Of a stretch of DNA of 64,000 nt, positions 1 to 64,000 are shown one piece after another. The stretch's first letter is position 1. Each line of letters begins with the position of its first letter. Origin of the DNA: Paracrocinitomix mangrovi (lineage in GTDB: Bacteria > Bacteroidota > Bacteroidia > Flavobacteriales_D > Crocinitomicaceae); the NCBI RefSeq assembly GCF_019740355.2, contig NZ_CP091819.1:1674001-1738000 (forward strand), given 5' to 3'. The notes under the pieces were generated by a model. That model worked only from the letters and a program-made list of their open reading frames with translations, was not told where the DNA came from and ran no database searches. A program made the translations under genes and the position numbers.

Positions 1-441
1 AGTTCTCAACTGTTGTAATGTTGTGTATTTCACCTTATGTTGAATCAAAAGATATCTACTTGAATCAACCCTTCCTTTTCTCAGGTATGACTGCCACTGC
101 TGCTCAGTTCTTTCTTTAAAAAGATTAGACAAATTATATGCAAGCGAATCCACCTCTTCAAACAAATTATCCGACATTACAGTCATATCAATATGCAGAT
201 CATACAAGGGTACAGAAGTAACCAGATCACTACCATCATCTGCCAAAATTCGACCACGTTGAGCGGGAATCGAATCCACAATCACATCTAGAGACTCAGT
301 AGAATCTGCAGACAAAGGAGCATCTTCCACAACATCCCCATATTGTATATTTACCACACGCACCAAAACAATCAACATCACGATTGCAACCAGCACATAT
401 AACACATACGACTTAATTAATATTTGCTTGTCTTTACTCAC
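1..441 (-). CDS. ftsI: Penicillin-binding protein FtsI/PBP2-like, N-terminal part (cut by window edge)
   Basis: I translated this stretch by eye on the minus strand; 147 codons are open from a GTG at 441 to the window edge. The GTG overlaps the ftsL stop (GTGA), as expected in a coupled operon. A short cytoplasmic head is followed by one membrane segment (about residues 11-30), then R-G-R-I (residues 62-65) and a stretch reading L-A-D-D-G-S-x-L, typical of the start of the periplasmic dimerisation domain of class B PBPs. The transpeptidase domain lies outside the window. It would cross-link septal peptidoglycan. Position after mraZ-rsmH-ftsL supports FtsI. The GTG start is favoured because no ATG precedes the membrane segment. 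Confidence 0.85.
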   Translation of the reverse strand, partial: MSKDKQILIKSYVLYVLVAIVMLIVLVRVVNIQYGDVVEDAPLSADSTESLDVIVDSIPAQRGRILADDGSDLVTSVPLYDLHIDMTVMSDNLFEEVDSLAYNLSNLFKERTEQQWQSYLRKGRVDSSRYLLIQHKVKYTTLQQLRT

Positions 442-866
442 TCTTCAAACAAGTACTTTTTTACTCTAATTTTCTTTGGAGATGTTCTACTCTCACTCAG
501 CCCACTACTCTCCAACTTCACCTTTATTTGCCTTCTTCCCTTTTTTGAGATATACTCACTACTAAGGGTGTAATACTCAGAATTCAACTCTCCTAATTCT
601 TCTTGCAACCTCACCTCTTTTTTAGTCATAGTCTCTCCGTAATAACCCCAGCCAATCAACAACACCATCAACAAAGCCACATAAAAAGTGAAAGGCAAAT
701 TCTTGATAAACCAATCCTTTGTCAAAAACTCACCACTCATGATTTGAGCAATCACTCTTCCTCTCGGCGTTCCGGATTTTTTCTTTTTTCCGGCTACCTT
801 TTTAGAAGAATCATTTACTTTTAACTCATCTACAGTATCTTGATCTATGTATTGATTTGAACTCAT
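438..866 (-). CDS. ftsL: FtsL-like cell division protein
   Basis: 142 residues: a basic cytoplasmic tail (Lys/Arg-rich, residues 20-40), one membrane segment at about 57-76, and a short charged segment 82-107 able to form a coiled coil. This is the architecture of FtsL, a bitopic divisome protein that works with FtsB/FtsQ to activate FtsW/FtsI. Sequence conservation in this family is poor, so the call rests on topology and on its place between rsmH and ftsI. It overlaps rsmH by 4 bp and ftsI by 4 bp, so the genes are probably translationally coupled. Confidence 0.8.
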   Translation of the reverse strand: MSSNQYIDQDTVDELKVNDSSKKVAGKKKKSGTPRGRVIAQIMSGEFLTKDWFIKNLPFTFYVALLMVLLIGWGYYGETMTKKEVRLQEELGELNSEYYTLSSEYISKKGRRQIKVKLESSGLSESRTSPKKIRVKKYLFEE

Positions 867-1777
867 GTTCTAACAGCTACTCTTAATTTTGCACTTCTAG
901 ATCTTGGGTTTCTCTCTATCTCTTCTGCCGTCGGAATAATTGGCTTTTTTGTAATTGCTTTCAAAGGAACGTTTGCCACACCAAACACATCAGTTTCCAC
1001 TTTTCCTTCAAAATTTCCGGCACGAATAAAATTTTTGACTAATCGATCTTCGATAGAGTGATAAGAAATCACCACCAGCTTACCTCCAGGTTTCAACACC
1101 TTCACAGACTGCTCTAACATCTCCATCAAAGCCCCCATCTCATCATTCACCTCTATTCTGATTGCTTGAAAAACCTGTGCTAAAAACTGATTCTTCTTTT
1201 TTGGAGGAACCAAATTTTCTAGCATTTTCACCAATTCACCGGTAGTTTCAACTTTATTTTTCTTTCTTTCTGAAACAATAGTTGTAACAACCCTCTTCAC
1301 ATTTTTCAGATCAGCATAAGCATTAAAAATTCGATACAATTCAGCCTCAGGATAATCATTTACCACTTTAGCAGCAGTTAAACGAGACTCCTGATTCATC
1401 CTCATATCAAGCGCTCCATTTTCTCTAATTGAAAAACCTCTTTCACCTACATCAAATTGATGAGAAGAAACTCCCAGATCAGCCAAAATTCCGTCTACAC
1501 CCAATAAATCATAGAACTTGATAAAATTGTATAGGAATCGGAAATTGGCTTCCACAAAGATCAAACGGCTATCATCTACCACATTCTGAATCGCATCCTC
1601 GTCCTGATCAAAAGCAACCAAAACCCCTTCATTTCCTAAACTCTTCAATATTTCTTTGGAATGCCCTCCACCGCCGAACGTCACATCCACTACGACACTG
1701 TCACTTTTAATATCTAGCGACTCAATCGACTCATTAAACAGGACCGGAACATGATACTCACTATTCAACATCTTCAT
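863..1777 (-). CDS. rsmH: 16S rRNA (cytosine(1402)-N(4))-methyltransferase RsmH
   Basis: 304 residues, normal length for RsmH (MraW). It uses SAM to methylate N4 of C1402 in the decoding centre of 16S rRNA. Visible family marks: the N-terminal H-x-P-V-L motif, the SAM-binding F-G-G-G-G-H-S loop near residue 35, G-I-L-A-D-L-G-V-S-S-x-Q-x-D about residue 100, and the C-terminal I-S-Y-H-S-x-E-D-R-x-V-K motif. It overlaps mraZ by 17 bp and ftsL by 4 bp. The start M-K-M-L-N precedes the conserved H-V-P-V motif by only a few residues; the internal ATG two codons later is equally possible. Confidence 0.97.
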   Translation of the reverse strand: MKMLNSEYHVPVLFNESIESLDIKSDSVVVDVTFGGGGHSKEILKSLGNEGVLVAFDQDEDAIQNVVDDSRLIFVEANFRFLYNFIKFYDLLGVDGILADLGVSSHQFDVGERGFSIRENGALDMRMNQESRLTAAKVVNDYPEAELYRIFNAYADLKNVKRVVTTIVSERKKNKVETTGELVKMLENLVPPKKKNQFLAQVFQAIRIEVNDEMGALMEMLEQSVKVLKPGGKLVVISYHSIEDRLVKNFIRAGNFEGKVETDVFGVANVPLKAITKKPIIPTAEEIERNPRSRSAKLRVAVRT

Positions 1778-2225
1778 CTCCGATATCGCCCATCACTTCA
1801 TCTGCCAAATCAGAGAAATCAGCCATATTTTCATCCATCATAGCCATATACTCTGCTCTGTCCCAAATTTCAATCCTGTCATTGTAGGCGGTTAGCATTA
1901 CTTCTTTCTTCAATCCTATTCGCTCCATCAAAGCTGTAGGAATCAAAATCCTACCTGCATTATCCAAAGTCAATTGCTTGGCTCCTTGATGAAACAAACG
2001 GTAAAAACGACGGTTCTTTTCTTTGAAAAGATTCAGCTTAGCCAGACGAGCGGTCACCTTCTCCCATTCATTCATTGGATAAAGGGTTAAACAGTTCTCA
2101 AAACCCTTATTTACCATGAAATTCTCCTGTGCAGATGGCTCCAATTGCTTTCTCAGACCCGCAGGAAAAAGAAACCTTCCTTTCGCGTCCAATTTGCATT
2201 CATATTCTCCGACTAAACCTGCCAT
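1761..2225 (-). CDS. mraZ: Transcriptional regulator MraZ
   Basis: 154 residues with two tandem SpoVT/AbrB-like MraZ units: the first contains C-K-L-D-A-K-G-R-F-L-F-P (near residue 10), the second L-D-N-A-G-R-I-L-I-P (near 87). MraZ is a ring-shaped DNA-binding repressor of its own dcw operon, recognising short GTGG/TGGG repeats spaced by one helical turn; such repeats lie 38-62 bp upstream of this start. First gene of the minus-strand mraZ-rsmH-ftsL-ftsI cluster. Confidence 0.96.
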   Translation of the reverse strand: MAGLVGEYECKLDAKGRFLFPAGLRKQLEPSAQENFMVNKGFENCLTLYPMNEWEKVTARLAKLNLFKEKNRRFYRLFHQGAKQLTLDNAGRILIPTALMERIGLKKEVMLTAYNDRIEIWDRAEYMAMMDENMADFSDLADEVMGDIGDEDVE

Positions 2226-2262
2226 TTTATTCCTAATAGTTTGCTAAAATAGATATTAACCT

Positions 2263-2287
2263 CCCACAATTTACCACAATTATCCCG
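2263..2287 (-). promoter_or_regulatory. Probable MraZ operator (three boxes, 10-bp period)
   Basis: Read on the minus strand, CGGGA (2287-2283), GTGGT (2277-2273) and GTGGG (2267-2263) are separated by exactly 5 nt each, giving a 10-bp period just upstream of mraZ. This is the layout known for MraZ binding sites (TGGGN or GTGGN repeats with 5-nt spacers). The proximal box overlaps a TTG that could serve as a -33 element, with a weak -7 match (TATTTTAG, 2251-2244), which would allow repression by occlusion. The outermost box is the weakest. Confidence 0.6.
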
Positions 2288-2382
2288 AATGTTAATAACT
2301 TCAAGCATGTTAATTTCTTTTAATAACACAAAAACTTTTATTAGTTACCGTATTTACTGGTATTTTTCAGATATAATACTTG

Positions 2383-2541
2383 GTGGTAAAAAGTGGGTAT
2401 TCAAAAACTAATTGTTGAAAACTTGAGCGCAACATCCAGAAAACATTGGAAAAAGAAATGCTCAAAAAGTGATTCGCACTACACTTAAAAGCATAAAAAA
2501 ATACCCGTGTAAAAAAGTGGGCGTTTAATGAAAAAAGTGGG
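2383..2541 (+). promoter_or_regulatory. Further GTGG box clusters in opposite orientation
   Basis: On the plus strand GTGGT (2383-2387) and GTGGG (2393-2397) are 10 bp apart; a second group has GTGTA (2507-2511), GTGGG (2517-2521) and GTGGG (2537-2541), again at multiples of 10 bp, mostly preceded by AAAAA. They lie in the 379-bp gene-free gap between divergent mraZ and the gene at 2605. I read them as extra MraZ-type sites; that they bind MraZ is inference. Confidence 0.4.
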
Positions 2542-2583
2542 AACTGAAACTTTAATTATTTCATCAGCTTACAATAATTAATC

Positions 2584-2591
2584 TACTTTTG
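2584..2591 (+). promoter_or_regulatory. Flavobacterial -7 promoter element (TACTTTTG)
   Basis: A perfect TAnnTTTG match ends 13 bp before the ATG at 2605. No convincing TTG lies 19-21 bp upstream, so only half of the promoter is visible. The GTGGG boxes at 2517-2541 fall in or just upstream of the expected -33 region. Confidence 0.45.
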
Positions 2592-2604
2592 TGTTTTCAG
2601 TAAA

Positions 2605-4422
2605 ATGCCCAAAACATTTAACGATCATATTTCCAAAAAACACGATTGGCTTCTCATTTCAATTGGAGTAATTGTTTTCATATACATCATTCTCAGAGCC
2701 ATCATTGTTCCTTTGCATTATGATGAATTATTGAATTACTTTTTATATGTAGAGACAGGTGATTTTCAACCTTTTCTTTCGGTTCCTGACGCTAACAATC
2801 ACCTCATTAGCACAGGTTTGAACCACCTTACTTTTTTGATATTCGGCAAATCAATACACCTCATGAGGGCATCAAGCGTCCTTGCTTTTGTGTTGTACTT
2901 TATTTATTTGTACAAATTCAGCATTCACTTCAAGTCTAAGAATGTTCACAGAGCTTTTGTAATTACACTTGGAAGTGGAGCATTTATTATTTCATTTTTT
3001 TCAATTGCAAGAGGATATGCACTTTCACTAGCATGTATAATTCCAGCCATTTATTACTTGTTCAATCATATCAAAAGCCCAAGCTGGAAAACAGCAACTG
3101 GCATAAGCTTATTTAGCAGTTTAGCACTCTGGTCAAACCTATCATTTTTCTTTTTTGTCTTTATCTTGTTGGGTTGCAGTCTAGCAATTTCACTTTTAAA
3201 AATTGATAAAATCAGATTAAAAGGATTTCTTACCCAAGCGCTCATAATATTAGTTCTTGGTGCTACCCCTTTGTTAATAGCATCTTTATACTTGTTGCAC
3301 CTGGAAGAAGCAAAAGCCTTGTATCTGGGAAGTAATGCTAATTTTTGGAATACTGTAATTAATGACCTTCCCGGAAGAATCATTCAATTTGAAGCTTTTA
3401 GCACCATACTTTTCTTTGCTAGTTGCGCCACACTGATAATCGCTATAGCCTTCAACCTTAAAAACTATAAGCAGATAAAATTGATATCCAACAGTACGCT
3501 CTCAATTGTTATGTTCTCAGGAGTTATAGTAGGATCCATAGCGCTACACTTAATCTTAGGAATTAACTACCCACAAGAAAGAGCAGCTTTAGCATACATC
3601 ATCACCGGACTTCTGGTGTTTTTTATACTAACAGATCAATTGAACAATAAATGGCAAATTATAAGCTATTTCCCTGTCAGTATATTTGTAATTGACCTGC
3701 TGCTACACATTAACTTATCTTATATTCCTTGTTTTAAAAATCACATGTGGAGCGATCAGCATACCGAAGCCATATTAGCAATACAAAAAGAAACTGACCA
3801 ACCCATCACCATATCCGCCCCAGGATATTTAGGAAGAATCTACGACCATTATGAATACAGAACCGGCATTGAGATACCGGCTTTTCAAGAAAACAATTAT
3901 CCTGACTATAAGGTAGCAGACATTGTAGTAGGCGATTCTTCTATTCATCCTCCCATCAATGAATATGAAGTATTATATTCTCAACCCCAAACTACTGTAA
4001 CGGTTTACCATAAAAAGAAAGAAATAGACTGGAAAAAAGTCAAAACTGTTGAACTCGATAACAATTCATCTTTTGCAAGCTCTGAACCATACATTAATAT
4101 TGACACAAACAGTTTTTACAAAAGTTCTTCAAATGCACACCAAATTGAATTCAAAATATCAATTGAAAGTCCAAAAGAACCAGTTAATGCATGGATTGTT
4201 GTAGCAATGGATGATGAGGACGGAAACTTCCATCAATATGAACATATAGAATTGAACCGATTTACAAAAGACTATTCAAAACCAAAACACATTCACAAGG
4301 CTTTTTACTTCAGCCCTAATGAATTGAATTGTACATACACTTTCTCAATTTACATTTGGAACATTGACATGATTCCTTTAAAAATAGAAGTTGAGGAAAT
4401 CTCTTATTATGAATCTATTTAA
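2605..4422 (+). CDS. GT-C-type multi-membrane-span protein (possible lipid-linked glycosyltransferase)
   Basis: 605 residues. About ten hydrophobic spans fill residues 15-375, followed by a ~230-residue soluble C-terminal part ending in a beta-rich, carbohydrate-binding-like region. After the first span comes H-Y-D-E-L-L (residues about 39-44), the acidic loop motif typical of GT-C/GT39 (PMT, ArnT-like) glycosyltransferases, followed by N-N-H near residue 65, also common in these proteins. These enzymes transfer sugars from polyprenyl carriers on the outer face of the inner membrane. The exact acceptor cannot be told. It stands alone, divergent from mraZ and convergent with the DUF4249 genes. 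Confidence 0.55.
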   Translation: MPKTFNDHISKKHDWLLISIGVIVFIYIILRAIIVPLHYDELLNYFLYVETGDFQPFLSVPDANNHLISTGLNHLTFLIFGKSIHLMRASSVLAFVLYFIYLYKFSIHFKSKNVHRAFVITLGSGAFIISFFSIARGYALSLACIIPAIYYLFNHIKSPSWKTATGISLFSSLALWSNLSFFFFVFILLGCSLAISLLKIDKIRLKGFLTQALIILVLGATPLLIASLYLLHLEEAKALYLGSNANFWNTVINDLPGRIIQFEAFSTILFFASCATLIIAIAFNLKNYKQIKLISNSTLSIVMFSGVIVGSIALHLILGINYPQERAALAYIITGLLVFFILTDQLNNKWQIISYFPVSIFVIDLLLHINLSYIPCFKNHMWSDQHTEAILAIQKETDQPITISAPGYLGRIYDHYEYRTGIEIPAFQENNYPDYKVADIVVGDSSIHPPINEYEVLYSQPQTTVTVYHKKKEIDWKKVKTVELDNNSSFASSEPYINIDTNSFYKSSSNAHQIEFKISIESPKEPVNAWIVVAMDDEDGNFHQYEHIELNRFTKDYSKPKHIHKAFYFSPNELNCTYTFSIYIWNIDMIPLKIEVEEISYYESI

Positions 4423-4432
4423 GCAGGTAATC

Positions 4433-5248
4433 TTACGGGACAATCATTCCCAAAGTATCTGTCATAAAAGCCGCAAAGACACCTGTAATACTAGCGGGAC
4501 CGCTATTTGATAGATTAGAAGGCGGATTTGCCGGAGCTGGACTAAAGGCCCCTGTAAACAATGTATTGGACAATCCATAATAGTAATTATACACCTGCTC
4601 GTCCATCTCTTCCATTTCTACAAGAATGGTATCACCTGAATAAGCTTCATCAGCTATAAACTGCGCCTCATAAGTTTCACCATTTATATAAAAATCATTC
4701 CCCATGTAATATTGATTTGACTCATCACTATTGACCCAAATTCTAAGTCTGTAAAAATTTTGTTCATTTACGTTATCCGTTGAATGATAATAAACCCAAT
4801 TTGAAGGTGGTGTATTAGGATCAAGGGTGTTTACTTTCACATAAATTGAATCCATAACCGGAGCTGACTTGGTAAAGGAAGAACCTGTGATTATATTCTC
4901 ACCCACCGTTATTGAAATATTGTATGTAGTGTTTTCTTGCGTTACAAAAGTTGGATGAAAATATACACCTGCTTGCCCAATATCTTCAACAAAAACAAAC
5001 TGATTTGCATTATCATCCGATACAACAACAGAAGCCCCAGAAACTTTCTCAAACCCATAAGGCTCGTAAATACCCGAAGTTTTTGAGAGCTTAACAAAAG
5101 AAGCCCCTTGCCTATCTTTCATTACGGCCTCAACCACTATTGCCTGATCTTGATCATCAATAGGTACTTCAATTACTTTTTCACAAGAAAAAAGAAAAGT
5201 AGCTGCAGTAAGCAGCAAAATGATTTTATGGAAATGTAAGCGTATCAA
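4433..5248 (-). CDS. DUF4249-family lipoprotein (second copy)
   Basis: Outer-membrane-type lipoprotein of the Bacteroidota DUF4249 family; function unknown, usually encoded beside TonB-dependent receptors. I place the start at the TTG at 5248, giving M-I-R-L-H-F-H-K, a hydrophobic core and a lipobox L-F-S-C at residue 22, followed by E-K-V-I-E-V-P-I. The longer frame from 5293 would push the lipobox Cys to residue 37 and overlap the upstream gene by 68 bp, so it is less likely. Clearly a paralogue of the gene upstream: both share C-E-K-V-I-x-V-P, F-E-K-V-S-G-A and P-F-S-P-x-P-x-N-P near the C-terminus. Overlaps the upstream gene by about 22 bp. Confidence 0.8.
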   Translation of the reverse strand: MIRLHFHKIILLLTAATFLFSCEKVIEVPIDDQDQAIVVEAVMKDRQGASFVKLSKTSGIYEPYGFEKVSGASVVVSDDNANQFVFVEDIGQAGVYFHPTFVTQENTTYNISITVGENIITGSSFTKSAPVMDSIYVKVNTLDPNTPPSNWVYYHSTDNVNEQNFYRLRIWVNSDESNQYYMGNDFYINGETYEAQFIADEAYSGDTILVEMEEMDEQVYNYYYGLSNTLFTGAFSPAPANPPSNLSNSGPASITGVFAAFMTDTLGMIVP

Positions 5249-6026
5249 TATCCACCAAATATACTCCAAAGTAACCAATAGCACCTCCTTCAATATTAGT
5301 TACCGGATTTCCGGGAGAAGGACTAAAAGGACCTGAATTTGAGTTATTGGCCAATGTAGTATAAAACTTGTAATTGGCTTCATCCATTGAATACAGCATT
5401 GTTATCAAAGTATCTCCATCCACTATATCTCCTTCTGCAAAAAATGGTTGACTGTAATTATTCCCATTAAACAGATCATCATTTATCAAATAATAATTAC
5501 TGCTTTTAACGCCGTTCAAATAAGGTATGGCTCTATAGAAATTTACATTATTAGCATCATCAGTAAAATTGAAGAATGTAAAATAACTTGTATCACTTTC
5601 CTGCTGACCAAATCCACCAACCACTTCAATATACGTTAATGAATCTATAGTCACATCATTGTATGTTTCACTTCTCGCAGTATAGGTGTTTCCTCCTTCA
5701 TTGACAGTTAAATTATACATAGAATTAGGAACTGCCATAAATGAATTATTTAAATATGTTCCCACTTCATTTGGATCTTCATCAAAAGTCCAAGTTGAAA
5801 TTCCATCAGTAACAACTATTTGAGCACCAGAAACCTTTTCAAAATTTGATTCCTGATAAACTGAACCAGAACGAGACAATTTGATATAACTTCCATTAGG
5901 AATATTACTCAAATTGGCCTCAACTATTGTTTGAATGTCCGCATCATTTAACGGCACATCAATTACCTTTTCACAACTCGCAATGAAAAGAACAAGGGGT
6001 AATATTATAAATACTAGCTTTTTCAT
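5226..6026 (-). CDS. DUF4249-family lipoprotein (first copy)
   Basis: 266 residues with a clear lipoprotein signal (M-K-K-L, hydrophobic core, I-A-S-C at residue 18), then the family motif E-K-V-I-D-V-P-L. DUF4249 proteins have no established function; linkage to a TonB receptor suggests a surface-exposed accessory lipoprotein for substrate capture. Its ATG overlaps the stop of the TonB receptor gene, so the three genes read as one operon (receptor, DUF4249, DUF4249). Its product is paralogous to the next gene downstream. Confidence 0.87.
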   Translation of the reverse strand: MKKLVFIILPLVLFIASCEKVIDVPLNDADIQTIVEANLSNIPNGSYIKLSRSGSVYQESNFEKVSGAQIVVTDGISTWTFDEDPNEVGTYLNNSFMAVPNSMYNLTVNEGGNTYTARSETYNDVTIDSLTYIEVVGGFGQQESDTSYFTFFNFTDDANNVNFYRAIPYLNGVKSSNYYLINDDLFNGNNYSQPFFAEGDIVDGDTLITMLYSMDEANYKFYTTLANNSNSGPFSPSPGNPVTNIEGGAIGYFGVYLVDIDTLTFP

Positions 6027-8398
6027 TAGAATTTGAAATTATATGAGATTGAAGGAACTATTTTAAACAAAGCCAATTGCACTGCTTCTGTTTGCCCTGT
6101 TTCAGCATTTTCTTCAAATGTGATTGAAAATGCATTTTCTCTAGCATACAAATTGTAGATTGAGAAATTCCAACTTGACAACCATTTTTTAGGCACCTGT
6201 TTAATTTCACCTGTTTCAGGATCTTCAATTTCTTTATACTTTTTATGATAGAAAGTCATACCTATATCAGCTCTGTGATAATCCGGCATTCTGTACCCAT
6301 TTCGTTCAGAATAATAATTTACTACGTGCCCATCTATTTCATATTTTCCTGAAGGGAAAGTAACTGCATTTCCGGTATAATAAACCCAAGTAGCAGAAAC
6401 TGTGAACTGATCATTAATGTTGTACATCCCAACAATTGAAATATCATGTGTTCTATCCTGTCTTGCAGGAAACCAATTGTTTGAATTGATCTCAGTAAAC
6501 TTCTTTTCAGTTCTTGACAAAGTATAGCTCACCCAACCTGTAAACTTCCCTCTTCTTTTTTTCAGTAAAAACTCAACACCATAAGCTCTACCAATTCCAA
6601 ACAACAACTCTCCTTCTACAGCAGGATTCAAGGTTACTTCTGCACCGTCTCTGTAATCAATAACATTTTGCATGTACTTGTAATACATCTCAGTAGAGAA
6701 CTCCAATTGATTATCTAAGAAGTTTCTAAAATACCCTATTGATCCTTGATCTGATATCTGCGGTTTTATGTTTACACTTGAAGGCAACCAAATATCAGTT
6801 GGTGAAGATGCAGTTGAATTAGAGATTAGGTGCAGATATTGATAAGTTCTAGAATATCCCAATTTGATTGAACTCTTTTCATCCAACAAAAAGCTTGAAG
6901 TAAATCTAGGTGCCAATCCCCAGTACGTTCTAACTTGCTCCCATTTTCCGTAATTAGAGATATCTGTTACATTTCCTTGCTTGTCAAAAGTGATGATATC
7001 ACCAGGACCTACCTGCGTAAAGTTTGAACCTCTCAAACCATAAACCAAAGTAATTCTCTTTCCTATTTTATGCTCATTTGACGCATAAGCCGCACTTTCT
7101 ATTGAATAAGTTTCCTGTACATCAAATACTTCAAAACCTATTCCGTCTCCGGTTTCAATTTCTCCAGGTCTAAAAGTGTGGTGAATTACATTAGCACCAA
7201 AGCTTAATGTATTGTTATTATTAATGAACCAATCAAAGTCTTTTTTCAAGTTAAAATCTTGAATTTCTGATCCAACTTCAAATGTTTCATCATCAGCTCC
7301 GAATTTGATTTTGTAATTGTAATTACTGAAAACAAAAGACATGTTTCCGAATAATTTATCCCCATAAATATGGTTCCAGCGTAGGGTTGCAGTTGAGTTT
7401 CCCCAGTCAAATCCAAATTGATCTGCGAATCCGAATTTATCTCTACCAAAATAACCTGAAACAAACAACCTGTCCTTTTCACCTAATCGATAATTGGCTT
7501 TAGCATTTAAATCATAGAAATACAAAATTGAATTCTCTGCAGCAGGATTATCTGAAAAGGCCAAAAACAAATCGGCATAAGTACGTCTACCAGAAACAAT
7601 GAATGAACCTTTATCTTTAACAATAGGTGCCTCAAGGGTTAGTTTTGAAGAGATCAAACCAATACCTCCTGACATTGAGAATTTTTTCAAGTTTCCTTCT
7701 TTCATGTGGATATCCAGAACGGACGAAAGTCTTCCTCCAAACTCAGCAGGAGCAGCTCCTTTGTAAAGCTTAATATCCTTTAAGGCATCTGAATTAAAAA
7801 CAGAGAAAAATCCCAATAAATGTGAAGCATTATAAACAGGAGCTCCATCTAACAATACAAGGTTTTGATCAGCACCCCCACCTCTCACGTAAAAACCTGA
7901 ATTTCCTTCACCTGCAGATTTCACACCAGGTAACAACTGGATAGTTTTTAAGGGATCTTTTTCACCAAATAAAACAGGAATATTTTCAATATCTGTCATA
8001 CTAAGCTTATCTACACCCATTTCAGCTGACTTTACATTTTGATCTAACTTTTCAGCCGTCACATCCACCTTTTTCAAGGTTCTTCCAGCAGGATTCAATT
8101 CAAGATTATTCACAACATCTTTATCCAATTTGATGGCAAATGTGTCCACATCAAATCCAACAGATTTATAATATATGTGATAATCTCCTTTAGGGAGTGT
8201 AAGCGAATAAAAACCGTAGACATTTGTAATAGTTCCTGTTCCGGGTAACTCTACAACACCAATTCTAGCACCAATAATATCCTCTCCACTTGAGGCATCT
8301 TTTAAGGTTCCGCTTAAGGTATACTTTTCATCCTGCGACCATGAAATAGCTGATATAGTGCAAATCAGAGCGAAAAGTAGAATTTTGTGAGGCTTCAT
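6026..8398 (-). CDS. TonB-dependent outer membrane receptor with N-terminal carboxypeptidase-regulatory-like domain
   Basis: 790 residues. A signal peptide (residues 1-21) is followed by a carboxypeptidase-D-regulatory-like beta domain (about 25-110: Y-T-L-S-G-T-L-K-D-A-S-S-G-E), a plug domain (about 120-230, with P-V-L-F-G-E-K-D and the G-F-Y-V-R-G-G-G-A-D-Q-N motif) and a 22-strand-type barrel ending in F-K-F. These proteins import large or scarce ligands using TonB energy. The neighbours are DUF4249 lipoproteins rather than SusD, so a carbohydrate substrate is not implied. A divergent LytS/LytTR pair begins 254 bp away and may regulate it. Confidence 0.93.
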   Translation of the reverse strand: MKPHKILLFALICTISAISWSQDEKYTLSGTLKDASSGEDIIGARIGVVELPGTGTITNVYGFYSLTLPKGDYHIYYKSVGFDVDTFAIKLDKDVVNNLELNPAGRTLKKVDVTAEKLDQNVKSAEMGVDKLSMTDIENIPVLFGEKDPLKTIQLLPGVKSAGEGNSGFYVRGGGADQNLVLLDGAPVYNASHLLGFFSVFNSDALKDIKLYKGAAPAEFGGRLSSVLDIHMKEGNLKKFSMSGGIGLISSKLTLEAPIVKDKGSFIVSGRRTYADLFLAFSDNPAAENSILYFYDLNAKANYRLGEKDRLFVSGYFGRDKFGFADQFGFDWGNSTATLRWNHIYGDKLFGNMSFVFSNYNYKIKFGADDETFEVGSEIQDFNLKKDFDWFINNNNTLSFGANVIHHTFRPGEIETGDGIGFEVFDVQETYSIESAAYASNEHKIGKRITLVYGLRGSNFTQVGPGDIITFDKQGNVTDISNYGKWEQVRTYWGLAPRFTSSFLLDEKSSIKLGYSRTYQYLHLISNSTASSPTDIWLPSSVNIKPQISDQGSIGYFRNFLDNQLEFSTEMYYKYMQNVIDYRDGAEVTLNPAVEGELLFGIGRAYGVEFLLKKRRGKFTGWVSYTLSRTEKKFTEINSNNWFPARQDRTHDISIVGMYNINDQFTVSATWVYYTGNAVTFPSGKYEIDGHVVNYYSERNGYRMPDYHRADIGMTFYHKKYKEIEDPETGEIKQVPKKWLSSWNFSIYNLYARENAFSITFEENAETGQTEAVQLALFKIVPSISYNFKF

Positions 8399-8419
8399 TT
8401 TTTAAGTTTTGTGACAATA

Positions 8420-8452
8420 CAAACGCAGTTGCTCATCATATTGTTTGACAAA
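8420..8452 (-). promoter_or_regulatory. Candidate promoter of the TonB receptor operon
   Basis: On the minus strand TTTG (8452-8449) is separated by 21 nt from TGCGTTTG (8427-8420), one mismatch from the TTTG-N19/21-TAnnTTTG flavobacterial consensus. A transcript would have a leader of roughly 15-20 nt before the ATG at 8398. Confidence 0.45.
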
Positions 8453-8640
8453 AGTGATAATTATCTATTAATTCTTTATTGACTATCTATGAAATGCTAA
8501 AATTTATCAATGAAAGGTGAATAATAATTACAACTACAATTTTTACAATCTCAATTACCTACTGTTTGATGAACACAGATGTTTAATTGATAAAAAATCA
8601 TTTTTGGTTGAAGCGATTTCTGAATACTGAAATTGCTTAC

Positions 8641-8648
8641 TAGCTTTG
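8641..8648 (+). promoter_or_regulatory. -7 element (TAGCTTTG) giving a leaderless or near-leaderless kinase mRNA
   Basis: A perfect TAnnTTTG match ends 5 bp before the GTG start at 8653, where transcription would begin. No -33 TTTG at the ideal 19-21 bp spacing is visible. Confidence 0.45.
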
Positions 8649-8652
8649 AATT

Positions 8653-9669
8653 GTGAAAACATATGTCAAACATTCATTAATAATTTGGTTAGCCCTAACA
8701 TTGCTGTTATTTTGGCTTACTACTGAGAGCACTGATGTTGAGACGGCCATTGTTCGTGTTTCGTTACTTTCAGTACCACTTTTTTTTATGTTTTACATCA
8801 ATTTGTTGTGGCTATCTCCCAAATTCCTCAACAATAACAACAAAAGAAGGTATTGGCTTTGGATTATTGCAATTGTCATTTTACACGTAGTTTTCTTTGG
8901 TCATGCCGATTATTTGGTAGTAAAAAGTCAAAACTGGACACTTCCTCATTTGGATGACAGACCCATTCACATGATTTATTTTGGAAGATTAATGGCATCT
9001 GTCCCTCCTTTTGTGATTAGTGCCCTTATTTGGAAATCATACTTATTGCAGAAACAAAAAGAAGAAAGTCTTGAACTGCAGTCAAAAATGGCTGAAGCAG
9101 AAAACAGAGCATTAAAAGCTCAAATCAACCCCCATTTTTTATTCAACTCAATGAATAACATTTATTCATTGTCTCAAATGAAATCTGACAAAACAGGGGA
9201 TGCCATATTACAGCTCTCAGAAATATTGCGATTTGTTACATACGAAAGCGAAAAAGACAAAGTAAGTCTGGCATCAGAACTAAAACAAATCAACAACTTC
9301 ATTCAGCTTCAAATGTTAAAAGATGATGACCAATCTAACCTGGACATCCACATTGAAAAAGATCCTGATCACTTACAGATAGCGCCCATGCTTTTACTCC
9401 CTTTTATTGAGAATGCTTTTAAACATTCCAACTTTGAAGACAAACAAAAGGGATGGATTAAAATTGATCTACACACAGAAGGGACACAATTAATTATGGA
9501 CATTAGTAACAGTGCTACTTTGAGTCCAGGAAAAAAAGACGGCATTGGAGGCGTAGGAATGGAAAACGTGAAGAAACGACTATCTTTAATTTATTCAGGA
9601 AAATTTAAACTGAACATTAAACAAGACACAAACACTTACCAAGTTAAACTCGAATTAGATCTAAGCTGA
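8653..9669 (+). CDS. LytS/YehU-family sensor histidine kinase
   Basis: 338 residues. Four membrane spans (about 7-23, 36-54, 68-84, 113-130) form the sensor part; a short coiled coil (132-158) leads into the His_kinase domain with Q-I-N-P-H-F-L-F-N, phospho-acceptor His about residue 161. The ATPase half carries P-M-L-L-L-P-F-I-E-N-A-F-K-H (N box) and G-I-G-G-V-G-M-E-N-V (G box). It would phosphorylate the LytTR regulator encoded immediately downstream (1-bp overlap). The GTG start is the only one placing a normal first membrane segment at the N-terminus. It is divergent from the TonB receptor operon, a plausible target. Confidence 0.93.
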   Translation: MKTYVKHSLIIWLALTLLLFWLTTESTDVETAIVRVSLLSVPLFFMFYINLLWLSPKFLNNNNKRRYWLWIIAIVILHVVFFGHADYLVVKSQNWTLPHLDDRPIHMIYFGRLMASVPPFVISALIWKSYLLQKQKEESLELQSKMAEAENRALKAQINPHFLFNSMNNIYSLSQMKSDKTGDAILQLSEILRFVTYESEKDKVSLASELKQINNFIQLQMLKDDDQSNLDIHIEKDPDHLQIAPMLLLPFIENAFKHSNFEDKQKGWIKIDLHTEGTQLIMDISNSATLSPGKKDGIGGVGMENVKKRLSLIYSGKFKLNIKQDTNTYQVKLELDLS

Positions 9670-10358
9670 TGAAATGTGTAATTGCAGATGATGAAAAATT
9701 AGCCCGCAACCTTATAGAAAGCTATGTAGAGAAAGTTCCTTTTTTGGAATTAGTTGCTAGCTGTAAAAACGGAATTGAAGCGGGAGAAATTTTACAAAAT
9801 GAGGAAGTTGATTTATTAATTACAGACATTCAAATGCCTGAGTTATTGGGAACAGACTTAGTAAAAAGCCTACAAAATCCACCCATGGTGATTTTCACCA
9901 CAGCTTACGAAGATTATGCTGTAGAGGGGTTTGAGCTAAATGCGATTGATTATTTATTAAAACCTTTTGCATTTGACCGTTTTCTAGCGGCAGTAAATAA
10001 AGCAAAAGACCATTTGGATAGCCACAGTTCTGAGAAAGAAGTAAAACTTAAAAAGGACTATCTCACAATTAAGGCTGATCACAAATTATACAAGGTTCAA
10101 TACAAAGACATCAAATTTATTGAAGGTCAAAGAGAATATGTTTCATTTCATATTCCTACCGGAAGGATCACTGCTTTAATGTCTCTTAAAAAACTGGAGG
10201 AGAGTTTACCATCCAGCATTTTTATTCGTTGTCATAAATCCTATATCGTAAATAAGGACAAGGTAGAAGCACTTGAAGGAAACGGATTAGTAATTGAAGA
10301 AAAGACAATTCCGATAGGTCAATCTTACAAGGAAAAGGTAGTAGAGGAAGTTTTTTAA
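9669..10358 (+). CDS. LytTR-family response regulator
   Basis: 229 residues. N-terminal receiver domain with the acidic pocket D-D-E (residues 7-9), phospho-acceptor Asp53 in I-T-D-I-Q-M-P, and K-P-F near residue 100. The C-terminal LytTR DNA-binding domain (about 125-229) contains F-I-E-G-Q-R-E-Y-V, I-F-I-R-C-H-K-S-Y-I-V-N and P-I-G-Q-S-Y-K. Such regulators bind paired direct repeats upstream of targets. The start overlaps the kinase stop (TGATG), indicating coupled translation. Confidence 0.95.
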   Translation: MKCVIADDEKLARNLIESYVEKVPFLELVASCKNGIEAGEILQNEEVDLLITDIQMPELLGTDLVKSLQNPPMVIFTTAYEDYAVEGFELNAIDYLLKPFAFDRFLAAVNKAKDHLDSHSSEKEVKLKKDYLTIKADHKLYKVQYKDIKFIEGQREYVSFHIPTGRITALMSLKKLEESLPSSIFIRCHKSYIVNKDKVEALEGNGLVIEEKTIPIGQSYKEKVVEEVF

Positions 10359-10781
10359 TCACTGAATAAAAGTAAGTACCCACTCTTTTGCCTCCCCTAT
10401 GGTTGCAAACATTCTTGATGGTCTTGGAGGTCTCTGAATCTTTATAAAAAAGTTACCTATAATTTTATGTGCCAAGGTATTGCAAACAACTGCCGTACAC
10501 AATGTGTATTTGTTTGATAGTTCAGCCGCACTCCAATCTCGTACTTCTTTGGTAACAGTTTGTCCAACACATGCCAAAAATAGTTGCGGCACAGCTTTTC
10601 CTCCTGTTAATTCCGCAGCTAATTCATTGATCTTTTTAGCCAAGGGAAGATTCAGTTCAATATCTTCATAATACTCAGAAACCAAAATACCTGGCTCTAT
10701 CATATAAACCAGTACGCCTCCTAAATCATGAATATCTGAACAAACTTTATCTCTAAGTATTTCTTTTGGTGAGTGAGTCAT
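10359..10781 (-). CDS. DUF7793/STAS-like small protein
   Basis: 140 residues, soluble, no signal peptide. The pattern L-P-L-A-K-K-I-N-E-L-A-A-E-L-T-G-G-K-A-x-P, K-E-V-R-D-W near residue 80, G-N-F-F-I-K-I near 112 and a final A-K-E-W-V resembles the STAS/SpoIIAA-like proteins frequent in Bacteroidota (DUF7793-type). Function unknown. It abuts the LytTR gene tail to tail and lies 3 bp from the start of... no, after the S9 peptidase gene on the minus strand it begins upstream of nothing else; the peptidase (10785-12809) is transcribed toward it with a 3-bp gap, so the two are probably cotranscribed. The family call is from memory of the conserved pattern. Confidence 0.55.
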   Translation of the reverse strand: MTHSPKEILRDKVCSDIHDLGGVLVYMIEPGILVSEYYEDIELNLPLAKKINELAAELTGGKAVPQLFLACVGQTVTKEVRDWSAAELSNKYTLCTAVVCNTLAHKIIGNFFIKIQRPPRPSRMFATIGEAKEWVLTFIQ

Positions 10782-10784
10782 TAA

Positions 10785-12809
10785 TTATTTCAGGTGTTTA
10801 TCCAACCAACTGTAAAATTCTCTGTGCCATATCACACCATTTTGAGGTGATAAAACCCAGTGGTTTTCATCCGGAAAAGTAATCAATTTTGAGTCAATAC
10901 CTTTTAACTGTAAAACTTGAAACGCCTCCATTCCTTGGTTCAAAGGAACGCGGTAATCTCTTTCTCCGTGAAAGATCAACATTGGCGTATCCCATTTATG
11001 TGCGTTTCTGTGCGGCGAATTTTTAATGTAGTTTTCAGGAATCTTTTCTCCGTAATATGAACCTCCTATATCCTTGTTAGCAAAGAACAATTCTTCTGTT
11101 GTTCCATACCAACTTTCAAGGTTATACAATCCACAATGTGAGATAAAGGTTTTGAATCTTTTTTCATGAATTCCGGCTAAGTAATAAACCGAATAACCTC
11201 CATAAGAAGCACCAATTGCCCCAATATTACTTTCATCTATATAAGGTTCTTTTTTAATCTCATCAACTGCAGACAAATAGTCATCCATTGGTTGACCTCC
11301 CCAATCTCCTGAAATGGCATCATTCCATTCTTGCCCAAATCCAGGTAAACCTCTTCTATTTGGCGCAATAATAATGTAATCATTCGCCGCCATTAACTGA
11401 AAATTCCATCTATATGAGAAAAACTGACTCACGGTAGACTGTGGCCCTCCCTGACAATAAAGCAATGCAGGATATTTTTTTGTCTCATCAAAATCAGGAG
11501 GAAATATCACCCAAACTAACTCTTTCTTATTATCGGTTGTAGCTACCCATCTTTTCTCAACTTTTCCAATTTTTAATTTGTCATAAATTTCCTTATTGGC
11601 ATCAGTCAATTGCGTTTCTTTACCTGATTTGATATCATACATGTACAAATCTGTAGGGTGATTCATTGATTGTTTTCCGGCAACAATTTTATCTCCAACC
11701 ACCTCAAATGAAGTAATGTTGTGAATTCCATCCGTCACCTGTCTGCTTTTCATTGACTTTATGTGATACTCGTATACTTGATAGGTTGCCTCTGTAGATG
11801 ATCTGTAATAGATATAGTCAGATTTTGGTCCCCATGCAAAAGCAGAAACCGTTATATCCATATCTTTTGTCAAGTTGGTTGTTTCACCTGATTCTAAATC
11901 CATTTCAATAATGTCATTTTTATCAGCTTCAAATCCATCTTCCTTCATTTGCAACCAGGCCAACTTTCTTCCGTCAGGAGAAAAAATCGGCGAATTATCA
12001 TACCCTTTATTATCAGGAGTTAGATTGATAGTTTTTCCTGAAATAATATCGTATTGGTACAAATCAGAATTGGTACTAACTGCATAATCCCTACCTACTT
12101 TCTTTTTGCACACATAAACAATCTTTTTTGAATCCGGTGAAAAAGTAATCTCTTCCATTCCTCCAAAAGGCATTAAAGGCGAATCAAAATCTTCTCCTTC
12201 CATGATATCAATTCCGGCATCACTTACTTTTCCTTCTACAATGTCAGCTACAAAAATGTGCGATCTCAACCCATCTTCCCATGAACCCCAGTGTCTATAC
12301 ATTAAATTGTCATAAATTCGAACATCAGATTTATCCATATCAGGATGATATTCGCTTCCGCTCACTTTATTCATTTTAACATCAGCAATGTACAACAAGC
12401 GCTTTCCGTCTGGTGAAATTTTAAATCCATTCATTCCTCCTTTAACAAAAGAAACTTGCTTAACATCTTTACCATACCAGCTCATCTCAAAAACATTCAT
12501 CCCTTCATCTGCAGCAGCCAAATAGTAAATTTTCTGTCCGTCATTTGACCATAAAGCATTAGCTTCTGTAGCCGCAGAATGGGTAATTTGCTTAGCTGGT
12601 AATCCCAATTCACCAACAAATAAATCTGAACTTGATTTGTTATTTTTCAAATCGTACTTTCTGATACTGTACATCAACTTTTTTCCATCCGGCGAAACTT
12701 GTGGACCTCCAACTCGTTTCAAATCCCACAACAACTCAGGAGTCATTCTATCCTGGGCAAAAGTTAGCGATACAAAAATCACTGCTAGTAAAGTGAACAG
12801 ATTTCTCAT
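10785..12809 (-). CDS. S9 family (prolyl oligopeptidase / acylaminoacyl-peptidase-like) secreted serine peptidase
   Basis: 674 residues with a signal peptide (1-18). Residues about 20-400 form a beta-propeller of WD40/TolB-like repeats (S-P-D-G-K/R-K-L recurring), followed by an alpha/beta-hydrolase domain with the triad Ser535 (G-A-S-Y-G-G-Y), Asp618 (H-G-E-R-D-Y-R-V-P) and His650 (D-E-N-H-W), numbered approximately. The family removes di- or tripeptides or acylated residues from peptides. Probably periplasmic peptide degradation. Overlaps the upstream permease gene by 4 bp (ATGA). Confidence 0.93.
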   Translation of the reverse strand: MRNLFTLLAVIFVSLTFAQDRMTPELLWDLKRVGGPQVSPDGKKLMYSIRKYDLKNNKSSSDLFVGELGLPAKQITHSAATEANALWSNDGQKIYYLAAADEGMNVFEMSWYGKDVKQVSFVKGGMNGFKISPDGKRLLYIADVKMNKVSGSEYHPDMDKSDVRIYDNLMYRHWGSWEDGLRSHIFVADIVEGKVSDAGIDIMEGEDFDSPLMPFGGMEEITFSPDSKKIVYVCKKKVGRDYAVSTNSDLYQYDIISGKTINLTPDNKGYDNSPIFSPDGRKLAWLQMKEDGFEADKNDIIEMDLESGETTNLTKDMDITVSAFAWGPKSDYIYYRSSTEATYQVYEYHIKSMKSRQVTDGIHNITSFEVVGDKIVAGKQSMNHPTDLYMYDIKSGKETQLTDANKEIYDKLKIGKVEKRWVATTDNKKELVWVIFPPDFDETKKYPALLYCQGGPQSTVSQFFSYRWNFQLMAANDYIIIAPNRRGLPGFGQEWNDAISGDWGGQPMDDYLSAVDEIKKEPYIDESNIGAIGASYGGYSVYYLAGIHEKRFKTFISHCGLYNLESWYGTTEELFFANKDIGGSYYGEKIPENYIKNSPHRNAHKWDTPMLIFHGERDYRVPLNQGMEAFQVLQLKGIDSKLITFPDENHWVLSPQNGVIWHREFYSWLDKHLK

Positions 12810-14020
12810 TTCAATATTCTTTTTATTAAAAATTTACTTGGCAAATATGCTGCCATCACACCAAATATGGCTGTAATTCCTAAAATAACTAATAGGTCGT
12901 CTAATTTAAAAACAATCGGAAAATACTCTACAACATTCCCTTCCATCCTAATTAAACCTACATATTGTTGCAGCAAGCAAATGCCATACCCTAATATCAA
13001 TCCAATGGCCAAACCAAGCCCGTTAATCATCAATCCTTCATAAAAAAAGATACGTTCTAACTGATTTTTTCTAGCTCCCAAAGAGAACAATGTTTGCATA
13101 TCCTTTTTCTTTTCAATCACCAACATGGTAATTGAAGCAATCATATTAAATGTAGCCAGGAAGAAAATAAATGCTAACAACAAAGTAGTAATCAGTTTCT
13201 CACTTTTACTGGTTTGATAGGTCAACTCATTTTGTTCATAATTGGTTTTTACTTTGAAACTCGGACCAATTATCGCCATCAACTCTTCCTTTACTTCTTC
13301 CAAATCATACCCCTCTTCAAACTTCATTTCAATAGCACTTACTTCATTTTTGTAATTCAATATTTCGCGTGCATATTCAATTGGTACAACCAAATAAGTT
13401 TCATCCACTTCATTATTAAAGCTAAAAGTTCCAACTATTGGAATAGTAGAAGTTGTAAAGGCATCTACATTTCTCCTTGAAATTTTCTCATTTCTATTAG
13501 GTGAGTAAATAGTAAAATTCTCCGGCGGAAAATCAGACTGAAAAATATATCCTCCAACACTTTCCAGTATTCCAAATCCTACTAATCCAACAGGCACATC
13601 TCCTAGATAAATTGTGTTTTCTCCATCTAATAAGTGCTCATCCATTTCAGACATTTCCAAAAAAGATTCCTCCACTCCTTTAACAGAACCAATCACAAAC
13701 ATCTCCTCATTTTTGATGATCACAATTTCCTCCAACACCTGTGTGTAATCAACCACTCCGTCTACCTGATAAACCTCATCCGGAATAAAAGAAGGATCAA
13801 ATGTTTTACTTTCAACCGCCTCAATTTTTATATCAGGCTCAAATGTGCTAAATAGCGTAATCACTAAATTTTCTATTCCGTTAAAGGCCGACAATAGTAT
13901 AATTAATGCTGCAGTAGATATGGCTATTCCAAACACGGCAACACCTGAAATGATGTTAATTACATTGCGCGACTTTTTTGAGAATAAGTATCTCCTGGCT
14001 ATGAAAAAAGTAGAGCCCAT
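12806..14020 (-). CDS. LolC/LolE-like ABC transporter permease (FtsX/MacB superfamily)
   Basis: 404 residues. One membrane span near the N-terminus (about 22-47), a large extracytoplasmic domain (about 50-270) and three C-terminal spans (about 275-300, 325-350, 365-390). This 1+3 topology is that of FtsX-like permeases that act with a separate ATPase, here most similar in style to LolC/E, which extract lipoproteins from the inner membrane. No ATPase gene is adjacent. Begins directly after rbfA (stop/start abutting) and overlaps the S9 peptidase gene by 4 bp. Confidence 0.85.
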   Translation of the reverse strand: MGSTFFIARRYLFSKKSRNVINIISGVAVFGIAISTAALIILLSAFNGIENLVITLFSTFEPDIKIEAVESKTFDPSFIPDEVYQVDGVVDYTQVLEEIVIIKNEEMFVIGSVKGVEESFLEMSEMDEHLLDGENTIYLGDVPVGLVGFGILESVGGYIFQSDFPPENFTIYSPNRNEKISRRNVDAFTTSTIPIVGTFSFNNEVDETYLVVPIEYAREILNYKNEVSAIEMKFEEGYDLEEVKEELMAIIGPSFKVKTNYEQNELTYQTSKSEKLITTLLLAFIFFLATFNMIASITMLVIEKKKDMQTLFSLGARKNQLERIFFYEGLMINGLGLAIGLILGYGICLLQQYVGLIRMEGNVVEYFPIVFKLDDLLVILGITAIFGVMAAYLPSKFLIKRILK

Positions 14021-14356
14021 CTATTCTTTCAACAATCTGTCTATTTCTTCTGCGTAATCGAGAGAATCGTCAATTTCAAATGACAATTCAGGAATTCTTC
14101 GCATTGTTTTGCCTAATCTTTTACCTAATTCATAACGAACTTCGGCTTTACCGGCATTAATGCTTTCAAAAGTTTCTTTGTTATCAGCACCACCAAAAAT
14201 AGAAATGTAAACTTTGGCAAATGACAAGTCTGGAGCCACTTTAACAACGGTAACAGAAACCATGGCACCTTTGCACAAATCTCTGGCGCGTTCTCTAAAA
14301 ATACTACTCAACTCTTGTTGTAAAACGGACTCAATTTTCTTTAATCTAATGGACAT
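14021..14356 (-). CDS. rbfA: Ribosome-binding factor A
   Basis: 111 residues, normal RbfA length. KH-like fold marks: R-L-K-K-I-E-S-V-L-Q-Q-E-L at the N-terminus, V-S-V-T-V-V-K-V-A-P-D-L-S-F-A-K-V-Y-I-S-I in the middle, and R-R-I-P-E-L-S-F-E-I-D-D-S near the end. It binds the 30S subunit during late maturation of the 16S 5' end. First gene of the rbfA-permease-S9 peptidase run on the minus strand. Confidence 0.95.
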   Translation of the reverse strand: MSIRLKKIESVLQQELSSIFRERARDLCKGAMVSVTVVKVAPDLSFAKVYISIFGGADNKETFESINAGKAEVRYELGKRLGKTMRRIPELSFEIDDSLDYAEEIDRLLKE

Positions 14357-14536
14357 GTACTGAATTTAGTAAAACAAATGTACTCAAAAATCATCTGTCA
14401 ATATTTAAAGTAAGTGGTAGAGTTAATTGTGATTAATAATTATTTGGGGCCTTTGCACACCTCAGCATTCAAAATGCTTCATTGAGCAAAGCGGGCTATC
14501 ATTAGTCGCCTTTAAGGCTTCAACAGCCAACCCTCT

Positions 14537-14570
14537 GATTTCTCATCCCGAACACTCGGGACGAAATGAC
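14537..14570. repeat. Palindrome-centred intergenic element (TCCCGA-acac-TCGGGA)
   Basis: Core TCCCGA (14546-14551) and TCGGGA (14556-14561) form a 6-bp stem with a 4-nt loop; flanking ATTTC (14538-14542) and GAAAT (14563-14567) pair outside it. The minus strand reads GTCATTTCG...GAGAAATC, which resembles a common dispersed intergenic repeat of Bacteroidota genomes (recognition from memory). It shares the TCCCGA/TCGGGA arms with the palindromes at 26245 and 40522. Confidence 0.45.
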
Positions 14571-14655
14571 CCACACGCCCATTCTATCCCTTCGCCAGAA
14601 ACATACTAGTAGCAAGTATTTTTGAACGGTGTAATACTATTCAAAGTAAATCGTC

Positions 14656-14663
14656 TAATTTTG
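14656..14663 (+). promoter_or_regulatory. -7 promoter element (TAATTTTG)
   Basis: Perfect TAnnTTTG match ending 20 bp before the ATG at 14684. A TTTG at 14621-14624 is too far (31 nt) for a standard -33, so only the -7 half is supported. Confidence 0.45.
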
Positions 14664-14683
14664 TACAAAACAAGCATCTCAAC

Positions 14684-14866
14684 ATGAAAAAACTTTGGAT
14701 CCTAATAGGTGTAATATTTGTAGTATTACTTGCTCTTCCACCGGCTTGCGTTTATGATAAATGCAACAACCCTTCAGATAAAACAAAATCAACTGAGGAT
14801 CAAACAATAAATGATGCTGAAATTGAATCTCCAATATTGGATGATCAGCACGAATCTATAAACTAG
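14684..14866 (+). CDS. Small secreted or membrane-anchored peptide, unknown
   Basis: 60 residues. M-K-K-L-W followed by a hydrophobic stretch (residues 4-20) ending P-P-A-C at 19-22, then an acidic hydrophilic tail. It may be a small lipoprotein, but the lipobox is poor (Pro at -3 and -2), or a single-span peptide. A perfect -7 promoter element 20 bp upstream supports expression. I do not recognise a family. Confidence 0.5.
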   Translation: MKKLWILIGVIFVVLLALPPACVYDKCNNPSDKTKSTEDQTINDAEIESPILDDQHESIN

Positions 14867-14884
14867 GATAGATAATCTCTTTTC

Positions 14885-14917
14885 TTGAATTGCTTTAGCC
14901 GATTAATTCTACTTTTG
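14885..14917 (+). promoter_or_regulatory. Promoter of the MsbA-like exporter
   Basis: TTG (14885-14887), 22-nt spacer, TACTTTTG (14910-14917): a full flavobacterial promoter. The GTG start codon begins only 7 bp after the -7 element, so the message would be leaderless or nearly so. Confidence 0.6.
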
Positions 14918-14923
14918 TAGTTC

Positions 14924-16774
14924 GTGAAAGCATTTTGGCAAATATTAAAACTGTCTTTTTTACACCGATCAACGGCAGTATTGGTAATTATTTTCAACTT
15001 ACTATTTGTCATTTTTAACTTGGTATCTCTTATTCTATTTGTACCATTTTTAAAGTTGATTTTTGACAAAGATGATGCCTCATTAGTCAATGTACCTGCA
15101 CCAAACTGGGAAACCAAAGAAAATATCATCACTTATATTACTGATTGGTACAATCATGAAATGGCTCAGTACATCATAAATGAAGGAGAATCTGCAGCCT
15201 TGGCATTTGTGTGTTTTACAGTTTTAATTGCTTTCTTTTTAAAGAACCTCTTTAGATATGCGGCCATTTACTTTAAATCATTCATGAGAATGGCGGTAGT
15301 TAGAGATTTGAGACAACAACTTTTTGTCAAATCAATTCACCTACCACTTTCATATTATTCTGAAGAGCGCAAAGGAGATTTGTTGTCCAGAATGACTTCA
15401 GATTTAAATGAAATTGAAATTGCCGTTGTATTTGCCATTGAAATGATTTTTAGAGAACCTATTTCAATTGCCATCAATCTTGGAGCTCTCTTTTATTTCA
15501 GTACAGACCTTACTTTATTCTCACTCATCTTATTACCCGTTTCCGCCTTGGTAATTTCTAGGATAGGAAAAAGTTTAAAAAGAACCTCTTCTAAAGGTCA
15601 AAAACAAATGGGTGTTTTACTTTCAATAATTGAAGAATCATTGGGAGGGGTTAGAATCATCAAGGCATTTACGGCAGAGAAATTGGCTTTGACAAGATTT
15701 GACAAGGAAAACAATCACCACCAAAAAATTGCCACTCGTGCTTTTAGAAAAAGAGACTTATCTTCTCCTTTAAATGAGTTTTTAGGAGCATGTGTTTTGG
15801 TATCAATCGTTTATTATGGTGGAAGCATCATTTTAGATGGTAACCCGGGAGATACCAACGCAATGTCCGGTCAGGAATTTATCACGTATATCATTGTATT
15901 TTCTCAATTAATGCGTCCAGTATCAGGCTTTGCTAACGGAATGGCATTTATGAGTAAAGCTTCTGCTTCAATTGAGCGTATCAATGAAATCACAGATTTA
16001 GAAGACAAAATTGTCAATCCTTCTAATCCTGTTAAAAAAGAAGATTTTAATAGCAGCATTCAATTTGATGATGTTGTATTCTCCTATTCAGAAGATGTTG
16101 TACTGAATCATATTTCATTTGAGATTAAAAAAGGTCAATCTGTTGCTTTAGTAGGTGAATCTGGATCAGGAAAATCTACCATATCTGACTTAATTCCGCG
16201 TTTTCATGACGTGCAATCAGGTGCAGTAAAAATTGATGACATCAATGTAAAAGACATGAATAAAGAAGATGTGCGTAAACTGATTGCTGTTGTTACGCAA
16301 GAATCAATTTTATTCAATGACAGCATTGCCAACAATATTGCTTTCGGAAACCCTGAAGCTACTCAAGAAGAAATAGAAGCTGCAGCCAAGGTTGCCAATG
16401 CACATGAATTTATTTTGGCAACCGAAAAAGGTTACGAAACCAACATTGGAGATGGCGGAAACAAATTGTCCGGCGGTCAAAAACAAAGAATCTCAATTGC
16501 TCGAGCTGTATTGTCAAATGCACCAATTATGATATTGGATGAGGCAACCTCAGCTTTGGATACTGAATCTGAAAAATTGGTACAATCTGCATTGGACAAT
16601 GTGATGAAAAGTCGTACTTCTTTAATCATTGCTCACCGCTTAAGTACCATCCGTGATGCCGACCAGATAATCGTATTGAAAAAAGGGCAAATTGTGGAAC
16701 AAGGAACCCATCAAGAATTGATCGATAAAAACGGCTACTACAAGTCGCTATGCCAGATACAGCAAGTGATCTAA
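14924..16774 (+). CDS. MsbA-like ABC exporter (fused permease and ATPase)
   Basis: 616 residues. An N-terminal ABC transmembrane domain with six spans (about residues 15-345) is fused to an ATPase domain: Walker A G-E-S-G-S-G-K-S-T (about 415), Q-loop V-V-T-Q-E-S, signature L-S-G-G-Q-K-Q-R (about 520), Walker B I-M-I-L-D-E-A-T-S-A-L-D, switch His in I-I-A-H-R-L-S-T. Type IV half-transporter working as a homodimer; lipid or lipid A export is the likeliest role but cannot be proven here. The GTG start follows a complete promoter by 7 bp; the first membrane span begins about 15 residues in, so the start is credible. Confidence 0.92.
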   Translation: MKAFWQILKLSFLHRSTAVLVIIFNLLFVIFNLVSLILFVPFLKLIFDKDDASLVNVPAPNWETKENIITYITDWYNHEMAQYIINEGESAALAFVCFTVLIAFFLKNLFRYAAIYFKSFMRMAVVRDLRQQLFVKSIHLPLSYYSEERKGDLLSRMTSDLNEIEIAVVFAIEMIFREPISIAINLGALFYFSTDLTLFSLILLPVSALVISRIGKSLKRTSSKGQKQMGVLLSIIEESLGGVRIIKAFTAEKLALTRFDKENNHHQKIATRAFRKRDLSSPLNEFLGACVLVSIVYYGGSIILDGNPGDTNAMSGQEFITYIIVFSQLMRPVSGFANGMAFMSKASASIERINEITDLEDKIVNPSNPVKKEDFNSSIQFDDVVFSYSEDVVLNHISFEIKKGQSVALVGESGSGKSTISDLIPRFHDVQSGAVKIDDINVKDMNKEDVRKLIAVVTQESILFNDSIANNIAFGNPEATQEEIEAAAKVANAHEFILATEKGYETNIGDGGNKLSGGQKQRISIARAVLSNAPIMILDEATSALDTESEKLVQSALDNVMKSRTSLIIAHRLSTIRDADQIIVLKKGQIVEQGTHQELIDKNGYYKSLCQIQQVI

Positions 16775-16915
16775 GCCATATTTATTTTTCTTAAAACTTG
16801 GGAAAATCTATTTTTATTAGTATATTACTATTATAAATATCTTCCTTGATGTATTTGTACAACCCTCTAACCACAGGGGTTAACCAAAACAAAGTGAATC
16901 GACATCTTGAAGATA

Positions 16916-16945
16916 GAAGGGAACATCTCTAAGGTGATTCCCTTC
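16916..16945. terminator. Weak bidirectional hairpin between convergent genes
   Basis: GAAGGGAA (16916-16923) pairs with TTCCCTTC (16938-16945) around a 14-nt loop, between the exporter gene and the convergent membrane-protein gene. No clear T-tract follows on either strand, so termination is only suggested. Confidence 0.35.
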
Positions 16946-16950
16946 ATTAT

Positions 16951-17703
16951 TTAAATATACGGCAAAGTCAAAGCCGCCATTCCTGTAAACACTATCCCCA
17001 ACCAAAAAAGCCATTTTTCAGAACTTTTATTTGATCTAACAAATGACTCCAACGTTTGATAAAATGTAGCAGGAACATAAATCATCAAAAACAAAACAAA
17101 GCCTGCAATAAAATGCTCAGCCAATTCAGATTTATTGAGCTCACTTAGCTTGTACTTGAAAGCAATACTAATCCACATAGCAGTCAGATAAAACAAACTG
17201 CTGAACATAATCAGCACATCACCAATAAAGATGCTTCGGTTACTTACATCCACTCTTTTCCCTTCTGACATTGAGTAGAAAATCACAAATCCCATCACTA
17301 ACCACCTCAAAGCTTCAATTACTACAATTGTCATGGCCCATGGAACTTCTTTAGGGTCTTGATCACCTATAAAACTTCTTACAGCAATCATAGCTCCAAA
17401 CGACATTACAGCCGCTCTGAAAATCCAGAAAATCACAAAATATCTACCAATTGCTTTTGTTCTGGTACTGCGGTAATAATCTTCTCTTAATTGTTTACTT
17501 TTTAAAATACTTCCAAAGGTGTCAGCCAAAATGGTTATAAAACCTAAAATCCCTAAGTAAATAACCTTCTGATCATACTTCATTACTTCTCGCACATCAT
17601 CTGCCATCATAGGCGTTATAAATGCAAAAAGCAGCATAAATACAACTTGGATAATTACATACCTATTGCGCTCAAGAAATAAATAAAAATTACCTGAAGA
17701 CAT
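16951..17703 (-). CDS. Multi-span membrane protein, unknown
   Basis: 250 residues with about six hydrophobic spans (roughly 12-32, 47-65, 88-108, 122-142, 155-180, 195-215 and a last one near 230-248). Charged residues D-D-V-R-E-V and K-S-K-Q-L-R-E-D-Y-Y-R-S-T-R lie in loops. I do not recognise the family and see no catalytic motif. Starts 15 bp downstream of the T9SS sialidase-like gene on the same strand, so cotranscription is possible. Confidence 0.7.
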   Translation of the reverse strand: MSSGNFYLFLERNRYVIIQVVFMLLFAFITPMMADDVREVMKYDQKVIYLGILGFITILADTFGSILKSKQLREDYYRSTRTKAIGRYFVIFWIFRAAVMSFGAMIAVRSFIGDQDPKEVPWAMTIVVIEALRWLVMGFVIFYSMSEGKRVDVSNRSIFIGDVLIMFSSLFYLTAMWISIAFKYKLSELNKSELAEHFIAGFVLFLMIYVPATFYQTLESFVRSNKSSEKWLFWLGIVFTGMAALTLPYI

Positions 17704-17718
17704 ATAAAACGTCTCTGA

Positions 17719-19161
17719 TTATTCAATTACAAACCTGCCCTGATTCAGTTGATTATTCAAATTTAAATTGAATAAATATGTTCCCGACTGATAGTTTTGA
17801 CAATCCAGAATTACTTGATTTCCATTCCCTGTAATTTGCTCAATTACTCTTCCTGTCATGTCAAAAACGTCAATAGTAAATGAATTTTGCTCTTCATTCA
17901 CAAATGAAATAGTGACTTTATCTTCCGCAGGAATTGGATAAACACTGATTTGAGCAGCCAAATTCTCTGTAGCTGTACCAGCCAGGTAACTTGCCTGAAC
18001 GTACTTCACATTATTACCATCTGAATCCATGTAGGCAATATGAAACACATCTGTACCTACAGCAATACTAGGTTTGTTTTGTGTCCCAGTAACATCTGTC
18101 AAATTAAATGCATTGTTTGGATCAATTCCGTCCACACCAACTGATGAAGCATTGATATAAACATCTATCCCATTTCCTACACTTTCCCAAGCAATTCCTA
18201 ACACTCCATTTGCATAATCTAATTGCGGATAATTTAAAATTGTATTGGCACTTGAAGCAGCATAGACGTCTACCTCTGAATAAATACTGTCTCCTTCTAA
18301 ATCATAATCCACCAAGAATATTTTAGGATCAGTTCCTACCATGGTACGATAAGTAGTTACAGAATGCGTAGCACTTAAAAAATCTGCATCCGCTCCAACA
18401 CTTGGGCATGAAGCAATGGTCCAGCCATGATCATCAACTGAATAAGTATCGGTAAAAGTTTGACCTCTATCATATGAAACAGTGGCCTTCATTTCACGGA
18501 CATTATTATCATTATTTCGTGTAACAATTATTACTCTTTCTGCATCCACAATTATTTCAGGCTCGCAACAATCACAAGACTCTCCTGGCCATAACTCACT
18601 TGCTAAAACATCCGGTTCCCAGGTAGCTCCTCCATCTGTTGATCTGGTAACTCTGTAATGAGGATTCAAACCACTTGCATCATGATCTAATAAAACTACC
18701 CAAAGTGTATCTTGAAAAACAGCTATATCCGGAAACTGAGCATAACCGTCTGCAACATTGTCTACACGCACAGTATCAGACCAATTAGCACCATTATCAG
18801 TAGACTTTGTGAAATATATATGACCTGTTTGCACACCATATGAATGATAAGCAACATAAATATTATTACCCTCTATTTCCATCCCGGGCCCACTCCAGGT
18901 ATAAGCTTGCACATCTGTTCCTGTAGGATTCAACTGAATTGGTGTATCAAATGCGTCTACACCATTATGCTTGGCAAAATACAGATTAAAACTATTGATA
19001 TCTGTCCACAAAACAACCGGAGTTCCGTCACTCAACAATTCCAATTCAGGGTGATAATTCCCCATCCCGGTAGCTACATTTATTGGCGTATTGGTTGAAA
19101 ATGTTTGCGCATTAATGCTCAATGTGAGTACAAAAGAAAATAAGGTAAGCAATTGTTTCAT
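17719..19161 (-). CDS. Secreted sialidase-like (BNR/Asp-box) protein with T9SS type A sorting domain
   Basis: 480 residues: signal peptide (1-18), a beta-propeller of the sialidase superfamily with Asp-box repeats (S-T-D-N-G-A-N-W about 150; S-T-D-G-G-A-T-W about 195; S-Y-D-R-G-Q-T-F about 255) and a C-terminal T9SS type A domain (I-S-V-Y-P-I-P-A-E-D-K-V near 405, ending G-R-F-V-I-E). Exported to the cell surface or medium by type IX secretion. The arginine triad of true sialidases cannot be confirmed by eye, so the propeller may be binding rather than catalytic. Divergent from the M61 peptidase gene. Confidence 0.82.
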   Translation of the reverse strand: MKQLLTLFSFVLTLSINAQTFSTNTPINVATGMGNYHPELELLSDGTPVVLWTDINSFNLYFAKHNGVDAFDTPIQLNPTGTDVQAYTWSGPGMEIEGNNIYVAYHSYGVQTGHIYFTKSTDNGANWSDTVRVDNVADGYAQFPDIAVFQDTLWVVLLDHDASGLNPHYRVTRSTDGGATWEPDVLASELWPGESCDCCEPEIIVDAERVIIVTRNNDNNVREMKATVSYDRGQTFTDTYSVDDHGWTIASCPSVGADADFLSATHSVTTYRTMVGTDPKIFLVDYDLEGDSIYSEVDVYAASSANTILNYPQLDYANGVLGIAWESVGNGIDVYINASSVGVDGIDPNNAFNLTDVTGTQNKPSIAVGTDVFHIAYMDSDGNNVKYVQASYLAGTATENLAAQISVYPIPAEDKVTISFVNEEQNSFTIDVFDMTGRVIEQITGNGNQVILDCQNYQSGTYLFNLNLNNQLNQGRFVIE

Positions 19162-19226
19162 ATCAGTTCAGTTTCAGTAAAGTTATGGATTTTTATGCAT
19201 CTTTGTTGACCCTATCAAAATCAGCA

Positions 19227-20765
19227 ATGAAAACCCAACTTATCATACTTTTTACTTTGATGTTGAATTTTGCCCATGCCGGCAAAGTAATCTTCAATTA
19301 TGAACTGGATCTTACGCAGTACAAAGATGACAGGTTAAAAGTAAAATTCAACATTCCTAAAATCAAACAAGATGAAGTTGTTTTTCACTTACCAAAAGTA
19401 GTTCCCGGCACCTATTCCATTCACAATTATGGTTCATTTGCCCACGACATTGTTGCCTTGGATAAAAAAGGTGACACATTAAAAGTTGAACGATTAGACA
19501 AGAATTCTTGGAAAATCATCAATGCTAAAAAACTTAAATCAATATCATATTGGGTAGATGATACCTGGAACACGAGAGAAATAAAGGAAAGCATTTTTGA
19601 ACCAGCAGGCACCAATTTTGAAGAAGACTTTTTTGTACTCAACACCTTTGGTATTTTCGGTTATCTAAAAGGATATGAAAAATCACCTTGCGACATAATC
19701 ATTAAACATCCTAAAAAATTGTACGGCTCTACTTCATTATTGAGATCTACTGCCAATGATTCTACAGATTACTTTTTTTCTAATTCATATCATGAGCTGG
19801 CAGATTCACCTATGATGTATTGTGTGCCGGATACTATTTCAGTGATGATTGGAAATACACAAGTACTGGTTTCTGTTTACAAAAAAGAAGAAAAGAACCT
19901 TGCTAAAAGTATAATGAAAGACATCAAACCACTGATGATGGCTCAACACGCCTATTTAGGAGACAGTTTACCGGTAAAAAATTATGCATTTATCATAACC
20001 CTTGTTGGCGGTGGATTTATGAGTAGTTATGGCGCGTTAGAACATTCAAAATCATCTTTCTTTTACTTACCCAGCTTCATGAAAGGGAATTCATTAACAG
20101 AAAATATTAATCACATAGCTGCTCATGAGTTTTTACACATCATCACACCATTGAATATTCACAGCAAAGAAATTGGAGAATTTGACTACATCAACCCTGA
20201 AATGTCAAAACATTTGTGGATGTATGAAGGAATGACCGAATATGCATCTCATCACTCACAGTTGTGCGGAAGAATCGTCAACTTAAAAGATTTTTTAGGC
20301 ACCATTAAAAGTAAAATTTCAGGTGCAAAAGGCTACAACAACAAGGTTCCGTTTACTGAAATTTCAGAAGGCATGTTAGATAAATATCATGGAGAATTGC
20401 AGAATGTTTACCTCAAAGGAGCATTAATTTCACTGTGCCTGGATTTAGAGTTGAGACATTTGTCAAATGGAGCCTACGGAACCCAAAAATTAATGCATGA
20501 CCTCAGCCTAAAATTCGGACCAACAAAATCATTTGAAGACGATAAATTATTTGATATAATTACAGAAATGACCTATCCATCAATCAGGCAGTTTTTCACT
20601 GATCATGTAGAAGGTTTAGAGCCTTTGGATTACGCTAAATATTTTAAATATATCGGTGTAGATTACACAGAGGAAAAAACAAAATACGGTAGCAAGCGCG
20701 AGTTCAAAGTAAACAATGATGACAAAGGCGCAGTTGCTTTAAGAGACAAATGGATGGGGAAGTAA
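19227..20765 (+). CDS. M61-family (glycyl aminopeptidase-like) metallopeptidase
   Basis: About 512 residues from the ATG at 19227, which I prefer to the in-frame ATG 42 bp upstream because it gives a clean signal peptide (M-K-T-Q-L, hydrophobic core, A-H-A). Zinc motif H-E-F-L-H in A-A-H-E-F-L-H-I-I-T-P-L-N, with a downstream W-M-Y-E-G-M-T-E-Y that matches the E-G-x-T-x-Y motif of M61 peptidases supplying the third ligand. An N-terminal beta domain precedes it. No C-terminal PDZ domain is evident, unlike many relatives. Probably periplasmic; substrate unknown. Confidence 0.85.
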   Translation: MKTQLIILFTLMLNFAHAGKVIFNYELDLTQYKDDRLKVKFNIPKIKQDEVVFHLPKVVPGTYSIHNYGSFAHDIVALDKKGDTLKVERLDKNSWKIINAKKLKSISYWVDDTWNTREIKESIFEPAGTNFEEDFFVLNTFGIFGYLKGYEKSPCDIIIKHPKKLYGSTSLLRSTANDSTDYFFSNSYHELADSPMMYCVPDTISVMIGNTQVLVSVYKKEEKNLAKSIMKDIKPLMMAQHAYLGDSLPVKNYAFIITLVGGGFMSSYGALEHSKSSFFYLPSFMKGNSLTENINHIAAHEFLHIITPLNIHSKEIGEFDYINPEMSKHLWMYEGMTEYASHHSQLCGRIVNLKDFLGTIKSKISGAKGYNNKVPFTEISEGMLDKYHGELQNVYLKGALISLCLDLELRHLSNGAYGTQKLMHDLSLKFGPTKSFEDDKLFDIITEMTYPSIRQFFTDHVEGLEPLDYAKYFKYIGVDYTEEKTKYGSKREFKVNNDDKGAVALRDKWMGK

Positions 20766-20766
20766 A

Positions 20767-21951
20767 TCACCCCCATAAGCCCAAATTATTAAACTTTTTA
20801 CCCAGTACCTTTTCGGCATCTACTTCTAAGGTTTTTGCCAACATCTCCTGGTAGACAGATCTGAAATCCACCTTGAATTTTGGATCACCGTCCTGTAAAT
20901 CTTCCAAATCAATTTGATTGTATTGCTTAATAGCAGATGATTCCAAATCTTTGTCAATAACAAACATCACATTAGCAGCTCCATGATCTGTGCCCCTACT
21001 AGCGTTTTGTTTTAATCTTCTTCCAAATTCCGAGAATATTACAATCGTAGTATCCTTCATCAAATCATCTTTCTCCAAATCTTCAATAAATGAGGTTACT
21101 CCTCCATTTAATTGCTCAAATAAGCGGCTTTGCGCAAATGGTTGATTAACGTGCGTATCAAAGCCACCCAGTGAAGTATAAAATACAGGCGTTTGAATAT
21201 CAGACTTAATCAAAGTTGCAATTTGTTTTAACTGTTGCCCAAATTGTGCTCCCTGGTATAAGGCAGGATTGTTTTTCAATTTGTATTGATCAAAAATATA
21301 CTTGGCTGAATTCTTTGTATCGTTAAACACCTTGTACAAATAATTCAATTCACCATTCTCAGTTACCGGATCTCCCAATTCATTGAAAAAATCTGAATGA
21401 ATGGTGTCGTAAAATGCCTTTGGATTGGTTAAAGCAATGCCAGATTGTTCTTGACCTTTCATAGCCAAAGAAAGCTGCCCTCCTATTTCAATTCCCTCAT
21501 AGGCATTATGGCAATTACTGTCCATATATCTACCTAACCAACCTGTCGTTTTATATTCATTTGAATCTGATGCTGTATGCCAAATATCCATTGATCTGAA
21601 ATGTGATCGGTTGGGATTTGGATACCCAACTGAATTGATAATGGCCAATAATCCTTTTTCATGCAGATCATGTAATCCGGCTAATTTTGGATGAAAACCA
21701 AATTGATCTCCGATTTTTAATAATTCTTCTGCACTAATTCCTATTCCTGAGCGGTTGTTATAATATCCATCCAATCCATAAGGGACAACTGTATTTAAAC
21801 CATCATTACCTCCACTCAGTTGAATAACCACCAGTCGTTTTTTGGACAACATCAACTTTGCAGAAAACATGTTGGCGCGCAAAAACGACGGAATCATAAT
21901 AGTCCCTGCTGTGATTATTCCGGTTCTCTTTAAAAATTCTCTTCTGTTCAT
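20767..21951 (-). CDS. DUF1501 protein (Tat-exported)
   Basis: 394 residues. N-terminal twin-arginine signal M-N-R-R-E-F-L-K-R-T-G, then a sulfatase/alkaline-phosphatase-like fold region typical of DUF1501: V-V-I-Q-L-S-G-G-N-D-G-L-N-T-V-V-P-Y about residue 45, G-F-D-T-H near 260, F-S-E-F-G-R-R about 310 and G-T-D-H-G-A-A-N about 322. Function not established; regularly paired with DUF1800 as here (28 bp downstream of it on the same strand). Confidence 0.93.
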   Translation of the reverse strand: MNRREFLKRTGIITAGTIMIPSFLRANMFSAKLMLSKKRLVVIQLSGGNDGLNTVVPYGLDGYYNNRSGIGISAEELLKIGDQFGFHPKLAGLHDLHEKGLLAIINSVGYPNPNRSHFRSMDIWHTASDSNEYKTTGWLGRYMDSNCHNAYEGIEIGGQLSLAMKGQEQSGIALTNPKAFYDTIHSDFFNELGDPVTENGELNYLYKVFNDTKNSAKYIFDQYKLKNNPALYQGAQFGQQLKQIATLIKSDIQTPVFYTSLGGFDTHVNQPFAQSRLFEQLNGGVTSFIEDLEKDDLMKDTTIVIFSEFGRRLKQNASRGTDHGAANVMFVIDKDLESSAIKQYNQIDLEDLQDGDPKFKVDFRSVYQEMLAKTLEVDAEKVLGKKFNNLGLWG

Positions 21952-21979
21952 AGTTGGTTAGTATTGAGTAGCAAGTATC

Positions 21980-23317
21980 TTAGGTCAATTGAAAATCAGG
22001 TGTACTTACTAAGTGCAAAACCGTCTTCATTTCATGTACCTTATATTTTGAATGTAAATCAGGATTATCACTTCTTACAAGTAAATCAAAGATGTTGGCA
22101 TCTTTATTTTTATCGAAGAATTTATTCCAATCTACTTCTTCAAAAAACTTAATGTCCTTTTTCTTTTGTTTTGATGTTATCATTTCATCTAACTCTGGAC
22201 TCAATTCATCCATCACATAACCTTTGTTGATGATCAGAGATCCCAATCTTAATCTTAGAGCCAATCTACTGGCGTCTATCCATTGTCTTCCTCCTGGCCA
22301 TCCTGCCACATTTGGAGGATCAAATAATACATGACCTAAATATCTCTGGAGTGCCTCAGTTGTTTTTTGCTCAGGATATTTCAACTCAAACATCTTTCCC
22401 ATACTCACCATAAATTCAATGGGAGATTTAATTATTTTGCCTTTGCTTTGATAAAACCATTCTGATTTAAAAAGGTGTTTCATCATGGCAGTGATGTCAT
22501 AATTTGATTTGTAAAACACATCTGCCAACTCATTCAAATGATCTTCATTCACCAATTCTTGAACGAAAAACCTGTACACTTTTGCAGCAATGTGCTTTGC
22601 TGTGTTTTTATTTTCCAGGATCATTTCAAGCACATCTTCACCACCATAATTTCCTGTTTTACCAAAAATGGTTTTCTCTCCCTCATCATGAATTCGCGGA
22701 CGAACTAGCCAATTACCCTTTAAGTCTGTTGTCCATCCTGAAAATGCCCTCGCAATTTCTGTAACATCCTTCTCAGTGTAATCAACATCTCTACCTAAAG
22801 TGAATAATTCACAAAGTTCTCTGGCAAAATCTTCATTTGGTTGATCTTTTTTGTTTTGTCTTAAATGGAGATATCCAATCATGGCTGCTGATTTAGACAC
22901 ACCATATAGCAAATCTCTAAAGCTACCTAAGGCATTCTTTCTTAAAATAGAATTTAACTCTAAGGTCAAATAAGGATTATCAACCGTTCTACAAGCAAAG
23001 TGCCCATGCCAAAACAATGTCATCTTTTCTACCAAACCTTTATCATTCTCCATCATTTGCTTTAACCATAAGTGATTGATCGCTCTAACATGACCTCTCC
23101 AGGTTTTGCGCATTTCCTTTTTCTTCTTATCCGACTGTTTTTTGTTTTGTTCCGGATCCCATCTTGGTAGGTTGTAATCAATATCTTCTACCTTTTGATT
23201 TTTGAAGATTTGATCAACCGCCTGTTCGATACTATAGGTAAGTTTAATATCATTGTGATGAGCAAAAAACTCTGCCCTGGCATGTAAGTGATATAAATGT
23301 GAGATTGTCGGTTTCAT
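21980..23317 (-). CDS. DUF1800 protein
   Basis: 445 residues. Family marks: W-H-G-H-F-A near residue 105, N-E-D-F-A-R-E-L-C-E-L-F-T-L-G about 160, E-I-A-R-A-F-S-G-W-T about 185, and the C-terminal D-P-P-N-V-A-G-W-P-G-G-R-Q-W-I motif. Biochemical role unknown; partner of DUF1501. Unlike its partner it shows no obvious export signal at this start. First gene of the DUF1800-DUF1501 pair. Confidence 0.93.
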   Translation of the reverse strand: MKPTISHLYHLHARAEFFAHHNDIKLTYSIEQAVDQIFKNQKVEDIDYNLPRWDPEQNKKQSDKKKKEMRKTWRGHVRAINHLWLKQMMENDKGLVEKMTLFWHGHFACRTVDNPYLTLELNSILRKNALGSFRDLLYGVSKSAAMIGYLHLRQNKKDQPNEDFARELCELFTLGRDVDYTEKDVTEIARAFSGWTTDLKGNWLVRPRIHDEGEKTIFGKTGNYGGEDVLEMILENKNTAKHIAAKVYRFFVQELVNEDHLNELADVFYKSNYDITAMMKHLFKSEWFYQSKGKIIKSPIEFMVSMGKMFELKYPEQKTTEALQRYLGHVLFDPPNVAGWPGGRQWIDASRLALRLRLGSLIINKGYVMDELSPELDEMITSKQKKKDIKFFEEVDWNKFFDKNKDANIFDLLVRSDNPDLHSKYKVHEMKTVLHLVSTPDFQLT

Positions 23318-23476
23318 AGTTCGAGATTTGAATGTTTGACCCCTAAAACTTTTAAAGGTTTAAATTTCCTTTCTTCAATCAAACTCAATTATAGGGCCAA
23401 AATCAATTCAAATTGAACCACTTATCCAACACTATTACTTACTCAAACGATTTAACAAACCCAAACTTTCCTTTTA

Positions 23477-23484
23477 TACATTTG
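23477..23484 (+). promoter_or_regulatory. -7 promoter element (TACATTTG)
   Basis: Perfect TAnnTTTG match about 59 bp before the ATG at 23543; no strong -33 at the right distance. Confidence 0.4.
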
Positions 23485-23542
23485 TCTTAGATGAAATTCG
23501 AAAAAAAAGAATAGCTTCAGGCTGAATTAAAAGACGTATACC

Positions 23543-24451
23543 ATGAAAAAATTAAGCTTTTTACTTTTCACCTTATTAGTCATCTCATCTGGATTTGCAC
23601 AAGAAACAGAAGTAGTTATTTCAAAAAAGGACTATGCAATATTTTCAAGTGAAACAGGCAAAAAAGCCAAACCTCAAGATATTGTGGATGAATTAAAAGA
23701 TGCTGACGTTATCTTTTTTGGAGAAGAGCACAATGATTCAATTGGACATCAATTACAATTGATGTTATTTAAATTGATGTTTGATTCTTATGGAGAAAAA
23801 GCAGTTTTATCAATGGAGATGTTTGACAGAGATGTTCAATACATCATGGATGAATACCTTCAAGGGCTAATCAAACAATCTTACTTTTTAAAAGACTCAA
23901 GAAAATGGAGTAATTACAAAGATTATGCTCCAATGGTTGAGTTTGCTAAGGAAAAAGGATTGGCTGTTATTTGTGCCAATGCTCCTTTCAGATATGTAAA
24001 TGTTGCCACAAAGCATGGTTTAGATGGCTTAATGAAATTATCAGAAAAAGCAAAAGAAGCATTGGCTCCACTACCCTATACCTTGGCAAGCGGAGCATAT
24101 AAAGCAAAATTGGATGCTTTGATGGGACACGATCCTTCAAATCCTGATTCAAAACCTTCTTATGATATGATTCCTGGTCAATCATTGTGGGATGCTACAA
24201 TGGCATATTCTATTTACCAAAAATTGCAGGCAAAGCCAGATTCAAAGATTTTACATTTAGTTGGAAGATTTCATGTAGATGAGCATTTTGGAATAGTTGA
24301 AAGGCTAAAGGAGTTTGATCCAAATATCAAAGTTGTTGTTGTTTCTTTAGACGGAAGTGCAGAAAACTTCCCAAAAGTTGACATCACAGAATACAAGAAA
24401 AATGGTGAATATTTGATTTTCAGTGATCCTGAAGTTCCAAAATCATATTAA
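23543..24451 (+). CDS. ChaN-family haem-binding-like protein
   Basis: 302 residues with a signal peptide (1-19, ending G-F-A-Q). The body matches the ChaN/Tiki family: A-D-V-I-F-F-G-E-E-H-N-D near residue 53, L-S-M-E-M-F-D-R-D-V-Q about 95, and V-G-R-F-H-V-D-E-H-F-G near 245. ChaN proteins bind haem in iron uptake, although related enzymes (Tiki, EreA) are hydrolases sharing the G-E-x-H motif, so an enzymatic role is not excluded. Monocistronic, followed by a strong terminator. Confidence 0.85.
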   Translation: MKKLSFLLFTLLVISSGFAQETEVVISKKDYAIFSSETGKKAKPQDIVDELKDADVIFFGEEHNDSIGHQLQLMLFKLMFDSYGEKAVLSMEMFDRDVQYIMDEYLQGLIKQSYFLKDSRKWSNYKDYAPMVEFAKEKGLAVICANAPFRYVNVATKHGLDGLMKLSEKAKEALAPLPYTLASGAYKAKLDALMGHDPSNPDSKPSYDMIPGQSLWDATMAYSIYQKLQAKPDSKILHLVGRFHVDEHFGIVERLKEFDPNIKVVVVSLDGSAENFPKVDITEYKKNGEYLIFSDPEVPKSY

Positions 24452-24478
24452 AAACACCCTTGCAACTATAAAGTATTG

Positions 24479-24509
24479 ACTCCTGATGAAATTCATCAGG
24501 AGTTTTTTT
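24479..24509 (+). terminator. Rho-independent terminator after the ChaN-like gene
   Basis: ACTCCTGATG (24479-24488), 5-nt loop, CATCAGGAGT (24494-24503), then TTTTTT: a 10-bp perfect stem with a T-tract. Confidence 0.9.
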
Positions 24510-24540
24510 GTGCTAATATTTTATCTATATCTCAATTGAC

Positions 24541-24571
24541 TTTGTAAATAAAAAAATCCATTATACCTTTG
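24541..24571 (+). promoter_or_regulatory. Promoter of the SAM-riboswitch/metH operon
   Basis: TTTG (24541-24544), 19-nt spacer, TACCTTTG (24564-24571): a textbook flavobacterial promoter. Transcription would start about 10 nt upstream of the aptamer P1 stem. Confidence 0.7.
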
Positions 24572-24587
24572 TACCCAGTTCTAAGTT

Positions 24588-24716
24588 AAACTTATAAAGA
24601 AAGGTGGAGGGACCGGCCCTGTGAAACCTTGGCAACCTACCCGATCGAGAGCCCTCGGAATCAAAAGGATAAGGTGCCAATTCCTACTGAAGCTATTGCG
24701 GATGTAATATAAGTTG
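24588..24716 (+). ncRNA. SAM-I (S-box) riboswitch
   Basis: Recognised by sequence and structure: GGTGGAGGGACCGGCCC (24603-24619), then TGAAACCTTGGCAACC (24622-24637) and GGTGCCAATTCC (24673-24684) are the conserved S-box core. AACTTAT (24589-24595) pairs with ATAAGTT (24709-24715) as P1. It binds S-adenosylmethionine and represses the downstream methionine synthase genes. No terminator hairpin is visible before the ATG at 24755, so control may act on translation; CCGGTCC (24731-24737) is complementary to GGACCGG in the aptamer core (24610-24616) and could be the switching partner. Confidence 0.93.
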
Positions 24717-24754
24717 AGATCACAAACATACCGGTCCTACACATAATTACGCTT

Positions 24755-25741
24755 ATGGCGGATATTAGAGAAACATTGAAACACCGTATTCTAGTGCTAG
24801 ACGGAGCCATGGGAACCATGATTCAACGCTACAAACTGGATGAAGATGATTTTAGAAAAGGATGGTTTGAAGATCATGAAGCCAAATTAAAAGGCAACAA
24901 TGATGTATTGGTGTTGACGAGACCTGATATCATTAAAGAAATTCACGCAGCTTATTTAGATGCCGGAGCGGATATTGTTGAAACAAATACATTTGGTGCT
25001 ACCCGTGTTGCTCAGGCAGATTATCATTTAGAAGATGCTGTTTATGACATCAACTATCACGGAGCCAAAATAGCCCGTGAAGTTTGTGATGAATTCACTG
25101 CTAAAAACCCAGACAAACCAAGATTTGTTGCTGGGTCAATGGGACCAACTACAAAATTAGCTTCCATGTCTCCGGATGTAAATGATCCCGGTTTTAGAAA
25201 CATCACTTTTGAAGAATTAAAAGATGCTTTTAAAGAACAAGCCAAAGGATTAATTGAGGGTGGATCTGATTTATTGCTGGTGGAGACTGTAACAGACACA
25301 TTAAATGCCAAGGCCGCTCTTATGGCGATAAGCGAAATTCAAGAAGAATTGGGAACCAACTTGCCAATTATGGTTTCAGGAACCATTACAGATGCTAGTG
25401 GAAGAACATTATCCGGCCAAACTACTGAAGCATTTTTAATTTCCATTCAGCACATGGATCTTTTGAGCGTTGGATTAAACTGCGCTCTAGGAGCAAATGC
25501 TTTGAGACCTTATTTACAGGTATTAAAAAACAAAGCTCCTTTTTATGTATCTGCTCATCCAAATGCAGGACTTCCAAACGAAATGGGAGAATATGATGAA
25601 ACGCCCGAAAAAATGGCCGAACAAATCAACACATTTTTGGATGAAGGATTAGTAAACATTGTAGGTGGATGTTGTGGAACAACTCCAGAACACATCAAAG
25701 CAATGGTAGAATTAGTAAATCAAAAACAATTAAATAAATAA
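24755..25741 (+). CDS. metH: Methionine synthase, homocysteine-binding N-terminal subunit (split MetH)
   Basis: 328 residues covering only the first MetH module, a zinc-dependent homocysteine methyltransferase barrel. Marks: [10 protein letters not shown] near residue 16, E-T-N-T-F-G-A-T about 75, G-L-N-C-A-L-G about 240 (first Zn Cys) and [12 protein letters not shown] about 305 (Zn Cys pair). The remaining MetH modules are encoded separately 550 bp downstream. Placed directly after the SAM-I riboswitch. The clean stop and intervening gene argue for a genuine split rather than a frameshift. Confidence 0.93.
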
Positions 25742-25745
25742 TAGC

Positions 25746-26180
25746 ATGCCTAAACTTTGGAAAGAAATAGATAAAGAAATCTTAGTTGCCTTACCAAATC
25801 CAACTAAAGAAGCTTACGAAATCAAAGTTAAAATCCCGGAATTCACTTTTTTGGGTGTTCAAGAACAACCAGATTTCGCAACCGTATTTTTGACTTTTTA
25901 TCCGAAAGACAAAATCATTGAATTGAAATCTTTGAAACAGTATTCTTATCACTTAAGAGACATAGTTGTTTCTTATGAAAGATTAATCAACATTTTTTAT
26001 GATCAATTGATGGAAGTTTACGAACCGGAAAGATTGAGAATAACAATGGTTTGTAATCCTAGAGGTGGTATCAGTTCAAAATTGACAATTGATTCTGATT
26101 GGGCCGCACGTGGAGGAGAAGAGAAATTTAAAGACTGGGCTTCAACAGGAAATGAAGACACCTGGCAAGTTGTAATGTAA
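25746..26180 (+). CDS. QueF-like T-fold protein lacking the catalytic cysteine
   Basis: 144 residues. It follows the preQ0 reductase (QueF, short YkvM type) pattern: F-x-x-L then Q-P-D-F-A-T-V (Asp43), E-L-K-S-L-K-Q-Y (59-66), and N-P-R-G-G-I-S (104-110). However, where QueF has the active-site Cys that forms the thioimide with preQ0 (about 7 residues before the Asp) there is L36-G37, and the F-R-N-x-x-x-x-H-E substrate motif reads L-R-D-I-V-V-S-Y-E. The single Cys (103) is elsewhere. It is therefore unlikely to reduce preQ0. Four bp after metH-N, inside the SAM-controlled operon; a pterin- or folate-linked role in methionine synthesis is speculation. Confidence 0.7.
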   Translation: MPKLWKEIDKEILVALPNPTKEAYEIKVKIPEFTFLGVQEQPDFATVFLTFYPKDKIIELKSLKQYSYHLRDIVVSYERLINIFYDQLMEVYEPERLRITMVCNPRGGISSKLTIDSDWAARGGEEKFKDWASTGNEDTWQVVM

Positions 26181-26244
26181 ATAAATCAGTAGGCAATATT
26201 CTACCGGGGATTAAATTGAAAATTGCCAACATTAACCTCCCCTT

Positions 26245-26262
26245 TTCCGATAGCTATCGGAA
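26245..26262. repeat. 18-bp perfect palindrome TTCCGATAGCTATCGGAA
   Basis: Perfect palindrome in the 112-bp gap between the QueF-like gene and metH-C. It shares the CCGATAGCTATCGG centre with the 20-bp palindrome at 40522-40541. As RNA it would form a short stem inside the metH operon transcript. Confidence 0.7.
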
Positions 26263-26292
26263 CAAACCTCCAATGAGGGAATATTTTAGAAA

Positions 26293-28995
26293 ATGAGTAT
26301 ACATCCGGATTATAAAGGAAAGTACGAGTATAAATGGAGTGAATTACCTCCATTAAAATTGAGTGGATTAGAACCTTTGATCGTGACTCCTGAATCAAAT
26401 TTTGTCAATATTGGTGAAAGAACCAATGTTGCAGGGTCTCGTAAATTTTTGCGATTGATAAAGGAAGAACAATTTGATGATGCCCTATCCATAGCAAGAG
26501 ATCAAGTTGAAGGAGGCGCTCAGATTATTGATGTTAACATGGATGATGGTTTAATTGATGGTAAAGAAGCCATGGTTAAATTTCTGCATCTGGTTGCATC
26601 AGAACCTGACATTGCTCGTGTACCGGTAATGATTGACTCATCTAAATGGGAAATTATTGAAGCCGGATTACAATGTGTACAAGGAAAAAGTGTAGTTAAC
26701 TCTATTTCTCTGAAAGAAGGAGAAGAAGCTTTTATTTATCAAGCAAAAAAAATAAAACAATACGGTGCTGCCGTTATTGTTATGGCATTTGATGAAGAAG
26801 GTCAAGCGGATACTTACGAAAAGAGAATTCAAATGTGCGAAAGATCATATCGCATATTAGTTGACAAAGTCAAATTCCCCCCACAGGACATCATATTTGA
26901 CCCCAACGTTTTTCCTGTAGCTACAGGAATGGAAGAACACCGTAAAAATGCCTTGGACTTTTTTCAGGCAACCAGATGGATTCGTGAAAATTTACCCGGA
27001 GCACATGTAAGTGGAGGTATATCCAATGTTTCATTTTCATTCAGAGGTAACAATGTAGTGCGTGAAGCAATGCACTCAGCATTCTTGTTTCATGCTATTA
27101 ATGAAGGATTAGATATGGGAATTGTCAATCCAACTATGTTGGAAGTATATGATGACATTCCAAAAGATCTATTGGAACATGTTGAAGATGTCCTTTTAGA
27201 CAGGAGAGATGATGCCACTGAAAGGTTATTGGCTTTTGCAGAAACTGTTGCAGGAGATGTAAAAGAAAAGAAAGTTGACCTGGAATGGCGTAATCAATCA
27301 TTACAAGATAAAATCACACATGCCCTTGTAAAAGGAATTACGGATTTTATTGATGAAGATGTTGAAGCTGCAAGACATGAAGTTGAAAGACCAATTCAAG
27401 TAATTGAAGGTCATTTAATGAACGGAATGAATGTGGTAGGTGATTTGTTTGGATCAGGAAAAATGTTTTTACCCCAGGTTGTTAAATCTGCCAGGGTAAT
27501 GAAAAAAGCCGTCGCGTACCTACTGCCATACATTGAAGCCGAAAAAGAATCCGGCCAAACCAATGGAAAAGTATTGCTCGCTACTGTAAAAGGTGACGTG
27601 CATGACATTGGAAAAAATATAGTTGGTGTTGTTTTAGGTTGTAATAACTATGAAATCATTGATCTGGGAGTCATGGTTCCTGCTGAAAAGATTTTAGCTA
27701 CAGCTCAAGAGCAAAATGTAGATGTAATTGGATTGTCAGGATTAATTACTCCTTCATTAGATGAAATGGTACATGTGGCCAAAGAGATGGAAAGAATAGG
27801 CATGAACATCCCGCTCTTGATTGGTGGTGCCACAACTTCAAAAGTTCATACAGCCGTTAAAATTGATGAGAATTATACCAAAGGACAAACAGTTCATGTA
27901 TTGGATGCATCAAGATCCGTTACTGTAGTAGGAAGTTTATTAGGGGAACAAAAAGACAATTTTGTTAGCAATGTCAAAGAAGATTATCAGAAAGTAAGAG
28001 AAAACTACGCTAAAAAGAAAGATTTTAAGAAGTTCTTATCGCTTGAAGATGCTAGAAAGAACAAGTTTGATATTAACTGGAAAGCTGAGGATATTGCCAA
28101 ACCAAATTTAATTGGAACACAATCATTTGAAAATTATTCAATTGAAGAATTAAGAGATTACATTGATTGGACACCCTTCTTTTACACCTGGGAAATGCGT
28201 AAAAAATATCCAGATATTTTAACGGATGAAAATTTGGGTCAAGAAGCCAGTAAATTATTCCATGATGCCCAAAAGATGTTGGATCAAATCATTGCTGAAA
28301 AATGGTTAGAAGCCAGAGCAGTTATTGGAATTTGGCCGGCTAACACCATCAATGATGACGATATTGAAATTCAATTAGAAGGCAAAAAACATATTCAATA
28401 TGGAATGCGTCAGCAATTGCACAAATCTGAAAAAGCAAGTAATGTTTGTGTATCAGATTTTGTAGCACCCAAGGAATCCGGGATTCAAGATTATGTTGGA
28501 GGATTTGTGGTTACTGCCGGAATAGGAATTGAGAAAAAACTTGCTGAATTTGAGGCAGATCATGATGATTATCACGCAATCCTTTTAAAAGCATTGGCAG
28601 ATAGATTAGCTGAAGCCTTAGCAGAACGCATGCATGAAAGAGTAAGACAAGAATTCTGGGGATATGAAACAGATAAATTGTCAAATGAAGATTTGATTAA
28701 AGAAAAATACCGTGGTATCAGACCTGCACCAGGTTACCCGGCAAATCCTGACCATACTGAGAAAGAAGGATTGTTTGAAATACTAGATGCAACTCAATTA
28801 ACAGGCGTTTCTTTAACCGAATCTATGGCTATGTTACCTACAGCATCTGTAAGTGGCTGGTATTTTGCACACCCTGAATCACATTATTTTGGTGTTGGAA
28901 AAATTAAAATGGATCAAGTAGAGAGTTTAGCTAAAAGAAAAGGCAAAGCGGTTGATGAAATGAAAAAATGGTTGAATCCAAATTTGGATGAATAA
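26293..28995 (+). CDS. metH: Methionine synthase, folate/B12/activation subunit (split MetH)
   Basis: 900 residues covering the remaining modules: pterin-binding barrel (about 30-320; [11 protein letters not shown] at 41, I-D-V-N-M-D-D-G at 80), B12 cap and Rossmann domains (about 340-580; [11 protein letters not shown], whose His is the cobalt ligand, near 435; G-L-S-G-L-I-T-P-S about 480), and the SAM-dependent reactivation domain (about 600-900; R[11 protein letters not shown] near 815). It transfers methyl from methyl-THF via cobalamin to homocysteine held by the separate N-terminal subunit. Same strand and riboswitch as that subunit. Confidence 0.95.
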
Positions 28996-29073
28996 ATGAA
29001 CAAGATGAACTTTCAGTGGTTAAAATACTGTTAAGTTCTCTCTGAGCATTCAGATCATTTATAAATTCAGGTC

Positions 29074-29982
29074 ATGCAAACTATTTTAATTACAGGTGGA
29101 ACCGGTTTAATAGGCAAACATCTAATCCCTAAACTGGCAGAAAAGGGTTATAATATCCGTGTACTTTCAAGAAGTAAAAACCCTGTTGAACATACAGCTG
29201 TTTTTAAATGGGATGTCGAAAAAGGAATCATTGAGGACGGCGCTTTAGACAATGTTGATCACATCATCCATTTAGCAGGATACAGTGTAAGTGAAGGAAG
29301 GTGGAATGCCAAAAGAAAAAAATTGATCTATGACTCCCGCATCAAGGCAATTGAATTACTAATATCTAAACTAGGTAATCAGCAACTTCAATCTTTTATA
29401 TCTGCTTCAGGCGTTAGCATCTATGGCACTGTAACTACAGACAAAATATTCAAGGAAGAAGATGCACTTACAACTGCATCAGGTGACTTTTTAGCTGAAG
29501 TTTCCATTGACTGGGAAAAGGCTGCCTTAGCTTGTAATGAAATTGCCAGTCGTGTGGTAATTATGAGAACGCCCGTCGTTTTAGGAGATGAAGGGGCATT
29601 GCCCAGAATTTCTAAACCGATAAAAATAGGGATTGGGTCTGCCCTTGGAACAGGCAAACAGTGGGTTCCCTGGATTCATATTGAGGACATTGCATCCGCT
29701 TATGTGTATGCAGTTGAAAATGATAATCTCAAAGGCATTTACAACATTTCAGCTCCTGAACATATAACAAATAAGGCTCTAATAATGAATGTTGCTAGAG
29801 TGTTGAACAAAAAACTTTGGGCACCAAAAGTTCCAGCCTTTGTTTTAAAACTACTTTTTGGTGACATGGCCAACATCATCTTGAAAGGCAGTAGAGTAAA
29901 TGGAGATAAGTTTGTCAAAGAGGGATTTGAATTGGAGCATCCTACTCTTAAAGAAAGTTTAGAAGATTTATTGAAAAACTAG
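29074..29982 (+). CDS. TIGR01777-family NAD(P)-binding epimerase-like protein
   Basis: 302 residues. Rossmann motif T-G-G-T-G-L-I-G at residues 7-14, L-S-R-S-K about 32, D-H-I-I-H-L-A-G-Y-S-V about 63, R-W-N-A-K-R-K-K near 78 and a conserved W-x-P-W-I-H-I-E-D near 190. This SDR39U1-like family is widespread but its substrate is unknown. It begins 78 bp after metH-C and may be on the same transcript. Its stop overlaps the convergent mini membrane-protein gene by 4 bp. Confidence 0.9.
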   Translation: MQTILITGGTGLIGKHLIPKLAEKGYNIRVLSRSKNPVEHTAVFKWDVEKGIIEDGALDNVDHIIHLAGYSVSEGRWNAKRKKLIYDSRIKAIELLISKLGNQQLQSFISASGVSIYGTVTTDKIFKEEDALTTASGDFLAEVSIDWEKAALACNEIASRVVIMRTPVVLGDEGALPRISKPIKIGIGSALGTGKQWVPWIHIEDIASAYVYAVENDNLKGIYNISAPEHITNKALIMNVARVLNKKLWAPKVPAFVLKLLFGDMANIILKGSRVNGDKFVKEGFELEHPTLKESLEDLLKN

Positions 29983-30215
29983 TCCTTTGATCGCTTCCAA
30001 TTTTTTCTTAGCAATAATCCCCAAATGATAATTGCAGGAATTAATCCACAGTAAAAAATCACATCAAAAGCATCCATACCCCAGCAACAAGTTCCAATTA
30101 CCCCAACAATTACGGCAATTTGTAAATGAATGTACAGCACAATAACTTTTAGCTTTACCTCTATTTGTTTAAAGCTGTTCCATAAATCTTTAAAAAAGTG
30201 TTCTAGTGGATACAT
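29979..30215 (-). CDS. Mini membrane protein, tandem paralogue A (last of three)
   Basis: 78 residues: amphipathic head M-Y-P-L-E-H-F-F-K-D-L-W, then two membrane spans (about 23-44 and 50-68), and a basic C-terminal K-N-W-K-R. Shares M-Y-x-L-E-x-F-F-K-D, an I-K/L-K before span 1, an Asp between the spans, a Pro in span 2 and K-x-W-x-R with the next two genes. No family recognised. Start 3 bp after the stop of copy B, so the three genes form a tight operon. Confidence 0.75.
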   Translation of the reverse strand: MYPLEHFFKDLWNSFKQIEVKLKVIVLYIHLQIAVIVGVIGTCCWGMDAFDVIFYCGLIPAIIIWGLLLRKNWKRSKD

Positions 30216-30218
30216 AAT

Positions 30219-30452
30219 CTATTCAATTCTTTCCCAATTTTTCCAAATTAGGATAATAAAAATCAAAATAGCAGGAAGTATTAATCCAAAGAAAAAACTG
30301 TCAAACCCATCCATTTTAAAGAAAAAATAGAACATAGTTACGAACCAACTTCCGAAAACCAATGCTCCTAATAATGCACCAATTTTAATAATTCCTTCAA
30401 TCCGCTTAAAAGCATTCCACAAATCCTTGAAAAAATTTTCTAATGAATACAT
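30219..30452 (-). CDS. Mini membrane protein, tandem paralogue B (middle)
   Basis: 77 residues from the ATG at 30452, chosen because it aligns with the M-Y-x-L-E start of both paralogues and follows the stop of copy C by 2 bp (a longer frame would need a TTG overlapping that stop). Two membrane spans, rich in Phe in the first loop, ending W-K-N-W-E-R. Copies diverge strongly outside the conserved head and tail, so the duplications are old. Confidence 0.75.
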   Translation of the reverse strand: MYSLENFFKDLWNAFKRIEGIIKIGALLGALVFGSWFVTMFYFFFKMDGFDSFFFGLILPAILIFIILIWKNWERIE

Positions 30453-30454
30453 AA

Positions 30455-30694
30455 TCAATTGCCATCAGTTCGTTCCCAATGTTTCCATAATACCGGAACC
30501 CAAAATAACAGCCCAGGAATAAAAACTCCTCCAAATAAGCATCCCCAAATATCAAAACCAAAAGCAAAAGCCAATACCATAAAAGTCATGAAACTAATTG
30601 TCAATTGAAAAAAGATAATAATGATTTTAATAGGTGTTTTTACTCTTTTTATAGCAGAAAGCCAATCTTTAAAAAAGGTTTCAAGTGGATACAT
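30455..30694 (-). CDS. Mini membrane protein, tandem paralogue C (first of three)
   Basis: 79 residues: M-Y-P-L-E-T-F-F-K-D-W head, two membrane spans (about 22-44 and 50-68) with a single Asp between them, and K-H-W-E-R-T-D-G-N tail. First gene of the three-gene tandem array. Function unknown; size and topology would suit an oligomerising membrane peptide or small stress protein, but nothing in the sequence decides this. Confidence 0.75.
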   Translation of the reverse strand: MYPLETFFKDWLSAIKRVKTPIKIIIIFFQLTISFMTFMVLAFAFGFDIWGCLFGGVFIPGLLFWVPVLWKHWERTDGN

Positions 30695-30762
30695 AGCAGC
30701 AAGTTAAGTAAAATGAACTAAAAGCTAAGTATATTGTATAATTATTGCAGTTAGCTTAATTG

Positions 30763-31587
30763 ATGTTTAAAACACTTTTCATATCAACCTTCGTTTTGTT
30801 TCTCCCACAACTTATGTTGGGACAATGTGATTTAAAAGTAACGCATCTAAAAGGCACTCAAACAATAGGTCATACCACGGTAAAAGTAAGTAGTGACGGC
30901 ATGGTAGACCAAAACTCAGATTATTGTGATTTAACTTCTCCTTATTTTATTGGCTACAACTATGCAACTACCCAAAGTGGAGATGGATACTATGAATTTT
31001 CATTTGAGCCGGCCATACAAAAAGCTTCATTAAATTTTAGCGGCACTAGTGCTACTACAGGTGGAGAAGAAGAAATAAGCGTTTGGGTAAATGGAGATCA
31101 TTATAAATTTTCTAAGAAAGGAAGTTTGATGGATTGTAATCCCGAAGCTATTATTACAAAAAACGGTAACCTTGGAGCTTGTGAAAATTGTTCAGTTGCA
31201 GGATGGAAAGATGTAACAATTGAAGGTCCCATCCAAACTTTACGCATTAAAGACACCCTGATTTCAGGTATGGCTGCAGGCTCTATTTTTTCTTTGTTTA
31301 TCTGTGAAAGTCCAATTATTGATTTAGGAAAAGACACCACAATTTGCACAGGAGAACAATTGATTTTGAATGCTTCTTTTTCCGGAGCAAAATACAAATG
31401 GCAAGACGGCAGCACAAAAGAAAGTTTTACCGTTACTAAGTCCGGTATTTATTCTGTAAAAGTAACCACCAAATTTGGCGTAATCGAAGATCAAATTTCA
31501 GTTGTGGTTGAAGATTGTGTTGACCTTGATGCGATTCCAAGAGCAGAACACTGGAAATATCATGGCCGCTTTAATGCGAAACCATGA
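30763..31587 (+). CDS. Secreted protein with C-terminal Ig/PKD-like domain, unknown
   Basis: 274 residues from the ATG at 30763 (a TTG one codon earlier is possible). Signal peptide (to G-Q about residue 20), a beta-rich middle with paired Cys, and a C-terminal module beginning I-D-L-G-K-D-T-T-I-C-T-G-E-Q-L-I-L-N-A (about 187), then Y-K-W-Q-D-G-S-T, typical of Ig-like repeats in Bacteroidota gliding and adhesion proteins. A full T9SS sorting domain is not evident, so its route past the periplasm is unclear. Overlaps the convergent CotH gene by 17 bp at the 3' ends. Confidence 0.7.
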   Translation: MFKTLFISTFVLFLPQLMLGQCDLKVTHLKGTQTIGHTTVKVSSDGMVDQNSDYCDLTSPYFIGYNYATTQSGDGYYEFSFEPAIQKASLNFSGTSATTGGEEEISVWVNGDHYKFSKKGSLMDCNPEAIITKNGNLGACENCSVAGWKDVTIEGPIQTLRIKDTLISGMAAGSIFSLFICESPIIDLGKDTTICTGEQLILNASFSGAKYKWQDGSTKESFTVTKSGIYSVKVTTKFGVIEDQISVVVEDCVDLDAIPRAEHWKYHGRFNAKP

Positions 31588-33820
31588 TTTTCTGTGTCAA
31601 TTTCAACTCAGGAATTGATAATAAATAAAGTCCATTTTCCCAATCCTGAACGCTAATTTGATCTGCATTTACATGCCAATTTTGATACACCAATTGACCT
31701 CTTAAATTGTAAACACTTACCTGGACAGATTCATCCGTATTAATTTTAAAATTCACAATATCATTTGAAGGATTTGGATAAATACTGAATGATACGGATT
31801 CTTCAACTTCCTTTATTCCTACAGTTGTAAAACTATTTTCTGCATTATAAGTGGCATACATTGGAATAAAACCACCTGTTCCATTAAAATATCTTCCGTA
31901 AGTTCCATTATCCGGAATCGTAGGATAAGTTACTTCATTGATTGGGTTCCCCGCATCATCAGAAAGGATCAAAGTTTCACCTCCTGAGCTCAACTTAAAA
32001 TTGGTATGTAATCCTGTTTGTCCATCATTATCACACCAAATAATCAAATATTCTCCAGCTCCAATTGAAGTTCCTAATGGAATTTGCCATTTAAGAATAT
32101 CTAATGGATCATCAGACAAAAAATATCCAGATAAATCAACAGTTGAAGATCCATTATTATACAACTCAACCCAATCATCAAACTCACCAAATTCATCCGA
32201 AGCTGTGATGTTATTAGAAGGCATTATCTCATTAATCACAACACCTGAAGATAAAGTCAATGTATAAAACTCATGCTCTGCCCTTACCGGAGAAAACATT
32301 CCTGCATCATTGTTTTCTGCATATATGTAATACTGAATATCTGATGCTCCCAGGGTAATTGAGGTTCCCCATATTCCGTCACCTGCTGCACCATCACTGT
32401 GCAATCCGTCATCAAACATTTCTACTTTTTGAAAAGGATCACCTTTGTATGATCTGAATCCGACATACGCATAATTAGCATTTTGAATATCTGCCGTAAA
32501 TGTCACCACATCATAAGCTACGGGAGCAGTTGGAGTTGGAGTAATTCCAGTAATAACCGGAGTAGTTAAATTAAAATCTGCATGACTTTCAAGATAAGTA
32601 GTCCTAGGTCCCATTACTTCAGACAAACCATAGATACCTCCTCCCATTCCGCTTCCTTGCTGAGAATCCATGTTACCCGTAAATTGCGCATAAGTATACA
32701 TTGGATTAGGTTCAGCTTGCACCTCAGCATCAATGATAGTTTGCAATTCTTGGGCTCTGGTGTAGTAATCGCCATTACTAAAGTGTTCAGCCAAAATTGT
32801 TCTGCAGTGAGCCAAATACATTTTTTTGTATCTGCTATTGGCAAATAGATAGTAAATCAGTGGAAATTCTGTTGCTGTTTCTCTGATATATGGATCCATC
32901 TGGGTTAAGTCTGTTAAAGAAGGCGGAGAAGGAGGTCCACCACCAGGTAAATCTACCATTCCAAAACTTCCAATACTTTGGTTTAAATCCCAAATAACAG
33001 TGTGAAAAATGCCATTGTCATCCATAATCAAATAATAGTTCTGTCTGAAAGGACCCGTATAACTATCCAAATTGACAAGAACGTTGTTAAATGCCAACAT
33101 CCACAGTGCATCATCTACATCTAAGTAACTTTCAATTCCTGAAGGATTGTTTTGAATTTGATTACATAAGTTCAATAAATCAGTCCAACCAAAATCAGAT
33201 TTTAGCTCATAAAAATTATAGTACTGAGTAGAATCTGTTCCTAAATAAGTTAATGATGAACCATCACTCACACTTACCGGATTACACTTAATTCTGGTAT
33301 TATTATCATTACAATAAAACCTATCCTCCATAAAATCCCCATTGATAGATTCTGAACTGGAGAACAAACCATAATAATTGTCATTGACATAGATTTTGGC
33401 ATAATTAGACAAAGGCATCTCCATATAATCTCTTCCTATTTCATAGGACAACACTTCTCTCACAAAAGAAGGATCTTTGTCGCCATTTGAAAACTTTAAA
33501 GTTGACCGTCCCTGATAGTTTTGAAAATTATAAACCTCAGCCAATTTTATTTTCATTGGATTTTTAAGGTTACTGGCATTGTAGGTAGAATTTCCTTTAT
33601 AGGTAACTCCTATACTGTCATAAGAAACGCCATTGATGGTACAACTTCCATATAACAACTCATCAAGATCATTACTATAGTAGGTATCCATAGTGGCATC
33701 CCAATTAGGATCGTCAAAATAAATTTTAATTTCTGTGATGGTATTGATATCATACAGATCCTGCGCTTTTGTGTTGATAGAAATGATGAAAAGAGCAGAC
33801 AGTAGCACTAATTTATTCAT
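31571..33820 (-). CDS. Secreted CotH-kinase-family protein with lamin-tail domain and T9SS type A sorting signal
   Basis: About 749 residues from the ATG at 33820, preferred over the in-frame ATG 36 bp upstream since it gives a clean signal peptide (M-N-K-L-V-L-L, ending T-K-A-Q). Order: CotH domain (about 25-370; I-G-V-T-Y-K-G-N-S-T near 70, D-N-Y-Y-G-L-F near 150, W-D-L-N-Q-S near 280), a beta linker domain (about 415-520), a lamin-tail domain (about 530-640; V-I-N-E-I-M-P-S-N...D-D-W-V-E-L-Y-N-N) and a T9SS type A domain (Y-P-N-P-S-N-D near 680). CotH proteins are atypical kinases in spore coats; exported homologues probably act on surface or extracellular proteins. Confidence 0.88.
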   Translation of the reverse strand: MNKLVLLSALFIISINTKAQDLYDINTITEIKIYFDDPNWDATMDTYYSNDLDELLYGSCTINGVSYDSIGVTYKGNSTYNASNLKNPMKIKLAEVYNFQNYQGRSTLKFSNGDKDPSFVREVLSYEIGRDYMEMPLSNYAKIYVNDNYYGLFSSSESINGDFMEDRFYCNDNNTRIKCNPVSVSDGSSLTYLGTDSTQYYNFYELKSDFGWTDLLNLCNQIQNNPSGIESYLDVDDALWMLAFNNVLVNLDSYTGPFRQNYYLIMDDNGIFHTVIWDLNQSIGSFGMVDLPGGGPPSPPSLTDLTQMDPYIRETATEFPLIYYLFANSRYKKMYLAHCRTILAEHFSNGDYYTRAQELQTIIDAEVQAEPNPMYTYAQFTGNMDSQQGSGMGGGIYGLSEVMGPRTTYLESHADFNLTTPVITGITPTPTAPVAYDVVTFTADIQNANYAYVGFRSYKGDPFQKVEMFDDGLHSDGAAGDGIWGTSITLGASDIQYYIYAENNDAGMFSPVRAEHEFYTLTLSSGVVINEIMPSNNITASDEFGEFDDWVELYNNGSSTVDLSGYFLSDDPLDILKWQIPLGTSIGAGEYLIIWCDNDGQTGLHTNFKLSSGGETLILSDDAGNPINEVTYPTIPDNGTYGRYFNGTGGFIPMYATYNAENSFTTVGIKEVEESVSFSIYPNPSNDIVNFKINTDESVQVSVYNLRGQLVYQNWHVNADQISVQDWENGLYLLSIPELKLTQKIMVSH

Positions 33821-33937
33821 GGTGTAGATTTTGTGTGTCAAGCTTTGACTAAGCAATTTACAAAAGGTTTAAAATTGATTTAATATTTCCTTAACATTAA
33901 TTGAATTCTTGAGAGATTTTCACATTCATTTTGTTAA

Positions 33938-33945
33938 TACATTTG
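33938..33945 (+). promoter_or_regulatory. -7 promoter element (TACATTTG)
   Basis: Perfect TAnnTTTG match about 60 bp before the ATG at 34006. A TTTT rather than TTTG lies at the -33 distance. Confidence 0.4.
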
Positions 33946-34005
33946 CAAGTAAATTAAAATTTATACGTCCTATATACGTTATTTTAGTTAGACAAAAACA
34001 AACCA

Positions 34006-34869
34006 ATGAATAGACTCACTTTACCTGTATCTGTTTCCAAACTTATAGAATCTATAGGGGATCAGACCACATTTACTCCAAAAGAGATTATTCGATTAGT
34101 GAAAGATGCTGATATCAAGAAAAAAGACTTGATGGAATTTGCTCACTTTGATCATGATAAAAAAGAAGGGTACGGACGTCATTTAGTGCACAAGGGCAAA
34201 AATTTTGAAATAATGGTAATGTCCTGGGCACCGTTGGATGCTACTGCCATTCACAATCATGGATATACCGAATGGGGAGCAGTTAAAACTTTTGGTAAGT
34301 TAGAACACACTTCATTTGAATATAAAAACAGTTGCCTAACAACTTTATTTAAAGAGAAGCTTTCTAAGGATGAAGTGATTGCAGTAAATCAGAACTTGAT
34401 TCACCAAATGGCCAATTTTAGTGGAGAAAATGTTATTTCATTGCACATTTATGGTACTTCTTTGGCAGTAGACGGCATTACTGATAATTCACATCTTTAC
34501 GAATTAGGGAAAGGTGAAGTTCAAGTTGTTGATGGAGGCGTTTTTTACGACTTACCTAAAAGTGAAATTGCCATTGCCAATAATGAACTTTATACTGACC
34601 GTTTAACGTTAATCGGTCATTACACCAGTCTTTTAAATCATTATCTAAAGACAGGTGAAAGAGGTCCGCAATATTTGAAGGCAATCAACTTTTTTCACGA
34701 CAGATCATTTGAAAGTAGATTGATTACTGAACTAGAAATGGACAGTAAAGATGTACTTTATACAATTGAATTAAGAAAGGCAAAAAAGGTGTTGCAAAAG
34801 CTTTCTGAATCTACAAAAACAATAGATGCTATATTATTTGAGCTAAGTAGCATTGAATTGTATTCTTAA
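34006..34869 (+). CDS. Cysteine dioxygenase-like cupin enzyme
   Basis: 287 residues. The cupin core (about 50-165) matches thiol dioxygenases: Y-G-R-H-L-V (Arg58, substrate carboxylate), iron ligands His83 and His85 in A-I-H-N-H-G, and His133 in N-L-I-H-Q-M, plus S-L-H-I-Y (His147/Tyr149) corresponding to the catalytic His/Tyr of CDO. The Cys of the mammalian Cys-Tyr crosslink is absent, as in bacterial CDOs. It would oxidise L-cysteine (or 3-mercaptopropionate) to the sulfinate. It carries an extra ~110-residue C-terminal helical region not needed by minimal CDOs (~200 residues). Confidence 0.82.
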   Translation: MNRLTLPVSVSKLIESIGDQTTFTPKEIIRLVKDADIKKKDLMEFAHFDHDKKEGYGRHLVHKGKNFEIMVMSWAPLDATAIHNHGYTEWGAVKTFGKLEHTSFEYKNSCLTTLFKEKLSKDEVIAVNQNLIHQMANFSGENVISLHIYGTSLAVDGITDNSHLYELGKGEVQVVDGGVFYDLPKSEIAIANNELYTDRLTLIGHYTSLLNHYLKTGERGPQYLKAINFFHDRSFESRLITELEMDSKDVLYTIELRKAKKVLQKLSESTKTIDAILFELSSIELYS

Positions 34870-34871
34870 AA

Positions 34872-34906
34872 ACCATAAATTCGACACATTAAATTGTGTT
34901 TATGGT
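34872..34906 (+). promoter_or_regulatory. Intergenic hairpin enclosing the next start codon
   Basis: ACCATAAA (34872-34879) pairs perfectly with TTTATGGT (34899-34906), and CACA (34885-34888) with TGTG (34895-34898) inside it, around a TTAAAT loop. The ATG of the following gene (34902-34904) lies within the right arm. It begins 3 bp after the stop of the cysteine-dioxygenase-like gene. It has no T-tract, so translational control is more likely than termination. Confidence 0.55.
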
Positions 34907-35807
34907 ATTTATATGGAGAGGAGCAGGTATCATTGTTCCGATTTTCGTTTTTATCTCAGGATGGATAGTAAGTTCAAGGTTTGAAGACACCAGACTAGGG
35001 AATCCTCATTTTATGGGTTGGACTCTTTTGTGGGCCGGAATCGCTTTGACCTTAATTGGCTTGGCATTATGGCAAATGACAAAAGCACCGGATGATGAAA
35101 ACAAATCACTGGAACCGGGAGAAATTCCAACCAAAAGTAGACACGATTTTTTCTGGATTCCTGTATGGATTTGGGGAGTAGGATTAACTGCACTCAGTAT
35201 CTATTTAATCTTTTCAGGTGGAAGTGATGAAGAGACAACCATCTCACAAGAAAAAGACGAATACTTTTTTGGTGAAAAGATGCTTCATTTTCACAATAAT
35301 CAAGATGACACAGTACAAGTTGTAGTTTTTGATGATGAAAACGGTTTGTTTATGGATGAAGAAATTCCGCCATTACATTCACGTTTCTTAGAATATCCAG
35401 GTGGAAAATACACTGTTAAATGTCAGGGAAAAACTACGATAGTTAAAGTACATGGAGCCCAAACTGAAGGGGATAATGAAATTGAAGAAATCTATTTCTT
35501 GACAGATAATAAATATGACCTTCTGTTAGTAAATGTGACTAATGCTTGTAGAAGAGACATCAATCAAAATCAGTTAGAAGAAATTGATTGGACAAGCAAA
35601 GTTGTGAAGAGAATTAATGCAGCCCCATATTATGAAGTGGAAGCAAAGACCTCAAAATTCTCAGAAATGGTAGTTTTCTCTCCTACTATTCCTTTGCCTT
35701 TAGAATTGGAAGAAGGACAAGAAGCCTTTGCTTATATTACTATTCCGGCGGGATCTGACATAGAAGAAACTTACCTGGATTCAGCCGTAATTTCAATTTG
35801 TTTTTAG
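34902..35807 (+). CDS. Membrane protein with large soluble domain, unknown
   Basis: About 301 residues from the ATG at 34902 (a GTG two codons upstream is possible). Three hydrophobic segments (about 6-24, 36-56, 84-105) are followed by a ~190-residue acidic, beta-rich soluble domain starting near residue 115. No motif recognised. It follows the cysteine-dioxygenase-like gene by 32 bp, with its start codon inside a hairpin, suggesting conditional or coupled expression. First of a run of unrecognised envelope genes reaching to the tRNA at 40.6 kb. Confidence 0.65.
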   Translation: MVFIWRGAGIIVPIFVFISGWIVSSRFEDTRLGNPHFMGWTLLWAGIALTLIGLALWQMTKAPDDENKSLEPGEIPTKSRHDFFWIPVWIWGVGLTALSIYLIFSGGSDEETTISQEKDEYFFGEKMLHFHNNQDDTVQVVVFDDENGLFMDEEIPPLHSRFLEYPGGKYTVKCQGKTTIVKVHGAQTEGDNEIEEIYFLTDNKYDLLLVNVTNACRRDINQNQLEEIDWTSKVVKRINAAPYYEVEAKTSKFSEMVVFSPTIPLPLELEEGQEAFAYITIPAGSDIEETYLDSAVISICF

Positions 35808-35832
35808 GCTGATAATGTCATAATTTTAAGGA

Positions 35833-36438
35833 ATGAGACATTTTCATTACTTCTTGATTTTGGGGATTCTATTAATGACTTCATGTCAACCGGATCCTGT
35901 AACACCAAATAATCAAGGAGGTACAGTTCAATCTCCTACTGGTGAAATGTTTACCTATTTTACTGAAGATTGGGACAGTTGGAATTTTATCCTTGGAGAC
36001 TCAAATTCCACCAACGTAAATGTTTACACTTATTTCACCGAAGATTGGGACAGCTGGGTATTTACAGCAGACACCACTAGTGGGCAGATCTACACCTATT
36101 TTTCAAATGACTGGGATGACTGGACCTTGACAAGTAATAATTATGTGATTTCAATTGAAACCTCTTTTTCAAATGATTTTGATGATTGGAACATAGATGA
36201 TGTAGCTCACAACTGGCATTGTGATGTGCGCACTGCTTTTTCAAATGATTTTGACAATTGGGATGCAGACGATTTTAACAACAACGCACATCTTGATTTA
36301 CGAACTTCATTCTCTGAAGATTGGGACAATTGGGATGTTTATGGAGAATGGGATCAAAATTATCCAATTGAGTATAAAATCGCCATAATGTTTGTCCCTA
36401 CCATTGTTGCTGTTTTACAACAAAATGGAATTATTTAA
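35833..36438 (+). CDS. Lipoprotein built of six F-S-x-D-W-D-x-W repeats, unknown
   Basis: 201 residues. Lipoprotein signal with M-T-S-C (Cys18). Six repeat units start at residues 41, 66, 88, 110, 134 and 158 (period 22-25), each reading T-[YSA]-F-[ST]-[END]-[DE]-[WF]-D-[SDN]-W. Between them lie short variable polar segments. The protein is very acidic and Trp-rich. A final hydrophobic stretch (about 182-196) closes it. I do not recognise the family; the regular period suggests stacked beta strands, possibly with metal-binding Asp rows, but this is inference. Stop overlaps that of the convergent gene (36435-36438). Confidence 0.75.
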   Translation: MRHFHYFLILGILLMTSCQPDPVTPNNQGGTVQSPTGEMFTYFTEDWDSWNFILGDSNSTNVNVYTYFTEDWDSWVFTADTTSGQIYTYFSNDWDDWTLTSNNYVISIETSFSNDFDDWNIDDVAHNWHCDVRTAFSNDFDNWDADDFNNNAHLDLRTSFSEDWDNWDVYGEWDQNYPIEYKIAIMFVPTIVAVLQQNGII

Positions 36439-37940
36439 AGTGAAGATTCATCTTTAAATTGACTTCCTCCCCACTCTACAACTGTAAATCCTTTTCTTTC
36501 TTTACTCAACTTGTTCAAATCCTGTGGTAAAATATCAATTGGTGATTTTAACGGCTTATAAACCATCATAACCCTAATCATTGTTTCAGGTTTTGGACTG
36601 ATTTGAAGTTGCGCCATTTCTTCATATTCACTCGTTGAAAAGTGAATTAGATTGTACGGATTATCCTTCATCAATGGCAACCAATAAACAATAAACTCAT
36701 TTGCTTCTCTTCTATTCAATCCCAATATTGCCAATGATTCTTCTAAAAACACTGCAGTATTTTCGCCTTTAACTACAAAACCTTTGTCAATGGTAAAGTC
36801 TTTTCTATTGTCCCCTTCCCAATAAAGTGCATAATACTCTTTACCATTAGTATCTGTTATAGTACCATCAGGTTTTGCTTTTACTTTCCAACCATTGTTA
36901 TAAGCAGGATAAGTTGTGGTCAATTTACCGTCAAAGTTCAGTTTAACATCTACTGTTATTTCTTTTGAAGGATATAAATAAATGATTGGCTTAGCCACAT
37001 CTCCTTCATACTCTAATTTGTATAGCACGGTATCCAATTCACCCATTACAAACACCTCATGTAATTCCATTTCACCCCAATCATTGTATATTTTAATATT
37101 ACCGTCTAAATAACCATCTGTAAATGGCAATTCATAATACATTTCAAATGTGGTACTGTTTGGATGAAAATAAGCACGTAAAATCCCATTAAAAATGGAT
37201 CCGTTCAATTGAAATTGATTTTCAAAAGTTTTCTTTTCCATTATTTTGTACAGATTGTTATCTGACTTTGAGTCGTAATTCATAGACGGCATAATACTTA
37301 CCACCTGTTTATCTCCCTCAGCAGAAAAAGCTCTTTCAGAATCATTAATGGTCAATTTTGATTCACTTTGCACAAATGTCCAATCAACACTAAAAGGTTC
37401 AACTGTAGAAGAAATCCAATCATGTGTTCCTACTTCGTATTGTCTTTGAATAAAAATTTCTCCATCTGGATCCCAAACAGTACAAATTCCAATGGGCTCT
37501 CCATTTTCTACTTCAAATTTTGCTGCAACATTCTCCTTGGTTTCATTGTAATAAACTTTTACAGGGCCACTGAATCCCTTATAAGGACTATTCAATTCAA
37601 ATCCAGTTTCTGCAATAGCCATCATATATTCATTAATCTCCGAACTTGTTCCATCTGATTCATACACATGAGGCACAATATGAAACTCTGCTCCTTCAGG
37701 ATACACAACTTCATCATTGTAATCCACATCTTCTTCGGTAATGTAAAACCATTCTTCAGGACCATCCAAATATGCTTCGGCCGTATAATTATCGTTATCA
37801 ACTTCTAATGAATCGTAATTCAATTCTGATAGCGTATCAGATGATGAATCATTGTCATTTCCTTCATTAGATTGCGAATTATCTTGCTCACCTCCGCAAG
37901 ACAAGAGAAAAAAGACCAATAAAAAACCAAAGTATCTCAT
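36435..37940 (-). CDS. Lipoprotein with C-terminal KPIIYLYP-type domain, unknown
   Basis: 501 residues. Lipoprotein signal (L-L-S-C-G-G-E, Cys15), an acidic Ser/Asn linker, a ~270-residue middle part, and a C-terminal domain (about 315-480) opening with K-P-I-I-Y-L-Y-P-S-K-E-I-T-V-D-V and containing T-T-T-Y-P-A-Y-N-N-G-W, Y-Y-A-L-Y-W-E-G, and N-E-F-I-V-Y-W-L-P. This last domain recurs in otherwise unrelated bacterial proteins and remains without assigned function as far as I know. Cell-envelope location is supported; activity is not. Confidence 0.75.
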   Translation of the reverse strand: MRYFGFLLVFFLLSCGGEQDNSQSNEGNDNDSSSDTLSELNYDSLEVDNDNYTAEAYLDGPEEWFYITEEDVDYNDEVVYPEGAEFHIVPHVYESDGTSSEINEYMMAIAETGFELNSPYKGFSGPVKVYYNETKENVAAKFEVENGEPIGICTVWDPDGEIFIQRQYEVGTHDWISSTVEPFSVDWTFVQSESKLTINDSERAFSAEGDKQVVSIMPSMNYDSKSDNNLYKIMEKKTFENQFQLNGSIFNGILRAYFHPNSTTFEMYYELPFTDGYLDGNIKIYNDWGEMELHEVFVMGELDTVLYKLEYEGDVAKPIIYLYPSKEITVDVKLNFDGKLTTTYPAYNNGWKVKAKPDGTITDTNGKEYYALYWEGDNRKDFTIDKGFVVKGENTAVFLEESLAILGLNRREANEFIVYWLPLMKDNPYNLIHFSTSEYEEMAQLQISPKPETMIRVMMVYKPLKSPIDILPQDLNKLSKERKGFTVVEWGGSQFKDESSL

Positions 37941-38036
37941 AATGAACCGCTTTTTGAGATAAATATATTCATTACGGTTTTATTTAATGGGGGTATTCGT
38001 TACTAAAATTGAAGAATGACTTATATATTCATACCT

Positions 38037-39233
38037 ATGAAAAACCCAATACTCATTTTTATTCTTTTTCCTTTTGCTGGATTTGGCCAGCACTTTGAGC
38101 CGGATTTGCCAAAAATGGATTTCAAAGGGAAAGTAAAATCTGTTGAAATCAGATCGGACAATGAGCTGGATAAATTTGAAATAGCTTCAATTGGGATTGT
38201 TCCCAATCAACTTCCTGTTTTAGAGAATTTTGATTACACATTTGATAAAAATGGTTACAAAACAAAAGAAGTAGCTTACACCCAAAACCTTGATTTAAGA
38301 TATACCTGGAACATGACGTACAATGATAATGGGTATCTAACTGAGGAAAAAACAACTAATGAGTTGGGAGAAACAGTTTACCACTTTGTTAATAGATATA
38401 GAAGTGACAATCAAATTGACTCAATCATCTATTATCCTGACATTAAAAACAAACACAAAACTTATGTTTTACATGAATATGATGAAAGGGACAGTTTAAA
38501 AATGCAATGGCACAAAACTGAATCAGGTAAAGTATTCATAAGATCTTTTCACTTATATGATAAAAAGCAAAATTCACTGACCTACTTTTCAGTCATCAAC
38601 GAAAAGGACACTAACGCCAAATACATATCTTTTTTCGATAAGAAAAACCAGCTGATCAGATATCAATATGGGTATGATGACACAAGTGCTTTTGGAGGAG
38701 GAATGAGCACAGAAAGTTTTAAATACAAGAAAAAGGGACTGCTGAAATTCAGCTATCACGGATCAGGAAAAAATAAAAAGCTTTACAATATTCTGGAAAA
38801 AAATGAAGCGGGTTTGATCATCAGAAACATTGATTTTTGGGATAAACATATCTGCAACACAACCAATTCAGTAGCCAAAATTGATGAAAGATACCATAGC
38901 TATAATGATAGTGGGCAAGTTATAATGACCAGATATAAATCAGATGACTATGAACAAATAGATAGTTCTTTTTATGATGACAACGGTTTAGTGATTAAAA
39001 AGAACTCAACCAACATTCTAAAAAACCAGGTCAGCTTTGAACAAATCATCAGTAGAAACGAACACGGTAACCCCATAAGAGTTGAGTTTTATAGTGCAGG
39101 CAAAAAAAACTGGGCAGCCAGTTCAACCTTTGAATACGAATACGATAACAAAGGAAACTGGATCAAAAGATCCGAATACCGCAAAGGGATTTTAGTTGCT
39201 GTGACTAATAGAAAAATAAGGTATTTTGATTGA
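38037..39233 (+). CDS. Secreted YD/RHS-like repeat protein, unknown
   Basis: About 398 residues from the ATG at 38037, preferred to the one 21 bp upstream because M-K-N-P-I-L plus hydrophobic core and G-F-G-Q gives a proper signal peptide. The body is a series of irregular YD-like beta strands: F-D-K-N-G-Y-K-T-K-E, Y-N-D-N-G-Y-L-T-E-E, Y-N-D-S-G-Q-V, Y-D-D-N-G-L-V-I-K-K, Y-D-N-K-G-N-W-I-K-R. Such repeats wrap in RHS shells and in small Bacteroidota surface proteins. No toxin domain or RHS core box seen. Signal cleavage implies periplasmic or outer-surface location. Confidence 0.7.
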   Translation: MKNPILIFILFPFAGFGQHFEPDLPKMDFKGKVKSVEIRSDNELDKFEIASIGIVPNQLPVLENFDYTFDKNGYKTKEVAYTQNLDLRYTWNMTYNDNGYLTEEKTTNELGETVYHFVNRYRSDNQIDSIIYYPDIKNKHKTYVLHEYDERDSLKMQWHKTESGKVFIRSFHLYDKKQNSLTYFSVINEKDTNAKYISFFDKKNQLIRYQYGYDDTSAFGGGMSTESFKYKKKGLLKFSYHGSGKNKKLYNILEKNEAGLIIRNIDFWDKHICNTTNSVAKIDERYHSYNDSGQVIMTRYKSDDYEQIDSSFYDDNGLVIKKNSTNILKNQVSFEQIISRNEHGNPIRVEFYSAGKKNWAASSTFEYEYDNKGNWIKRSEYRKGILVAVTNRKIRYFD

Positions 39234-39277
39234 GGGAAACCCATGGTAATTTCAAATTACGGTATATTAGTAAATAG

Positions 39278-39859
39278 ATGAAAGTTAAACTCATTTTACC
39301 CATATATCTTTCTATTATATTCAGTTCATGTTGCAAAAATGATAAACATGAACCTACCTCTCTTAGCGAATTAGAACAATACAGGATGATAAGAGAAGGT
39401 TACACGGAATGCTTGGAATCAAAACAAGAATCCAAAATCATCTATTATAAGTTTGCTGAATTAGAAGATACTGAATTAACAAATTGTATTCTATATGATT
39501 ATGACAGAAAATCCAAAGAAAAGGAGAATTACATTCCTAAACTCTGCTATACATCAAATATGCTAGATTCGAGTATACCTCCAACATATGAAGGAACTAT
39601 TGATCAGAAAAAACTTAAACAGTTCAAACTATTAAATAAAGATTCATTAAGATCTTTTTATGAAACCAATTTTGAAGGCACTTGTAAATGTGTTTATGCA
39701 ATATCTAGACCCTATCAACCAGACACCTGCAAATATGCTATGATTCAAGAATTTGAATTATGCACAGGAATGTGGTGCTGCCAACCTAATAGAAGAAATG
39801 ATTATGTATTTGTAAAAGAAAATGGACGTTGGAAATGTGTAAATGGCAGATTCAACTAA
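39278..39859 (+). CDS. Cys-rich lipoprotein, unknown
   Basis: 193 residues with a lipoprotein signal (I-F-S-S-C-C, Cys18). The mature part has seven or more further Cys, including C-K-C near 138 and C-T-G-M-W-C-C near 169, so disulfide bonding is likely. No family recognised. 44 bp downstream of the YD-repeat gene on the same strand. Confidence 0.65.
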   Translation: MKVKLILPIYLSIIFSSCCKNDKHEPTSLSELEQYRMIREGYTECLESKQESKIIYYKFAELEDTELTNCILYDYDRKSKEKENYIPKLCYTSNMLDSSIPPTYEGTIDQKKLKQFKLLNKDSLRSFYETNFEGTCKCVYAISRPYQPDTCKYAMIQEFELCTGMWCCQPNRRNDYVFVKENGRWKCVNGRFN

Positions 39860-39884
39860 ACAATATTGAATACATTATAACTTT

Positions 39885-40406
39885 TCAATCATCTAAAATC
39901 TCATCACTGGCTACTATTTCCATTCTTATTTCATGATAGTACATGGCGGCAATTATTAAGGCAGGAAAAACCTGAATGATATATATTGCATCTAAGCCTT
40001 CAATCCCTGCACCTTTTATTCCAGCAAAAATCAAATTAACCACAACACTAATAACGGTAAACCAGAATATATATGTATTCTTTCTTGCTCTTGACAACAA
40101 GATCAACATATAAAAAGCCAATCTGAATAAAACAAAAATAAAACTCCAAAGTGCAAATCCTTCTGGATAAAACGTGAAGCTACCTTTTGAGACTCCAATA
40201 ATATATACCGCTTGAGCTATAAAATTCAAGTATGAGAGTAGCACATAAAAAACTATAAATCTTAAGTTCTTTTCAATTAGATATTTAATTAAAATAACGG
40301 ATGAAACAGAGCTAATTAGCATGTTTATCACATACAACAAAAGTCCGTACTTGACAAAAATTGAAATATTAATAATTGGCAGGACAGTAATCAATATATA
40401 AGTCAA
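39885..40406 (-). CDS. Five-span membrane protein, unknown
   Basis: 173 residues with about five hydrophobic spans (roughly 2-20, 24-44, 50-72, 84-104, 113-135, last one 142-158) and a short acidic tail (V-A-S-D-E-I-L-D-D). No motif or family recognised. It lies between the lipoprotein run and the tRNA-Leu locus and reads away from the tRNA fragment. Confidence 0.6.
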   Translation of the reverse strand: MTYILITVLPIINISIFVKYGLLLYVINMLISSVSSVILIKYLIEKNLRFIVFYVLLSYLNFIAQAVYIIGVSKGSFTFYPEGFALWSFIFVLFRLAFYMLILLSRARKNTYIFWFTVISVVVNLIFAGIKGAGIEGLDAIYIIQVFPALIIAAMYYHEIRMEIVASDEILDD

Positions 40407-40487
40407 CTGTCCTAGCAGAACGGCCAGTATTCCAATACGATATACATTTTCCCTTTTGATACCCTAATATAATTGAATTAAAAACTT

Positions 40488-40551
40488 CCCAGACATTGAA
40501 AAGGTTTTGTACCTGAGGCCGGTCCCGATAGCTATCGGGACGAACCGGCAC
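40488..40551 (-). pseudogene. tRNA-Leu 3' fragment with palindrome in the T-loop
   Basis: 40488-40522 repeats 40575-40609 (terminator loop plus tRNA 3' acceptor strand) at an 87-bp offset with few mismatches, and CGAACCGGCAC (40541-40551) repeats 40613-40623. Between them the intact gene has AAT, whereas the fragment has an 18-nt palindromic insert (40523-40540). The D-arm, anticodon arm and 5' acceptor strand are missing, so this is a non-functional partial copy. Confidence 0.8.
40522..40541. repeat. 20-bp perfect palindrome GTCCCGATAGCTATCGGGAC
   Basis: Perfect palindrome sitting where the T-loop of the tRNA-Leu fragment should be. Same centre as 26245-26262 and same arms as 14546-14561, which marks it as a member of a dispersed family in this genome. 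Confidence 0.8.
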
Positions 40552-40563
40552 AATGTTTTGCAT

Positions 40564-40594
40564 AAAAAAACCCTCCCCGACATTGGGAGGGTTT
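40564..40594 (-). terminator. Rho-independent terminator of tRNA-Leu
   Basis: On the minus strand CCCTCCC (40591-40585), 7-nt loop, GGGAGGG (40577-40571), then TTTTTTT. It starts about 6 nt after the tRNA 3' end. Confidence 0.9.
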
Positions 40595-40596
40595 TG

Positions 40597-40678
40597 TACC
40601 TGAGGCCGGAATCGAACCGGCACTCCGTGAGGAACACGAGTTTGAGTCGTGCGCGTCTACCAGTTCCGCCACTCAGGC
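40597..40678 (-). tRNA. tRNA-Leu (anticodon CAA)
   Basis: 82 nt folding as a class II tRNA: acceptor GCCTGAG/CTCAGGT (a G-T first pair), D-arm with GGTAGACGC, anticodon arm CACGA-CTCAAAC-TCGTG giving anticodon CAA, a long variable arm typical of leucine tRNAs, and T-arm GCCGG-TTCGATT-CCGGC. CCA is not encoded. Followed by a strong terminator. Confidence 0.95.
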
Positions 40679-40759
40679 ATTTTTATAGGCGGATTTCCTT
40701 GCGGAAATGCAGGCGCAAATTTAGCAATTTTTTGATTTACACAAAGAATTTAAAGCAAT

Positions 40760-43561
40760 CTATCTAATTAAAGATATATTTCCTTTCTGATTCACTGGTT
40801 CTCCGTTGATTAGATAACCTTCCAAGACGTAAACAAATACGGCAGAATTTAACATTTTACCGTTCCAAGTTCCGTCCCAGCAAATATTCATACTGCTTGT
40901 TGTGTATACTTTTTCTCCCCATCTGTTATAAATGGTAAAGTTCATTGATTTCATACAATCACTATACACACACAACACATCATTATCTCCATCATTATTA
41001 GGACTGAATGCAGATGGCACAAAGATATCTCCACATACAATTTCTACAAACAAAGTCATACAAGCCGTATTAACACACCCATTAACATCTTGACCTGTTA
41101 CACAGTAATATGAGTCTTGAATTGGATCAGCAATTGGATCAGCACAATCAGAGCAGCTTAAGTCTGTAGCAGGTGACCAGGTATAACTTACACCTCCGGT
41201 TGCTAATAACGGCGTTTCATCTCCGTAATGCATTGTTGTATCACTAGTCACTTCAATATTTGGTAAATTCCAAACTGTCACAAATATTGAGTCAGTAGCT
41301 GTACATCCATTTGCGTCAGTTACTATTACTGTTGCCATTGTCGAATCAATTCCTGTTGCCAACTCAGTTGTACTTGCTACCGGAGACCAACTATAACTGT
41401 ATCCTCCAACTCCACCTGTTGCAGCCACAGATGCAGATCCCAAATCAGGATAGCAAACATTTTGAGCTGTCATTGTCAGCAAAATTTCAGAAGGTTCAAT
41501 GATTGTAACTGTTTCTTGTACTGTGCAACCCGCATCTACATCTGTTACAGTTACCGTGTAAGTTCCAGCCGGCAAACCTGTTGCATTAGCGGTTGTCTGA
41601 GCCGGAGAACTATCCCAGCTATATGTATAATTTCCTGTTCCTCCGGTTACTGTGGCAGAAGCTGTTCCATCCGCTTCACCAAAACAACTTACTCCTGTTA
41701 CTGTTGTTGATACAACTGGTGCTACAACAGTAATATCTTGTGAAACTGAAGATGTACATCCGTTAGCACTTACTGTGTAAGTAACGTTCTGAGTTCCAAA
41801 AAATGGATCAAATACATTTCCACTCATTCCGGTTCCAGACCAGGTTCCACCTGTAAGTCCTGTAATTTGTCCGCTCATGTTAACAGGTGCACTTGAACTA
41901 CATAATGTAAGAGTTGTCCATGATGCATCTGGTGGGTTATTTACAGTGAAAGTTTGTGTTGATGTAGCTTGACATCCACCTGTACCAACGGTATAAGTCA
42001 AAGATTGCGTTCCTACCGAAACATCAAAACTATTTCCTGTAACACCTGTTCCGCTCCAGCTTCCGCCTGTATCTCCTGTAATCAATGTATTCAAATCAAA
42101 AGGACCACTATCTACACAGATATCAATTGGTGGAGTCCATGAAGCATCTAATACTGAAGCAACGTTTATAGTTTGTGTTACAGCATCATCACAAGGAGCT
42201 GTACCAATACTATATGTTACAGATTGCGATCCTCCTGAAGGATCAAACATTGTTCCTGTTACTCCTGTACCGGACCAAGTTCCTCCAGGCGATCCTGTAA
42301 TAAATGTAGATAAATCAATAGGTGCATCTCCCACGCAAAGTCCTGTAGGGATAGTCCATGAAGCATCCGGTGTTAATGCAACGTTGATCGTTTGTGTAAT
42401 AGCATCATCACATGGTGCTGTACCAACAGTATAAGTAATAGATTGAGTTCCTACAGATGGATCAAAAGTACTTCCTGTAATTCCGGTTCCAGACCAGGTT
42501 CCACCTGTTGTTCCTGTAATTGTTGAACTTAAATCAATTGGCGAAGCTGCTGTACATAATCCTGTTGGTGGCGTCCAACTGGCATCTGCCTGCGGAGTCA
42601 CAGTTATTGTTTGAGTTACAGCATCATCACATGGTGCCGTTCCTGCCGAATATGTTATTGATTGAGTTCCTACAGATGGATCAAATGAACTACCTGTCAC
42701 ACCGGTTCCTGTCCAGGTACCACCTGTAGTTCCGGTTATCAATGTGTTCAAGTCGACGACTCCTGAACTCGTACAGAGTCCTGTTGGTGGTGTCCATGAA
42801 GCTACTGCTGTTGTTGTGACGGTTATAGCCTGAGCCAAATCACAGCTATTAGGTGATGTATAAGTAATAGTTTGAGTTCCTACAGATGGATCAAATGTAT
42901 TTCCAGTTACTCCAGTTCCTGACCATGTTCCTCCAACATCTCCAGTAATTAAAGCGTCCAGATTGATAGGCCCATCAGTTGAACAGGCTGTTGTTGTATT
43001 CCATGAAGGATCACAACCTGTACATGATGCTAAACAGTTATAATGAACTGTAATATTTGGTGATCTCGGTGTAAAACTTGTATTAAAAGGATAGTCTTTT
43101 CCTGTCCCCTCCAATATCTGAATATTGGCATCAGCAGCTAATACATTTCCAACACCTGTTCCGTTCGTGTAATCAATACTACCAGCACCTGTACTTGTAA
43201 CATAAAATGCCGCTACATCTCCGGGGCAAAGTGTTACACTAAAGAAAATTGGAATTGGCGTTGCTACGTTAACCGGACCAGTAACTCCGTTTGCCGAACC
43301 TAGCAGGGTCCAAGCTCCCGCATTATTTTCAAAACCTACATGGGTACCTGCTTTATAGTAAATTTCAAAGTCATGGGTTGTTCCACCACAGTTGATGTCA
43401 AAATTGGTGATCTCAACACTCGTAATAGCAACAATGTCAAACATGATTCCATCTTGGCCATTGTTTTGGTTGTAAGCCGTTGCTAAAGGTCCACATTGTG
43501 AATATCCAAAACTGAATATTAGACTTAAAAATATCGTTAATAATAACTTTGTTCTATACAT
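40760..43561 (-). CDS. Giant surface protein with 6 copies of a ~70-residue repeat, SprB-like repeat and T9SS type B (CHU_C) domain
   Basis: 933 residues. Signal peptide (to Y-S-Q, about 21); N-terminal beta domain with Cys (22-185); six repeats (about 186-605), each with S-W-T-x-P-T-G-L-C, a D-L-N-T-x-I-T-G segment, G-G-T-W-S-G-T-G-V-T-G and F-D-P-S-V-G-T-Q-S-I-T-Y; an SprB-type repeat (V-S-C-F-G-E-A-D-G-T-A about 625); a second such unit; a PKD-like unit; and the C-terminal gliding-type domain (V-P-S-A-F-S-P-N-N-D-G-D-N-D-V, W-G-E-K-V-Y, W-D-G-T-W-N-G-K) used for T9SS type B sorting. Adhesin-like. Paralogue of the next two genes, but with a more diverged C-terminus. Confidence 0.9.
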   Translation of the reverse strand: MYRTKLLLTIFLSLIFSFGYSQCGPLATAYNQNNGQDGIMFDIVAITSVEITNFDINCGGTTHDFEIYYKAGTHVGFENNAGAWTLLGSANGVTGPVNVATPIPIFFSVTLCPGDVAAFYVTSTGAGSIDYTNGTGVGNVLAADANIQILEGTGKDYPFNTSFTPRSPNITVHYNCLASCTGCDPSWNTTTACSTDGPINLDALITGDVGGTWSGTGVTGNTFDPSVGTQTITYTSPNSCDLAQAITVTTTAVASWTPPTGLCTSSGVVDLNTLITGTTGGTWTGTGVTGSSFDPSVGTQSITYSAGTAPCDDAVTQTITVTPQADASWTPPTGLCTAASPIDLSSTITGTTGGTWSGTGITGSTFDPSVGTQSITYTVGTAPCDDAITQTINVALTPDASWTIPTGLCVGDAPIDLSTFITGSPGGTWSGTGVTGTMFDPSGGSQSVTYSIGTAPCDDAVTQTINVASVLDASWTPPIDICVDSGPFDLNTLITGDTGGSWSGTGVTGNSFDVSVGTQSLTYTVGTGGCQATSTQTFTVNNPPDASWTTLTLCSSSAPVNMSGQITGLTGGTWSGTGMSGNVFDPFFGTQNVTYTVSANGCTSSVSQDITVVAPVVSTTVTGVSCFGEADGTASATVTGGTGNYTYSWDSSPAQTTANATGLPAGTYTVTVTDVDAGCTVQETVTIIEPSEILLTMTAQNVCYPDLGSASVAATGGVGGYSYSWSPVASTTELATGIDSTMATVIVTDANGCTATDSIFVTVWNLPNIEVTSDTTMHYGDETPLLATGGVSYTWSPATDLSCSDCADPIADPIQDSYYCVTGQDVNGCVNTACMTLFVEIVCGDIFVPSAFSPNNDGDNDVLCVYSDCMKSMNFTIYNRWGEKVYTTSSMNICWDGTWNGKMLNSAVFVYVLEGYLINGEPVNQKGNISLIR
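41745..43005. repeat. Six tandem ~215-bp coding repeats
   Basis: Six units spaced about 210-225 bp, recognisable at the DNA level by the recurring word for W-S-G-T-G (near 41830, 42055, 42270, 42490, 42710 and 42925). Boundaries are approximate. The outermost units differ most from the consensus; inner ones are closest to each other. Confidence 0.85.
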
Positions 43562-43724
43562 AACTAATGTTTATTCTAAAGAATAATCAAGTAACTCCAT
43601 CTATTAGACGAAAATAGAGGGAAAAAGATGCCTTAAACGGAATCTGTGATTTCAAATTTAACTAAATTCTTAGATACAAGACAAGTTAAATTTCTTGAAA
43701 TATCAGTAATATCAATAGATTGAC

Positions 43725-46700
43725 CTATCTAATTAAAGAGATATTTCCTTTCTGATTAACTGGTTCTCCATTGATTAGATAACCATCTAGAACATAAACA
43801 AATACTGCTGAATTCAATGCTTTTCCTTTCCAGGTTCCATCCCAACAGATATTCATGTTATTGGTTTCATAAACACGCTCTCCCCATCTGTTGTAAATGG
43901 TAAAGGTCATGGTTTTGATACAATCACTGTAAACACACAACACATCATTCTCCCCATCATTATTAGGACTAAATGCAGATGGTACAAATACATCCCCACA
44001 TACAATCTCTACAAACATGGTCATACACTCTGTACTTACGCAACCATTGGCATCTTGAGCTGTCACGCAATAGTATGTGTCTTGTATTGGATTAGCTATT
44101 GGATTTGGACAATCTGAACAGCTTAAATCTTCATCTGGTGTCCAACTATAACTTACTCCTCCACTTGCTATCAGTTGTGCTTCATCTCCATAATGGATTG
44201 TGGTATCATTGCTGATTTCTATTATTGGTGCATCCCATACATTTACAAAGATCGAATCTGTTGCTGTACAACCGTTGGCATCTGTCACTATTACAGTAGC
44301 CATGGCTGAATCTATACCTGTTGCCGTTGCTGTTGTACTAGATACCGGTGACCAGTTATAACTAAATCCGCCTACTCCTCCAGTTGCTACTACTGTTGCT
44401 GAACCTAAATCAGGATAACATGCATTTTGAGCAGTCATAGTTAACAAGATTTCTGCTGGTTCTATAATTGTTACTGACTCTTGAACTGTACATCCACCAT
44501 CAACATCTGTCACAGTAACAATATAAGTTCCTGATGCTAATCCTGATGCCGTAGTTGAAGTTTGAGGTGGTGTGCTATTCCAGCTATAAGTGTAATTTCC
44601 TGAACCTCCACTTACACTTACTGTTGCCTGACCATCTGTTGCTCCAAAACATGATACTTGGGTTGAAGTTATGGTTGCAGCAGGATTTACAACTACAATA
44701 TCTTGTGAAAGTGTTGACGTACAACCATTTGCTGTTACTGTATATGTTATATTCTGGGTTCCAAAAAATGGATCAAATACGTTTCCACTCACTCCTGTTC
44801 CACTCCATGTCCCTCCTGTATCACCTGTAATCTGGTTATTTAAATTAACAGGGGCACTTGATGTACACAACATGGTCGTCGTCCATGAAGGATTTGGTGG
44901 TGTGTTTACTGTAAATGTTTGCGTTGAAGTTGCCTGACATCCCCCAGAACCTACTGTATACGTTAATGATTGAGTTCCTACTGATGGATCAAACATATTG
45001 CCACTTACTCCGGTTCCACTCCAGCTTCCACCGGTATCTCCTGTAATAATTGTATTTAAATCAAATGGTCCACTATCTGTACAGATATTAGTCGCCGGTG
45101 TCCAGGATGCATCCAAAATTGTTGCTACACTTATACTTTGTGTTACAACATCTTCACATGGCGCCGTTCCTACAGTATATGTTATACTTTGGGTTCCAAC
45201 TGATGGATCAAACATACTACCCGTAACACCTGTTCCTGACCAAACACCACCTGCTACACCTGTGATAAACGCTGTTAAATCTATTGGGGCATCTCCTTCG
45301 CATAGGTTTGTTGGTATCGTCCAGGATGCATCCGGCAAGTTTGATATGTTGATTGTTTGAGTAATTGCATCATCACATGGAGCAGTTCCAACACTATAAG
45401 TTAAGGATTGAGTTCCTACTGATGGATCAAATGATGTCCCCGTAACTCCTGTTCCCGACCATGTCCCGCCGGTAGTACCTGTAATCAAAGTTGATAAGTC
45501 AACAACAGGTGATGCCGTGCATAATCCTGTTGGAGGAGTCCATGATGCATCTGCTTGTATACCTACAGTAATTGTTTGTGTAGATGTTGCATCACAAGGT
45601 GCAGTACCAACAGTATAAGTTATACTTTGTGTTCCTACTGACGGATCAAACATACTTCCACTCACTCCGGTTCCAGACCAAGTTCCTCCAGCAGTCCCAG
45701 TAACTAATGTGTTTAGATCAATTGCAGATGAACTGGTACACAAACCAGTTGGTTGCGTCCATGTTGCTGTTGTTACGGTTCCTACTGTTATCGTCTGAGT
45801 CAATGAGGCATCACACGGAGCAGTTCCTACTGAATAAGTAATACTTTGAGTTCCTACTGATGGATCAAACATACTACCCGTAATACCTGTTCCTGACCAG
45901 CTTCCTCCCGTTGTTCCGGTGATAAAGGTATTTAAGTCTATTGGCGATCCTGAATTGCACAATCCGGTCGGAATGGTCCAACTGGCATCTGCCTGTGCTA
46001 CCACTGAAATTGTTTGAGTTGATGTAGCATTACAAGGCGCAGTTCCTACAGCATAAGTAATGCTTTGAGTCCCTACAGATGGATCAAACATATTACCGCT
46101 TACACCTGTCCCACTCCATGTTCCTCCGGCTGTTCCAGTAACTAGAGAATTTAAATCAACCAATGCAGAACTGGTGCATAATCCAGTTGGTGGTGTCCAG
46201 CTGCCATTTGCCGTAGGTGTAACAGTAATAGTTTGAGTTGAATCACATCCATTAGGGGAAGTATAGGTGACACTTTGTGTTCCTGAGGCAGGATTAAAAG
46301 TATTCCCACTCACTCCAGTTCCGCTCCATGTTCCTCCGGCATCTCCTGTTATTAATGCATTTAGATTAATTGGACCATCTGTTGAACAAGCTGTTGTTGT
46401 TGTCCATCCGGCATTACATGGTGTGATTGCAGGTTGTACTACAAAATCATCCACATAGTAATACACTGTTGAATATGATCCTGCTCCTGCAGCAACTGTA
46501 TTTGTATTTACATCTGTATAAAAATTACCAATGGTCATATACAATTCACCTCCAGTGGCTGTATACTGAAAATTTAACTGTTGCCAATTTGTTTTATCTG
46601 TGATCATTGTAGTATTTACTATGTCTGGAGTAATTGTAGTAATTGGATTCCAGTTACCACCAGTTCCGGAAACAACAGTATTAGAAAAATAAAGCTGTAA

Positions 46701-47111
46701 AGCGTTATCTGATCCATATTGTGAATTATCAGATAAAGAAACCCAGAAAGAAATATCATATGTGGTTCCGGCTACCATTGCAGAAGTAAACGTACAATAG
46801 GTATATTCTCTAAAACTTGGGGTTGATTGATAATAAGATGCAAATCCAAAATATCCGACCCCTGAATGTGCATTTTGAGTTCCAAAAGCATTATTTGGTA
46901 CATCCACATTAGTATTATTGCAGGCGTTGATACAGTCTGCAGATCCGGTGTGATTGGGAATTTTATCCCATCCAACTAAATTACCAACTTGTGCAACACC
47001 TGTAGGGCATGAAGTGTACTGTTCCAAATCTGGATTAGGCACAATATTTTGAGCATTTGTAGTAAACACAAGACTACAAATTAGCAAGCAGCTAAGTATA
47101 ATTTTAGACAT
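43725..47111 (-). CDS. Giant surface protein with 8 copies of the ~70-residue repeat and T9SS type B (CHU_C) domain
   Basis: 1128 residues. Signal peptide (to N-A-Q, 21); an N-terminal lectin-like domain (about 22-230) opening N-I-V-P-N-P-D-L-E, common in Bacteroidota surface proteins; eight repeats (about 232-800) with the W-T-x-P-T-G-L-C ... G-G-T-W-S-G-T-G-V-S-G ... F-D-P-S-V-G-T-Q-S-I-T-Y pattern; SprB-type repeat (V-S-C-F-G-A-T-D-G-Q-A), a second such unit, PKD-like unit and CHU_C domain. The last ~300 residues are almost identical to the 47191-50919 protein. No PorP/SprF partner gene is adjacent. Confidence 0.9.
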   Translation of the reverse strand: MSKIILSCLLICSLVFTTNAQNIVPNPDLEQYTSCPTGVAQVGNLVGWDKIPNHTGSADCINACNNTNVDVPNNAFGTQNAHSGVGYFGFASYYQSTPSFREYTYCTFTSAMVAGTTYDISFWVSLSDNSQYGSDNALQLYFSNTVVSGTGGNWNPITTITPDIVNTTMITDKTNWQQLNFQYTATGGELYMTIGNFYTDVNTNTVAAGAGSYSTVYYYVDDFVVQPAITPCNAGWTTTTACSTDGPINLNALITGDAGGTWSGTGVSGNTFNPASGTQSVTYTSPNGCDSTQTITVTPTANGSWTPPTGLCTSSALVDLNSLVTGTAGGTWSGTGVSGNMFDPSVGTQSITYAVGTAPCNATSTQTISVVAQADASWTIPTGLCNSGSPIDLNTFITGTTGGSWSGTGITGSMFDPSVGTQSITYSVGTAPCDASLTQTITVGTVTTATWTQPTGLCTSSSAIDLNTLVTGTAGGTWSGTGVSGSMFDPSVGTQSITYTVGTAPCDATSTQTITVGIQADASWTPPTGLCTASPVVDLSTLITGTTGGTWSGTGVTGTSFDPSVGTQSLTYSVGTAPCDDAITQTINISNLPDASWTIPTNLCEGDAPIDLTAFITGVAGGVWSGTGVTGSMFDPSVGTQSITYTVGTAPCEDVVTQSISVATILDASWTPATNICTDSGPFDLNTIITGDTGGSWSGTGVSGNMFDPSVGTQSLTYTVGSGGCQATSTQTFTVNTPPNPSWTTTMLCTSSAPVNLNNQITGDTGGTWSGTGVSGNVFDPFFGTQNITYTVTANGCTSTLSQDIVVVNPAATITSTQVSCFGATDGQATVSVSGGSGNYTYSWNSTPPQTSTTASGLASGTYIVTVTDVDGGCTVQESVTIIEPAEILLTMTAQNACYPDLGSATVVATGGVGGFSYNWSPVSSTTATATGIDSAMATVIVTDANGCTATDSIFVNVWDAPIIEISNDTTIHYGDEAQLIASGGVSYSWTPDEDLSCSDCPNPIANPIQDTYYCVTAQDANGCVSTECMTMFVEIVCGDVFVPSAFSPNNDGENDVLCVYSDCIKTMTFTIYNRWGERVYETNNMNICWDGTWKGKALNSAVFVYVLDGYLINGEPVNQKGNISLIR
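44690..46410. repeat. Eight tandem ~215-bp coding repeats
   Basis: Eight units with the W-S-G-T-G word near 44805, 45018, 45235, 45460, 45680, 45895, 46110 and 46325. Boundaries approximate. Units alternate between a P-T-G-L-C-T-S-S type and a P-T-G-L-C-N-S-G type in the middle. Confidence 0.85.
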
Positions 47112-47190
47112 ACGATTCTATATACTAGGGTTCTAAGTCTGTGAAATTTACGAAAAATAAATCTACAGCCAAAACAAAAGAAAAGTACGA

Positions 47191-50100
47191 TTATCTAATT
47201 AAAGAAATGTTTCCTTTCTGATTAACTGGTTCTCCATTGATTAGATAACCATCTAGAACATAAACAAACACTGCTGAATTCAATGCTTTTCCTTTCCAGG
47301 TTCCATCCCAACAGATATTCATGTTATTGGTTTCATAAACACGCTCTCCCCATCTGTTGTAAATGGTAAAGGTCATGGTTTTGATACAATCACTGTAAAC
47401 ACACAACACATCATTCTCCCCATCATTATTAGGGCTAAATGCAGATGGTACAAATACATCCCCACATACAATCTCTACAAACATGGTCATACACTCTGTA
47501 CTTACGCAACCATTGGCATCTTGAGCTGTTACACAATAGTATGTGTCTTGTATTGGATTAGCTATTGGATTTGGACAATCTGAACAGCTTAAATCTTCAT
47601 CCGGTGTCCAGCTATAACTTACTCCTCCACTTGCTATCAGTTGTGCTTCATCTCCATAATGGATAGTAGTATCATTACTGATTTCTATTATTGGTGCATC
47701 CCATACATTTACAAAGATCGAATCTGTTGCTGTACATCCATTAGCATCCGTCACTATTACAGTAGCCATGGCTGAATCTATACCTGTTGCCGTTGCTGTT
47801 GTACTTGATACCGGTGACCAGTTATAACTAAATCCACCTACTCCTCCGGTTGCTGCTACTGTTGCCGAACCTAAATCAGGATAACATGCATTTTGAGCAG
47901 TCATAGTTAACAAGATTTCTGCCGGTTCTATAATAGTTACAGACTCTTGAACAGTGCATCCACCATCAACATCTGTCACAGTAACAATATAAGTTCCTGA
48001 TGCTAATCCTGATGCCGTAGTTGAAGTTTGGGGTAGTGTACTATTCCAGCTATAAGTGTAATTTCCTGAACCTCCACTTACACTCACTGTTGCCTGACCA
48101 TCTGTTGCTCCAAAACATGATGCCTGGGTTGAAGTTATGGTTGCTACAGGGTTATATACTGTTATTGTTTGAGTAGATGTAGCAGAACAACTTCCAGCAG
48201 TAACTGTGTAGGTTACGCTTTGAGTTCCAAAAAACGGGTCAAAAACATTTCCGCTTACTCCCGTTCCACTCCAAGTTCCTCCAGTATCTCCAGTAATTTG
48301 ATTATTTAAATTAACTGGGGCACTTGAAGTACACAGCATTGTAGTTGTCCATGAAGGATCAGGTGTAGGTGTTACGTCTATATTTTGAGTAATTGCATCT
48401 TGACATCCTCCTGTTCCAACTGTATATGTAATACTTTGAGTCCCTGATGAAGGGTCAAACATATTTCCGGTAACGCCAGTTCCAGACCAAGTTCCTCCAC
48501 TCATATTAACACTTAAAGTATTTAAATCTATTGGCGAATCAGACTGACAAACTCCTGCTGGAGGTGTCCATGTGGCATCACCCGTAACATCAACTGAAAT
48601 AGCTTGAGTTGATGAAGCATCACAAGGTGCAGTACCAACAGTATAAGTCAACGACTGTGTACCCACAGATGGATCAAACATACTACCTGTTACTCCGGTT
48701 CCTGACCAAGTTCCCCCAGCAGTTCCAGTAATCAATGTATTCAAATCAATTGCTGCGTCTCCATCACAAACTCCAGTTGCTGGTGTCCAAGCTGCATCTG
48801 CCTGAGTTGTAACAGTTATTGTTTGAGTTGAAGATGCGTCACACGGGGCTGTACCAACTGCATAAGTAATTGATTGTGTCCCTACAGATGGGTCAAACAT
48901 ATTTCCAGTTACTCCGGTTCCTGACCAGGTTCCTCCAGCTGTTCCAGTAACCAGGGTATTCAAATTGATTGCAGCTGAACTTGTACAAACTCCTGCTGGT
49001 GGCGTCCAAGTAGCAGTTGTGATTGTACCAACATTTATTGTTTGAGTCAATGAATTATCGCAAGGTGCACTACCAACAGCATAAGTAATACTTTGGGTTC
49101 CTACAGACGGGTCAAACATACTTCCGGTAATCCCAGTTCCTGACCAGGTTCCACCAGTTGTTCCAGTAATAAAAGTGTTTAAATCAATTGGAGTACCCGA
49201 ATTACATAATCCGGTTGGAATTGTCCAACTTGCATCTGCTTGCGCCCCAACGGTAATTGTTTGAGTTGAAGATGCATCACATGGAGCCGTTCCTACGGTG
49301 TAAGTTACACTTTGTGTACCTACCGAAGGGTCAAACATACTTCCAGAAACCCCGGTTCCAGACCAGGTTCCTCCAGCTGTCCCAGTAACTAAGGTACTTA
49401 AATCAACTAAAGCAGAACTAGTACATAAACCAGAAGGAGGCGTCCAAGTAGCAGTAGTAGTTGTACCGACTGTTATAGTTTGTGTTAATGAGTTATCACA
49501 AGGTGCTGTTCCTACCTGATAAGTAATTGACTGTGTTCCTGAAGCGGGATCAAACATACTTCCTGTCACTCCGGTTCCTGACCAGCTCCCTCCCGTCGTT
49601 CCGGTTATAAAAGTATTTAAATCAATAGGTGCTCCTGAGTTACATAATCCTGTTGGAATTGTCCAACTTGCATCAGCTTGGGCTCCAACAGTAATTGTTT
49701 GTGTTGAAGTAGCATTACAAGGAGCAGTTCCGGCTGAATAAGTAACCGATTGTGTTCCAGCTGCAGGATCAAACATATTTCCAGAAACCCCTGTTCCAGA
49801 CCAAGTTCCTCCAGCAGTTCCAGTAACTAAGGTGCTTAAATCAACCAAAGCAGAACTGGTGCATAAACCTGTAGGTGGTGTCCAAGAAGCATTACCAAAT
49901 GTACCAACAGTAATTGTTTGAGTTACTACATCATCACATGGAGCTGTACCAACAGAATAAGTAATACTTTGAGTTCCAACTGCCGGATCAAACATGGTGC
50001 CTGAAACTCCGGTACCTGACCAAGTTCCACCAGCATCACCAGTAATAAATGTATTTAAGTTGATAGGAGCATCATTGTCACATAAGTTAGTAGGAATTGT

Positions 50101-50919
50101 CCATGATCCATTAGAACCAGCTGTAACGGTAATTGTTTGTGTAGACACAACTTCATTACAAGAGCCAGGGTTAACCGTATAAGTAACACTTTGGGTTCCA
50201 ACACCTGGATTGAACGTACTACCAGAAACACCTGTTCCTGACCAAACTCCTCCTGCTGTTCCGGTTACAAGTGCATCCAAATTTATTGGTGCCTGTGACG
50301 AACAAAGAGGAGAAGGGTTAGTCCAAGTTGCAGAGCCACCTGGAGTTGAAATAGTAAAACCATCTAAGGCCACATAAAAAGCAGCAGGAGAACTCCATAC
50401 ACTGGCGGAAACATTGGGCGCTACACATTGTAATGTCATTGTTCCAGCCGTAGCGGTAAATGTCATGGTATAAAGCGTCCAGGTATTCGCAGCTTGTGGA
50501 ATTACAAAAGATTGTGAAGTTCCTCCAATAGTAATCGTTGGTTGCGCTGGACCACCATTAAAAATCGAAGTTCCGGAACCGAAACAAGCTCCATAAAAGC
50601 ATAAAGTATATGTGGTTCCGGCTGTTAAACCAGTTATTGTAGTTTGTGCACACTCATCTAAAGAGGCCATTCCAAGCCACGTACCACCATCAGGAGATGG
50701 AGAAGGTGCTACATTACTATTACCTGAATAAGAAGGAAACCCGACATCACAAAGATCCGGAGAGAAACCACAACCCGACCAACCTGCGGCATTACCACCA
50801 TTAATTCCACTATTTGCTGCTGGCGCTCCTGTAACTGAACCATTTGTAACAGTTTGGGCAATAGAAGCGAACATTGAAATTAATGATAATCCAAGTAGGG
50901 CAATTTTTTTCAATTTCAT
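47191..50919 (-). CDS. Giant surface protein with 10 copies of the ~70-residue repeat and T9SS type B (CHU_C) domain
   Basis: 1242 residues. Signal peptide (to I-A-Q, about 22); a different N-terminal domain (about 23-198) rich in Gly/Ser with G-W-S-G-C-G-F and T-Y-T-L-C-F-Y-G-A-C-F-G-S-G, resembling carbohydrate-binding jelly rolls; ten repeats (about 200-905); SprB-type and PKD-like units; CHU_C domain ending G-N-I-S-L-I-R. The internal repeats are more alike than in the two paralogues, which suggests recent expansion. Separated from the 43725-47111 gene by 79 bp with no terminator seen, so cotranscription is possible. Confidence 0.9.
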   Translation of the reverse strand: MKLKKIALLGLSLISMFASIAQTVTNGSVTGAPAANSGINGGNAAGWSGCGFSPDLCDVGFPSYSGNSNVAPSPSPDGGTWLGMASLDECAQTTITGLTAGTTYTLCFYGACFGSGTSIFNGGPAQPTITIGGTSQSFVIPQAANTWTLYTMTFTATAGTMTLQCVAPNVSASVWSSPAAFYVALDGFTISTPGGSATWTNPSPLCSSQAPINLDALVTGTAGGVWSGTGVSGSTFNPGVGTQSVTYTVNPGSCNEVVSTQTITVTAGSNGSWTIPTNLCDNDAPINLNTFITGDAGGTWSGTGVSGTMFDPAVGTQSITYSVGTAPCDDVVTQTITVGTFGNASWTPPTGLCTSSALVDLSTLVTGTAGGTWSGTGVSGNMFDPAAGTQSVTYSAGTAPCNATSTQTITVGAQADASWTIPTGLCNSGAPIDLNTFITGTTGGSWSGTGVTGSMFDPASGTQSITYQVGTAPCDNSLTQTITVGTTTTATWTPPSGLCTSSALVDLSTLVTGTAGGTWSGTGVSGSMFDPSVGTQSVTYTVGTAPCDASSTQTITVGAQADASWTIPTGLCNSGTPIDLNTFITGTTGGTWSGTGITGSMFDPSVGTQSITYAVGSAPCDNSLTQTINVGTITTATWTPPAGVCTSSAAINLNTLVTGTAGGTWSGTGVTGNMFDPSVGTQSITYAVGTAPCDASSTQTITVTTQADAAWTPATGVCDGDAAIDLNTLITGTAGGTWSGTGVTGSMFDPSVGTQSLTYTVGTAPCDASSTQAISVDVTGDATWTPPAGVCQSDSPIDLNTLSVNMSGGTWSGTGVTGNMFDPSSGTQSITYTVGTGGCQDAITQNIDVTPTPDPSWTTTMLCTSSAPVNLNNQITGDTGGTWSGTGVSGNVFDPFFGTQSVTYTVTAGSCSATSTQTITVYNPVATITSTQASCFGATDGQATVSVSGGSGNYTYSWNSTLPQTSTTASGLASGTYIVTVTDVDGGCTVQESVTIIEPAEILLTMTAQNACYPDLGSATVAATGGVGGFSYNWSPVSSTTATATGIDSAMATVIVTDANGCTATDSIFVNVWDAPIIEISNDTTIHYGDEAQLIASGGVSYSWTPDEDLSCSDCPNPIANPIQDTYYCVTAQDANGCVSTECMTMFVEIVCGDVFVPSAFSPNNDGENDVLCVYSDCIKTMTFTIYNRWGERVYETNNMNICWDGTWKGKALNSAVFVYVLDGYLINGEPVNQKGNISLIR
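48170..50330. repeat. Ten tandem ~215-bp coding repeats
   Basis: Ten units, marked by the W-S-G-T-G word near 48255, 48480, 48700, 48930, 49140, 49365, 49580, 49800, 50020 and 50240. Two unit types alternate (C-T-S-S-A-L-V-D-L and C-N-S-G-x-P-I-D-L), consistent with expansion as a two-unit block. Boundaries approximate. Confidence 0.85.
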
Positions 50920-51052
50920 GAATGAATCTTTTTAGGGTCCAGAGTACTACTGCAAATTACAAAAAGTTAATGAAACTACAAACAGTCAATACTTATACAT
51001 TATACCATATATCTCCAACTACAATTACGAAATTGAAACTAAAAAAGTTAGG

Positions 51053-51090
51053 ACAAAAAAAATGCCTCTCAAAACTGAGAGGCATTTTAT
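51053..51090 (-). terminator. Rho-independent terminator of the TPR/OmpA-like lipoprotein gene
   Basis: ATGCCTCTC (51062-51070), 6-nt loop, GAGAGGCAT (51077-51085); on the minus strand the stem is followed by eight T. Located 18 bp after the stop at 51108. Confidence 0.92.
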
Positions 51091-51107
51091 AAGATAGAAT
51101 GTTTTTA

Positions 51108-52799
51108 CTATTTCACTACGTTTGTGAAAGATGCATTTTCAAAGAATTTAATAAATTCTCTGTCTTGTGCAGCTTTAGCTTTCATGCTAGAATCTTTCGC
51201 AAAGCAGCTCTTAAGGTTATTTACAACCATATCAAGATTATCTTGACGTGCTCCAATGATAGCTTTTAAGTAGTATCCCATTGCTGATTCAGCATCTGCA
51301 GAAGCATCAACAGTTTCTAATGCAGCACTGTAATCTTTGTTTAACACTTGAGCCAACGCTTTGTTGAAAGTTTTGTTGTCTCCCATGTTTCCGATTGCTT
51401 CAGCATAATCTCCATTTTGGATATCGATAATACCTAAGTTGTATTTTACTTCTGATCCAGCAGAAACAGCTGAGTTATATAATTCAGAAGCTTTGTCTCT
51501 ATCACCATTTTGTCTTGCAACGATTCCTAAGTTGTTTAAAGTAACAGGATTCTCATTGATTCCGTTAGCTTTTTCCCAGTTAGATTTAGCGTTGTTAAGA
51601 TCATTTTGCATGTAGTAAACATACCCTACGTTGTTTGGTCCTCTCCAATCTTCTGGATAGTATTGAACAACCAAGTTGTAAACTCTCATTTTTTCTGATA
51701 AATCTTCATAAAGAGTAGCTGTAAACAACAATTCTTCAACAGTTAAAGTATCAGGTTTAGTTTTAGAAAGTTCTTTCAACTCTTCATCTGACCAACCAAT
51801 TTTATCCCAAGTTACGATCATTTGACATCTTCTCAATGGAGGTAAAATGTCTTTTTCTAACTTACGGTAAGTTTGAGCCATTTTCTTGATCTCAGCTTCT
51901 CTTTGTGCAGGATCACTGTACATTTGAAGAACTCTTAAGATCAATTCTTTATCTTCTAAGTCAGACTCATTAACAGCTTTTTTGAATCCTTCCCAATCTT
52001 CACCTTTAGGGTTTTCTTTGTAGAAGCTTTCTCCAGCCGTATTTTCAAATTTTGCTTTTTCAACTAATTTAACTGTAGCAGCATTACCAGATTTAGCTCT
52101 GTCTTCTGCTAAAGTTGCATTTTTGTCGATTTCACCTTCTGGTGAAGCATAAGCAGTAAAAGTGATGTATTTAGGTGATTTCTTAGGATTCACCTGTGCA
52201 TCTTCAAACCAAGTAACGAATTCTTTGATATCGTTTTCTTTTAATTCTGAAGATCTTACATCATGCTTACCTTTAAGGTAATTGATTTGAGCTTGGTAAG
52301 TTTCCTCTGTAGTTCTTACAAAGTTATCTACTCCAACCAAAGCTTTATCATCAGGTTGTACTAACAAAGGAGTAACAATTGTACCATCAGCAATTTTCTC
52401 TGATTCGATATCGATTTCCTTTTTACCTTTTTTAGCGACACCACCGATTGTTAAATCAGCATGCTCCATGTCACCTGTATATGGAACAACATCAGTATAG
52501 TTAACAGTTCCTCCTGCTTTCAAAGGAATTGTTTGACCATTACCTGTTGCTTTTTCTCCTTGAATATAAATTGTCTTAAATGCTGTATTTCCTAGTTTAG
52601 GAGTAATTTCAGCAGTAGCTTTTTTGTTCAATCCTTTTTCAGGAATCTTCACTGCGATACTTACTTCTACACTATCTCCGTGCATTTCAACCGGATTTGG
52701 TGTAACCGTGTAATCTAAATCACCGATTAACTTACAACCAGTTAGCGCCACAGCCGAAACTGCAATCGCCGCTAAACTCTTATAATTTTGCTTTTTCAT
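51108..52799 (-). CDS. Lipoprotein with OmpA-like and TPR domains
   Basis: 563 residues. Lipoprotein signal (A-L-T-G-C, Cys22), then a Bacteroidota beta domain (D-Y-T-V-T-P-N-P-V-E about 30), an OmpA-like segment around 205-255 (I-T-F-T-A-Y-A-S-P-E-G-E ... L-A-E-D-R-A-K-S) that could contact peptidoglycan, and C-terminal TPR units (about 395-540: N-N-V-G-Y-V-Y-Y-M-Q-N-D-L, L-N-N-L-G-I-V-A-R-Q-N-G-D). Likely outer-membrane scaffold or assembly factor; precise role unknown. Single gene with its own terminator. Confidence 0.82.
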   Translation of the reverse strand: MKKQNYKSLAAIAVSAVALTGCKLIGDLDYTVTPNPVEMHGDSVEVSIAVKIPEKGLNKKATAEITPKLGNTAFKTIYIQGEKATGNGQTIPLKAGGTVNYTDVVPYTGDMEHADLTIGGVAKKGKKEIDIESEKIADGTIVTPLLVQPDDKALVGVDNFVRTTEETYQAQINYLKGKHDVRSSELKENDIKEFVTWFEDAQVNPKKSPKYITFTAYASPEGEIDKNATLAEDRAKSGNAATVKLVEKAKFENTAGESFYKENPKGEDWEGFKKAVNESDLEDKELILRVLQMYSDPAQREAEIKKMAQTYRKLEKDILPPLRRCQMIVTWDKIGWSDEELKELSKTKPDTLTVEELLFTATLYEDLSEKMRVYNLVVQYYPEDWRGPNNVGYVYYMQNDLNNAKSNWEKANGINENPVTLNNLGIVARQNGDRDKASELYNSAVSAGSEVKYNLGIIDIQNGDYAEAIGNMGDNKTFNKALAQVLNKDYSAALETVDASADAESAMGYYLKAIIGARQDNLDMVVNNLKSCFAKDSSMKAKAAQDREFIKFFENASFTNVVK

Positions 52800-52917
52800 T
52801 CTATCTGTTTTATAAACCTATAATTTTAAATAACCTAAAACAGTGCAATAATAAGTATTTTTTTTGAGCATCTGAAAATAGGACAAAGATTTTCGGTTTT
52901 TTCGAAATTCTAAACGT

Positions 52918-53418
52918 TTAATTAGTCTCAACTTTACACACGGATAAATCATCTTTCAACTCACTAACTAACTCCTTTACACCTTTGCCAATAACCGGAT
53001 GTTTCCAAAGTGGATCAATCTCCAATAGAGGCAATAAAACAAAACCTCTTTCGTGCATTCTAGGATGCGGAATATCAAGAGATTGAGTTGTTTTGACCAC
53101 CCCCTTAACGTCCACAATATCCAAATCTAATGGACGCGATTCATATCCATTTTTACCAGATCTTATTCTTCCAAAAACTCTTTCAATTTCAAGTAGTTTT
53201 TCAAGTATTTTTTCGGGACTTGTAGTGGATTTAATTTTTATCACTGAATTAATAAAATTTTGTTCTGCATCAAATCCCCATGGTTCTGTTTCATAAAATG
53301 AAGATTTAAGAACAATTTCACCTACTCTTTCATTGATTAAATCATAGGCTTGTTCCATTATTTTAATTGAATCTCCTTGATTTGATCCAACACTTATATA
53401 TACTTCTAATTCATTCAC
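52918..53418 (-). CDS. folK: 2-amino-4-hydroxy-6-hydroxymethyldihydropteridine diphosphokinase
   Basis: HPPK transfers pyrophosphate from ATP to hydroxymethyl-dihydropterin in folate synthesis. Marks: V-Y-I-S-V-G-S-N-Q-G-D, S-S-F-Y-E-T-E-P-W-G, Q-N-F-I-N-S-V, R-P-L-D-L-D-I-V-D and I-P-H-P-R-M-H-E-R-G-F-V-L. I use the GTG at 53418 (M-N-E-L-E-V-Y-I), which sits 4 residues before the first strand as in other HPPKs; the ATG at 53457 would add 13 extra residues and leave only 14 bp to the divergent gene. Confidence 0.93.
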   Translation of the reverse strand: MNELEVYISVGSNQGDSIKIMEQAYDLINERVGEIVLKSSFYETEPWGFDAEQNFINSVIKIKSTTSPEKILEKLLEIERVFGRIRSGKNGYESRPLDLDIVDVKGVVKTTQSLDIPHPRMHERGFVLLPLLEIDPLWKHPVIGKGVKELVSELKDDLSVCKVETN

Positions 53419-53471
53419 AGCCGCTGAAAGTAATGAAATTGCTATTTTTGCAGCCACATAACGAACAAAAA

Positions 53472-54146
53472 ATGAAAAAGATCTTATTGGTCGAAGACGA
53501 GGAAAGTTTAATTAACGTACTAGAACTCAATCTTGAGCTAGAGAATTACAAAGTTGTAATTGCTAGAGACGGTGAAGAAGCTTTGTCTTTATTTAATGAC
53601 TCAATAGACTTGGTAATTTTAGATGTTATGCTTCCAAAACTGAATGGATTTGATGTTTGTAGTAAAATTAGAGAAAGCAGTTTAGTGCCAATAATCATCA
53701 CTTCAGCAAAAGGCACTTCTACCGATAGAATTACAGGTTTGAAACTTGGTGCTGATGATTATCTGGTTAAACCATTTAATCTGGAAGAATTATTGCTTAG
53801 AATGGGCAAACTGTTAGATCGACCGGTAGCCAACAATGAGATTGATAATTTCACTTTTGGTGACAACCAAATCAATTTCAAAACCTATGAAATTGTTGGA
53901 CAAAACGGATCTGCAATCATCTCTAAGAGAGAAATGGAGCTTCTTAAACTATTAATAGACCGAAAAAACGAGGTTGTTTCAAGGGATGAAATATTAGATC
54001 ACGTTTGGGGCGAAGACAACTTTCCTACTAGCAGAACTATTGATAATTACATTTTGAATTTCAGAAAATATTTCGAAAAAGACCAGCGCAATCCTCAGTA
54101 TTTCAAAAGTTTAAGAGGAGTAGGATACAAATTTGTATCAAAATAA
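53472..54146 (+). CDS. OmpR/PhoB-family response regulator (no adjacent kinase)
   Basis: 224 residues from the ATG at 53472, where the receiver domain begins (M-K-K-I-L-L-V-E-D-E-E). Phospho-acceptor Asp51 in L-I-L-D-V-M-L-P, Lys in Y-L-V-K-P-F-N near 101, and a winged-helix output domain (about 125-222; I-S-K-R-E-M-E-L-L, V-V-S-R-D-E-I-L-D-H-V-W-G, S-R-T-I-D-N-Y-I, L-R-G-V-G-Y-K-F). The longer upstream frame is non-conserved and overlaps folK. No histidine kinase is adjacent. Followed by a strong terminator. Confidence 0.93.
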   Translation: MKKILLVEDEESLINVLELNLELENYKVVIARDGEEALSLFNDSIDLVILDVMLPKLNGFDVCSKIRESSLVPIIITSAKGTSTDRITGLKLGADDYLVKPFNLEELLLRMGKLLDRPVANNEIDNFTFGDNQINFKTYEIVGQNGSAIISKREMELLKLLIDRKNEVVSRDEILDHVWGEDNFPTSRTIDNYILNFRKYFEKDQRNPQYFKSLRGVGYKFVSK

Positions 54147-54238
54147 ATATTTCACAGCCAACCCTGTCTTAAAAGTTTTCGTCTTTGATTACAGAAAGCG
54201 GTTTTTAATTGCTTCTGGTTTTAATTTCCTTGCACGGT

Positions 54239-54296
54239 AACCTGAAAAGAGAATGCTACCACGACTATCAAGTAAACTCTTTTCAGGTTTTTTTTA
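54239..54296 (+). terminator. Rho-independent terminator after the OmpR-type regulator
   Basis: AACCTGAAAAGAG (54239-54251) pairs with CTCTTTTCAGGTT (54277-54289) around a long loop, followed by a run of T. Confidence 0.85.
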
Positions 54297-54314
54297 TTCC
54301 AAATAATTTAGCGC

Positions 54315-54342
54315 ATAAAAAAAGGGACCTAAAAGATCCCTA
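54315..54342 (-). terminator. Terminator downstream of frr
   Basis: On the minus strand AGGGA (54341-54337) pairs with TCCCT (54327-54323), followed by TTTTTTT. Short stem, but well placed 24 bp after the frr stop. Confidence 0.7.
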
Positions 54343-54365
54343 ATATTTTATATTGATGAAAGCAA

Positions 54366-54929
54366 TTAAACTTTCATGATGTCTGACTCTTTTTTGTCAA
54401 TAAGCTCATCCACTTTTTTGACACTGCTATCAGTAAGTGTTTGAATTTCATCTTCGATATCTTTTACTCTATCTTCTGATAGGCCGTCATCTTTAAGCTT
54501 CTTAGCATAATCATTCGCTTCCTTACGATTATTTCTAATACTCACTTTGGCATTTTCACCTTCAGCTCTGGCTTTTTTAACCAATTCTTTTCTTCTATCT
54601 TCAGTTAAAGCCGGCACATTAATAATGATCATTTCCCCATTGTTTTGAGGATTCAATCCTAAGTTGGCATTAATGATTCCGGTACTAATTTCATCCAACA
54701 TTGATTTATCCCAAGGTTGAACTGTAATAGTTCTTGCATCCAATGTATTGACATTAGCCACCTGATTAATAGGAGTCATAGCTCCGTAAGCTTCAACTTG
54801 AACACTATCCAACATTGAAGGTGTTGCCCTTCCGGCTCTAATTTTTTCTAGCTCAATAGCTAAGTGCTCTAAAGATTTTTTATTTCCAGCTTTTGCTTCA
54901 TCCAGAAGCATTTGAATTTCTTCTTCCAT
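54366..54929 (-). CDS. frr: Ribosome recycling factor
   Basis: 187 residues, normal RRF length. Three-helix-bundle marks: L-A-I-E-L-E-K-I-R-A-G-R-A-T-P-S-M-L-D near residue 22, A-R-T-I-T-V-Q-P-W-D about 66, and P-x-L-T-E-D-R-R-K-E-L-V-K-K-A about 108. With EF-G it splits the post-termination ribosome. Last gene of the translation cluster, 96 bp after pyrH. Confidence 0.97.
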   Translation of the reverse strand: MEEEIQMLLDEAKAGNKKSLEHLAIELEKIRAGRATPSMLDSVQVEAYGAMTPINQVANVNTLDARTITVQPWDKSMLDEISTGIINANLGLNPQNNGEMIIINVPALTEDRRKELVKKARAEGENAKVSIRNNRKEANDYAKKLKDDGLSEDRVKDIEDEIQTLTDSSVKKVDELIDKKESDIMKV

Positions 54930-55025
54930 TACAATTAAATAAGACGATTAACGAATTAGATAAATTTCGAAAATAAGTAGATTACTTTTTTTCGTTAAGG
55001 ATAAAGTTAACAGAATAAATTATTC

Positions 55026-55730
55026 TTAGACAGTAACGAGGGTACCAATTTTTTCACCCATCACTACTTTTTTAAGATTTCCTTTTTTGTTCATATCAAA
55101 AACAATAACCGGAACATTGTTTTCTCTACATAGAGTAAAGGCTGTTAAATCCATGACATTCAATCCCTGGCTATATGCATCCTCAAAAGTTAAATTTTCA
55201 AACTTTGTTGCATTTGGATTTTTTTCAGGATCATCAGAGTAGATACCATCCACTCTTGTTCCTTTTAAAATAACATCTGCTTCTACTTCTATTGCTCTTA
55301 AAGCTGCTGCAGAATCAGTAGTAAAGTATGGGCTTCCTGTTCCGGCTCCAAAAATCACTACTCTTCTTTTTTCAAGATGTCTTACCGCCCTTCTTTTGAT
55401 AAAAGGTTCAGCAATTTCTTTCATTTCAATAGCAGATTGCAATCGCGTATATATCCCTTCTTTTTCTAAGGCAGCTTGCAAAGCCATACTATTGATCATG
55501 GTTGCCAACATTCCCATGTAATCTCCTTGAGTTCTATCCATTCCACCTTCTGCGGCTTGTACACCTCTAAAAATATTACCACCACCAATAACAATGGCGA
55601 TTTCTATTTTCTCATCATACAATTCTTTAATGTCTTTTGCATACTCGGCAAGTCTGTCATTATCTATTCCAAACTGCTTCTGTCCCATCAATGCCTCTCC
55701 GCTCAATTTTAGTAAAACTCTCTTATACAT
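55026..55730 (-). CDS. pyrH: UMP kinase
   Basis: 234 residues. Amino-acid-kinase fold: L-L-K-L-S-G-E-A-L at the N-terminus, [10 protein letters not shown] about 47, D-Y-M-G-M-L-A-T about 70, [13 protein letters not shown] about 131 and K-G-T-R-V-D-G-I-Y near 157. Phosphorylates UMP to UDP. It sits between tsf and frr, the usual bacterial order. Confidence 0.97.
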
Positions 55731-55741
55731 ATTAATAAGGC

Positions 55742-55773
55742 AAAAAAAATCCTGACGCTAAGGTCAGGATTTT
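55742..55773 (-). terminator. Rho-independent terminator between tsf and pyrH
   Basis: ATCCTGAC (55749-55756) and GTCAGGAT (55763-55770) form the stem; eight T follow on the minus strand. It ends the tsf message ahead of pyrH, so pyrH-frr may need read-through or its own start. Confidence 0.9.
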
Positions 55774-55785
55774 ATTAAAAATGAA

Positions 55786-56610
55786 TTATTTTAAAGCTAC
55801 TCGCTTAAATTCTGTAACAGTTAAGCCATTCTCAGATTGATTGAGGAATTGCTCAACAGACATTTTGTTGTCTTTAATGAAATCTTGGCTCAACAATGTA
55901 TTTTCTTTGAAGAATTTGTTCAATCTTCCCATTGCGATTTTTTCAGCCATTTCAGCAGGTTTTCCTTCTTGGATAGCCAATTCTTTACCTACTTCGATTT
56001 CTCTATCGATAGTTTCTTGATCGATACCATCTTTATTCAAAGCCAAAGGAGCCATAGCAGCTACTTGCATAGCAACTTGTCTTCCTGCATCTTCTGCAAC
56101 ATCACCAGCTTTATTTAAACCAACGATTGAAGCAATTTGATTTCCAGGGTGATTGTAAGCAACCACTGCCTCAGCTTTAACTCTATCAAAGTTTGAAATT
56201 TCTAATTTCTCCCCGATAACTCCAATTTGTTCTGTAATCTTTTCACCAACTGTCAATTTATCATCAAACTTCTCGTTTAACAAATCATCTGCAGTTTGAG
56301 CTGAAGAATTTGCAGCACAATTAACTAAGCTATCAACCAACGCATAGAAATCTTCATTCTTTGCTACGAAGTCAGTTTCACAGCTCAAAGAAAGGATAAC
56401 TCCTTCTCCGTTAGTAACTTTAGCGATAACTAAACCTTCTTTAGTTTCGTTCTCTCCTCTTTTTGCTGCAACTTTTTGTCCTTTTTTTCTTAGGATATCG
56501 ATAGCTGCTTGCTCATCTCCGTTAGCTTCAACTAATGCCTTCTTGCAATCCATCATTCCGGCACCAGTTTTTTGTCTTAAAGCGTTTACTTGTGAAGCTG
56601 TAATTTTCAT
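55786..56610 (-). CDS. tsf: Elongation factor Ts
   Basis: 274 residues from the ATG at 56610 (M-K-I-T-A-S-Q-V); the in-frame ATG 12 bp upstream is less likely since EF-Ts proteins start at this point. Marks: L-R-Q-K-T-G-A-G-M-M-D-C-K-K-A-L and C-E-T-D-F-V-A-K-N near residue 80. It is the nucleotide exchange factor of EF-Tu. Directly downstream of rpsB, with its own terminator. Confidence 0.97.
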   Translation of the reverse strand: MKITASQVNALRQKTGAGMMDCKKALVEANGDEQAAIDILRKKGQKVAAKRGENETKEGLVIAKVTNGEGVILSLSCETDFVAKNEDFYALVDSLVNCAANSSAQTADDLLNEKFDDKLTVGEKITEQIGVIGEKLEISNFDRVKAEAVVAYNHPGNQIASIVGLNKAGDVAEDAGRQVAMQVAAMAPLALNKDGIDQETIDREIEVGKELAIQEGKPAEMAEKIAMGRLNKFFKENTLLSQDFIKDNKMSVEQFLNQSENGLTVTEFKRVALK

Positions 56611-56644
56611 TGCTGTTTCCACTCGTTTAAATTTTAAAATATTA

Positions 56645-57409
56645 TTAAGCGTTATCTGACTCAGCAGCTTCTGCAGTTTTAGCAGACTCTTCTTTTTCAG
56701 ATTTTACTTTATCTTTTGAATTCTTTCTTTCTTCTAATCCTTCTTGAATAGCTTCAGTAACTTTATCCAAGATTTTTGCAATTGATTTTGTAGCATCATC
56801 ATTTGCAGGGATAACGAAATCGATACTTCTAGGATCAGAATTTGTATCAACCATTGCAAATGTAGGGATACCTAATTTTTTCGCTTCCGCAACTGCGATA
56901 TGCTCTTTCAATACATCAATTACGAAAACTGCAGCAGGAATTCTAGTCATTTCAGCGATTGAACCGTAGTTTTTGTCCAATTTTGCTCTTGTTCTTGACA
57001 TTTGCAAACGCTCTCTTTTAGATAAAGTACTCATTGTACCATCTTCTTCCATCTTATCGATAGAGTGCATTTTTCTAATCGCTTTTCTGATAGTACCAAA
57101 GTTAGTCAACATACCACCTGACCATCTTTCAGTAATATAAGGCATTCTTGTAGGTTTTACTCTTTCTTCAAGAATATCTTTTGCTTGTTTTTTAGTAGCT
57201 ACGAAAAGGATTTTCTTTCCTGATTTAGCGATTTGTTTCATTGCAGCACAAGCTTGATCTAATTGTGCAGCAGTTTTGTTCAAATCTATAATGTGAATTC
57301 CTTTTTTCTCTGTAAAGATATACGGAGCCATATAAGGATTCCATTTTCTTTTAAGGTGTCCAAAGTGTACACCTGCTTCTAATAATTCTTCAAATGTTGC
57401 TCTCGCCAT
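56645..57409 (-). CDS. rpsB: 30S ribosomal protein S2
   Basis: 254 residues. Marks: L-L-E-A-G-V-H-F-G-H at the N-terminus, W-N-P-x-M-x-P-Y-I, F-V-A-T-K-K-Q-A-K about 70, R-W-x-G-G-M-L-T-N-F about 95, and I-P-x-F-A-M-V-D-T-N about 178. The C-terminal ~35 residues are a charged, Lys/Glu/Ala-rich extension. Followed by tsf. The 190-bp upstream gap contains a hairpin and may hold an S2 leader. Confidence 0.97.
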   Translation of the reverse strand: MARATFEELLEAGVHFGHLKRKWNPYMAPYIFTEKKGIHIIDLNKTAAQLDQACAAMKQIAKSGKKILFVATKKQAKDILEERVKPTRMPYITERWSGGMLTNFGTIRKAIRKMHSIDKMEEDGTMSTLSKRERLQMSRTRAKLDKNYGSIAEMTRIPAAVFVIDVLKEHIAVAEAKKLGIPTFAMVDTNSDPRSIDFVIPANDDATKSIAKILDKVTEAIQEGLEERKNSKDKVKSEKEESAKTAEAAESDNA

Positions 57410-57599
57410 TTTTTTAAATTTTTAACATCACATGCTCTTCGTATCAATTGAGCTTTTGTGAATTGTTTACTTTCTTTTTTACTTCTCCGTCCTATCTCAG
57501 ACTTTTCAAGCAATCGATAAGTAGTTCAAATGAAATCTCACCGATTTAGATACTAAACGCGCGCCTCTCGAAAAATCGAGAGACATAGGTTGTAGAAAA
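57410..57599 (-). promoter_or_regulatory. rpsB leader region with hairpin
   Basis: The 190 bp between rpsI and rpsB are unusually long for this cluster. They hold CTCTCGA (57565-57571) and TCGAGAG (57576-57582), a 7-bp stem with a 4-nt loop and no T-tract. It could terminate or attenuate after rpsI, or belong to an S2 autoregulatory leader; I saw no clear promoter. Confidence 0.3.
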
Positions 57600-57986
57600 T
57601 TAACGTTTCGAGAATTGGAATTTCTTTCTCGCTTTCTTTTGTCCAGGTTTCTTTCTTTCAACCATTCTAGGATCTCTAGTCATTAACCCTTCAGCTTTCA
57701 AAGCTGGTTTGAAATCAGGATTAGCTTCAACTAAAGCTCTTGAGATTCCTAATCTAATTGCTTCAGCTTGACCATTAACACCTCCACCTGCAACATTGAT
57801 CTTTACGTCATATTGACCTAAAGTTTCAGTTACATTAAATGGTTGATTCACTTTCTCCAACAATACAGCAGTCGCAAAATAATCTTTTACGTCTCTTTTA
57901 TTGACGGTGATATTCCCCTTCCCTTTAGAAAGATAGACTCTCGCTACAGAAGATTTTCTTCTACCCAATGTGTTGATTACACTCAT
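57600..57986 (-). CDS. rpsI: 30S ribosomal protein S9
   Basis: 128 residues. [10 protein letters not shown] at the start, [19 protein letters not shown] about 65, [13 protein letters not shown] about 102, and the basic end K-K-F-Q-F-S-K-R whose final Arg reaches the P-site tRNA. 7 bp after rplM. Confidence 0.97.
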
Positions 57987-57993
57987 CTATAAT

Positions 57994-58449
57994 TTATTTA
58001 ATTGAATCCAAATTAACTGTCTCAGGCTTTTGTGCTTCCTGTCCATGTTCTGTTCCAACATAAACTTTCAAGTTTCTGTACAAAGCACTACCTAATTTAT
58101 TTTTTGGAAGCATCCCTTTAACAGCTTTTTCAATTAATCTCTCAGGATATTTAGCTTGAATTTCTTTAGCTGTCAATACTCTTTGTCCTCCCGGATATCC
58201 AGTGTGACGGATGTATTCTTTTACTTCCAATTTGTTTCCACTTAGCTCAACTTTTTCAGCATTGATAACAATTACATTGTCACCACAATCAGCATGCGGA
58301 GTGAAGTTAGGCTTGTGTTTACCTCTAATAAGGAACGCCACTTTACTCGCTAGCCTTCCCAACTTTTGTCCTTCAGCATCAACGATCAACCACTTTTTGT
58401 CGGCTGTTTCTTTATTCGCTGAAACCGTCTTATAACTTAGTGTATCCAC
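57994..58449 (-). CDS. rplM: 50S ribosomal protein L13
   Basis: 151 residues. W-L-I-V-D-A-E-G-Q-K-L-G-R-L-A-S near residue 20, G-D-N-V-I-V-I-N-A-E-K-V about 57, H-T-G-Y-P-G-G about 88, and V-K-G-M-L-P-K-N-K-L about 110. First gene of rplM-rpsI-rpsB-tsf-pyrH-frr. A complete promoter lies upstream, back to back with purF. Confidence 0.97.
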   Translation of the reverse strand: MDTLSYKTVSANKETADKKWLIVDAEGQKLGRLASKVAFLIRGKHKPNFTPHADCGDNVIVINAEKVELSGNKLEVKEYIRHTGYPGGQRVLTAKEIQAKYPERLIEKAVKGMLPKNKLGSALYRNLKVYVGTEHGQEAQKPETVNLDSIK

Positions 58450-58480
58450 GATTTTTAATCTTTAAATTTGTATACAGTTC

Positions 58481-58527
58481 CCCCAAATTGGGGCTGCAAA
58501 TGTACAAGTATTATATTTATTAACAAA
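58481..58527 (-). promoter_or_regulatory. rplM promoter with palindrome at the start site
   Basis: On the minus strand TTTG (58527-58524), exactly 19 nt, TACATTTG (58504-58497): a full consensus promoter. The interrupted palindrome CCCCAA-A-TTGGGG (58481-58493) covers the predicted start of transcription and could be an operator or the 5' hairpin of an L13 leader. Confidence 0.7.
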
Positions 58528-58586
58528 GTCTAGGGTAAAAAATCTTACAAATTAATTTTTGCACCGCTAATTCTAAAAGTGTTTAT

Positions 58587-58594
58587 TAATTTTG
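58587..58594 (+). promoter_or_regulatory. -7 element of the purF promoter (TAATTTTG)
   Basis: Perfect TAnnTTTG match ending 19 bp before the ATG at 58614. A TTTG at 58558-58561 is 25 nt away, a little longer than usual. Confidence 0.5.
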
Positions 58595-58613
58595 CAATCT
58601 CAAATTTATACGG

Positions 58614-60515
58614 ATGAGCGACCCGATCAAACACGAGTGTGGAATCGCACTTTTAAGACTCAAAAAACCTCTACAATTTTATCTGGAGAAATACGGAACA
58701 GCATTTTATGGCCTAAATAAAATGTATCTCCTAATGGAGAAACAGCACAACAGAGGTCAAGATGGTGCAGGATTAGCCAACATCAAATTTGACGTTGAAC
58801 CTGGACAAAGATATATTTCAAGATACAGATCAATTGATCAGCAACCTATACAAGACATCTTTAAACATGTCAATAAAAGGTTCAATGAAATTGAGGATGA
58901 GGATCCAAAACTTTTAAAAGACATCAATTATTTAAAATTGAATGCCGGATTTACTGGTGAACTATTTCTTGGACATTTGAGATATGGGACTTTTGGAAGA
59001 AACAGCATTGAATCATGCCATCCTTTTTTAAGACAAAATAACTGGAAAACAAGAAACCTAATTGTTGCGGGAAATTTCAATCTTACAAATAATGACGAGT
59101 TATTTGAGGTACTGCTAAAATTAGGACAGCATCCAAAAGAAAAAGCGGATACTGTTACCGTATTAGAGAAAATTGGTCATTTCCTGGATGAAGAAAACAG
59201 TGAACTTTACAATCAATATAAACCTGAAGGATATTCTAATAGAGATGTCTATAATTTAATCGCTCAAAACTTAGACATTCAAAAAATCCTCAAAAGGTCA
59301 TCTGAAGTATGGGATGGCGGTTATGCGATTTGCGGATTATTAGGACATGGAGATGCATTTGTATTGAGAGATCCAAATGGAATTAGACCCACTTTTTACT
59401 ATGAAGATGATGAGATCGTAGTTGTAACTTCTGAACGTCCGGCGATTCAAACAGCCTTTAATGTTGCAATTGAAGATGTTAAAGAACTTACTCCCGGACA
59501 TGCCATTATCATAAAAAAAGATGGAGATGTATCCATTAAAGAAGTAAATCCGACAAGAGAAATTAAGCAATGCTCTTTTGAAAGAATTTATTTTGCAAGA
59601 CCCGGAGACAAAGACATCTACGCAGAAAGAAAAAATTTAGGAAGAAACCTTGTACAGGATACCTTAAAACAAATTGATGGTAGTATAGATGATGCAGTCT
59701 TTACTTATATACCGAATTCGGCTGAAGTATCATTTTTTGGATTGATGAAGGGATTAGAAAAACATCACAATCAATTAAAATTTGAGGAAATAAAAGCTAA
59801 AGGAAGTAACATCAGTGATGAAGAACTCCAAGCTATATTAGCCAAAAGGGCAAGAGTTGAGAAAATTGCCATCAAGGATACCAAACTGAGAACATTTATT
59901 TCACAGGATGATGGAAGAGATGACTTGGTAGCGCATGTATATGATATAACTTACGGAACAGTAAGAAAAGGAGAAGACAATCTGGTTGTAATTGATGATT
60001 CAATTGTAAGAGGGACAACATTGAAAAAATCAATCTTAAGAATATTGGATAGATTAGGACCAAAGAGAATTGTTGTTGTATCAAGTGCTCCACAAATCAG
60101 ATACCCGGACTGCTATGGAATTGACATGGCAAGAATGGGAGATTTTATAGCGTTTGAAGCTGCCATCACTCTTTTGAAAGAAAATGGTAAAGAACATATC
60201 ATTGATGAAGTTTATCAAAAGTGTAAGCAAAATGAAAGCATCAAAAAGGAAGAGGCCGTAAACCACGTAAAAGAAATTTACGCTCCGTTTACAGCTGATG
60301 AAATTTCTGCTAAAATTGCCAAACTTTTAACTCCTGAAGGGATTAATGCTGAAGTGAGAATTGTATACCAATCAATTGAAAATTTACACAAAGCAATCCC
60401 TAATCACACGGGAGACTGGTACTTTACCGGAAACTATCCAACAGCTGGAGGAAATAAAGTTGTAAATAAAGCTTTTATCAATTACGTTGAAGGAATTGCA
60501 GAAAGACCTTACTAA
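58614..60515 (+). CDS. purF: Amidophosphoribosyltransferase, long Bacteroidota form
   Basis: 633 residues, against about 470-510 for standard PurF. The N-terminal glutamine amidotransferase has H-E-C-G-I-A (Cys9 as nucleophile after removal of a short propeptide), N-R-G-Q-D-G-A-G-L, H-L-R-Y-G-T-F-G and D-P-N-G-I-R-P; the phosphoribosyltransferase part has V-V-I-D-D-S-I-V-R-G-T-T near 470. Extra length lies in insertions around 60-110 and 365-410 and at the C-terminus. It makes phosphoribosylamine, the first step of purine synthesis. Many Bacteroidota also carry a standard PurF, so this copy may be specialised. Divergent from rplM. Confidence 0.88.
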   Translation: MSDPIKHECGIALLRLKKPLQFYLEKYGTAFYGLNKMYLLMEKQHNRGQDGAGLANIKFDVEPGQRYISRYRSIDQQPIQDIFKHVNKRFNEIEDEDPKLLKDINYLKLNAGFTGELFLGHLRYGTFGRNSIESCHPFLRQNNWKTRNLIVAGNFNLTNNDELFEVLLKLGQHPKEKADTVTVLEKIGHFLDEENSELYNQYKPEGYSNRDVYNLIAQNLDIQKILKRSSEVWDGGYAICGLLGHGDAFVLRDPNGIRPTFYYEDDEIVVVTSERPAIQTAFNVAIEDVKELTPGHAIIIKKDGDVSIKEVNPTREIKQCSFERIYFARPGDKDIYAERKNLGRNLVQDTLKQIDGSIDDAVFTYIPNSAEVSFFGLMKGLEKHHNQLKFEEIKAKGSNISDEELQAILAKRARVEKIAIKDTKLRTFISQDDGRDDLVAHVYDITYGTVRKGEDNLVVIDDSIVRGTTLKKSILRILDRLGPKRIVVVSSAPQIRYPDCYGIDMARMGDFIAFEAAITLLKENGKEHIIDEVYQKCKQNESIKKEEAVNHVKEIYAPFTADEISAKIAKLLTPEGINAEVRIVYQSIENLHKAIPNHTGDWYFTGNYPTAGGNKVVNKAFINYVEGIAERPY

Positions 60516-61129
60516 AACTTTTGACTAAACTTTTTTAGTTTTCGAACTAATAATAGGTCAAAAGCAAGTTTTACTACAACAAAACCTATCAAGGCCGGAA
60601 TGGTTGGAATTAACAAGGTGGTCCATGCTACGAAACCTGTGATGGTAAGCGTTATTAGGACGGATAATTCAATATAATAAGCTTTTAAGGTGTTTTTATA
60701 GTTGAACTTTGTATACCTTCTAGGCGCATAAAATGTCATTACATCTTTCATGTAATTTGCCAAATATACTAGTGGTAGTAATATCCAACCTTCATTTTTA
60801 AGAAAGTGAATTATCTCATCAATATGTGTCGAATTTGTAATTAGATCAGACTGATTCAGAAAATACCAAGCAATAAAAGTCAAAGCTAAAAAGACCAATA
60901 CAGAAACACCAATGCTGATGTAAAAAGAACTCATTGACTCGTTCCAGTGTGCTCTTATTTTATAATGTCTTCGGTGTCTGGAAATCTCAGATCCAAAAAA
61001 ATCCATGTAGTAAAATGCTATGATTACTGCAAGGGTCCAATCAAACAGCAAGTAACCTACCAATGGTAGGGCAATCTCAACGATATATTGCTGGACAAAC
61101 GGATTCTTTAAATGCTTTTTAATCTCCAT
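60512..61129 (-). CDS. Membrane protein, unknown (DUF6498-like topology)
   Basis: 205 residues with about five spans (roughly 15-45, 70-92, 115-130, 148-172, 175-195). F-Y-Y-M-D-F-F-G-S-E-I-S-R near residue 40 sits at the end of the first hydrophobic block, a feature resembling DUF6498-type proteins, but the match is not secure. Shares a start/stop base with the upstream TPR lipoprotein gene, so they form a two-gene operon. Stop overlaps that of purF by 4 bp. Confidence 0.6.
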   Translation of the reverse strand: MEIKKHLKNPFVQQYIVEIALPLVGYLLFDWTLAVIIAFYYMDFFGSEISRHRRHYKIRAHWNESMSSFYISIGVSVLVFLALTFIAWYFLNQSDLITNSTHIDEIIHFLKNEGWILLPLVYLANYMKDVMTFYAPRRYTKFNYKNTLKAYYIELSVLITLTITGFVAWTTLLIPTIPALIGFVVVKLAFDLLLVRKLKKFSQKF

Positions 61130-62190
61130 TACATTAATGCATTCAAATTATCTTTTGCTAACTGAAAATTTGGATTTATATCAATGGCTTTTTGATAGTA
61201 CTTTTTAGCGTTCAACACATCACCTTTTTTCTCCCAAGATAAACCTAAGTTGTTATAGGCTTCAAAGTTGGTTGGATCCCATTTTGTGCATTCTTGAAAA
61301 TAATAAATTGCACTATCATATTCATCTGTCATTATTAAATGGATATACCCTAAATTATAATAAGGTTTATACCAGGTTGAGTCGATACTTTTAAGTGTAT
61401 AAAAACAATCTAAGGCATTATCAACTTCACCTCTACTTTGATAATAATATCCTTTATTGTACCAGGCTTCAATACTTTCAGGATAAATATCCAGCGCAGA
61501 ATTGTAGTATTCAAGAGCCGTTGAGTCACCTTTTTCTGCGAACATTACACCTAGTTCAATATATGCGGCGTAATAATTGGGCTCTTGTTCTATTGCTGTT
61601 TGAAATGAACTCACCGCAATATCCCAACTCTCGTTTCTATCTTTTCTATACGGATTGTTACTGTAATAATCAGATCTGTAAATTAATCCCCTGGTGAAAT
61701 AAGGCTCGGGAGAATATGGATCCAACTGCAAAGATTTACTGATATAGACATCTGCATCTGCATAATTGCTTAAAGCTGCGTGAATTTTTGCCATTCCCAA
61801 ATAAGGACCGGGATTTAAAGAATCTTTTCTAATAAGATATTTGTAATGATATTGACTGGTATCAAGTTGCAACATGGAAAGATTGATATCCGCATATAAT
61901 TTTCTTGCTTTGTGATAAGTTGAATCTCTTTTCAATACTTCTTTAAGATCTTCCAATGCTAAATCAATATCCCCTTCATCAACATAATATTTAGCACGTG
62001 CGTATCTAATATTATTATTAGCAGGATCATCATTGAGCTTTTTCTGAAAATAAGTCAGGGAATCTGTTACAATCAAAGAATCTTTTTCTGTTGTAATGGT
62101 TTCGTCTTGCTCTGCTTCACCTCCACACGATTGTATGGTAAGTGAAAAAACAATTAAACCGATAATTATTTTGAAGTCCAATTTAAGCAT
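61129..62190 (-). CDS. TPR-repeat lipoprotein
   Basis: 353 residues. Lipoprotein signal (I-Q-S-C, Cys22) followed by an acidic linker and 7-8 tetratricopeptide repeats (about 45-350), such as N-N-I-R-Y-A-R-A-K-Y-Y-V-D-E-G-D, A-W-Y-N-K-G-Y-Y-Y-Q-S-R-G-E, and F-E-A-Y-N-N-L-G-L-S-W-E-K-K-G-D. A protein-protein interaction scaffold in the envelope; partners unknown. Cotranscribed with the membrane protein downstream. Confidence 0.88.
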   Translation of the reverse strand: MLKLDFKIIIGLIVFSLTIQSCGGEAEQDETITTEKDSLIVTDSLTYFQKKLNDDPANNNIRYARAKYYVDEGDIDLALEDLKEVLKRDSTYHKARKLYADINLSMLQLDTSQYHYKYLIRKDSLNPGPYLGMAKIHAALSNYADADVYISKSLQLDPYSPEPYFTRGLIYRSDYYSNNPYRKDRNESWDIAVSSFQTAIEQEPNYYAAYIELGVMFAEKGDSTALEYYNSALDIYPESIEAWYNKGYYYQSRGEVDNALDCFYTLKSIDSTWYKPYYNLGYIHLIMTDEYDSAIYYFQECTKWDPTNFEAYNNLGLSWEKKGDVLNAKKYYQKAIDINPNFQLAKDNLNALM

Positions 62191-62244
62191 GCATCAAAAT
62201 TAATACTTTCTATTTTCTGAAGAACTTCAATTGACTAAAGTGTA

Positions 62245-62300
62245 TAAAAAAAGGAGTCTTCAAATTACAGTTGCTTAAACAAATGCAATGAAGAACTCCC
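62245..62300 (-). terminator. Rho-independent terminator of recA
   Basis: On the minus strand GGAGTTCTTCA (62299-62289) pairs with TGAAGACTCC (62262-62253) with one bulge and a long loop, followed by TTTTTTT. Located 24 bp after the recA stop. Confidence 0.8.
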
Positions 62301-62323
62301 TCTCTTTGGTAGAAGTAAAAAGT

Positions 62324-63343
62324 TTAACTACTAACCTCGTTCGACTCTAAAGTCTCGTATATTTTTGCTTCTAGTTCATCAAGTAATTCAGGATTATCAG
62401 CCAATAAAGCTTTTACTCCATCTCTACCCTGACCTAGTTTTGTTTCTCCATAGCTGAACCATGAACCACTTTTTTTGATGATTCCCATTTCAACTCCCAA
62501 ATCTAAAATTTCACCAACCTTAGATATACCTTCTCCATACATGATATCAAACTCTGCTTTTCTGAAAGGAGGAGCAACTTTGTTTTTAACAATTTTAATT
62601 TTTGTTCTGTTACCAATTACTTCATCACCATCTTTAATTTGAGAAGATCTTCTGATATCCATTCTGATTGAAGAATAGAATTTCAAAGCATTACCACCGG
62701 TAGTTGTTTCAGGGTTTCCGAACATTACACCGATTTTATCTCTCAACTGATTAATAAATATGCAACATGTATGCGCCTTATTAATTGAAGCAGTCAATTT
62801 TCTTAAGGCTTTCGACATCAACCTTGCCTGAAGACCCATTTGAGAATCTCCCATTTCACCTTCAATCTCAGCTCTTGGAGTCAAAGCAGCTACTGAATCC
62901 ACTACTAAAAGATCAATTGCACCTGAACGAATCAAATTATCAGCAATTTCTAAAGCTTGTTCACCATTATCCGGTTGTGAAATCAATAAATTTTGTGTAT
63001 CAACACCTAATTTTTCGGCATAAAAACGATCAAAAGCATGCTCTGCATCAATGAAAGCAGCAATACCACCTTGTTTTTGACACTCGGCAATTGCATGAAT
63101 TGCAACAGTTGTTTTACCTGAAGACTCAGGCCCAAATATCTCAACAATTCTACCTTTAGGAAAACCTTTTACGCCTAAAGCCATATCCAATGTCAAAGAA
63201 CCAGTAGGAATAACATCTATATCCTCAATTGCTTCATCTCCTAACTTCATTACGGTACCTTTACCGTATGTCTTTTCTAATTTGTCTAATGTTAACTGTA
63301 AAGCTTTTAGCTTTTCACCGTTTACTTCTTTTACTTCTGCCAT
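62324..63343 (-). CDS. recA: Recombinase RecA
   Basis: 339 residues, normal length. Walker [10 protein letters not shown] near residue 70, [10 protein letters not shown] about 95, Walker [11 protein letters not shown] about 145, the L1/L2 DNA-binding loops ([25 protein letters not shown]). Forms the ATP-dependent filament for strand exchange and, where LexA exists, SOS induction. No obvious SOS box was seen upstream. Single gene with its own terminator. Confidence 0.98.
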
Positions 63344-63411
63344 AATTATTAATTTGATAACAAAGGAATGGGGGTAGATCGTAAACTATTTACGTTCTCA
63401 TTCAAATGCTA

Positions 63412-63876
63412 TTATTTTTTTGCTTGCTCCATTATTTGCTCGGCGTGTTCTTTAGTTTTCACCTTTGTGAAAACCTCATCAATTACACCTTTTTCATTAA
63501 TTACAAATGTTGTTCGGTGAATACCATCAAATGTGCGTCCCATAAATTTTTTAGGGCCCCAAACTCCATAGTCATTAATTACTTTTTTATCAGTATCTGC
63601 CAATAAATGAAAAGGCAAATCATACTTTTCAATAAAATTCTGATGCTTTTGCTCAGTATCTGCACTAACTCCCAAAATCTCATACCCCTGTTTTTGCATT
63701 GCCTTATAATTGTCTCTCAAATTACAAGACTCTGCCGTACAACCGGGCGTATTATCTTTTGGATAGAAATACAGAATTAATTTTTTACCTTTAAAATCTG
63801 ATAAAGAAATGATATTTCCGTTTTCATCCGGAGCGGAAAAATTCGGTGCTTTGTCTCCTACCTTTAAATGTGTCAT
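63412..63876 (-). CDS. bcp: Thioredoxin-dependent thiol peroxidase (Bcp/PrxQ)
   Basis: 154 residues, atypical 2-Cys peroxiredoxin. Peroxidatic Cys46 in P-G-C-T-A-E-S-C with resolving Cys51, K-L-I-L-Y-F-Y-P-K-D-N-T before it, and G-R-T-F-x-G-I-H-R-T-T-F-V-I near the C-terminus. It reduces H2O2 and organic hydroperoxides using thioredoxin. Cytoplasmic. Upstream 124 bp to the window edge hold no further gene. Confidence 0.96.
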   Translation of the reverse strand: MTHLKVGDKAPNFSAPDENGNIISLSDFKGKKLILYFYPKDNTPGCTAESCNLRDNYKAMQKQGYEILGVSADTEQKHQNFIEKYDLPFHLLADTDKKVINDYGVWGPKKFMGRTFDGIHRTTFVINEKGVIDEVFTKVKTKEHAEQIMEQAKK

Positions 63877-64000
63877 GTTTATTTTTTAGGTTTTGATTAT
63901 TTTTTAATCATTTCTTGACGCAATATTAATCAAAATAAATAATACGCTCCAAGAATTTTGTCAATTATTTTATATTTCATCCTCCAATTAAGGATATTTG

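Follow-up and report, generated by a model that had tools for sequence, protein, structure and literature searches.

In QueF, a cysteine forms a thioimide with the substrate, a glutamate anchors that substrate and the QueF motif binds NADPH, as set out in the accessible part of PMC5372742. There, Cys55/194, Asp62/201 and Glu97/234 together with the NADPH motif are the defining residues, and sequences lacking the Cys, Asp, Glu or motif were treated as non-QueF; the role of the Asp as general acid/base is described in the accessible parts of PMC5485725 and PMC5372742.

The reduction of methylene-tetrahydropterins follows a common logic. In three kinds of methylene-tetrahydropterin reductases, a glutamate activates the substrate to an N5-iminium cation, which then accepts a hydride (PMC11094777, accessible part). 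Besides the flavoprotein MetF, a further solution for methylene-THF reduction is the TIM-barrel enzyme Mfr of mycobacteria (accessible parts of PMC11094777 and PMC13001107). The literature search, which took in few subscription papers and no bioRxiv preprints, found no link of QueF-type proteins to methionine or methylene-THF metabolism, so that one may have been reported elsewhere; the titles and abstract openings of PMC6593275, PMC10570037 and PMC6368324 hold no such link.

This study examines a gene in a 64,000-nucleotide stretch of the Paracrocinitomix mangrovi genome (the window). The gene, at 25746-26180 (+), encodes a QueF-like T-fold protein of 144 aa that matches PF14489 and has no catalytic cysteine. 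We consider it fairly likely that its product is a T-fold reductase that has moved out of queuosine biosynthesis, makes 5-methyl-THF for methionine synthase and displaces the flavoprotein MetF.

The split metH operon

According to ORF coordinates, the gene starts 4 bases past the stop of metH1 (24755..25741, +; 328 aa), which encodes the homocysteine S-methyltransferase half of a split MetH (PF02574, S-methyl_trans, 346.2 bits). It is followed by metH2 (26293..28995, +; 900 aa), which supplies the methyl-THF-binding, cobalamin-binding and activation domains; the Pfam matches comprise Pterin_bind (PF00809, 199.6 bits), two B12-binding domains (PF02607, 86.2 bits; PF02310, 72.4 bits) and the activation domain (PF02965, 405.7 bits). 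A SAM riboswitch aptamer (RF00162) lies ahead of metH1 at 24589..24715 (+; cmscan 77.1 bits, E 2.2e-16). The description of the locus in the first-pass annotation, as a split metH operon under SAM-riboswitch control, is thus borne out by the aptamer score, the domains of both metH halves and the 4-bp spacing.

A possible promoter at 24541..24571 (+), consisting of TTTG, 19 bp and TACCTTTG (TANNTTTG), was read by eye against the Bacteroidota-type consensus, a type outside that of the sigma-70 scan. Upstream of the operon, a ChaN-like haem-binding protein is encoded at 23543-24448 (PF04187, 190.5 bits). The perfect palindrome CCGATAGCTATCGG occurs twice in the window, at 26247-26260 and 40525-40538, and in none of 100 shuffles. 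The first copy sits between the gene under study and metH2, where the surrounding stretch folds mildly better than shuffled sequence (z -1.8); among 147 loci compared, the palindrome is found only in the one that is the window's own DNA (L001) and in none of the 146 others. Given this mild folding and restriction to a single locus, the palindrome was set aside as evidence.

A QueF-type family without the catalytic cysteine

The window protein scores 59.8 bits against Pfam QueF (PF14489; cut-off 27.3), the only Pfam family that it matches at E 0.001; there is no match to the MetF family (PF02219). Against NCBIfam QueF-II (TIGR03139) it reaches 83.8 bits, just under the cut-off of 86.9. Each of the 81 aligned family members hits TIGR03139 with an E-value of at most 0.001, and the best E-value among them implies, by our inference, a score above the naming cut-off. 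Copies at two loci (L113 and L132) were missed by ORF picking and were included via tblastn and alignment. Among solved structures, the closest in sequence are three B. subtilis-type QueF entries (E about 1e-15). The gene under study is the sole QueF-family match in its genome, which therefore holds no canonical QueF.

In the alignment, the column of the thioimide Cys (Cys55 of B. subtilis QueF) is a gap in 81/81 family members and holds Cys in 30/30 canonical QueFs. Gly occupies the column beside it; in the window, the adjoining residue is Gly37 (codon 25854..25856, +). With so uniform a gap, the loss is not a matter of chance. The first-pass annotation had called the protein Cys-less and QueF-like, and both the Pfam score and this alignment agree; an orthologue with an intact Cys, which would have spoken against its interpretation, does not occur among the 81 members.

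Other active-site residues are retained. Asp43 (codon 25872..25874, +), equivalent to the QueF general acid/base Asp62, and Glu78 (codon 25977..25979, +), equivalent to the substrate-anchoring Glu97, are invariant in all 81 members and all 30 canonical sequences. The same is true of E59, K64 and Y66 in the QueF/NADPH-binding motif E59-L-K-S-L-K-Q-Y66 (25920..25943, +). This motif, ELKSLKQY, matches E(S/L)K(S/A)hK(L/Y)(Y/F/W) apart from Q at the (L/Y) position, at which some Cys-bearing canonical QueFs also deviate (e.g. ELKSYKFY). With the Cys gone and the Asp, Glu and motif residues kept, the family retains the apparatus for binding and hydride transfer without the nucleophile. The residue preceding Glu78 had been singled out as Y-E in place of H-E; Tyr is indeed found in 81/81 members, but it is not diagnostic, since canonical QueFs mostly have F (10), H (8) or Y (8) among 30 at this position.

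The family also has its own C-terminal tail, DSDWxxRGGxE...DW...DxWxV (26091..26177, +; alignment of 81 members). D116-W119, R122-G124, W131 and W140 are invariant in all 81; the 30 canonical QueFs are gapped at the columns of R122, G123, G124, W131 and W140 in 30, 29, 29, 17 and 30 cases, respectively. In a quick tree built from few columns, to which a long-branch warning applies, one branch parts the 81 members from the 30 canonical QueFs with an SH-aLRT of 100. By sequence, then, the gene under study belongs to a distinct Cys-less QueF-type family. Family membership, the residues kept and lost, the operons, the riboswitches and the inverse distribution with metF are direct observations.

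The AlphaFold model of the window protein (mean pLDDT 81.6; low confidence from residue 132) predicts a T-fold. It superimposes on QueF 4fgc with a VIA Z of 14.4 and an rmsd of 3.2 over 128 residues at 25% identity; Z is 14.0 against GTP cyclohydrolase I and 9.7 against dihydroneopterin aldolase.

Distribution and gene neighbourhoods

Within the order sample, an orthologue is present in 14 of 299 genomes at 75-100% identity (own copy counted), and no other QueF in those genomes matched the window protein as query. In all 14 carriers the gene lies between metH1 and metH2. In one of them (G232; L005, also L078) metH1 is matched for only about 33 residues beside an intact metH2, owing to either a truncated metH1 or an assembly gap.

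A scan of a genome collection returned 162 relatives, and the best 80 of these (L061-L140, 71-89% identity) were used; they come from Bacteroidota, Gammaproteobacteria, Deltaproteobacteria and one bin titled Chlorobiota. One locus titled Saccharospirillaceae, of the Gammaproteobacteria (L086, CATLPG010000006.1), has a gene that groups with those of Crocinitomicaceae and carries their operon; it is probably a mislabelled bin. The order metH1-gene-metH2, with all genes co-directional, is found at 35 of the 80 loci (L078 with its short metH1 match), and two more (L064, L075) are cut or overlapping cases of it. In five, metH lies on the opposite, divergent strand; in the four of these with ORFs listed (L110, L120, L125, L136) it is full-length, at 1222-1258 aa. 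At the remaining 38 loci, the sequence retrieved, which is short in some cases, contains no metH. In ten of these 38, the gene is immediately preceded by a co-directional thyX (L108, L109, L113, L116, L124, L127, L128, L131, L133, L139; Pfam Thy1 confirmed for three), and at L135 the gene is flanked by those for a Cys/Met PLP enzyme and for homoserine dehydrogenase, with a SAM riboswitch in front. For other lone copies, such as that of Carboxylicivirga or one opposite riboflavin synthase, the neighbours give no clear link.

Among 12 loci scanned, a SAM riboswitch lies upstream of each of the ten metH1-gene-metH2 operons; L135 is the only one of 14 loci without metH to have one. A second scan of 14 loci gave one, before the divergent metH of L136, and none at the divergent metH of L110, L120 or L125.

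These contexts bear on the proposal in the first-pass annotation that the protein is a non-catalytic pterin- or folate-binding accessory of the split methionine synthase. In favour of such an accessory, 35 of 80 loci place the gene between the metH halves, and in the window 4 bp separate it from metH1. On the other side, the gene also stands beside full-length metH, or has no metH nearby (38/80 loci); 11 of 50 further carriers give no match to PF02965, the MetH activation domain (the completeness of those genomes is not given); and one genome, G181, has split metH1-metH2 genes, 37 bp apart, without the gene. Constant company of the Cys-less form and split metH, which that annotation had suggested checking, does not hold, as divergent full-length metH, thyX and lone loci all occur, and the frequent location outside methionine operons that had been named as evidence against an accessory was found. 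An accessory would, moreover, leave both the invariant acid and NADPH-motif residues and the absence of metF (see below) unexplained, so that we regard this role as improbable. Of the first-pass idea, the link to folate and methionine stands, through the metH operons, the SAM-riboswitch operon of L135, thyX and the frequent absence of metF; the part that made the protein an accessory of the split enzyme does not.

The largely kept NADPH motif and the metH operons would also suit an NADPH-dependent partner for the reductive reactivation of cobalamin-dependent MetH. The carriers without a match to the activation domain and the copies behind thyX led us to reject such a reactivase; the gene is, besides, present in only 12 of the 229 order-sample genomes that have the activation domain, and the absence of metF would again be left without explanation. 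A reactivation role is accordingly very improbable.

Relationship to queuosine biosynthesis

A Cys-independent QueF that still makes preQ1 for queuosine would be consistent with the match of all 81 members to TIGR03139. QueC makes preQ0, the substrate of QueF, and full-length QueC is present in 21 of 67 carriers tested. This count takes in matches of at least 235 bits; 62 of the 67 matched at E 0.001 and 51 exceeded the cut-off, and the matches left out score at most 63 bits and are mostly local, within longer frames. None of the 14 order carriers has a full-length QueC. All that the window genome offers is a local match of 28 bits, which covers positions 5-71 of 210 and falls within a frame of 655 aa. 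The strongest QueC-like signal among the 14 is a 191-aa frame (G232:C50:4435-4947) with two pieces of 63 and 35 bits.

Outside the order, full-length QueC is found in four of the 24 metF-less carriers and is missing from the other 20. As the window genome has neither a canonical QueF nor a full-length QueC, a queuosine role is unlikely here, and a queuosine enzyme was rejected as the function of the gene. For the family as a whole, many of the adjacent genes belong to methionine or folate metabolism, and the missing Cys is a published defining residue of QueF (PMC5372742, accessible part); taken together, these points make a surviving preQ1 synthase scarcely credible.

Frequent absence of metF from carriers

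The presence of metF was counted by matches to PF02219, which leaves Mfr-type enzymes and MetE outside the counts; PF02219 does not detect the Mfr family according to the accessible part of PMC7857596. The window genome, a single contig that is 99.97% complete, has no PF02219 match. In the order sample, metF is absent from 12 of the 14 carriers and present in 214 of the 285 non-carriers. Among the sampled genomes with a MetH activation domain, metF is absent from 10/12 carriers versus 7/217 non-carriers (Fisher p 1.4e-11, shared ancestry ignored). Carriers G017 and G037 are left out of this set, their metH2 running off the contig end, and the seven metF-less non-carriers are assemblies of 60-95% completeness.

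A gammaproteobacterial order sample repeats the pattern on a smaller scale. Here four of 99 genomes are carriers, all with the Cys-less form (three weaker matches are canonical), and three of the four have metH next door on the divergent strand. Typical metF, taken as PF02219 above 250 bits, is found in none of the four versus 68 of 95 others (p 0.008; Fisher, kinship ignored). PF02219 is matched in 72 of the 99 genomes; the 68 typical cases remain once two carriers, whose PF02219 proteins are divergent (106-113 bits), and two genomes with sub-threshold matches alone are subtracted. Two Gammaproteobacteria outside this sample (L125, L138) are carriers with typical metF, of 285 and 338 bits.

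Several loci suggest an exchange of one gene for the other. Within one genus, metF is present without the gene in G181, and the gene without metF in G033, G171, G232 and G278. In carrier G696 (gene at L081; metF at L148, G696:C3), all that there is of metF is a set of fragments, spread over three frames and containing stops. Against three intact metF proteins the fragments reach 41-52% identity and are thus more diverged than those proteins, for which the value between the groups compared is 64-68%; the identity for the window's own family is 80-83%. The G696 metF has apparently decayed, an assembly error being the other possible cause. In a Cytophagales group, the order metH2-metF-HMGL-CitMHS at L102 stands beside metH2-HMGL (L097) and metH2-CitMHS (L098, L100) in genomes without metF, which suggests that metF may have been lost from the spot behind metH2. 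The non-carriers G071, G164 and G235 also have metF directly behind metH2. Over the gene tree, the presence of metF changes at least eight times.

Fifty further carriers, from among the 80 genomes that were the best of 162, were tested for metF, metH and folA with no matched non-carrier set: 20 have metH without metF, 19 have both, seven have metF without PF02965 and four have neither. This gives a metF match in 26 of the 50, 25 of them apparently intact, as in two of the 14 order carriers. Cultured carriers in which metF was not found include Pleionea sediminis (L120) and Crocinitomix algicola (L061). At L084, L099 and L102, metF and the gene share one operon; next to the metH1-gene-metH2-metF operon of Marinoscillum lies a further PF02219 protein of divergent sequence (92.9 bits; L099 10145-11074, -; G706:C19). 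Such coexistence may be an intermediate stage or the sign of a different task.

A different task could be that of another NADPH-dependent folate or pterin reductase, e.g. a dihydrofolate reductase, with the absence of metF being incidental. Seven Deltaproteobacteria/Syntrophorhabdaceae carriers (G714, G718, G721, G728, G731, G733, G735) point in this direction: they have a PF02219 match, neither folA nor PF02965, and the gene directly behind thyX. The lack of a folA match in all seven thyX-upstream genomes tested is a possible lead on the DHFR question in thyX organisms. Where metF is missing, the picture is the opposite, with folA present in 13 of the 14 order carriers and, outside the order, in 19 of the 24 carriers that lack metF. 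The missing enzyme is hence metF and not DHFR, and a DHFR role in metF-less genomes was rejected; as a general account of the family, a different folate or pterin reductase seems unlikely.

Proposed function and mechanism

The methylene-THF reductase reading draws its main support from the scarcity of metF in the carriers of both order samples. The swap within the genus of G181, the seemingly decayed metF of G696 and the Cytophagales gene orders point the same way, as do the independent contexts: divergent metH, the SAM-riboswitch operon of L135 and thyX in ten loci. The invariant Asp, Glu and NADPH-motif residues in a family that has lost the Cys throughout, and the lack of full-length QueC in the window genome, add to this. 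The reading is weakened by the metF matches in 26 of 50 further and two of 14 order carriers and by the three shared operons, by the typical metF of L125 and L138 and the two divergent PF02219 proteins in gammaproteobacterial carriers, and by the many lone copies without an informative neighbour. The seven folA-less carriers with thyX and a PF02219 match weaken it too, since a different folate reductase would also account for them.

Substrate, cofactor use, oligomer, mechanism and direction of replacement are deduced from the conserved residues and from genomics. A T-fold oligomer would bind 5,10-methylene-THF, with Glu78 anchoring the pterin. Asp43 would protonate N10, so that the imidazolidine ring opens to give the N5-iminium cation, a role that falls to Glu28 in the MetF of E. 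coli and to Glu9 in Mfr. Held via the QueF motif, NADPH would pass its hydride straight to the carbon of the iminium without a flavin. This step would resemble the later reduction in QueF, in which an NADPH hydride is likewise transferred to a C=N bond. An iminium reduction requires no covalent thioimide, which would account for the missing Cys. At the level of expression, the SAM riboswitch presumably lowers operon output when SAM is plentiful.

In evolutionary terms, the chances are slightly better than even that the family constitutes a new class of methylene-THF reductase: flavin-free, NADPH-dependent, of about 140 residues, arisen from QueF by loss of the Cys, annotated 'preQ1 synthase' and having displaced MetF in lineages from no fewer than two phyla, Bacteroidota and Pseudomonadota. 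If so, methylene-THF reduction would gain a solution on an unrelated fold, the T-fold, and bacteria that have methionine synthase yet no MetF would be accounted for. The 'preQ1 synthase' annotation would need correction, and the family would exemplify the loss of a catalytic Cys as a nitrile reductase turns into an iminium reductase.

Comparison with known systems

Unimodular QueF (preQ1 synthase, B. subtilis type) has in common with the window family the T-fold, the Asp, the Glu and most of the NADPH motif. The family differs from it by the lack of the thioimide Cys in 81/81 members, its own C-terminal tail, its methionine and folate operons, the lack of full-length QueC in the window genome and a fully supported branch apart from the 30 canonical sequences. 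GTP cyclohydrolase I and dihydroneopterin aldolase also combine a T-fold with a purine or pterin ligand, but they catalyse other reactions and are not known to have a QueF motif.

Mfr, the flavin-independent mycobacterial enzyme, is a longer protein than the window protein; it is set apart from the window family by description and not by sequence comparison. For both, the proposed chemistry passes through an N5-iminium cation that takes up the hydride directly, whereas Mfr is a (beta/alpha)8 barrel (PMC11094777, accessible part).

QueF-Like (QueF-L), the crenarchaeal archaeosine synthase, offers a parallel as a T-fold enzyme derived from QueF with new chemistry (Z 14.0 to 5jyx). Unlike the window family, QueF-L keeps the Cys, and it acts on preQ0-tRNA with ammonia (PMC5485725, accessible part). 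MetF, the FAD-dependent methylene-THF reductase (PF02219), would share with the window protein the proposed reaction and the place in the pathway. The two differ in architecture: MetF is a TIM barrel with FAD (PMC13001107, accessible part), whereas in Pfam the window protein matched no family but QueF.
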